Shown in pieces: positions 1-23,208 of a stretch of 23,208 nt of DNA (positions are counted from its first letter, which is position 1; every line of letters begins with the position of its first letter). Location of the stretch: the IMG/VR virus record IMGVR_UViG_3300043436_000504, positions 1-23,208 of that record, one strand, 5' to 3'. Under the pieces are notes generated by a model. That model did not search any database, was not told the DNA's origin, and was given only the letters and a program-made list of their open reading frames with translations. Origin of the DNA: a virus. A program made the position numbers and the translations under genes.

Positions 1-37
1 CTGTTGCAATTAGCAGAAGGCAGATAGCGTAAATCAT
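1..37 (-). CDS. small hydrophobic protein, partial (cut by window end)
   Basis: The reading frame starts at 37 with an ATG that overlaps the stop of the preceding small gene (ATGA). Its first visible residues, MIYAICLLLIAT, look like a signal or membrane segment. The rest lies beyond the left edge. Coupling to the preceding mini-gene suggests both are translated together. Function unknown. Confidence 0.45.
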   Translation of the reverse strand, partial: MIYAICLLLIAT

Positions 38-120
38 TTTGAGTAGATGTCTTGTAATTGTCCAATAAGGTAACAAGCTACTAAAAATACGGCTAAAAGT
101 TGTGCGGTTTCTTTTTTCAT
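34..120 (-). CDS. 28-residue membrane mini-protein
   Basis: A 28-residue frame begins MKKETAQLL. The stretch AQLLAVFLVACYLIGQL is a plausible single membrane helix with a positively charged N-terminus, followed by a short polar tail. It lies directly behind a leader (AACTAAACACA) also found before two neighbouring small genes, which supports real translation. Its stop overlaps the next start (ATGA). Small single-helix proteins in phages can be holins, antiholins or superinfection-exclusion proteins, but nothing in the sequence decides between these. Confidence 0.55.
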   Translation of the reverse strand: MKKETAQLLAVFLVACYLIGQLQDIYSK

Positions 121-140
121 TGTGTTTAGTTTAGTTAATT
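121..140 (-). repeat. conserved translation leader, copy 1
   Basis: On the minus strand this ends in AACTAAACACA immediately before the ATG at 120. The same 11-mer precedes the starts at 384 and 594. It has no Shine-Dalgarno character and is A-rich, as expected of Bacteroidota translation starts. Confidence 0.5.
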
Positions 141-153
141 GTATAATGTTTGT

Positions 154-384
154 TTAATAATTAATTTTTGACCAATATTCTACATTTTGTATTGTATTTT
201 TATCATCTGCACTTATCCAATTTACACCATTGTAAAAACCTATACATCGCTTATATTTACAATACTTTGTTTCTATAATAACATATTCGTTTAAATCTGG
301 CATAACAGTATCTTTATGATACCAAGTTATATATTCTTTTTTAATATACTTATGAGTGCTTGTTTTAATTTCTTTAGTTTGCAT
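154..384 (-). CDS. DUF551-like small protein
   Basis: This 76-residue soluble protein has a basic N-terminus. From about residue 20 it follows a layout resembling the DUF551 phage domain: a tryptophan, a 'MP' turn (VMPDLNEYVII), a G-F-Y-N-G core, 'NWIS', and a closing 'VEYW' strand. Such proteins are common accessory genes of phages, and their function is not established. It starts behind the second copy of the AACTAAACACA leader, in a run of mini-genes that appears to be driven by the promoter at 636-666. The DUF551 assignment is recalled from the pattern and moderately sure. Confidence 0.6.
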   Translation of the reverse strand: MQTKEIKTSTHKYIKKEYITWYHKDTVMPDLNEYVIIETKYCKYKRCIGFYNGVNWISADDKNTIQNVEYWSKINY

Positions 385-390
385 TGTGTT

Positions 391-410
391 TGTGTTTAGT
401 TAGTTAAATT
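391..410 (-). repeat. conserved translation leader, copy 2
   Basis: On the minus strand this reads TTAACTAACTAAACACA and lies 6 nt before the ATG at 384. It shares the AACTAAACACA core with the leaders at 121-140 and 601-616. A short hairpin (GTGCG, 9-nt loop, CGCAC; 411-429) sits just upstream in the transcript. Confidence 0.5.
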
Positions 411-441
411 GTGCGTTGAATAGTCGCACCCCTATTTTGTT

Positions 442-594
442 TTAATTAAGTTTAGATAACTTTTCTTTAATTTGTTTGTAATCTAACTTTGCTAATGGTT
501 CTGCTTCTTGTTGTGTAAGGTTGTACTTATTCATTAAGAATAAAAGCCTTTCAAGAAATGGGTTTCCGTTCCAATTTAGTTTTGTGATTTCCAT
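442..594 (-). CDS. 50-residue hypothetical protein
   Basis: The frame runs from ATG at 594 to TAA at 442 and begins MEITKLNWNGNPFLERLL. The protein is charged and predicted helical, ending in a lysine-rich helix (KQIKEKLSKLN), with no membrane segment. It is the first gene after the promoter at 636-666 and carries the third copy of the shared leader, which supports it being real. No family recognised. Confidence 0.55.
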   Translation of the reverse strand: MEITKLNWNGNPFLERLLFLMNKYNLTQQEAEPLAKLDYKQIKEKLSKLN

Positions 595-600
595 TTGTTT

Positions 601-616
601 TGTGTTTAGTTAATAA
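601..616 (-). repeat. conserved translation leader, copy 3
   Basis: On the minus strand this reads TTATTAACTAAACACA and lies 6 nt before the ATG at 594. Its core is identical to the two copies at 121-140 and 391-410. Confidence 0.5.
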
Positions 617-635
617 ATAAAGAACTATTATAAAA

Positions 636-666
636 CGAATATACAACTTATTCACATATCAACAAA
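636..666 (-). promoter_or_regulatory. Bacteroidota-type promoter for the leftmost mini-gene cluster
   Basis: On the minus strand TTTG (663-666) is followed by exactly 19 nt and then TATATTCG (636-643). This fits the Bacteroidota primary sigma consensus (TTTG, about 19 nt, TAnnTTTG) with one mismatch. It lies in the gap between the large terminase stop and the first mini-gene and points toward the mini-genes. The same TATATTCG box recurs at 8967-8974. Confidence 0.6.
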
Positions 667-720
667 ATAAATTGTGATGAACGGGCATATAAAATGATGA
701 CCGGCGAATTAAATAAGAAA

Positions 721-735
721 TGCAACATTGTTGCA
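721..735. promoter_or_regulatory. 15-nt palindrome TGCAACATTGTTGCA at terminase 3' end
   Basis: Seven-base arms TGCAACA and TGTTGCA are perfectly complementary around a single central base. The palindrome sits right after the large terminase stop and about 55 nt upstream of the mini-gene promoter. With no loop and no U-tract it is more like a protein-binding site than a terminator. A half-site, TGCAACATT, recurs at 11107-11115 at the end of another gene. Confidence 0.35.
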
Positions 736-736
736 A

Positions 737-1903
737 TTATAGGAAAGCGTATCTTCCTGTACCACGCTTTAAACTGAAATTCTGCCAAGCAAGAGCTAAA
801 CTCATTACGGCGTCATCGTGAAAGCCTGAAGGTGCTGAGTACTTGACACCTGTTGCAGTATATTGATATTCAAAGACTTCTAACTCTTGACTGATTATGC
901 CCTCAGGATAGCCTATTTTCCCTTGATGTATCGCAGCTTGTAGTCCTTCCATTAGTTGCTGCTTACTTGAACTTGTGAACTTTAAACCCTGTATGTTTAC
1001 CCCTTCTCTTTGTAGGTCTTCGAGTATCGGGTCGCCAACCCCTGTGGAATCGACAAGGATAGGGCATTTAGACAGTCTAAGTATGTTTTGCTTAGTATTA
1101 TGCCAATCCATTTGAAAGCGGTCAAAATAAGCTACATTACCGTCTTCGTCTAAACCTACTATTACAGTCCAATCGACTGACTTAGCTAAGTCAATCCCGT
1201 ATGCTACGACAGGCATAGTCGTAACAGGGTGTATACACTTTCGAATATGCTGACTCCCGAATGGGTTTGCTGCGTTTTCGGCAGGGTTTGCCATATACTC
1301 TTGCTCGAATACAACCTCAGGTAGTTGTCTACGGGCATCGTCTATCTCTTGTGGGTCTATGTAAGGGTTATCGTATGTAGTGAACTTGAAACTTTGCCAA
1401 TCAGGTTCTGCTTTGCTAAACAAACTAAAGAAGTAGTTTTTGCCTTTAGGGGTGCTTAAGAATATAGCTTTACCCTTGTAGTCAGTCAAAGTAGGTCTTA
1501 TCGAGTTTAGCCACCCGTCTTCTAAGTTAGATATAAAAGAAGCTTCGTCTATTACTGCTAAATGAAACTTCAGACCACGCAGATTGTCTAATCTTTCGCC
1601 TGTAAAGAAACGTATACTCCCGCCTGTTATGAAAGTAATAACTAAATCGCTTTCGTTCTTAGAGTATATCTCTAAAGGCAATAAGTCTACTATCTCTTTA
1701 AAAAATATCTTGCCTAACTGATAAGTCGGTGTTATGTAAGCTACACGCTTCTTATTTACCGCAGTTTCTATGCTGATTGTTTGGCTAATCAAAGACTTGC
1801 CAAATCTACGACCTGCCATCATTACAATAAATCTACTGTCGCAGTCAAGTACTTGCTTCTGCGCAGGGTGTGGATTATGTAACTTCAAGCCTACTGTCTG
1901 CAT
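737..1903 (-). CDS. terL: terminase large subunit
   Basis: ATP-driven DNA-packaging motor with a headful or cos nuclease; it docks on the portal during capsid filling. The 388 residues hold a complete ATPase half: Walker A GRRFGKS at 31-37, Walker B LAVIDEAS ending around D119-E120, and coupling motif LSTPKG near 149-154. The RNase H-like nuclease half carries acidic residues in GIDLAKSVDW (D238), LVDSTGVGD (D285) and GFHDDAVMS (D363/D364). The length is at the short end of the family but no motif is missing. It starts at the last base of the small subunit's stop (TAATG overlap), as expected for a coupled terS-terL pair. Confidence 0.95.
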   Translation of the reverse strand: MQTVGLKLHNPHPAQKQVLDCDSRFIVMMAGRRFGKSLISQTISIETAVNKKRVAYITPTYQLGKIFFKEIVDLLPLEIYSKNESDLVITFITGGSIRFFTGERLDNLRGLKFHLAVIDEASFISNLEDGWLNSIRPTLTDYKGKAIFLSTPKGKNYFFSLFSKAEPDWQSFKFTTYDNPYIDPQEIDDARRQLPEVVFEQEYMANPAENAANPFGSQHIRKCIHPVTTMPVVAYGIDLAKSVDWTVIVGLDEDGNVAYFDRFQMDWHNTKQNILRLSKCPILVDSTGVGDPILEDLQREGVNIQGLKFTSSSKQQLMEGLQAAIHQGKIGYPEGIISQELEVFEYQYTATGVKYSAPSGFHDDAVMSLALAWQNFSLKRGTGRYAFL

Positions 1904-2313
1904 TATCTATCGTAAGTTATTTTAATCTCACTTACTTCGTGTTTGTTTTCTGACTTCTCTACTAAGCTATTCAATCGCTGCGTTATGCTTGGATTGTATA
2001 CTCCTGCCATACCACCTTCGATTTGGTCTTGTCTAATTGTTTTCTTAATACGCGAACAGATAGTACGAAAATCCTCGTAAGCATTATCTGTGTTAGCAAA
2101 ATACTTACCTAAATCTGATATAACCCCTTGATTGTAACAGTAGTTTTCAAAACCTTCAATCGTCAAAGGTCTTTCTCTAAGTCTGTAAACTTCGTCACCA
2201 TCTTTGCCTACAAAGTCGTGTACTTTAATAGGATTGCTTTTACAATACTCGCAATACTCAGTAAAGTATTGAAGCATCAATTCAGGCGTTTCTATTGCTT
2301 TATGTCTACCCAT
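1903..2313 (-). CDS. terS: terminase small subunit (gp3-like DNA-packaging protein)
   Basis: Recognises phage DNA and delivers it to the large subunit. The 136-residue, largely helical protein shows a recurrent pattern: a 'PLTIEGFENYC' segment near residue 49, then a 'YEDFRTICSRIKK' helix, and 'DQIEGGMAGVYNPSITQRLN' near residues 95-115. The last is characteristic of the small terminase family that resembles DNA-packaging protein gp3. It directly precedes and overlaps terL, the expected order, and its own start overlaps the preceding gene by 8 nt. Family assignment is from pattern memory; the neighbourhood makes the role secure. Confidence 0.82.
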   Translation of the reverse strand: MGRHKAIETPELMLQYFTEYCEYCKSNPIKVHDFVGKDGDEVYRLRERPLTIEGFENYCYNQGVISDLGKYFANTDNAYEDFRTICSRIKKTIRQDQIEGGMAGVYNPSITQRLNSLVEKSENKHEVSEIKITYDR

Positions 2314-2659
2314 CTATCTTGTTTTTATAGTGTTGGCATATTCTGTCCATTACTGACAAGTAATATGTGTTAAAATCTTTATATCCTTCGTTGTCTTGTT
2401 CGTATGTTTTGTATAAGATGCCCCTTAATCTTTGGCTCGGTGTCTTAAAGGTGTCTGGGTCTGCCTTTAGGTTTTCTACTACGTCTTGCTCTTCTTTGCT
2501 AAACGGCTCTTCTTTGATTGCTAAATAGCAGAACTGTTGGTTAAGCTGAAACAGAGAAGCAGCATCTTTAGGGCTTAGTTCTTGTGTTGCTATTGTAAGC
2601 TTAATTGTCTTGTCTTTGCGTGATGCAATGCTTTCTATTTGACTTGATAATAATATCAT
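2306..2659 (-). CDS. conserved packaging-region protein, unknown function
   Basis: This 117-residue soluble helical protein begins MILLSSQIESIASRKDKT. It contains 'TIATQELSPKDAA' (about 22-34), an acidic middle, and 'SQRLRGILYKTYEQ' near residue 76. Proteins with this layout occur beside terminase genes of Bacteroidota phages. The role is not known; an accessory packaging or replication function is possible from position only. It overlaps the small terminase by 8 nt and the preceding gene by 4 nt (ATGA), so all are probably translated as one unit. Confidence 0.65.
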   Translation of the reverse strand: MILLSSQIESIASRKDKTIKLTIATQELSPKDAASLFQLNQQFCYLAIKEEPFSKEEQDVVENLKADPDTFKTPSQRLRGILYKTYEQDNEGYKDFNTYYLSVMDRICQHYKNKIDG

Positions 2660-2877
2660 AGTATTCCGTTAATTATGTCGTTTGCTTCGTCTAAAGCATC
2701 TTCTTGGTCTAAGTAAGTATCTATGTCTGCTATATGCTTGTTGATTAAAGTTTCTGCCATTGCATAGGTGTAGTGTCCTATGGTAGTCATATCGTCTCCG
2801 TTTTTACCCGTCTTACATACCGCAAGGAAGTAAGCTTTGTGCGTAAGGAGTAGCCATATAGCGTTTAACTTTCTCAT
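2656..2877 (-). CDS. 73-residue hypothetical protein
   Basis: The N-terminal third is moderately hydrophobic (NAIWLLLTHKAYFLAVC). The C-terminal half is acidic and helical (DIDTYLDQEDALDEAND). Both ends overlap neighbours through ATGA junctions, so it belongs to the packaging operon. No family is recognised, and the hydrophobic stretch is too short and polar to call a membrane helix confidently. Confidence 0.55.
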   Translation of the reverse strand: MRKLNAIWLLLTHKAYFLAVCKTGKNGDDMTTIGHYTYAMAETLINKHIADIDTYLDQEDALDEANDIINGIL

Positions 2878-2996
2878 CTGCCTTGACCTTTGTATGCTTT
2901 TGGTCTTGGGTTATGCTTATTATAGGACTTCTTTGCAGAGCCTCGCTTTCGCTTTCCAAAGTTTACTTTACTGCTATTTTCTTTAATCTTTGCCAT
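2874..2996 (-). CDS. 40-residue basic protein
   Basis: This short frame starts at 2996 (MAKIKENSSKVNFGKRKR) and ends ...KAYKGQGR at a TGA that overlaps the next start (ATGA). It contains many lysines and arginines, has no hydrophobic core and is probably disordered and nucleic-acid binding. Its start overlaps the end of the preceding methyltransferase by 14 nt. The tight coupling on both sides and the strong compositional bias support a real gene. I have the impression that similar mini-proteins occur near terminases of related phages, but this is unverified. Confidence 0.65.
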   Translation of the reverse strand: MAKIKENSSKVNFGKRKRGSAKKSYNKHNPRPKAYKGQGR

Positions 2997-3516
2997 ATAA
3001 TTTGCTCCAAGTTGTAGGTTGTGATAAATCTTTTATTTTGTTATATCCTTTTGTTTTAAAGTAGCTATCCCATTCGTCTTGCTCCTTTATGTTAATATGC
3101 CCCCATTGTTCGTCAAAGCCAGGAACTCTTTGTGATGTGCTACTAAACAAAATGTAATTAGGTTCTATCTTACTAAACAAGTAATCAAGTTCTTTGTCTG
3201 TCATATGTTCTGCCGTCTCTATGAAGTTAAGCAAGTCGGTAGTAATAGGCTCGTCTAATATTTCTACATATGCTACGTTCTTTTTCATATAATCTTGATG
3301 CGACTTAAATATCTCAAAAGCTACAATATGATAACCTGCTTTGAAGTAAGCATCGCTATAAACTCCCGTTCCTGCTCCGTAATCTAATACGGATACAACA
3401 GGCAAGTCTTCAATCTGTGCAACAGTATTTCTTGCCAAGTCCTTAAAAAAGTCGTTGTGCATTCCTATTCCGTGGTTAAGTTCGTACTCTAAGAACTCTT
3501 GTTCAGTTAATAGCAT
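2983..3516 (-). CDS. class I SAM-dependent methyltransferase-like protein
   Basis: A Rossmann-fold methyltransferase is suggested by 'VVSVLDYGAGTGVYSDAYF' near residues 40-58 (the glycine-rich SAM-binding motif I). An acidic residue follows at the end of strand 2 (IVAFEIF, about 64-70). 'NYILFSSTSQRVPG' may correspond to the motif IV region. At 177 residues it is short, with room for only a minimal core. The substrate cannot be read: no DPPY or NPPY motif of adenine methyltransferases is present, so protein, small-molecule or RNA methylation is as likely as DNA. It overlaps the HNH gene upstream by 10 nt. Confidence 0.75.
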   Translation of the reverse strand: MLLTEQEFLEYELNHGIGMHNDFFKDLARNTVAQIEDLPVVSVLDYGAGTGVYSDAYFKAGYHIVAFEIFKSHQDYMKKNVAYVEILDEPITTDLLNFIETAEHMTDKELDYLFSKIEPNYILFSSTSQRVPGFDEQWGHINIKEQDEWDSYFKTKGYNKIKDLSQPTTWSKLYGKD

Positions 3517-3761
3517 CGGTAGTTTTGTTTATGTATATCTATTAAAAACTCTTTATATTGTTTCTTGTCTCCAAAGTCTATGTGGCATTTCCTACATAAC
3601 CCCATAAGGTTCTCAATCGTGTCTTTATCGTTTGAACCACCCATTCCCCTCGCTTCAATATGATGCACGTCTACTGCTTGACACCCACACACTTCACAGG
3701 GAACGAAGTCAGTTGTTTTATACCCCATTCCCTGCAAATAAATTTGTGTGTGTTTTTTCAT
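3507..3761 (-). CDS. HNH endonuclease (packaging-associated type)
   Basis: The small 84-residue HNH nuclease has paired cysteines CEVCGC (about 22-27) and CRKCH (about 56-60) that would bind structural zinc. The catalytic segment 'VDVHHIEARGMGG' carries the first histidines, with 'NLMGLCRKCH' as the third element. No NUMOD DNA-binding domains are present, unlike the homing endonuclease at 15060-15554. Small HNH proteins encoded next to terminases are needed for specific DNA cleavage during packaging in several phages. The position here, upstream of terS-terL, fits that role by inference. Confidence 0.82.
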   Translation of the reverse strand: MKKHTQIYLQGMGYKTTDFVPCEVCGCQAVDVHHIEARGMGGSNDKDTIENLMGLCRKCHIDFGDKKQYKEFLIDIHKQNYRCY

Positions 3762-3818
3762 AGCTTCCCCATTAAATTTCTCCGATGATTAATAATTAAA
3801 AAAATTTAACTATGAAAA

Positions 3819-4241
3819 TTATTTATTGTCTATTTCTTTTAGCTTGTTAATTGCCCACTCAATACCACTTGTACCACCCCAACAGTCCCACATTAAACCG
3901 CCACAACCTTCGCTATAAGGAACGTCTTTATGTTGTTGATGTCTTTTGAATGAAGCCATACGAGCAATAGTATCTCTACTAATCGGCTCACGATTTGCTA
4001 ATTGGTTTGCCCTTGCTTTGCCTGTTGCTTCTCCACAAGAACCCCAACCATTTTTATCTGCCCATTCTAAAGCACGTTTTGCGTTGTTAGTTGCACTCTC
4101 AGGATAGTCGGTATAGCTTTCTGCAAACTTGCCACCTGCAAGGATAGCCTTCCAAACTTGCATAGCTTTCTCTTCGGTATCGTACACGCAGCCGCCTTGT
4201 CCGATTTTCCATTTTCCTGAACTGCATTGTGTTACTGGCAT
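3819..4241 (-). CDS. conserved phage protein with prohead-protease-associated type domain
   Basis: The 140 residues split in two. The N-terminal part (CSSGKWKIGQGGCVYDTEEKA, given here in spaced form as a Gly/Cys-rich turn region at about 6-26) resembles a short strand-rich module. From about residue 48, 'NNAKRALEW', 'ARANQLANREPIS', 'MASFKRHQ', 'YSEGCGGLMWD' and 'WGGTSGIEWA' occur in order. I recall this same series as a domain attached to or near prohead proteases and portals in phages, but cannot confirm it here. No protease residues are visible. It may be a capsid assembly accessory protein. It overlaps the glycosyltransferase gene by 10 nt; a 57-nt AT-rich gap follows it. Confidence 0.6.
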   Translation of the reverse strand: MPVTQCSSGKWKIGQGGCVYDTEEKAMQVWKAILAGGKFAESYTDYPESATNNAKRALEWADKNGWGSCGEATGKARANQLANREPISRDTIARMASFKRHQQHKDVPYSEGCGGLMWDCWGGTSGIEWAINKLKEIDNK

Positions 4242-5227
4242 AGTTTACTATAAATATACTTTCGGTCTAAATTTATCTCCTCAAAGTTATACTTCTTTTG
4301 GCAGAACTCAAAAAGCTTCTGTCCGCTCTCTTTACGCATATCAGCATCGCTTACTAAATCTCTTATATGTTTATACCAATCCTTTTGACTTTTAACATAG
4401 TGAACGGGCATATCTAAGTACGGATTAACGTGACTAACTATGGCAGGGTTCTTTTTAGAAGCAGTTTCTAATACTTTTAGGTTTGACTTCATAGCGTTGA
4501 ACTTGTTATCTACCAATGGAATAACTGAAATATCCGAGTCAGTATAAGCTCCCATATATTCCGTAACTCTTGCATAGTTGTATATAGTAGGGTTAAGTTT
4601 TAGTCCGCAAGTGAAGGCATCAATCATTTTATCCCATATAGGCTTTTCTGCATCATTATATCCTGCTATAACAGTTCTTATGTTCATACCTTGCAAACGT
4701 TTGAAAGGTTGCCTTATCAATTCCAAGTCTCTTTCGTGCGTTCCGCTTCCGCTCCAGAATAATCTAACCTTGTAATCTTCGGTCTTGTTATCTGTAAACT
4801 GCTCTTGCCCGTATGGAAGTGCGTTTGGTAGTATGTGAACGTTTTTATTAAAAGGACTTATCTCTTCTGCCAACCTTTCGTGTGTACAGGTGCATAGGTC
4901 AGCTATTTGTAAAAAGTCGGTAATCTGTTTACCTATGTTGTTATACTTATATCTCCAATATAAAATATGTGTTTCGCTAAGTTCCCAATGGTCATCGTTA
5001 TCGACTACTAATTTAAAGCCATATTTTGTGCGCCAAATATCCATTTGTTCTGCCGTAATCTCATTAAGCATTCTATTAATTAGAAGAATATCCCAACCTT
5101 GTTCAAGTATTTCGTCATTAAGCACATCAGTAATAAGTGCGTACTCTTTTTCTAAATGTACTATTGGCATCATTATTCGGTGCAGTCCAACTCCTGAGTT
5201 GGCAGAAGTTATACAAAGTATTCTCAT
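4232..5227 (-). CDS. GT-B glycosyltransferase (group 1-like)
   Basis: The 331-residue protein has a GT-B layout. The N-terminal Rossmann half begins MRILCITSANSGVGLHR, a nucleotide-sugar transferase type start. The C-terminal donor-binding half contains 'LFWSGSGTHERDLELI' (about 156-171), 'IRTVIAGYND', 'YTDSDISVIPL' (about 230-240), and 'KSNLKVLETASKKNPAIVS' with the family glutamate. The likely reaction is transfer of an activated sugar, but acceptor and donor cannot be read. Sitting among packaging and head-related genes, it may glycosylate virion proteins or a modified base; both are inference. It overlaps the neighbours on both sides, so it belongs to the operon. Confidence 0.82.
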   Translation of the reverse strand: MRILCITSANSGVGLHRIMMPIVHLEKEYALITDVLNDEILEQGWDILLINRMLNEITAEQMDIWRTKYGFKLVVDNDDHWELSETHILYWRYKYNNIGKQITDFLQIADLCTCTHERLAEEISPFNKNVHILPNALPYGQEQFTDNKTEDYKVRLFWSGSGTHERDLELIRQPFKRLQGMNIRTVIAGYNDAEKPIWDKMIDAFTCGLKLNPTIYNYARVTEYMGAYTDSDISVIPLVDNKFNAMKSNLKVLETASKKNPAIVSHVNPYLDMPVHYVKSQKDWYKHIRDLVSDADMRKESGQKLFEFCQKKYNFEEINLDRKYIYSKLCQ

Positions 5228-5502
5228 TTGCGCTTCTTACGTTTTTTAACTTCGTCTGTAATAAATGTAATTACTAAGTCATCATTTGGTTGTAAGTCGT
5301 ACCATTCGTAAAGTCTTTTAATCATATCAAAAATACAATGGCTGCACCATACTGTTAATATAAAATCTGGGTTCATATACTTTCGGTATATATGCTCGTA
5401 CATTTTTAAGATGTCTAAATCTATATTACGCACATAACCATTCTGCACCATTTCGTAATTTGGTCTATGTAAGTCTAAATAATTTCTATGTTCTATTTCC
5501 AT
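5224..5502 (-). CDS. 92-residue CxxC protein, unknown function
   Basis: I chose the ATG at 5502 (MEIEHRNYLDLHRP), which overlaps the stop of the preceding membrane protein by 10 nt. A frame-open extension to 5634 would overlap most of that gene and reads like noncoding sequence. The protein has 'YVRNIDLDILKMYEHIYRKY' as an amphipathic helix, then 'WCSHCIFDMI' with a CxxC pair, and a strongly basic tail (KKRKKRK). One CxxC pair could hold metal in a dimer or be redox active. It pairs with the next gene upstream, which also has a CxxC. No family named with certainty. Confidence 0.6.
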   Translation of the reverse strand: MEIEHRNYLDLHRPNYEMVQNGYVRNIDLDILKMYEHIYRKYMNPDFILTVWCSHCIFDMIKRLYEWYDLQPNDDLVITFITDEVKKRKKRK

Positions 5503-5726
5503 AAGTTCCACATTAGTTTTGAGATTAAAGGTGCTGCAACTCCTGGTATAAATACAAACGCAATTATGTCGGTAAATATTGTAGGTAATAAATATAAAGC
5601 CAATCCTGTCCAAGCTGCTAAACAACTTGTGCAACTAAAAGGCTTAAAATCTAATTTCCACTTTCTATGAAATTGGTGTATCTCTACAAAGAATATTGCA
5701 AAGCATATTGCTGCTATAATTATCAT
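5493..5726 (-). CDS. small membrane protein with CxxC motif
   Basis: This 77-residue protein has an N-terminal membrane helix (MIIIAAICFAIFFV) and a cytoplasmic-looking stretch with 'FSCTSCLAAWTGL' (about 30-42). One or two further hydrophobic segments follow (ALYLLPTIF and IIAFVFIPGVAAPLI). The CxxC adjacent to a membrane segment is the only visible motif. It overlaps the next gene, a second CxxC protein, by 10 nt, which suggests a two-component function at the membrane. The tRNA lies directly upstream. Function unknown. Confidence 0.6.
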   Translation of the reverse strand: MIIIAAICFAIFFVEIHQFHRKWKLDFKPFSCTSCLAAWTGLALYLLPTIFTDIIAFVFIPGVAAPLISKLMWNLWK

Positions 5727-5741
5727 AATTTTATTTTTATG

Positions 5742-5846
5742 TAGTCAGGGAAGGATTCGAACCTTCACAACTCGTTTGTCTGCTGGAACGAGTACTCCCA
5801 ATGGTTGCGACCCATACATTGCGGTTACCTATTTCGCCACCTGACT
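5742..5846 (-). tRNA. class II-like tRNA with atypical anticodon arm
   Basis: The acceptor stem AGTCAGG/CCTGACT pairs over 7 bp. The T arm GAAGG-TTCGAAT-CCTTC is perfect. The D arm (GCG, AAATAGGTAAC, CGC) looks like tRNA-Leu. The long variable arm ACTCGTT/AACGAGT pairs over 7 bp, as in Leu, Ser or Tyr tRNAs. CCA is not encoded (ACA follows). The anticodon arm is abnormal: TATGG-GTCGCAA-CCATT gives four good pairs and a T-T mismatch, and the loop would carry anticodon CGC, which does not match a class II tRNA. The 5' strand seems about 4 nt too long; dropping 4 nt would give AATGG/CCATT. At 105 nt it is long. Isotype undetermined; it may be degenerate. Confidence 0.7.
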
Positions 5847-5853
5847 ATAATTA

Positions 5854-6330
5854 TCATTTGCGTAATTGTTTTTTAAGTTCTCGTTTAGTTAATTTAAGTT
5901 CTCTATGTATTGACATATAAGGTATGCCTGTAACCCTGCTTAATTCTTTAGCGTTGCAGTTATGCTTGATTGCATAGACTCTTAATAGTTCCGCTTTATA
6001 CCAGTGCATTTTTGATAACTCATCTTCTACTTTGTTAAGTAAATCTTCGTCTCTATCGTGTACTATCAATTCTACTTCTAATGGTTTTCGGTATGTCCTA
6101 TAAAATTGGCTCGTGTTACTTTGCATCATATTAATCATAGTTCTAACCAAGTAGAACTTTAATACGTTGCGTGTGCGCATATCAATTAAACGCTCTTCTT
6201 CCATTTCACATAGCACCTTAAATAGTTCGCTTCTTAAATCGTCTCGTAAATCTTCAGGCTGCATTTTATCTATTGCTTCCTTAAGTTCTCGGCTTTCCCA
6301 AAGTTCTAATATGATGCTATTCTTGTTCAT
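5854..6330 (-). CDS. sigma factor-like (sigma-70 region 2/4-like) protein
   Basis: The 158-residue all-helical protein has a charged N-terminal half with 'DDLRSELFKVLCEM' and 'RNVLKFYLVRTMINMMQSNTS' (about 30-75), reminiscent of an ECF-sigma region 2. A linker rich in Asp/Glu follows. The C-terminal half has 'HWYKAELLRVYAIKHNCNAKELSRVTG' in spaced helices, then 'IPYMSIHRELKLTKRELKK', which reads as a region 4-like helix-turn-helix. A phage sigma factor could redirect host polymerase to late promoters. The alternative is a DNA-binding regulator without sigma activity. It overlaps the nuclease gene upstream by 14 nt. Confidence 0.6.
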   Translation of the reverse strand: MNKNSIILELWESRELKEAIDKMQPEDLRDDLRSELFKVLCEMEEERLIDMRTRNVLKFYLVRTMINMMQSNTSQFYRTYRKPLEVELIVHDRDEDLLNKVEDELSKMHWYKAELLRVYAIKHNCNAKELSRVTGIPYMSIHRELKLTKRELKKQLRK

Positions 6331-6622
6331 ATTCCTTTAAGGTTAATTTGCCGTTGTCTTCGGTTGCTATGTAACAAAAGCAATTTGCAGTTTTTGCTAA
6401 GTTTAAGAATGCTATTTGGTAGCTGCTAAGTTTATCGCCTATCGCTTTTGTTTCGCAGTATACCGCTACTCCTGTTTGTGTATGAAACCCTACAACATCT
6501 GGAACTCCTTTTAAACCTATGAAGGTGCGACCCCTAACCGCAAGGTTATTGTTGCGCCATACAAAACACCCATTTTTATTTAGGGTCTTAATTGCTTCTT
6601 TGGTTAATTCGTTTGCGGTCAT
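6317..6622 (-). CDS. VRR-NUC domain nuclease
   Basis: A small (101-residue) PD-(D/E)xK nuclease of the VRR-NUC type, found in phages as a stand-alone domain with presumed structure-specific (Holliday-junction-type) activity. Visible elements are 'GLKGVPDVVGF' (about 37-47, with the catalytic Asp), 'AVYCETKAIGDKLS' (about 53-66, the ExK pair) and 'SYQIAFL' with the conserved Gln. I chose the ATG at 6622 (MTANELTKEAIK). An upstream ATG at 6658 lies inside the methyltransferase gene and adds an atypical hydrophobic start. The gap from the methyltransferase stop is 14 nt. Confidence 0.85.
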   Translation of the reverse strand: MTANELTKEAIKTLNKNGCFVWRNNNLAVRGRTFIGLKGVPDVVGFHTQTGVAVYCETKAIGDKLSSYQIAFLNLAKTANCFCYIATEDNGKLTLKEYEQE

Positions 6623-6636
6623 AAAGCAAAAATATA

Positions 6637-7536
6637 CTAAAGTTCTTGATATTGACAAATACTTTTAAATATTTGATAAGCTACCTGTGGAACTATTGCA
6701 TTTCCGTAGGCTTTTAAACTTTCTTGTCTCCATTTAGAAAAGGTAATGTTGTCCAATTCTTTGGGAAGCCCATCATCTCCTCCACAAATAGGGGGTTCAG
6801 TTGGGAACATTTTGAAGTTTGTTCTATAAAATTTGCTGCATCTTTTAAACTGTTTGTCATTGGATTGTGTTTCTCTCTTGGTGCATTCCCCCTTCTCCCT
6901 GCATTTTTGTCTGATGCAGTTGGTGTCGGTAGCATTCCTTTCATTGCCATTACTTTCAAAGGCATTGAAAATGATGTCATTCCTTTTTCTTTTAATCTCT
7001 CCATTCTTTTGTCCCAAGTTTCTGGTAAACTCCTGTCTTCCATTGCGGTCGGAGTAGGCAATAAACCAAATTCGGTCTCTACGGTGTGGTGCGTTAACGG
7101 CACAAGCTGGAAGTAAAAACGGGAGGACTTCGTAGCCTTCAGCTTCCAACTCAGTTTGCACCTCGTCGAATACCAATCCCCCGTTCCAATTAGTAAGTCC
7201 GCGAACGTTCTCGCCCACAACCCAACTTGGTTGAATTTCCCGAATTGCTCTAAGCATTTCTGGCCAGAGGTGTCTCTCATCTTCTTTGCCAAGTCGCTTT
7301 CCTGCACTTGAGTAGGGTTGGCAAGGGAAGCCTCCACTAATGATGTCGATTGTTCCTCTGTGAATAGTGAAATCTGTTTTTGTGATGTCATTGTAACTAA
7401 TTGAATTAGGGAAGTGATGTTTTAAAACTTTTTGTCCAAAGGTGTTCCATTCGCAATGAAATACGTTTTCCCAACCGCACCATTCTGCTGCTAGATCAAA
7501 GCCACCTATTCCGCTAAATAAACTGCCGTGTGTCAT
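6637..7536 (-). CDS. dcm: C5-cytosine DNA methyltransferase
   Basis: Transfers a methyl group from SAM to cytosine C5, probably shielding phage DNA from host restriction. Motifs in order: motif I 'GSLFSGIGGFDLA' (4-16); motif IV 'GGFPCQPYSSAG' (68-79) with catalytic C72; motif VI 'GENVRGL' (108-114); motif VIII 'HRRDRIWF' (151-158); and motifs IX/X 'YGNAIVPQVAYQIF' (277-290). At 299 residues it is compact. The target-recognition stretch (about 161-245) is very hydrophilic and rich in Asn, Arg, Lys and Thr, as if composition were dictated by the second gene in the other frame (6714-7391). The start overlaps the preceding stop (ATGA). No cognate restriction enzyme is seen. Confidence 0.93.
   Translation of the reverse strand: MTHGSLFSGIGGFDLAAEWCGWENVFHCEWNTFGQKVLKHHFPNSISYNDITKTDFTIHRGTIDIISGGFPCQPYSSAGKRLGKEDERHLWPEMLRAIREIQPSWVVGENVRGLTNWNGGLVFDEVQTELEAEGYEVLPFLLPACAVNAPHRRDRIWFIAYSDRNGRQEFTRNLGQKNGEIKRKRNDIIFNAFESNGNERNATDTNCIRQKCREKGECTKRETQSNDKQFKRCSKFYRTNFKMFPTEPPICGGDDGLPKELDNITFSKWRQESLKAYGNAIVPQVAYQIFKSICQYQEL
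6714..7391 (-). CDS. 225-codon gene nested inside dcm in a different frame
   Basis: This open frame lies wholly inside dcm on the same strand; its ATG is 145 nt downstream of the dcm ATG, so it is frame-shifted by one. The protein begins MTSQKQISLFTEE, contains 'RDTSGQKCLEQF' (39-50), 'WARTFADLLIG' (59-69), 'WYSTRCKLSWKLK' (73-85), 'RFYFQLVPLT' (91-100), two 'LPTPTA' boxes (111-116, 154-159) and ends with 'LNPLFVEEMMGFPKNWT' (198-214). These boxes match, from memory, proteins annotated as hypothetical in many phage genomes, often beside or overlapping Dcm genes. The start falls exactly where that family's start would be. Function unknown. It could still be a frame-derived artefact, but its length without a stop in AT-rich DNA argues for a gene. 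Confidence 0.6.
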   Translation of the reverse strand: MTSQKQISLFTEEQSTSLVEASLANPTQVQESDLAKKMRDTSGQKCLEQFGKFNQVGLWARTFADLLIGTGDWYSTRCKLSWKLKATKSSRFYFQLVPLTHHTVETEFGLLPTPTAMEDRSLPETWDKRMERLKEKGMTSFSMPLKVMAMKGMLPTPTASDKNAGRRGNAPREKHNPMTNSLKDAANFIEQTSKCSQLNPLFVEEMMGFPKNWTTLPFLNGDKKV

Positions 7537-8291
7537 TTGAATGAAGTTTTATTATTAGCAATTTGCAAATCAAAAAATAAAGCTACGGCTACGGCTCGAG
7601 CCTGGTTCTTTAACCATTGCTCAGTCCACTCGTCTCGGTACTGCTTTGCACTTATGATGTCCATTTTATTAGCTTTGTAGGTAATAATCTCCATAAGTTT
7701 CTTTTTAGCAAGTGCGCCATCTTCTTTTGTCCATACCTTGATGCCTGAACTATTAAGCTTTGTAAATACACTTAGTGGGTTAAACAACCTGTCAAAAGTT
7801 CTGTTTTCTAAAAGCTTATATTCTTGATAAGAGTAATCTATTATCTCTAAATCGGTTAAGTGAGGAATTGCTTCTACTCGTTCTTGTGGCATCATTTTTC
7901 TTACTTCGTTTGCTTTTTTCTTATACCTATCCATTACCTGACTAAAATAAGCAGGACTAAAGTTCTGGTAGTGGTCTATAAAGTCATTGGCTACCATTTG
8001 CTTAAACGCTACTTTAACCTCGTTTATTGTAAACGCTCCGTACTCGGTTCTTATCCAATCTTCTAAAATTGCTAACTTAACTTCGCCAGGATTGTTTATG
8101 CCTACAAGTTGCATCAAGTAAACAAGGTTTTGTTTAAATATGGTAGAGTTCAGATTGCGTACCCTCTCCCCCGAAAAGCTTTGCATAATCTCCTTCTCCA
8201 TAGGAAGTAGAGTGGATATAGTTGTAGTTTCTAAGGTTGTCGAGTTCGTGCTTATTAAGTTTTGGCTTATTGTTTGTAGTTCCTTTTGCAT
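7533..8291 (-). CDS. replication-region protein, replisome-organizer-like
   Basis: The 252-residue protein has a Ser/Thr-rich N-terminus (about 1-30). A helical block follows with 'KLAILEDWIRTEYGAFTINEVKVAF' in the 72-96 region (shown by its elements LEDWI, TINEV and AFKQMV). 'NFSPAYFSQVMDRYKKK' comes near 109-125. This pattern recurs in Bacteroidota phage and prophage replication modules. The C-terminal part is helical with no catalytic motif. It may load a helicase or contact the origin, by position only. The start at 8291 overlaps the previous gene by 158 nt; internal ATGs at 8201 (MEKEIMQ) or 8186 would shorten the overlap. An ACTAAACA-like leader precedes 8291, which favours the long form. 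Confidence 0.6.
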   Translation of the reverse strand: MQKELQTISQNLISTNSTTLETTTISTLLPMEKEIMQSFSGERVRNLNSTIFKQNLVYLMQLVGINNPGEVKLAILEDWIRTEYGAFTINEVKVAFKQMVANDFIDHYQNFSPAYFSQVMDRYKKKANEVRKMMPQERVEAIPHLTDLEIIDYSYQEYKLLENRTFDRLFNPLSVFTKLNSSGIKVWTKEDGALAKKKLMEIITYKANKMDIISAKQYRDEWTEQWLKNQARAVAVALFFDLQIANNKTSFK

Positions 8292-8859
8292 ACTGTTTAG
8301 TGTTTGTTATCCAATTATTTGCTGCTGCTCCCCAACTTTTCATTGGGTTCTTACCTACTTTCCACCCATTGCTTGTGTAGTAATTTACAAACTTTTCGGC
8401 TTCAATCTTTGCTTGATCTATTCCTATCCGGATTGCCATATATTCGTAAACCTGGTCAAAAGTACACTTACTTTTATTTATATTTATATCTTCATTTTCA
8501 TTTTCATTTACATCTTCCATAAGGTTATGTTTAGCTAAACCTAATGGTTTTGTGTTATTTTTAGGTCTACCACCCTTAGAGCCATTGTTTCTGCGGCTTT
8601 CAGTAAATTGAATACGTTTTTCAATCTCTTCGCTTAGGCGTTCATTAAAAAAATTTCCGTCTTTGTCTTTTGAAAACTTGCTCAAAACATCAACCGAAAC
8701 CGAACCTAAAGATAACCTAATGGTTTTGTCTGTAAGTGTACCTTTTTGGTGTTGTAAACATAAGAGAGTAATAAATTGTCCTCTCTCTTCCATTGTTAAG
8801 TCAGCTACTCCATTTAGGAAGTCGCTGCTATAAAATAGGAATGCCGGGTCTTTTGCCAT
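8134..8859 (-). CDS. DUF1376-type phage replication protein
   Basis: The N-terminal domain (about 1-80) reads 'PAFLFYSSDFL', 'MEERGQFITLLCLQHQKG', 'LSEEIEKR', a DUF1376/YdaU-like domain common in phage replication initiators. A basic 'GSKGGRPKNN' linker (about 93-102) and a low-complexity Asn/Glu run (about 115-127) follow. The C-terminal domain (about 133-190) contains 'KFVNYYTSNGWKVGK' and 'MKSWGAAANNWI', the hallmark of primosomal helicase-loader-like domains. The likely role is recruiting host replication proteins. Its ATG lies 13 nt after a strong terminator hairpin, so expression needs read-through of that structure. Confidence 0.8.
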   Translation of the reverse strand: MAKDPAFLFYSSDFLNGVADLTMEERGQFITLLCLQHQKGTLTDKTIRLSLGSVSVDVLSKFSKDKDGNFFNERLSEEIEKRIQFTESRRNNGSKGGRPKNNTKPLGLAKHNLMEDVNENENEDININKSKCTFDQVYEYMAIRIGIDQAKIEAEKFVNYYTSNGWKVGKNPMKSWGAAANNWITNTKQYAKGTTNNKPKLNKHELDNLRNYNYIHSTSYGEGDYAKLFGGEGTQSELYHI

Positions 8860-8860
8860 A

Positions 8861-8903
8861 ATAAAATAAAAAAGCCCCCAATAGAGTCCAGCTATCGAGG
8901 GCT
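8861..8903 (-). terminator. intrinsic terminator/attenuator before the DUF1376 gene
   Basis: On the minus strand the 31-nt hairpin (8873-8903) has a continuous 12-bp stem, AGCCCTCGATAG with CTATTGGGGGCT, including two G-U pairs. It has a 7-nt loop, CTGGACT, and is followed directly by TTTTTATTTTAT. This is a textbook rho-independent terminator. It lies inside an operon, and no room for a promoter remains between it and the ATG at 8859. It therefore probably acts as an attenuator or ends a short RNA. Confidence 0.75.
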
Positions 8904-8951
8904 ATTATTTAACCACTAAACACATTATCGGCTGGACTTTCGCTAATGTGT
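8873..8951 (-). ncRNA. two-hairpin RNA with complementary loops (kissing-loop candidate)
   Basis: Hairpin 1 (8920-8951) pairs ACACAUUA with UAAUGUGU around a 16-nt loop that contains AGUCCAG. Hairpin 2 (8873-8903) is the terminator, with loop CUGGACU. The two loops are perfectly complementary over 7 nt and over 8 if one flanking base opens. Hairpin 1 can extend inward by a CG/CG pair after a G-A mismatch. A promoter-like TATATTCG box (8967-8974) would start the RNA just ahead of hairpin 1. Either a short terminated RNA or a regulatory leader fits. No match to a named riboswitch is recognised. Confidence 0.6.
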
Positions 8952-8966
8952 CTTTTATTTATGCTG

Positions 8967-8997
8967 CGAATATACACTAAATTTCTTTAAGTTCTAA
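8967..8997 (-). promoter_or_regulatory. candidate promoter for the structured RNA/DUF1376 leader
   Basis: On the minus strand TATATTCG (8967-8974), identical to the box at 636-643, is preceded after 19 nt by TTAG (8994-8997), a partial match to the TTTG element. A start a few bases further on would place the 5' end just before hairpin 1 of the structured RNA. The weak upstream element lowers confidence. Confidence 0.4.
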
Positions 8998-9405
8998 TTT
9001 TAAACAAAGTTTTTTTAGCTTCGTTTTAAACCAGTCCTCAGTTTCGATTAGGTTATTTGCTTGTTTTATGTTATGGATAGCCGTTGTGTGGTCGCTTGTT
9101 CCTGTGTACTGGCTTATCTCCTTTAGGCTTAACTTGGTGTATCTCCTGAGTAAATAAGCAGCAGCCTTGCGACCGAACGTTGTTTTTAATGATCTATCCT
9201 TAATTAATACATCGCACTCAAACTCTTCGTCTACCAATTTGACAATAGTCCTTGCGCCAATGTCTAACCCTAAAGGCTCGTTATCTTCTATGCCTAACAA
9301 TCCAAGTTGCTGCATCATTTCGTGTAGCTGCAAATGGGTGTTACGTTGCGCAAAGTATAACTCCTTTAACTGTCTAATTGATATATCTCTTTTTCTCGTT
9401 AGCAT
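8977..9405 (-). CDS. orphan DnaA domain IV-like DNA-binding protein
   Basis: The 142-residue protein has no AAA+ ATPase. The N-terminal half is helical and unassigned ('RQLKELYFAQRN' near 11-22). The C-terminal half (about 78-135) matches the DnaA box-binding domain: 'RKAAAYLLRRYTKLSLKEIS' elements followed by 'SDHTTAIHNI' (about 104-113), the counterpart of the DnaA signature DHTTVxHA. The arginine usual in GRDH is replaced here by serine. Such a protein could bind DnaA-box-like sites in a phage origin, or compete with host DnaA; both are inference. It follows the small SSB-tail-like gene by 2 nt. Confidence 0.8.
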   Translation of the reverse strand: MLTRKRDISIRQLKELYFAQRNTHLQLHEMMQQLGLLGIEDNEPLGLDIGARTIVKLVDEEFECDVLIKDRSLKTTFGRKAAAYLLRRYTKLSLKEISQYTGTSDHTTAIHNIKQANNLIETEDWFKTKLKKLCLKLELKEI

Positions 9406-9407
9406 AA

Positions 9408-9602
9408 TTAAAACGGCAATCCTTCCGTATCTTCTTTTGGTTTAAAATCATTTACATAAATCTTGTAATCTGGTTGCTTATCCTCGGTCTTGTAAGCATT
9501 AACCCACATAGAATATTTAACATCATTGATTGTAAAATTAATTACTTCTCCTTTAGCGGTCTGCTTTTTCCAAGCACCTGCACTCCATTTTTTTTGTTCC
9601 AT
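9408..9602 (-). CDS. small protein with SSB-like C-terminal tip
   Basis: The 64-residue, probably strand-rich protein starts MEQKKWSAGAWKKQTAKG and ends 'KPKEDTEGLPF'. The acidic tail with terminal L-P-F resembles the partner-binding tip (…DDxIPF) of single-strand DNA-binding proteins. The core is shorter than an OB fold of SSB (about 110 residues), so it is either a minimal OB-like domain or an SSB-mimic. Neighbours are an ERF annealing protein, an HTH protein and a DnaA-like protein. Role unproven. Confidence 0.6.
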   Translation of the reverse strand: MEQKKWSAGAWKKQTAKGEVINFTINDVKYSMWVNAYKTEDKQPDYKIYVNDFKPKEDTEGLPF

Positions 9603-9605
9603 TTT

Positions 9606-9815
9606 TTACTTTTTTATTAGTGAATATTTACTTACAAATTTAGGTTGTTTCTTATTACCTACGTTAATTAAGTCGGACTGTATCTTATATCCTTTGCGTT
9701 TAAGTTCAAAGATAACTGCCGATAATCTTAGGCTATTAAACTTAGTTAGAGCCTGGATTGGTGTCAATGTTTTGCCCGAAAGCAAGTGGTTCAAGATTTG
9801 TTGTTTCTGTGTCAT
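9606..9815 (-). CDS. helix-turn-helix protein (phage HTH_39-like)
   Basis: The 69-residue winged-helix-type protein begins MTQKQQILNHLLSGKTLTP. 'ILNHLL' forms helix 1, 'TPIQALTKF' helix 2, 'LRLSAVIFELKRKGY' the recognition helix, and 'FVSKYSLI' the wing strand. This layout is common for small DNA-binding proteins in phage early regions. The start overlaps the preceding gene by 74 nt in another frame. Because the family's N-terminus normally begins just before helix 1, I keep this start. Possibly an early transcription or replication regulator. Confidence 0.75.
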   Translation of the reverse strand: MTQKQQILNHLLSGKTLTPIQALTKFNSLRLSAVIFELKRKGYKIQSDLINVGNKKQPKFVSKYSLIKK

Positions 9816-9972
9816 TGTTATTGATTGGGTTAAAAAATACAGGTTTGTCTAATTTGTTTTCATACTTTTTAATAAAGGCTAATAAGTCCTCGTATGCCTC
9901 TTCGTTATACCAAGCGTAATGGTAAACTTCTGCAAGTAGCATCTGCCTTTCAAATGGTAGCAATTCTCTCAT
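9742..9972 (-). CDS. 76-residue hypothetical protein
   Basis: The N-terminal part is helical and aromatic ('FERQMLLAEVYHYAWYNEEAY', in segments FERQMLLAEV and YHYAWY). The last 30 residues are Asn/Thr-rich and probably disordered; they are encoded in the stretch shared with the HTH gene. It starts within the ERF stop (TAATGA). Function unknown; position suggests an early recombination/replication accessory protein. Confidence 0.55.
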   Translation of the reverse strand: MRELLPFERQMLLAEVYHYAWYNEEAYEDLLAFIKKYENKLDKPVFFNPINNNDTETTNLEPLAFGQNIDTNPGSN

Positions 9973-10505
9973 TAGCTTTTCTTTATTGTTTCTTTAATCT
10001 TGTTAAATTCGTCTAAACTCTTGATAGCTTTGATTTTCTCAATAGCTTTATACTTTTGTTCCTGAGTAAACTTTGTCTTGTCTAACTGCTCAATCAAGAA
10101 CGCCTTTTGTCCTTCGCTTACTTCGTCTTTATGCTCATTGGTAGCATCTGCATCTTTAGTATCGTCTATGGCAAACAATCCGTTAAGTGCGTATTTTCGA
10201 GCATACGAGCTACACGCACCAGTGAGCTGCGCAGAGTCCATTCCTTTTTTGTTTTCCTCTTCTCTTGCAAGACCCGTGCAGGTAATGTTATTTTCTCCGT
10301 CACTTAAACAAGCCGTAGCCTTTACATAAACTCTACCGCCTACTTCTATTACTTCGTCGCTTAACATTAAAGCGTAGCCGTATTTATGGCAGATAGGTTT
10401 TGCAGCTTCGATTATATCTTCTGCACTTCGGTACTTGTATTTAGCAAAAGCATTGAATTGGTTTTTAGGTGCTTTTAGTTCCTGTTGAATTTTAATTAGG
10501 CTCAT
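9972..10505 (-). CDS. erf: ERF-family single-strand annealing protein
   Basis: ERF superfamily recombinases bind single-stranded DNA and promote annealing for phage recombination or circularisation. The central domain shows 'FAKYKYRSAEDIIEAAKP' in pieces (KYKYRSAEDI), 'YALML', 'VKATACLSDGE', and the signature 'QLTGACSSYARKYALNGLF' (TGACSSYARKYAL) followed by 'AIDDTKDAD'. The C-terminal third is a lysine-rich helical tail. I chose the ATG at 10505 (MSLIKIQQELKAP), overlapping the preceding stop by 14 nt; another ATG at 10529 would add eight polar residues. Confidence 0.88.
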   Translation of the reverse strand: MSLIKIQQELKAPKNQFNAFAKYKYRSAEDIIEAAKPICHKYGYALMLSDEVIEVGGRVYVKATACLSDGENNITCTGLAREEENKKGMDSAQLTGACSSYARKYALNGLFAIDDTKDADATNEHKDEVSEGQKAFLIEQLDKTKFTQEQKYKAIEKIKAIKSLDEFNKIKETIKKS

Positions 10506-10707
10506 TTGTTTCTGGTTTTGTTTCGTCAATAATATAATGTTCTAACACTTCGATAGTCGGCTCTTGTTTTTTTCTCATACCTATAAATATTTCATAGGCT
10601 TGTGAGTAGTCCAACGATATAGTGTCTTTTTGGTAACGACCATCTACTGTTGTATAATAGTAAACATCGCCTCTGTGGTTAGTTTCTTTTACAAATTCAA
10701 TCTTCAT
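10492..10707 (-). CDS. 71-residue hypothetical protein
   Basis: The N-terminal half looks like a small beta sheet ('IEFVKETN', 'VYYYTTVDGRY'), followed by a helix ('YSQAYEIFIGM') and an acidic tail ('DETKPETNEPN'). No family recognised. It is the second gene behind the early promoter and overlaps neighbours on both sides (11 nt upstream, 14 nt into erf), which suggests coupled translation. Confidence 0.55.
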   Translation of the reverse strand: MKIEFVKETNHRGDVYYYTTVDGRYQKDTISLDYSQAYEIFIGMRKKQEPTIEVLEHYIIDETKPETNEPN

Positions 10708-10903
10708 ATAATTCGTTTTTTAAAAGTTCAAGTTCTGCATTGTGTTCTACCCAACGAGTAAACGTGTAATCGTCATCTTCGTAATCGTAGTTTTTAGGTA
10801 GTAAAGCGGGGTCGTAAGGGTTTGATGTACTCCTGCTCCCGTCGATTAAGATGTTCCCGTATCGCTGATATTGGAACATTTGGTAAGTGGTTAAATGTGT
10901 CAT
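10697..10903 (-). CDS. 68-residue early hypothetical protein
   Basis: This is the first gene after the promoter at 10921-10954, with a leader of about 17 nt that ends AACAAAACACAAT. The protein is polar and acidic at its C-terminus ('YDYEDDDYTFTRWVEHNAELELL'; key run YEDDDYTF at about 41-48). Its position as the promoter-proximal gene of the early operon suggests an early takeover or regulatory role, but no domain is recognised. Confidence 0.55.
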   Translation of the reverse strand: MTHLTTYQMFQYQRYGNILIDGSRSTSNPYDPALLPKNYDYEDDDYTFTRWVEHNAELELLKNELYED

Positions 10904-10920
10904 ATTGTGTTTTGTTTCAA

Positions 10921-10954
10921 CAAAGATAACACATTACACAATACAAAGTGCAAA
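10921..10954 (-). promoter_or_regulatory. early promoter with perfect Bacteroidota -7 box
   Basis: On the minus strand TATCTTTG (10921-10928) matches TAnnTTTG exactly. TTTG (or TTTTG) elements lie upstream after 15 nt (10944-10947) or 22 nt (10951-10954); the second is within the range accepted for flavobacterial promoters. It points into the early operon starting at 10903. Confidence 0.65.
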
Positions 10955-10974
10955 AGTCAAAAAAATATTTTTAA

Positions 10975-10994
10975 TTGTACGCAAATACGTACAA
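10975..10994. promoter_or_regulatory. operator-like inverted repeat TTGTACG-N6-CGTACAA
   Basis: Perfect 7-bp arms (10975-10981 and 10988-10994) are separated by CAAATA. It lies about 25-50 bp upstream of the promoter -7/-33 boxes. The geometry suits a dimeric regulator; no coding role. Confidence 0.5.
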
Positions 10995-11046
10995 AGTAAA
11001 GCTAAAACTTGACTAAAAATGTAATAAAGTAAAGGTATAACTTGAC
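10993..11046. repeat. two 21-bp direct repeats with 33-bp period
   Basis: The segments 10993-11013 and 11026-11046 share 19 of 21 bases (both begin AAAGTAAAG and end AACTTGAC). Their 33-bp offset is about three helical turns, so proteins bound there would face the same side. They sit directly upstream of the inverted repeat and promoter and may be binding sites for an activator or repressor, or iterons. Confidence 0.5.
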
Positions 11047-11068
11047 AAAGCCGGTAGTAAAATGCAGC

Positions 11069-11095
11069 CAAAAGTAGTAGTATTACTACCTTTTG
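11069..11095 (-). terminator. stem-loop after acetyltransferase gene, possible weak terminator
   Basis: The arms CAAAAG/CTTTTG and GTAGTA/TACTAC form a long hairpin with a 2-nt bulge just downstream of the gene ending at 11114. There is no clean U-tract after it. A competing pairing exists between GGTAGTA (11053-11059) and TACTACC (11084-11090). It could end the structural/lysis transcript or be a binding site. Confidence 0.35.
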
Positions 11096-11113
11096 TTGTA
11101 CTAAAGTGCAACA

Positions 11114-11542
11114 TTATAATAGCTTTTGAAAGTAAAGTTTGTCAGAACCCCCGTAAGAATACTCCGGTAAGTAAAGCTTAAACCCACACGAAATAAGATT
11201 ATTAGCACTTGGAAAGTTATCAAGTGTTGTGTAAGTGATAGCAATATGGCAAAAGGTCGATGCAGCTTTTAGCCTTGTCTTAATCATTCGTCTTTGTATT
11301 CCTTGCCCTCTATGTGATTTCTTAACCCACGCTCGATTAAATATGCAGATGCCTTTGCTATAAATAGAACCGCAGTAAGCTACTATCTCGCCTTGGTCAA
11401 GCATAACCCACCACTCACGATTGAACTGAAACTCATCTCCGCAACCCTTGAAGTTAGGGTTGGTGTAATCTAACTCCCTTAATTGCTCGTAGGTTTCTCG
11501 GTCTAATATATTGCCGAAGCTAAATATCTTCTTGAGGCGCAT
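11114..11542 (-). CDS. GNAT-family acetyltransferase
   Basis: A 142-residue GNAT fold. The N-terminal strands include 'EWWVMLDQGEIVAYCGSIY' in segments (WWVML, GEIVAYCG). Motif A is visible as 'AWVKKSHRGQGIQRRMI' (about 72-88), where the R-G-Q-G-I loop binds the acetyl-CoA pyrophosphate. 'TTLDNFPSANNLISCGFKLY' near the end is motif B. The substrate is unknown; phage GNATs can modify host proteins, peptidoglycan precursors or DNA bases. It overlaps the preceding gene by 23 nt and is the last gene before the control region. Confidence 0.85.
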   Translation of the reverse strand: MRLKKIFSFGNILDRETYEQLRELDYTNPNFKGCGDEFQFNREWWVMLDQGEIVAYCGSIYSKGICIFNRAWVKKSHRGQGIQRRMIKTRLKAASTFCHIAITYTTLDNFPSANNLISCGFKLYLPEYSYGGSDKLYFQKLL

Positions 11543-11723
11543 TGTGTATAGTTTCTAATTTGGTTAAATAAAGTATTGCATCTTGCAGTTCCTCTTTTAA
11601 ATGCGTTATCCATTGACCTGTACTTAAATCATTTCTATCCATTGTAGTTCCGTACTTTGATTTCCCTACAAGTTCACGCCTACGCATATCTTCTATTACT
11701 AAGCTAAGTATTTTACTGTCCAT
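11520..11723 (-). CDS. MazG-like nucleotide pyrophosphohydrolase-type small protein
   Basis: The 67 residues are all helical, with 'KYGTTMDRNDLSTGQWITHL' (key YGTTMDRNDLS) followed by 'KEELQDAILYLTKLE', an ExxxD helix as in all-alpha NTP pyrophosphatases. The protein is shorter than MazG and may act as a dimer or lack activity. It could tune nucleotide pools or alarmones, by family knowledge. It starts in a TAATG-type overlap with the exonuclease stop at 11723. Confidence 0.55.
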   Translation of the reverse strand: MDSKILSLVIEDMRRRELVGKSKYGTTMDRNDLSTGQWITHLKEELQDAILYLTKLETIHNAPQEDI

Positions 11724-12457
11724 TATTTGTCGGTTTTGCTATGTATCTTAAAACAAGTTTTGCACTTGTATTGTATTTTCTTTACACCCGTTGCGGTTGT
11801 TCTACGAAGTGAAATAATTAAATCATCGCTTCCACATTCAGGGCAAGAGCCTCGGTCTTGACCGAATATAACTCCGTAATGTGTTTTAGGTTCGATGTGT
11901 AACTTTAAAGCGTTAAATACTTGCTCTAATAACACCACATCTTTTTGGCAGTACTTAATCATTTTAGCCATAGCGACTTTATCCTTATGCAGAACGATGT
12001 CCTTCCATAAACTATATTCGGTCTTTATCTTAGTGCCAATGCCTAAGTAGTCAGCTATGTAATTAAGCTTGTTGCTATTAAATCTAAACTTAGACCTCGC
12101 TACCTTTAGCGTATCAATAGTTGTATATGAAGGGAACATTTCTATTCCGTGAAATAAACACCTGGTTCTAACCCACGGCAAATCAAACTTGTCTCCATTA
12201 TGTCCTACTAATTCCGAAGCGGTATTGGCTACCTCTACAAACTTTTGAAGCATCTTTTTGTCGCATTGTTTACTATCCCATTCCAAATGGTAAACTTCTT
12301 TCTCATCTTCCCATTTGTAGCATATACAAATGATTGCCCGTTCTTTAATAATGCTATCAGCGGTTACATTAAGCTTATATCCTGCACTCCAGAAAAAGCC
12401 GACGTTGGGCGAGGTTTCGATGTCAAAGAATAGTCGTTTGCGTTTTGATTTTAGCAT
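11723..12457 (-). CDS. DEDDy 3'-5' exonuclease with C-terminal zinc ribbon
   Basis: The 244-residue DnaQ-like fold matches the proofreading domain of B-family polymerases. Exo I is 'FFDIET' (D12, E14). Exo II is 'GHNGDKFDLPWVR' (D92). Exo III is 'YCQKD' (Y169, D173), giving a DEDDy set. The C-terminus adds 'CPECG' (205-209) and 'CKTC' (232-235), a four-cysteine zinc ribbon. No polymerase domain follows, so it is a stand-alone exonuclease for recombination, repair or host DNA degradation. It sits between the lysis genes and the MazG-like gene, 3 nt after the holin gene. Confidence 0.85.
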   Translation of the reverse strand: MLKSKRKRLFFDIETSPNVGFFWSAGYKLNVTADSIIKERAIICICYKWEDEKEVYHLEWDSKQCDKKMLQKFVEVANTASELVGHNGDKFDLPWVRTRCLFHGIEMFPSYTTIDTLKVARSKFRFNSNKLNYIADYLGIGTKIKTEYSLWKDIVLHKDKVAMAKMIKYCQKDVVLLEQVFNALKLHIEPKTHYGVIFGQDRGSCPECGSDDLIISLRRTTATGVKKIQYKCKTCFKIHSKTDK

Positions 12458-12460
12458 TGT

Positions 12461-12679
12461 TTATTTTTGGCTGAATTTATCTATTGTAGTAGTACCCATT
12501 GCAGCTATGCAAATAACCATTACGGCATCTACAAGTTTATCCGAAGGGGCAATCTCTTGATGCGTGAAGCTATTAGCTAATAAGGTAACACAGATAAACA
12601 AAGCCGATAGTAAAGCAATAACTCGCTTTGTAGACACGCTACCTCTTTCGTCTGCTAATAAGTTGGCTAACCATTTCAT
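12461..12679 (-). CDS. holin, two membrane helices
   Basis: The 72-residue protein has two hydrophobic helices (about 21-37, 'VIALLSALFICVTLLAN'; about 49-65, 'LVDAVMVICIAAMGTTT') and charged ends, a class II holin layout. It is the gene directly after the lysozyme, the usual pairing for lysis. Holins form membrane lesions that release or activate the endolysin. The assignment rests on topology and neighbour. Confidence 0.72.
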   Translation of the reverse strand: MKWLANLLADERGSVSTKRVIALLSALFICVTLLANSFTHQEIAPSDKLVDAVMVICIAAMGTTTIDKFSQK

Positions 12680-12688
12680 AATATTAAT

Positions 12689-13135
12689 TTAAGGTGTGAA
12701 GTATAATTTTGACTCAGATGCTCTACGCTTTGTAAGACCTGCAAGAACTTTCCCACCTGCTTTATCCCACTTAGCAAACTCTAAAGCTATCGAAGGGTCG
12801 TTAGGGTTAGCGTTTACCTTCTTTAATAAAGTAGAACTCTTTAGGTTACCGATACCTGCGTTATAGGCAAAGCTTGTAAGGGCTGCGAACTGATTAGGTG
12901 TAACCGCACTCTTAACCAATGGAGCAACCTTATCAGCAAACTCTTTAGCTATAATTTCAAATAACTCATTTGCTCGTTCTTGGGTAATCTTATCTCCTGG
13001 CTTTACAGGTCTGCCATCTTCATAAAAAGTATTCCCGTAGCCGATAGTATCTTTTGCAGCACTGCATTTGTAAGCTACTAATTTGCAGCCTTCGTAGAAT
13101 TTAATAAGGTCTTTACCTTTGTCGTTTAATTGCAT
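12689..13135 (-). CDS. GH24 lysozyme (endolysin)
   Basis: Cleaves the glycan strands of peptidoglycan at lysis. The 148-residue T4-lysozyme-like muramidase has catalytic E15 ('FYEGCKL'), C24 at the position of T4 D20 ('AYKCSAAK') and T30 ('TIGYG'). The E-9-C-6-T spacing is exactly that of T4 lysozyme; cysteine in place of aspartate is known in the P21-type branch. 'NQFAALTSFAYNAG' and 'GLTKRRASE' are the other family motifs. No signal or SAR segment is visible at the N-terminus, so export probably needs the holin. Confidence 0.92.
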   Translation of the reverse strand: MQLNDKGKDLIKFYEGCKLVAYKCSAAKDTIGYGNTFYEDGRPVKPGDKITQERANELFEIIAKEFADKVAPLVKSAVTPNQFAALTSFAYNAGIGNLKSSTLLKKVNANPNDPSIALEFAKWDKAGGKVLAGLTKRRASESKLYFTP

Positions 13136-13136
13136 T

Positions 13137-13580
13137 TTAATTTATTTGTGAGTATAAAAAGAATGTTAGCATAGCAAACAAAACTGAATTAAGCCTATGT
13201 AGTTTTATTTCAAACTGCACCGCTTTTTCATACTGCTCGTAAATTGCTATGTTTTTATAGTATCTATTACGATAGTCGTTTAACGTATCGTTTGATATTT
13301 TATTGCGTTGAGTAAGGGTATCTTTAAGGGTAAGTAAGTCGATTCGAAGGCTATCCCTTGTCTTGATGTTAGCTTTAATTAAGCTATCTATTCGTGCTTC
13401 TTTTAATGCAACTAAATTACTAACGCTATCAAATGCTGCGTTTATCTTTTCGCCTTCTGCTCTACTAATTACTATCTTCTCTTCGCCACCTATTTTCTTA
13501 ACTACCGATTGGGCGAAACTTAAACTTGGTGCTATTAGTATCAACAGAATTAGCAGAATCCAATTTAGCCTTAACTTCAT
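13137..13580 (-). CDS. exported coiled-coil protein with C-terminal membrane helix (spanin-like)
   Basis: An N-terminal signal or anchor 'WILLILLILIAPSLSFA' (about 7-23, with an AxA-like SFAQ cleavage site) leads into an Asp/Lys/Leu-rich coiled-coil region (about 35-125). A C-terminal hydrophobic segment ('VLFAMLTFFLY', about 133-143) ends the chain. The gene overlaps the preceding lipoprotein gene by 83 nt in another frame, as Rz/Rz1 pairs often do, and is next to the lysozyme. A role in disrupting the outer membrane is inferred from topology and position. Confidence 0.55.
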   Translation of the reverse strand: MKLRLNWILLILLILIAPSLSFAQSVVKKIGGEEKIVISRAEGEKINAAFDSVSNLVALKEARIDSLIKANIKTRDSLRIDLLTLKDTLTQRNKISNDTLNDYRNRYYKNIAIYEQYEKAVQFEIKLHRLNSVLFAMLTFFLYSQIN

Positions 13581-13791
13581 TTAGTTCCGTTTTTAATTCT
13601 TTTACTTCTTGTTTTAAGGTAACAATAGTTTTTACTGTCTTAGTAATTACCTTCTTGTTATCCTGGGAAGCCACACCCTGCACCGCTACACTTTGCACTT
13701 GGCTTTGTTTTACTTTGTCTTGCAGCTCTTTAATCTGGTTATCGGTCTTAGTTCCGCAACCTATCAAAGCAACCAATAATAAATACCGCAT
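13498..13791 (-). CDS. lipoprotein with coiled coil, o-spanin candidate
   Basis: It begins MRYLLLVALIGCGTK, a very short lipobox signal with cysteine at residue 12. The remainder is polar with a heptad-like stretch ('LKQEVKELKTELNEVKAKLDS' in segments, about 59-79). At 97 residues, an outer-membrane lipoprotein with a periplasmic coiled coil matches Rz1-like o-spanins. It shares 83 nt with the next gene (see 13137-13580) and starts in a TAATG overlap with the previous stop. Confidence 0.6.
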   Translation of the reverse strand: MRYLLLVALIGCGTKTDNQIKELQDKVKQSQVQSVAVQGVASQDNKKVITKTVKTIVTLKQEVKELKTELNEVKAKLDSANSVDTNSTKFKFRPIGS

Positions 13792-14063
13792 TACTTAAAC
13801 TTTTTAAGAGCCTTTAAGTCTACTGCCATTTCCAAACGAGCCGTACTCGCTGCGTTACTGCTATCGCTTTTGCGCACCATTTCATACAAACTTCCTATCT
13901 TTTCGTCTTGCTTTTCGTTACGCTTTGCATTGTCAATATAGAGGTAACTAATACCGCAGATACATAAAAATAGCATACCAACTACAGGGTTCTTGCTAAA
14001 CTCTTTAAATGAAATTGGTAACGGGTTAGCCGATACGCTTACGCTTTTTGCTGCTTTTGCCAT
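13791..14063 (-). CDS. single-helix membrane protein, lysis-region
   Basis: The 90-residue protein has one membrane helix at about 28-45 ('VVGMLFLCICGISYLYI') flanked by a basic N-terminal segment and a charged helical C-terminal half ('RNEKQDEKIGSLYEMV'). It could be a pinholin, antiholin or inner-membrane spanin component; position between two lipoproteins gives no decision. It lies 1 nt after the preceding stop and overlaps the next start. Confidence 0.55.
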   Translation of the reverse strand: MAKAAKSVSVSANPLPISFKEFSKNPVVGMLFLCICGISYLYIDNAKRNEKQDEKIGSLYEMVRKSDSSNAASTARLEMAVDLKALKKFK

Positions 14064-14064
14064 A

Positions 14065-14496
14065 TTATTTTCTTTTCCAAAAGAATAAGATTAGCGTAAT
14101 TATCAATATAAGCGCAATTAGAGCCTTATAAAATTCGCTAAAGGACTTATCCTTAGTTTTAGTTATCTTCGAAATTTGGGTACTTTCTGTGCGACTGAGA
14201 GCCATTGAGTCCGTTCTTGACTGCTTACTATCCGTTTGTTTCTCTTTTGTGCCTCTTGTGTAGGTCTCGGTGTACTTAGGAATAGTTATCATACTATCCT
14301 TAGTAACCCACAAAGTATCGTAGTAAGTTATTGTCTTGGTAAAATACTCTTCCTTTTCTACTACCTTGGTAATGCTATCGTATACGACTACACGCACCGA
14401 GTCAAATGTCTTAACAACTGTGCTATCTAAACGCTCCGATGCCTTCTTAACTGAGGCGCACGAAGTAAGTAATAAGGCTAAAAGTATTAATCTCAT
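14065..14496 (-). CDS. lipoprotein with C-terminal membrane anchor, unimolecular spanin candidate
   Basis: The N-terminus MRLILLALLLTSCAS is a lipoprotein signal with lipobox L-T-S-C (C13). A long periplasmic Thr/Ser/Lys-rich region with strand-like 'YYDTLWVTKDSMITIP' follows. The chain ends with a membrane helix 'YKALIALILIITLILFFW' (about 122-139) and a basic tail. A protein anchored to the outer membrane by lipid and to the inner membrane by its C-terminus is the definition of a u-spanin such as T1 gp11. Position in the lysis cassette agrees. It overlaps the holin-like gene before it (ATGA). Confidence 0.65.
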   Translation of the reverse strand: MRLILLALLLTSCASVKKASERLDSTVVKTFDSVRVVVYDSITKVVEKEEYFTKTITYYDTLWVTKDSMITIPKYTETYTRGTKEKQTDSKQSRTDSMALSRTESTQISKITKTKDKSFSEFYKALIALILIITLILFFWKRK

Positions 14497-14663
14497 TTAA
14501 GCTTTTTGGTCATTTTGTAATAGTAGCGAATAGCCATAAGACCTGAAACGATAGCCACCAAACTTGCAATCAATGTGAATAGCGGTTGAATATTGGATAG
14601 GCTAATAATAGCACTAAATACACTTACAATAGTTGATTGGTCTGCTTGGTGGTTATTTGCCAT
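14493..14663 (-). CDS. 56-residue membrane protein, holin-like
   Basis: The frame from 14663 (MANNHQADQSTIVSVFS) to a TGA inside the next start has a long hydrophobic region (about 12-46) that could make one long or two short helices ('VSVFSAIISL', 'LFTLIASLVAIVSGLMAI'). It ends in a basic tail (YYYKMTKKLK). Translation is coupled on both sides (TAATG and ATGA). Holin or antiholin is plausible beside a spanin candidate. Confidence 0.6.
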   Translation of the reverse strand: MANNHQADQSTIVSVFSAIISLSNIQPLFTLIASLVAIVSGLMAIRYYYKMTKKLK

Positions 14664-15049
14664 TATAGTTCTTCTTCTTCTTGTTTGTTAAATTCTATGC
14701 CAGTAGTCCAATCTTCTAAAAAAGTAAAGTCTTCCAAGCCATTGGGGTTCACTACGTTAATTATTACAAAGTCAAATTCTTTATCATTTAAGGCTTCAAT
14801 ATCTTTTGTAAGCTTCTTGATGCCTTCTTTTGAATATTTGTAATTTCCTTTGTCATCTAATAGTAAGCAGTCCTTATCGTCAGTTTGGGCATTGTCTAAA
14901 CGCAAGATTTCAACTTCGGCTTGGTACGCTTCGTGGTGTGGTTTTACTTTGTTGTAAATCTGGACTAACTTTTTTTGGGTCTTTGTTTCAGTTCCGCCAA
15001 TAACTGCGTTTAAGTTACCGACAAGTTGTAATAGTTGCTTGTACTTCAT
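14663..15049 (-). CDS. 128-residue hypothetical protein, helical, acidic tail
   Basis: It begins MKYKQLLQLVGNLNAVIGG, then has a charged helix ('KKLVQIYNKVKPHHEAYQAE' region). A hydrophilic middle follows, and the tail is 'FNKQEEEEL'. Small helical proteins of this type follow tail genes in other phages, but no function is recognised. It follows the HNH homing endonuclease by 10 nt, so before that insertion it would have followed the gene at 15582-15911. Confidence 0.55.
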   Translation of the reverse strand: MKYKQLLQLVGNLNAVIGGTETKTQKKLVQIYNKVKPHHEAYQAEVEILRLDNAQTDDKDCLLLDDKGNYKYSKEGIKKLTKDIEALNDKEFDFVIINVVNPNGLEDFTFLEDWTTGIEFNKQEEEEL

Positions 15050-15059
15050 TTTTGTTGTT

Positions 15060-15554
15060 TTAAGCGTAAATTAATGATGTTTTGTTTGGGTTATTACCTA
15101 ATAAATATCCATATAAAGTATTTTTATTCATACCTAAAAGCTTTGCAGCTTCTCTTACAGAACTATAAAATATCCCTGTTTGTGTATCAATAACTGGTTT
15201 TGAATGTACTTCAGATGCTATTCTGCTATGTCTTTCAGTTCCTTTTTTTAAACCTGTGTCGAAAGCGTGTTGTATATTTTGACTTGCGCTGCACCATTCC
15301 AAATTGTCTAACCTGTTATCAGATTTTATCCCATTTTTATGATTAATCATAGGATAATTATTAGGGTTTTCTATGTATGCAATTCCAATAAGCCTATGTA
15401 TACTAAAATCCTTCCTTGTTCCATTATTACATAAAGTTACTTTTAGATAACCTACATTTGATAAAACAGGCTTTAATTGTTTATTCTTTTTAGTGTTATA
15501 TACTATTCCTTCTATACTTATGGAATAATTAGGATAACCTGGAATTGCCTTCAT
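15060..15554 (-). CDS. HNH homing endonuclease (NUMOD4-HNH-NUMOD1)
   Basis: Selfish mobile nuclease that cuts a gene lacking it and is copied by recombination. Domains: NUMOD4 ('IPGYPNYSISIEGIVYN', 4-20); HNH_3 with 'HRLIGIAYI' (54-62), 'INHKNGIKSDNR' and 'NLEWCSASQNIQHA' (about 89-102); and NUMOD1 ('FYSSVREAAKLLGM', about 129-142). It sits between two phage genes with 27-nt and 10-nt gaps. A TATCTTTA box at 15572-15579 resembles a weak promoter, which would allow its own expression. No interrupted gene is visible; it is intergenic. Confidence 0.88.
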   Translation of the reverse strand: MKAIPGYPNYSISIEGIVYNTKKNKQLKPVLSNVGYLKVTLCNNGTRKDFSIHRLIGIAYIENPNNYPMINHKNGIKSDNRLDNLEWCSASQNIQHAFDTGLKKGTERHSRIASEVHSKPVIDTQTGIFYSSVREAAKLLGMNKNTLYGYLLGNNPNKTSLIYA

Positions 15555-15581
15555 ACGTTGTTTTTTATTTGTAAAGATATA

Positions 15582-15911
15582 TTATTTATCCCAAGGTAAT
15601 GGCAAATTAATTATTGGCGGGTTTTTAAGGTTTTCAATCTGAGTATCTAAGTTTAACTCCATAGCATCTACGTCGTTTCCTGCTATTAACCACTCACACA
15701 CTTGGTCAAATGTTAAATTGTCATAAGCAGTAAAGTCCGTGTCCGAAGGTGTAGCACACGACATTGTTCCATACACTTCAGCGTTGTAAGTTTTGTCTCC
15801 GTCTACTTGTTCTGCTTGATAGCGCCAATGCACTACTTTAACTACGTCGGTTAAACCATCTTCGCTCGGTGCGGTGTCCATTGAGTTAATTACCCATTTA
15901 AAAGTTGTCAT
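15582..15911 (-). CDS. tail-fibre-adjacent protein (DUF7936-like)
   Basis: The 109 residues begin MTTFKWVINSMDTAP and continue 'DVVKVVHWRYQAEQ' (about 22-35), 'YGTMSCA', 'FTAYDNLTFDQVCEWLI' and end 'LPLPWDK'. The strand-rich start, 'V..WLxxxxV' helix and the final P-W pattern fit small proteins found directly after phage tail fibre genes. The role is probably in fibre assembly or as a small structural protein, by position only. It starts 1 nt after the fibre stop. Confidence 0.6.
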   Translation of the reverse strand: MTTFKWVINSMDTAPSEDGLTDVVKVVHWRYQAEQVDGDKTYNAEVYGTMSCATPSDTDFTAYDNLTFDQVCEWLIAGNDVDAMELNLDTQIENLKNPPIINLPLPWDK

Positions 15912-15912
15912 A

Positions 15913-18900
15913 TTATTTTATTTTATCGTTTAATTCTTGAATTGCTTTAATAAGTACAGGTACTATTTTGCTATAATCTACTCCCTGCATTTCCTTTCCG
16001 TCTTTTACTCCTGTTACTGCGTAGTTAATTACTGATTGTAACTCGTGAGCAATAACACCATAAGAACGGGTTTTATCTGACTTCCATTCGTAATCGTATG
16101 CTTTTAATTTGCTTACTAAATCAAGTCCGTTAAAGTCCTTAAGGTCTTGCTTTAAGCGATAGTCAGAAGATGTATTGTAAGATGTTGTACTTCCTGAGCC
16201 TGTAATTGAACCTATTTGTGTGCCACTTAGAAAAAATTGCGCAAATGTATGAGAGCCTGTTCCAAATAATCTTACATTAGCAAAAGCACTTCCCTGTGAC
16301 AACATAGTACCACTTCCAGAAGTTGTAGTTGTTGTCATATTAATAAGCACTTCCCCCCCATTTGTTATGCGCATACGTTCGCTTCCACCTGCTTGGAACA
16401 TTATATTACTTGCAATTGTTGTTAAGTCAGTATAAGCAGATGTACTTCTATTGTATGAACGTAATTCTGTTGAAGCACCGACAACATCAAATTCAAAACC
16501 ATTTGCACCATCATTAGATACTGCTAATTTACTATTAGAACTTGGAGATGCAGTACCTATACCTACGTTACCTGCGGCAGTTAATGCAAATTGACTTCCT
16601 TGTGATTTTCCGTAAGTATTTAAATAAGTATAAGAATTTGTAGGTGTAACTGAATCATAAACATATCCAAACTCTGATGCTTGATTAAATGCAATATTAT
16701 ATCCAATTAATGTGCTACTATAATATTTTGATGAATTTAAATATGTAGATTGGATAAATTGTCCAATATAATCTGTTGTAAGAATATGTTGTTTATAGCT
16801 TGGCGATGTAGTACCTATACCTACTGAGCCGCTTGAATTAATCCTTACTCTTTCAGAATTATTTACAATAAAACGGATATATTGATTAGATGAATCTCCA
16901 TCAATAAAAGTACTTCCTGCACCCCATCCAAATAATCCCCCATTAGATGCTAAGAAATTCGTTGCCGTTACACTACTTGAGAATGTAGCTGCTCCACCTG
17001 ATGCAATAATAACATCTGCACTATTTCCTGAACCACTTAGGACTAAACCACTTTCCCCTCTTACTGCAAATTTTCCATTATGCCCTGAAATAATACCTTG
17101 CGCTCCACCTACAAAACCTACTGTTGTTGCTGACTCAGTCCATCTTGCGTGAGATGAACCTGCCGCTGCGGTGATTTGTAAACGATTGCTTGGACTTGTA
17201 CTTCCCACACCTAAGTTCCCACTCGCATCTAACGTCATTGCTTGGGTAAAGGATATAGCGTTACCTGCCGTTCCTGATGGAGCGACTTCCCAAGAGAACC
17301 CACCTGTAAAACCATTAACTAAAAAACGAGATGAAAAATCACTTGATATATATTTTGCACCTGAATCGGTAGCTAAATAGTTAGCACCTAAATAAGCAAT
17401 AGGTACAGTTGGGTGCGAAATTAATGCAACACCACTTGTCATTTGTATTGCTCTAAAACCTGTTGCCCAAGACGCACTCGGTGTAACTCCTAATCCTAAA
17501 TTGCCTGAAGCGTCAAGACGCATTTTTTGTGTGCCATTAGTATAAAAGTTTATAGGTTTAGCACCTGCGCCATAAAAATAATGTTCAGCAGAAGTTCCAC
17601 CTAAGTATAAGTCACCTGTTGAAAATAAAAATTGTAAATATTTTTCACTTGTATTACTTGCTCCTACTGTAACTAAATTATTCCCATAAGATAAAGTAGT
17701 TCCATTATCAGTTAATAAGCTATCCCCTATCGTACTTGTACCTGTAAACTTAGGTAGGTAGTTAGTAGTACCTGTACCCGTTACTGGATTGGTTAAAGCG
17801 TTTTGCTTGTTGTTAAACGTAGTCCAATCGGTGCTTGATAATAAACCTTGTTGTGAACCACTCGCAGTAGCAATAGCTAAAGTAATAGTTCCACTTGTTG
17901 TAATAGGTGTAGAGCCAATAGTTACTCCGCTTGTTGCAGAAGATAAGCCTACACTTGTTACAGTTCCACCAGATAAATCATCGGTAAAAGCAATCGTTCC
18001 ACTCTTTGCAGGAAATGAAACTACATAGTCATTGCCCGTTGTTAAACCAGAAGGTCTTAAACTTATAATTCTACTTCCACCACTTTGCTTATCCCAAGCT
18101 CTTATGAATGATGTTCCATAATAAACCTTTTCTCCTGCTGCTTCAACATTTAACCAATCCGATGTGCTACCTGAAATTTGTATTCCACTATTAGAAACTA
18201 TTATTCCACTTGTAAAAGTCTTAGCACCTGTTATAGTTTCCGTTCCTGCTTTGTGTACTACTAAAGAGTCGTCTGCTGGTGTATAGCCTAATATTGTAGA
18301 TAAGCTCTTATTTTTCCAAAGACTTGTTGATGCTTCCCAAAATAACCCGTCATTGTTTGAAGGTGTTTGAGCTGCCACGTTATGAATTTCGTCTAACTCG
18401 TATCCGTTCTGTATCTTAACTTCGATAATACCTTGCGTTGGGTGTGAACGCACAATTATACCTACATAAACTAAGTGAGCAGGAGCGTATTGTTTTGTAC
18501 TTGTATAAGCACCCGCAGTTGTAGAACTCAAATAAAGTTGAGTGCCTTCTGTGTATGCTTGGGTATCTAAATCGCTTAATCTACCTGCTACTACTACATA
18601 ACCATTATTCATATTAGTTATGTCAGCTTGTACGATGCCGTATGTTTGTGCGCTTGTGCTATCGCCCGTTGCAATAGCCTTAGTAACTGTTGGCAAGTTC
18701 CCTTGTCCACCATTGATATAAACAATAGTTCCTTTTGTTAAAGTCGCACCTGTGCTATTGTAAACTTCAGTAACTAAGTTTTGTGCTTGGCTGATAATAG
18801 AAGGGAAGGTCGCTAAAGTTCCGTCTCCTTTAATGTATTGTGTACCCGTACCTGCAAAGCCTATATTAATAGTTCCGCTTGTAGTAATAGGGCTTCCTGT

Positions 18901-19518
18901 AATTGTTAAAGCATCTCCACTTTCGGTAATCGCTACGCTTGTAACTGTACCCACCGCACCGCTTGAACGCTGCCAAATAGTACCGCTATAAATAACATAA
19001 TCGCCAACTGCAAAACTAATCGCACCTGCTCCGAAGTTCACGCTACCTGCTGCATTACAAATATAAACATCTCCCGTGTCGCCCGTTCCGTTTGCAAGTG
19101 TCGGTGTGTTAGTCGCTGCACTCCAAGTTCCCTTGTATTCCATAATAGAACTCGGTAGCTGACTGATAGGCACTTTACCTTGACTATCCAAAGAAGCATA
19201 ACCATTAGCGTTGCCCTTTTCACTTCTTAGTTGATAAGTATCTAATAAAGCTTGTGAAGGGAACACCTCTACATAAGCAGAGCCACTCCATAAATAAAGC
19301 TTCTGTGTGTCTTTAGCACAAAATATAACATCAGTAGTTCCAGTTGCAGGGAACGAAGCATAGTTTGTATAGAAGCTAACTGCACCGCTAAAAATAGCAC
19401 CTAATTGCGCAAGTGTAATCTTCTTACTTACTCCCGTTGTTGGGTTGCCTATAATAGTTAAATCGGTACTCGCAGGTGCTAACTCGGTAGCTAATTGGTT
19501 AATCTTTTTGCCTATCAT
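15913..19518 (-). CDS. tail fibre with C-terminal S74 chaperone
   Basis: The receptor-binding fibre has 1201 residues. The N-terminus (MIGKKINQLATEL) probably attaches to the virion. Repeated fibre modules follow: 'GTVTSVAITESG' near 191 and 'GTVTSVGLSSATSG' near 521. Four 'GN(L/V)G(L/I/V)G' boxes appear near residues 669, 768, 896 and 986. The last ~85 residues are an intramolecular chaperone of the peptidase S74 type ('SSDYRLKQDL' near 1116 with the Ser/Lys dyad, 'YGVIAHELQ', 'VDYSKIVPVLIKAIQEL'), which trimerises the fibre and cuts itself off. The start overlaps the GIY-YIG stop (ATGA). Confidence 0.9.
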   Translation of the reverse strand: MIGKKINQLATELAPASTDLTIIGNPTTGVSKKITLAQLGAIFSGAVSFYTNYASFPATGTTDVIFCAKDTQKLYLWSGSAYVEVFPSQALLDTYQLRSEKGNANGYASLDSQGKVPISQLPSSIMEYKGTWSAATNTPTLANGTGDTGDVYICNAAGSVNFGAGAISFAVGDYVIYSGTIWQRSSGAVGTVTSVAITESGDALTITGSPITTSGTINIGFAGTGTQYIKGDGTLATFPSIISQAQNLVTEVYNSTGATLTKGTIVYINGGQGNLPTVTKAIATGDSTSAQTYGIVQADITNMNNGYVVVAGRLSDLDTQAYTEGTQLYLSSTTAGAYTSTKQYAPAHLVYVGIIVRSHPTQGIIEVKIQNGYELDEIHNVAAQTPSNNDGLFWEASTSLWKNKSLSTILGYTPADDSLVVHKAGTETITGAKTFTSGIIVSNSGIQISGSTSDWLNVEAAGEKVYYGTSFIRAWDKQSGGSRIISLRPSGLTTGNDYVVSFPAKSGTIAFTDDLSGGTVTSVGLSSATSGVTIGSTPITTSGTITLAIATASGSQQGLLSSTDWTTFNNKQNALTNPVTGTGTTNYLPKFTGTSTIGDSLLTDNGTTLSYGNNLVTVGASNTSEKYLQFLFSTGDLYLGGTSAEHYFYGAGAKPINFYTNGTQKMRLDASGNLGLGVTPSASWATGFRAIQMTSGVALISHPTVPIAYLGANYLATDSGAKYISSDFSSRFLVNGFTGGFSWEVAPSGTAGNAISFTQAMTLDASGNLGVGSTSPSNRLQITAAAGSSHARWTESATTVGFVGGAQGIISGHNGKFAVRGESGLVLSGSGNSADVIIASGGAATFSSSVTATNFLASNGGLFGWGAGSTFIDGDSSNQYIRFIVNNSERVRINSSGSVGIGTTSPSYKQHILTTDYIGQFIQSTYLNSSKYYSSTLIGYNIAFNQASEFGYVYDSVTPTNSYTYLNTYGKSQGSQFALTAAGNVGIGTASPSSNSKLAVSNDGANGFEFDVVGASTELRSYNRSTSAYTDLTTIASNIMFQAGGSERMRITNGGEVLINMTTTTTSGSGTMLSQGSAFANVRLFGTGSHTFAQFFLSGTQIGSITGSGSTTSYNTSSDYRLKQDLKDFNGLDLVSKLKAYDYEWKSDKTRSYGVIAHELQSVINYAVTGVKDGKEMQGVDYSKIVPVLIKAIQELNDKIK

Positions 19519-20132
19519 TTTAGTATGTATAAGTTTGTTTTATTTTTTTGTGCTCCGTGAAGTATGCCTGATAAAGTAGAATATATTATACCTGTCTTTT
19601 CAGATGCTTCTTTCATTGAATTATAACATTCTCCAGTAACACTATTACAAATTTTAATAGCATTTGGGTGTTTCCCATATTGCATATATGGTCTCTTTAT
19701 ACCTTTTCGTGCCTCAGATATTTTTTTATTTCTTTCTGCACTATATACTCTTCCTTTATTAGTATTTCTAATTTTTTCTACAATTTCACGAGGTATTTTT
19801 CTACCTGTTAAAGATTTGCTTACATTTTTTCTATACTCTTCGCTTCTAATTGCACCAATCGTTCCCTCTCCGCCATCAGTTAAATTAGCTAAAGTTCCTG
19901 TCTTTTTATCTATTCTACCATATAAAGAAATAAACTCTTTTTCTTTTTCTAATGCTTCTTGATAGCTTATATCTTCCATTAGTATTTCTACTTCATATTC
20001 CGACTTAGCAACTATATTATTCCACAAGCCATTCCTTCTTAGTTTATAAAATGCTCTTTTAGTATCTTTACCAATACCAATGTAGAATGGCTCATTTTTA
20101 TCAAGCCTAATATGTCTATATACACAAGCCAT
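19515..20132 (-). CDS. GIY-YIG homing endonuclease with NUMOD3/NUMOD1 domains
   Basis: Selfish endonuclease of 205 residues. The start at 20132 (MACVYRHIRLDKNEPFYIGIG) forms a TAATG with the previous stop; the ATG at 20162 would add ten atypical residues. The catalytic domain shows 'VYRHI' and 'FYIGIGK' (the GIY and YIG equivalents), an Arg in 'KRAFYKLRRN', and the Glu in 'EALEKEKEFISLYG'. NUMOD3 repeats 'SEEYRKNVSKSLTGRK' and 'SAERNKKISEARKGIKRP' follow (about 97-165), and a C-terminal NUMOD1 'YNSMKEASEKTGI'. Both ends overlap phage genes by 1-4 nt, unusual for a mobile insert. No disrupted gene is visible. Confidence 0.88.
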   Translation of the reverse strand: MACVYRHIRLDKNEPFYIGIGKDTKRAFYKLRRNGLWNNIVAKSEYEVEILMEDISYQEALEKEKEFISLYGRIDKKTGTLANLTDGGEGTIGAIRSEEYRKNVSKSLTGRKIPREIVEKIRNTNKGRVYSAERNKKISEARKGIKRPYMQYGKHPNAIKICNSVTGECYNSMKEASEKTGIIYSTLSGILHGAQKNKTNLYILK

Positions 20133-20575
20133 TAATATGCGTATATAGATGGTACGGCGCATCTATCGTTTAAGTAAGGTAATTCCATTGTAATATCTAT
20201 CTTAACTCCTGCAAGATAGTCGGGGTCGCTCTCGGTAAAGTAAGTCAAAGGAGCAGTATCGCCAATATCCCAAATCGCTTTAGGGTATCTTAATTGTGCA
20301 ACTATGTCCTGACCTACTAAAGTCATATCACTAAGTACTTCGGTTTCGTTTGTTTCTTCCATTAACATTCTGTCCATAAAATAAAGGCTAAAATTATAGG
20401 TAATATTTTTAGCGTTTATAGTTGCACCCGTTAAAGTGTAGAACATAGCAGGATAAGTAACCTCGCCATTGCTTAAACGCTCCCACACATCTCCGAAGTA
20501 AACAAAATTAATTTGTTCGTGGTCGTTTCCGAGTGTCGTTATTTGCTTTACTATTTGATTGAGTGTTAGGCTCAT
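20132..20575 (-). CDS. structural protein, tail-completion/connector-like
   Basis: This 147-residue alpha/beta protein begins MSLTLNQIVKQITTLGN. 'FVYFGDVWERLSNGEVTYP' comes near 24-42, then a strand pattern ('ITYNFSLYFMDRM', 'AGVKIDITMELPYL'). Size, fold pattern and place after the portal and connector genes fit a tail terminator or head-tail completion protein. Assignment is by position and shape. The homing endonuclease follows by TAATG overlap. Confidence 0.6.
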   Translation of the reverse strand: MSLTLNQIVKQITTLGNDHEQINFVYFGDVWERLSNGEVTYPAMFYTLTGATINAKNITYNFSLYFMDRMLMEETNETEVLSDMTLVGQDIVAQLRYPKAIWDIGDTAPLTYFTESDPDYLAGVKIDITMELPYLNDRCAVPSIYAY

Positions 20576-20639
20576 TCTTAATTTTTTCTAAATAAACACG
20601 AAGCTTATTTTGGTTTTTAATTGTTGTTACTTTACTCAT
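20508..20639 (-). CDS. 43-residue basic mini-protein, overlapping the next gene
   Basis: The frame begins MSKVTTIKNQNKLRVYLEK, 2 nt after the connector gene stop, and ends ...RKRPRTN inside the next gene, overlapping it by 68 nt. It is basic with one helix and a disordered tail. Without it a 66-nt gap would be empty in a region where other gaps are near zero, which favours a gene. Function unknown. Confidence 0.45.
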   Translation of the reverse strand: MSKVTTIKNQNKLRVYLEKIKNEPNTQSNSKANNDTRKRPRTN

Positions 20640-20641
20640 AT

Positions 20642-21223
20642 TTAGCAGCCACTACAACCTTTGTCTCCTTGATATAGTTCCTCAAAGCTTTTACCTGCGC
20701 AGCAATCGTAATCGCCAAGCCAGATGCTCGTTGTGTAAGCATCATTGTCAGGGTGTATTGCATCGATGCCACTTCCAGGGTTGAGGTACTCAGGATAGGT
20801 CGTAGAATATTCTTTTAAGTATTTAATCATTCTTTGCTTGTAGAACTCCGCACGAGCCTTATATCTATTCGCCACGTCAATCATATCCTGCATAGAAGGG
20901 TTCTCGGTATTCTCTCCACTCTTTCTTAATAAACCTTTGTTGTAGAACTGATAAGATAAGCCCATTGGTAACTCACTAAGTACATAATGAACCAAAGTAT
21001 CTGCAATGTAATTATCCAATAAAGTTACTTCAGGAACAGTCAAGTTGTTAGCCGTAATACCTGCTTGTAAGCGGTTGTATAAAGCACTACCAAGCGCAGG
21101 TAAGATATACATATCTTGTGCGGTCTTGATTTCAGGAAGCACAAGCTTCTCGTCTACGTTAGCGTGTAACCCAGAGCGGTCTTTAATATTCTGTACGCTT
21201 ATGAATAATGTGTTTAAGCTCAT
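20642..21223 (-). CDS. head-tail connector-like protein
   Basis: The 193-residue mostly helical protein has 'ISVQNIKDRSGLHANVDE' near the start, 'EIKTAQDMYILPALGSALYNRLQ' (about 31-53) and 'YIADTLVHYVLSELPMG' helices. It ends in a Cys-rich tail (…YDCCAGKS…GDKGCSGC). The helical N-terminal half resembles adaptor proteins that sit below the portal in HK97-type heads. The four or five cysteines at the C-terminus may bind metal or form crosslinks, which is unusual for an adaptor. It starts 3 nt after the portal stop. Confidence 0.65.
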   Translation of the reverse strand: MSLNTLFISVQNIKDRSGLHANVDEKLVLPEIKTAQDMYILPALGSALYNRLQAGITANNLTVPEVTLLDNYIADTLVHYVLSELPMGLSYQFYNKGLLRKSGENTENPSMQDMIDVANRYKARAEFYKQRMIKYLKEYSTTYPEYLNPGSGIDAIHPDNDAYTTSIWLGDYDCCAGKSFEELYQGDKGCSGC

Positions 21224-21226
21224 TTC

Positions 21227-23206
21227 TTATTTTTTTCTCGTTACTACGTTTGTTTTCCACTCGTGCCTACAACTTGGCTCGTGAATGTTAGTCCCTTTTA
21301 CTGTATACCAACCGCCACCTCTATTCCAAACACTATAACCAAGCCTTGCACTCATTGATTCAATCTCGCTACGGCTATACATCTTCTTAGCTTCTAATAA
21401 GTGTACGCAGAATGGTCTGCTTGTGCCTTTATTAGCATTGCTAAACCCTGACTTCCACTCGTAAGAATAACGAATTAATATTTCTGTTGTTGTAGGTTTT
21501 ACTGCACCAACTGTTACACCTAATGGCTTTACTAATTCTCTCTCTATAATTACATTTGAATTATCGCCCTTGCCTATTGTCTTAGAAATAGTTTTAATGA
21601 TATTTCTTTCTTCTAAGCTTTTTAAGATAGCAACAATTTCAGGTATAGTAACCTTTAAAACATCGGCTAAAACATCTGTTGTAATATTCTTTTGTTTGCT
21701 AATTTGGTCTAATACGTTTGCTTCTAATTGGTTTACATCAGCAAATGTTTGGTAGTCGTCATCATCGCTAAATCTTGTCTTACTTTTGAATACTTCAAAT
21801 TGCTCTCTATCTTCTCCAAACTCATAGAATATCTTGTAATCTTCTTCGCTAAACTCTAACTCTTCCGAACCTAACCAAGTAGCTACCTCTTCATCGCTTA
21901 AAGCATAACCACCCTTTAACATTGAACTTGCTTGTTCTCTTGTTATCTTTCCCTTGTTAAAGTCTCTAATAATACGTTGCATATTCTGCCACTCACGACC
22001 TTTTAAGCCTTTAATATGTTCATTCACACTTAAAGGACTTGCTGCCATTGGCTGCTCACTTTCAATAGGCAATCCGTATTTAGTAGGGTCGATACCTAAC
22101 TTCTCTAATATCCATTCTTTAGGTGCTACTTCCTTAATTACGCTTTCGCTAAAGTCAATACCAATAGGGTCTACTGGCTGAAGCTTTAACTCTTCCGTTA
22201 CTCCTGCATATTGTCCAAGCATATTAAATACACCTTCAATTTGCATTTGTTTGTAGTGAACGTATGTGTTACGGAATATTTCGTAGCTATCTCTAAGTTG
22301 TTGTCTATTTCCTAATTGACCAGGAACGGCAATACCAAATAAGTCAGGACTTGTAATTTGGTGTCCGCTAAATATGTTAGTTTGTATAAGTTCGTCTACA
22401 CGGCTAAAGTCCTCTTTAGTTAAATCACTCGCACCTAAATCATCAATAATAGGTTTACGAGTTGCATCATTTACAAAAGCAAGTAAATATTTCTTGCCGT
22501 CTGCACCCGTATACATATTGTCGAACTGTCTGCTTACTGCACGTTTTTCGTCAGGACTTGGCTCTCCGTTTGGTAAAGTAATAAGTTTACTTGCACTAAA
22601 CCCTGTTTGAGCATTTCCTAAAACGTGCTTACTTACTTCTACATCACTTTCGATATAGTTAAGCGCACCAAAATAACCAGGAAGGCTATAAACGTTCATA
22701 CCTGGGCGATACTCCTTTACATAAAGTATCTGCACACCTTGTGGGTTAGCAGGGTTAAACGCATTGTATATCTCAGCTTTTTCTTGGTTGCGTGTAGCCT
22801 TCCAATCTTCTTTGTACCAAAACTGAGTATTGTCTTTGTTAGTTCTAATCTTTGTATAATCACAATGCCACAACTCAGCTACTTGACCGCCCATAACACT
22901 CCAAATAACTTGGATATAAGCACCGCCAAATAGTTCTAAATCTAAAGCAACCTTTTTTGTGAGGTCGTTAAGGGTCTCTTCTCTATTTACCTTTTGAACA
23001 ATCGCTTGTTCTCCTGCCCAACCATTGCCGACAATGTAGTTTACCTTGCCACGAATGATAGCATTATGCTTTGCAGATTTATTAAATAGGTCTAATAAGT
23101 ATTGCGGATAGTCATTGTTTTGACCATACTGCATATACCCTTCGCCTTTTTTCTCTTTATATTCTGGTTGCTTTGCTTCCGCAAATGTCAATACTTGTAT
23201 TTCCAT
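21227..23206 (-). CDS. portal protein with winged-helix and MuF-like C-terminal extension
   Basis: Portal ring protein through which DNA enters the capsid; 659 residues. The portal core is in the first ~390 residues ('GKVNYIVGNGW', 'LDLELFGGAYIQVIW', 'LYVKEYRPG' and 'IFSGHQITSPDLFGI' stand out). A helical acidic linker follows, then a winged-helix-like stretch ('VLDQISKQKNITTDVLADVLKV…' in pieces, about 500-560). The tail has 'RPFCVHLLEAKKMYSRSEIESM' (key RPFCVHL) and ends 'CRHEWKTNVV', resembling the C-terminal domain of MuF-type head proteins. The length exceeds usual portals (400-550), consistent with a fusion. The start at 23206 is preceded by a TA that would form TAATG with a preceding stop. 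Confidence 0.82.
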   Translation of the reverse strand: MEIQVLTFAEAKQPEYKEKKGEGYMQYGQNNDYPQYLLDLFNKSAKHNAIIRGKVNYIVGNGWAGEQAIVQKVNREETLNDLTKKVALDLELFGGAYIQVIWSVMGGQVAELWHCDYTKIRTNKDNTQFWYKEDWKATRNQEKAEIYNAFNPANPQGVQILYVKEYRPGMNVYSLPGYFGALNYIESDVEVSKHVLGNAQTGFSASKLITLPNGEPSPDEKRAVSRQFDNMYTGADGKKYLLAFVNDATRKPIIDDLGASDLTKEDFSRVDELIQTNIFSGHQITSPDLFGIAVPGQLGNRQQLRDSYEIFRNTYVHYKQMQIEGVFNMLGQYAGVTEELKLQPVDPIGIDFSESVIKEVAPKEWILEKLGIDPTKYGLPIESEQPMAASPLSVNEHIKGLKGREWQNMQRIIRDFNKGKITREQASSMLKGGYALSDEEVATWLGSEELEFSEEDYKIFYEFGEDREQFEVFKSKTRFSDDDDYQTFADVNQLEANVLDQISKQKNITTDVLADVLKVTIPEIVAILKSLEERNIIKTISKTIGKGDNSNVIIERELVKPLGVTVGAVKPTTTEILIRYSYEWKSGFSNANKGTSRPFCVHLLEAKKMYSRSEIESMSARLGYSVWNRGGGWYTVKGTNIHEPSCRHEWKTNVVTRKK

Positions 23207-23208
23207 TA

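Follow-up and report, generated by a model that had tools for sequence, protein, structure and literature searches.

A candidate kissing-terminator leader ahead of replication genes in Flavobacteriia phages

The DNA analysed here, a stretch of 23,208 nucleotides covering positions 1 to 23,208 of IMG/VR virus record IMGVR_UViG_3300043436_000504 (hereafter the window), carries a putative intrinsic terminator immediately in front of the first gene of a replication module. Why should a terminator stand at this point, and why should its tip loop be complementary to the loop of a second hairpin lying just upstream?

Organisation of the locus

On the minus strand the element runs from a promoter-like box through hairpin 1, a linker, the terminator hairpin and a U tract to the start codon of the replication module (Table 1). 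A preliminary description had proposed two hairpins with complementary loops, one of them a terminator, and every part that it named is present in the sequence and in the fold. Hairpin 1 is slightly longer than the 8 bp given there, while the loop-loop pairing, put at 7-8 bases, is indeed 7 nt long, or 8 nt if the loop-closing base is included. The start codon lies, as stated, 13 nt below the terminator stem, and between promoter and ATG there is no room for a second promoter, so that the replication gene would depend either on read-through of the terminator or on transcripts begun further upstream.

Table 1. Features of the element and its neighbours in the window
Feature	Positions	Strand	Description and basis
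Upstream neighbour, DnaA domain IV-like helix-turn-helix (HTH) protein	8977-9405	(-)	Pfam PF08299; kept upstream in related loci with genes listed
Promoter-like sequence	8967-8997	(-)	-33 TTA at 8997-8995, -7 box TATATTCG at 8974-8967; TTA-N20-box; predicted start ~8962
Hairpin 1	8952-8919	(-)	9 bp (one G.U), mismatch, 2 inner bp, 10-nt loop; fold and consensus fold
Kissing loop 1, AGUCCAG (predicted contact)	8938-8932	(-)	within hairpin-1 loop; covaries with loop 2
Invariant linker block AUGUGUUUAGUGGUUAAAU	8907-8925	(-)	overlaps 3' arm of hairpin 1; includes mini-ORF MCLVVK
Mini-ORF AUGUGUUUAGUGGUUAAAUAA	8925-8905	(-)	MCLVVK, 6 codons
Predicted intrinsic-terminator hairpin	8903-8873	(-)	12 bp (two G.U), 7-nt loop; fold and stem covariation
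Kissing loop 2, CUGGACU (predicted contact)	8891-8885	(-)	terminator loop; covaries with loop 1
U tract	8860-8873	(-)	terminator stem to start codon; sequence; T-rich in every aligned relative
First gene of downstream operon	8134-8859	(-)	241 aa, replication-module, primosomal-like, DUF1376-related; PHROG hits; start codon at 8859

The region folds with a z-score of -3.54, and none of 200 shuffled sequences was equally stable. The terminator hairpin (-16.9 kcal/mol) is followed directly by the U tract, and both are kept in all aligned relatives; with this stable G+C-containing hairpin and U tract, positions 8873-8903 have the sequence signature of an intrinsic terminator. The hairpin is predicted to be stable on its own, without any contact to hairpin 1. 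The 20-nt spacing between the TTA and TATATTCG fits the -33/-7 promoter type of Bacteroidota, in agreement with the preliminary description, which had placed a promoter-like box just upstream. A TAnnTTYG motif is present in every element of the window family; flavobacterial housekeeping promoters have the -7 consensus TAnnTTTG at positions -12 to -5 (PMC9723704, PMC6847099).

The downstream gene had been labelled DUF1376. This label is weak, as a Pfam search with the protein encoded at 8134-8859 gave no hit, although the protein does match a distant phage protein annotated as DUF1376, along with PHROG primosomal families. The protein and its homologues at loci L101, L102 and L178 are mosaics, in which differing N-terminal domains are joined to common C-terminal parts (approximately residues 130-241), and this suggests the swapping of modules beside a conserved leader. 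Elsewhere in the window, a 105-nt Rfam tRNA match (5742-5846, minus strand; 40.6 bits) has a long variable arm, and its anticodon arm is unusual and oversized. ARAGORN makes no tRNA call at these positions, which possibly hold a degenerate or insertion-bearing phage tRNA.

Conservation of loops, linker and position

The window belongs to a group of uncultured phages. Related loci were chosen on the downstream protein alone (56-99% identity), and the element lies directly 5' of the gene wherever upstream DNA is present. An alignment of 50 distinct relatives was used to examine covariation. The preliminary description had staked its idea on the behaviour of relatives that keep the stems, in which the loops should not lose their complementarity, and the idea survived: 99.4% of cells in the 7-bp loop-loop helix remain paired across the 50 distinct sequences, amid two-sided, compensatory changes at five of its seven pairs (112 cells, which count sequences and not events, the phages being related). 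The loop-loop covariation score is 0.765, as against 0.191 (sd 0.023) in shuffled alignments and at most 0.149 when the loops are slid relative to one another. Both hairpin stems covary too, that of hairpin 1 with two-sided changes.

An automatic count returned five loop codes, AGTCCAG, AGTCGAG, CTGCGAA, GTACGAA and CTACGAA, each accompanied by its exact complement. Inspection of the sequences clearly shows a sixth, GAGCGAA/TTCGCTC, which the count had set aside on account of stem mismatches. As isolated 7-bp helices the six codes have predicted energies of about -7 to -10 kcal/mol. Only two elements, L045 and L197, contain a loop mismatch (one each), which weakens the predicted loop-loop helix to only -2.3 and -5.6 kcal/mol; each combines a loop 1 and a loop 2 that are known from other combinations, and from their sequences both look recombinant. 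One loop code is found with different first genes. The number of codes, together with the slid control, makes a phylogenetic artefact unlikely and, as judged from these sequence comparisons, the loop complementarity of the window family is maintained by evolution. Chance had been called unlikely from the geometry of the single locus. On that ground the arrangement would be no more than suggestive, since shuffled sequence yields about two terminators with such a matching 7-nt loop in an upstream hairpin per 928 kb; it is conservation and covariation that make the claim good.

The linker is conserved in a different manner. The block AUGUGUUUAGUGGUUAAAU is unvaried in 52 distinct protein-selected elements, in which most columns on either side show two to four states. 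Within it, the six-codon mini-ORF is kept in 85 of 89 family elements and finishes directly before the terminator, an arrangement that recalls leader-peptide attenuation: ribosomes translating AUGUGUUUAGUGGUUAAAUAA (MCLVVK) would cover the 5' arm of the terminator and so cause read-through. The change of its stop codon from TAA to TGA in L042/L043 and L053 would also fit such a role. However, no copy has any synonymous variation and four elements (L048, L052, L059 and L061) have lost the stop, so that the constraint appears to be on the nucleotides of the linker and not on its codons. Of these four only L048 is then in frame with the gene, and no such ORF occurs in those linkers of other families that were read. 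We therefore consider leader-peptide control very unlikely. In L048, as in L052, L059 and L061, it is a one-base deletion in the linker that abolishes the stop, and in L048 the mini-ORF is then fused in frame to the replication gene, whose product would gain the N-terminal extension MCLVVKYNNPGSSQLSGFIFF. The exact linker has three matches in a set of bacterial and archaeal genomes containing one per species, and the two inspected in context are without the element. A resemblance of the linker to a T-box-like UGGU or tRNA D-loop-like sequence (AGUGGUUAAA) was weighed and gained no further support.

A scan with the linker brought in further loci with a different next gene, which may encode another initiator-like protein, a Lin1244-like replication protein, an HNH endonuclease or a GIY-YIG endonuclease. 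The DnaA-like gene was retained upstream in all seven loci with an altered next gene that were examined, and a replication module follows downstream where the contig continues. Despite this variation in the first gene, each of the 85 distinct contexts has 8-15 nt separating the end of the terminator stem from the ATG. The retained DnaA-like and replication context, together with this spacing, indicates that the element stays put while the first gene is exchanged. Putative free-standing homing endonuclease genes are found between the terminator and the initiator gene, of the HNH type in L088, L163 and L115 and of the GIY-YIG type in L083 and L095; the ATG of the inserted gene occupies exactly the place of the initiator ATG. 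A NUMOD4/HNH gene likewise stands right behind such an element in the Flavobacterium phages tooticki6-1 and snusmum9-1.

With a DnaA-like gene on one side, an initiator gene on the other and adjoining modules swapped at it, the element might be taken for a replication origin or recombination site that folds into hairpins when the DNA is single-stranded. A role at the level of DNA is nevertheless highly improbable in our estimation. Conservation of the promoter box, of the U tract and of the distance to the start codon points instead to RNA, the window has no switch in GC skew, and snusmum9-1 carries three copies.

Elements of similar layout in other phages

The DnaA-like and replication proteins were traced into cultured phages, and these formed the starting point of a wider search. 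A similar layout in unrelated sequence is present in Flavobacterium phages snusmum9-1, tooticki6-1, 11b and FCL-2, in Polaribacter phage P12002L and in IMG/VR contigs; a DNA similarity search of the element against cultured phages gave chance matches only, and the invariant linker is not common to these other families. The genes behind the elements of the wider class are mostly those of replication initiators (FCL-2, P12002L and L245), helicases and homing endonucleases, including HNH enzymes. In the F. columnare phages FCV-1 and V186 the relatives of the helicase gene overlap the preceding gene, so there is no space for such a leader.

When fifteen phage genomes or contigs were searched with a layout scanner, which required a promoter box, a hairpin and a terminator with a complementary tip, six hits resulted, against none in an equal amount of shuffled sequence. 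In this strict form the scanner does not tolerate the mismatch in hairpin 1 and so overlooks the window family; a relaxed version was therefore used over all of the collected sequence. This returned 63 distinct hits with reverse-complementary loops, 21 of them outside the window family. Hits were absent from 1.31 and 1.73 Mb of shuffled sequence (the latter scanned with the relaxed version), and when the required relation between the loops was altered there was one hit with identical (direct) loops, none with reversed loops and five with merely complementary loops. As the scanner was written after examples had been seen, it is the shuffled and non-antiparallel controls, and not the number of hits, that bear the argument; the counts from the latter imply that a few of the 21 outside hits may be due to chance, the most doubtful being that in Cellulophaga phage phi13:2 (L385). 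L233/L237/L238, L211, L424 and L441/L451 were added by eye and stand outside these counts.

In 20 of the 21 other-family elements the terminator lies 9-25 nt above an ORF start. Nearly all elements have 47-55 nt between the starts of their two loops, with 47 in the window family; the spacing reaches 63 in FCL-2. The three copies in snusmum9-1 have three loop codes, with four to six mismatches out of seven between copies. In principle, loop-loop covariation is consistent with pairing within one molecule or between two, the physical contact itself being a prediction; that a single genome carries three mutually incompatible codes favours pairing within one molecule.

These observations bear on the main rival explanation, a free-standing small RNA gene of about 95 nt with its own promoter and terminator, whose product is trans-acting or gains protection from the kissing contact and whose position merely reflects gene packing. 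The element does have a promoter and a strong terminator, its invariant single-stranded linker resembles a binding site, and kissing between the first and last hairpins would join both ends of the RNA. Packing, however, does not readily account for a start codon that always follows within 8-15 nt in the window family and within 9-25 nt in nearly all of the other elements, nor for inserted endonuclease genes that retain this adjacency. Moreover, no conserved trans target of the loop was found within the window, and three codes in one genome argue against one common target. On balance a small RNA gene is unlikely, though it is the alternative that we take most seriously.

A possible mode of action and its relation to known systems

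Three readings had been offered together in the preliminary description: a regulated attenuator, a short terminated phage RNA and a copy-control RNA. The first fits best, because, whichever gene comes first, its start codon lies 8-15 nt below the terminator; the second stays as the rival discussed above, and the third finds little in its favour, as set out below. With slightly better than even confidence, we propose that this RNA forms the 5' leader of the phage's replication operon, where it acts in cis as a transcription attenuator, which might be called a kissing terminator. RNA polymerase would start just above the element and make hairpin 1 first, the linker next and the terminator last, directly before the ATG. 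On leaving the polymerase, the tip loop of the terminator would be caught over 7 bp by the loop of the already folded hairpin 1, and this contact would set the share of polymerases that stop as against those that read through into the replication genes. As the terminator is stable unaided, a conserved contact should either modulate it or protect the RNA. It is more likely to slow completion of the terminator hairpin, leading to read-through, than to strengthen the terminator. With no competing antiterminator helix evident in cis, kissing would have to influence termination itself, a physically plausible mechanism. A phage or host factor probably acts at the linker. Translation may be affected as well, since in Flavobacterium initiation is reduced by structure around the start codon (PMC6847099). 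We infer termination at the hairpin, the effect of kissing upon it, the sign of that effect and the involvement of any regulator from sequence.

In bacterial operon-leader attenuators too, a promoter is followed by a structured leader, an intrinsic terminator and the regulated gene. Here, though, no cis antiterminator helix was found, and it is the tip loop of the terminator that is complementary to the loop of an upstream hairpin. Among Rfam families, the sole match in the window at the gathering threshold is the tRNA-like sequence, which lies elsewhere, the best score in the region of the element being 24 bits, far short of the threshold of 59; seven loci of other families gave no match, and searching at permissive thresholds brought nothing convincing. 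The Guanidine-II riboswitch (mini-ykkC) also has two hairpins, separated by a linker of 7-40 nt, with a proposed kissing contact (PMC7544219). However, that contact is driven by a ligand and made by short tetraloops, whereas here the complementary loops vary freely, the terminator loop has 7 nt and the second hairpin is itself the terminator; the Guanidine-II covariance model gave no hit to the element.

A two-hairpin RNA directly after a phage promoter and ahead of an operon is also seen in the put RNA of phage HK022, an approximately 70-nt leader of two stem-loops that directly follows an early promoter, PL (PMC9378689). By analogy, the kissing complex might bind the elongating polymerase and make it resistant to its own terminator and to those later in the operon, and the fixed loop-to-loop spacing of 47-55 nt does suggest a defined three-dimensional shape. 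Copies of put, however, share their sequence, act on downstream terminators and have no need of an internal one. In the present elements the second hairpin is the terminator and the families have no sequence in common. A put-like action is accordingly judged distinctly unlikely.

In plasmid ColE1, RNAI and RNAII meet through fully complementary 7-nt kissing loops, and attenuators of the pT181 type place a terminator before a rep gene; both systems use sense and antisense partners, and both control replication genes. The complementary 7-nt loops and the replication gene of the window recall these systems, and copy control by an antisense RNA was one of the original proposals. Here, however, both loops lie on the same strand and in the same transcript, and no conserved antisense -7 box was found within 300 nt, which leaves room for an unusual promoter. 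The loop 8-mer occurs in the window only in the two loops themselves, and the 7-mer has one extra copy. This proposal was not borne out, and antisense control is in our view the least probable of the alternatives.

A literature search, chiefly of openly accessible papers, turned up no terminator described as kissing an upstream hairpin through its tip loop. From its sequence and layout the element has the appearance of a hitherto undescribed RNA switch acting on phage replication genes, best filed under leader attenuation. More tentatively, and at somewhat less than even confidence, Flavobacteriia phages may time their replication genes by a general device that is free of sequence, a 5' hairpin kissing the tip of a terminator, in which the codes drift and incompatible copies stand side by side. 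If the proposal is correct, this would be a kind of attenuator in which a tertiary contact with the terminator itself, and not an alternative helix, sets read-through. It would add a regulatory RNA design that sequence searches miss, since only complementarity and layout are conserved, and would explain the control of replication genes in phages of a major, poorly studied phylum. The natural set of mutually incompatible kissing pairs would be useful for RNA circuits.

Several leaders have additional features. A-rich linkers resembling AAAAACATTA recur in other families. In L233, L237 and L238, an extra stem pair (GTTCAT/ATGAAC) and a hairpin (ACCGGC/GCCGGT) lie 5' of the replication gene, followed by the kissing pair GTCGCAG/CTGCGAC. 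In the leaders of L204, L205 and L206 the -7 box region (ATTTGTA or TATTTGCAT) forms an inverted repeat with a downstream TACAAAT or ATGCAAATA, and transcripts that read through from upstream could thus form an extra helix.
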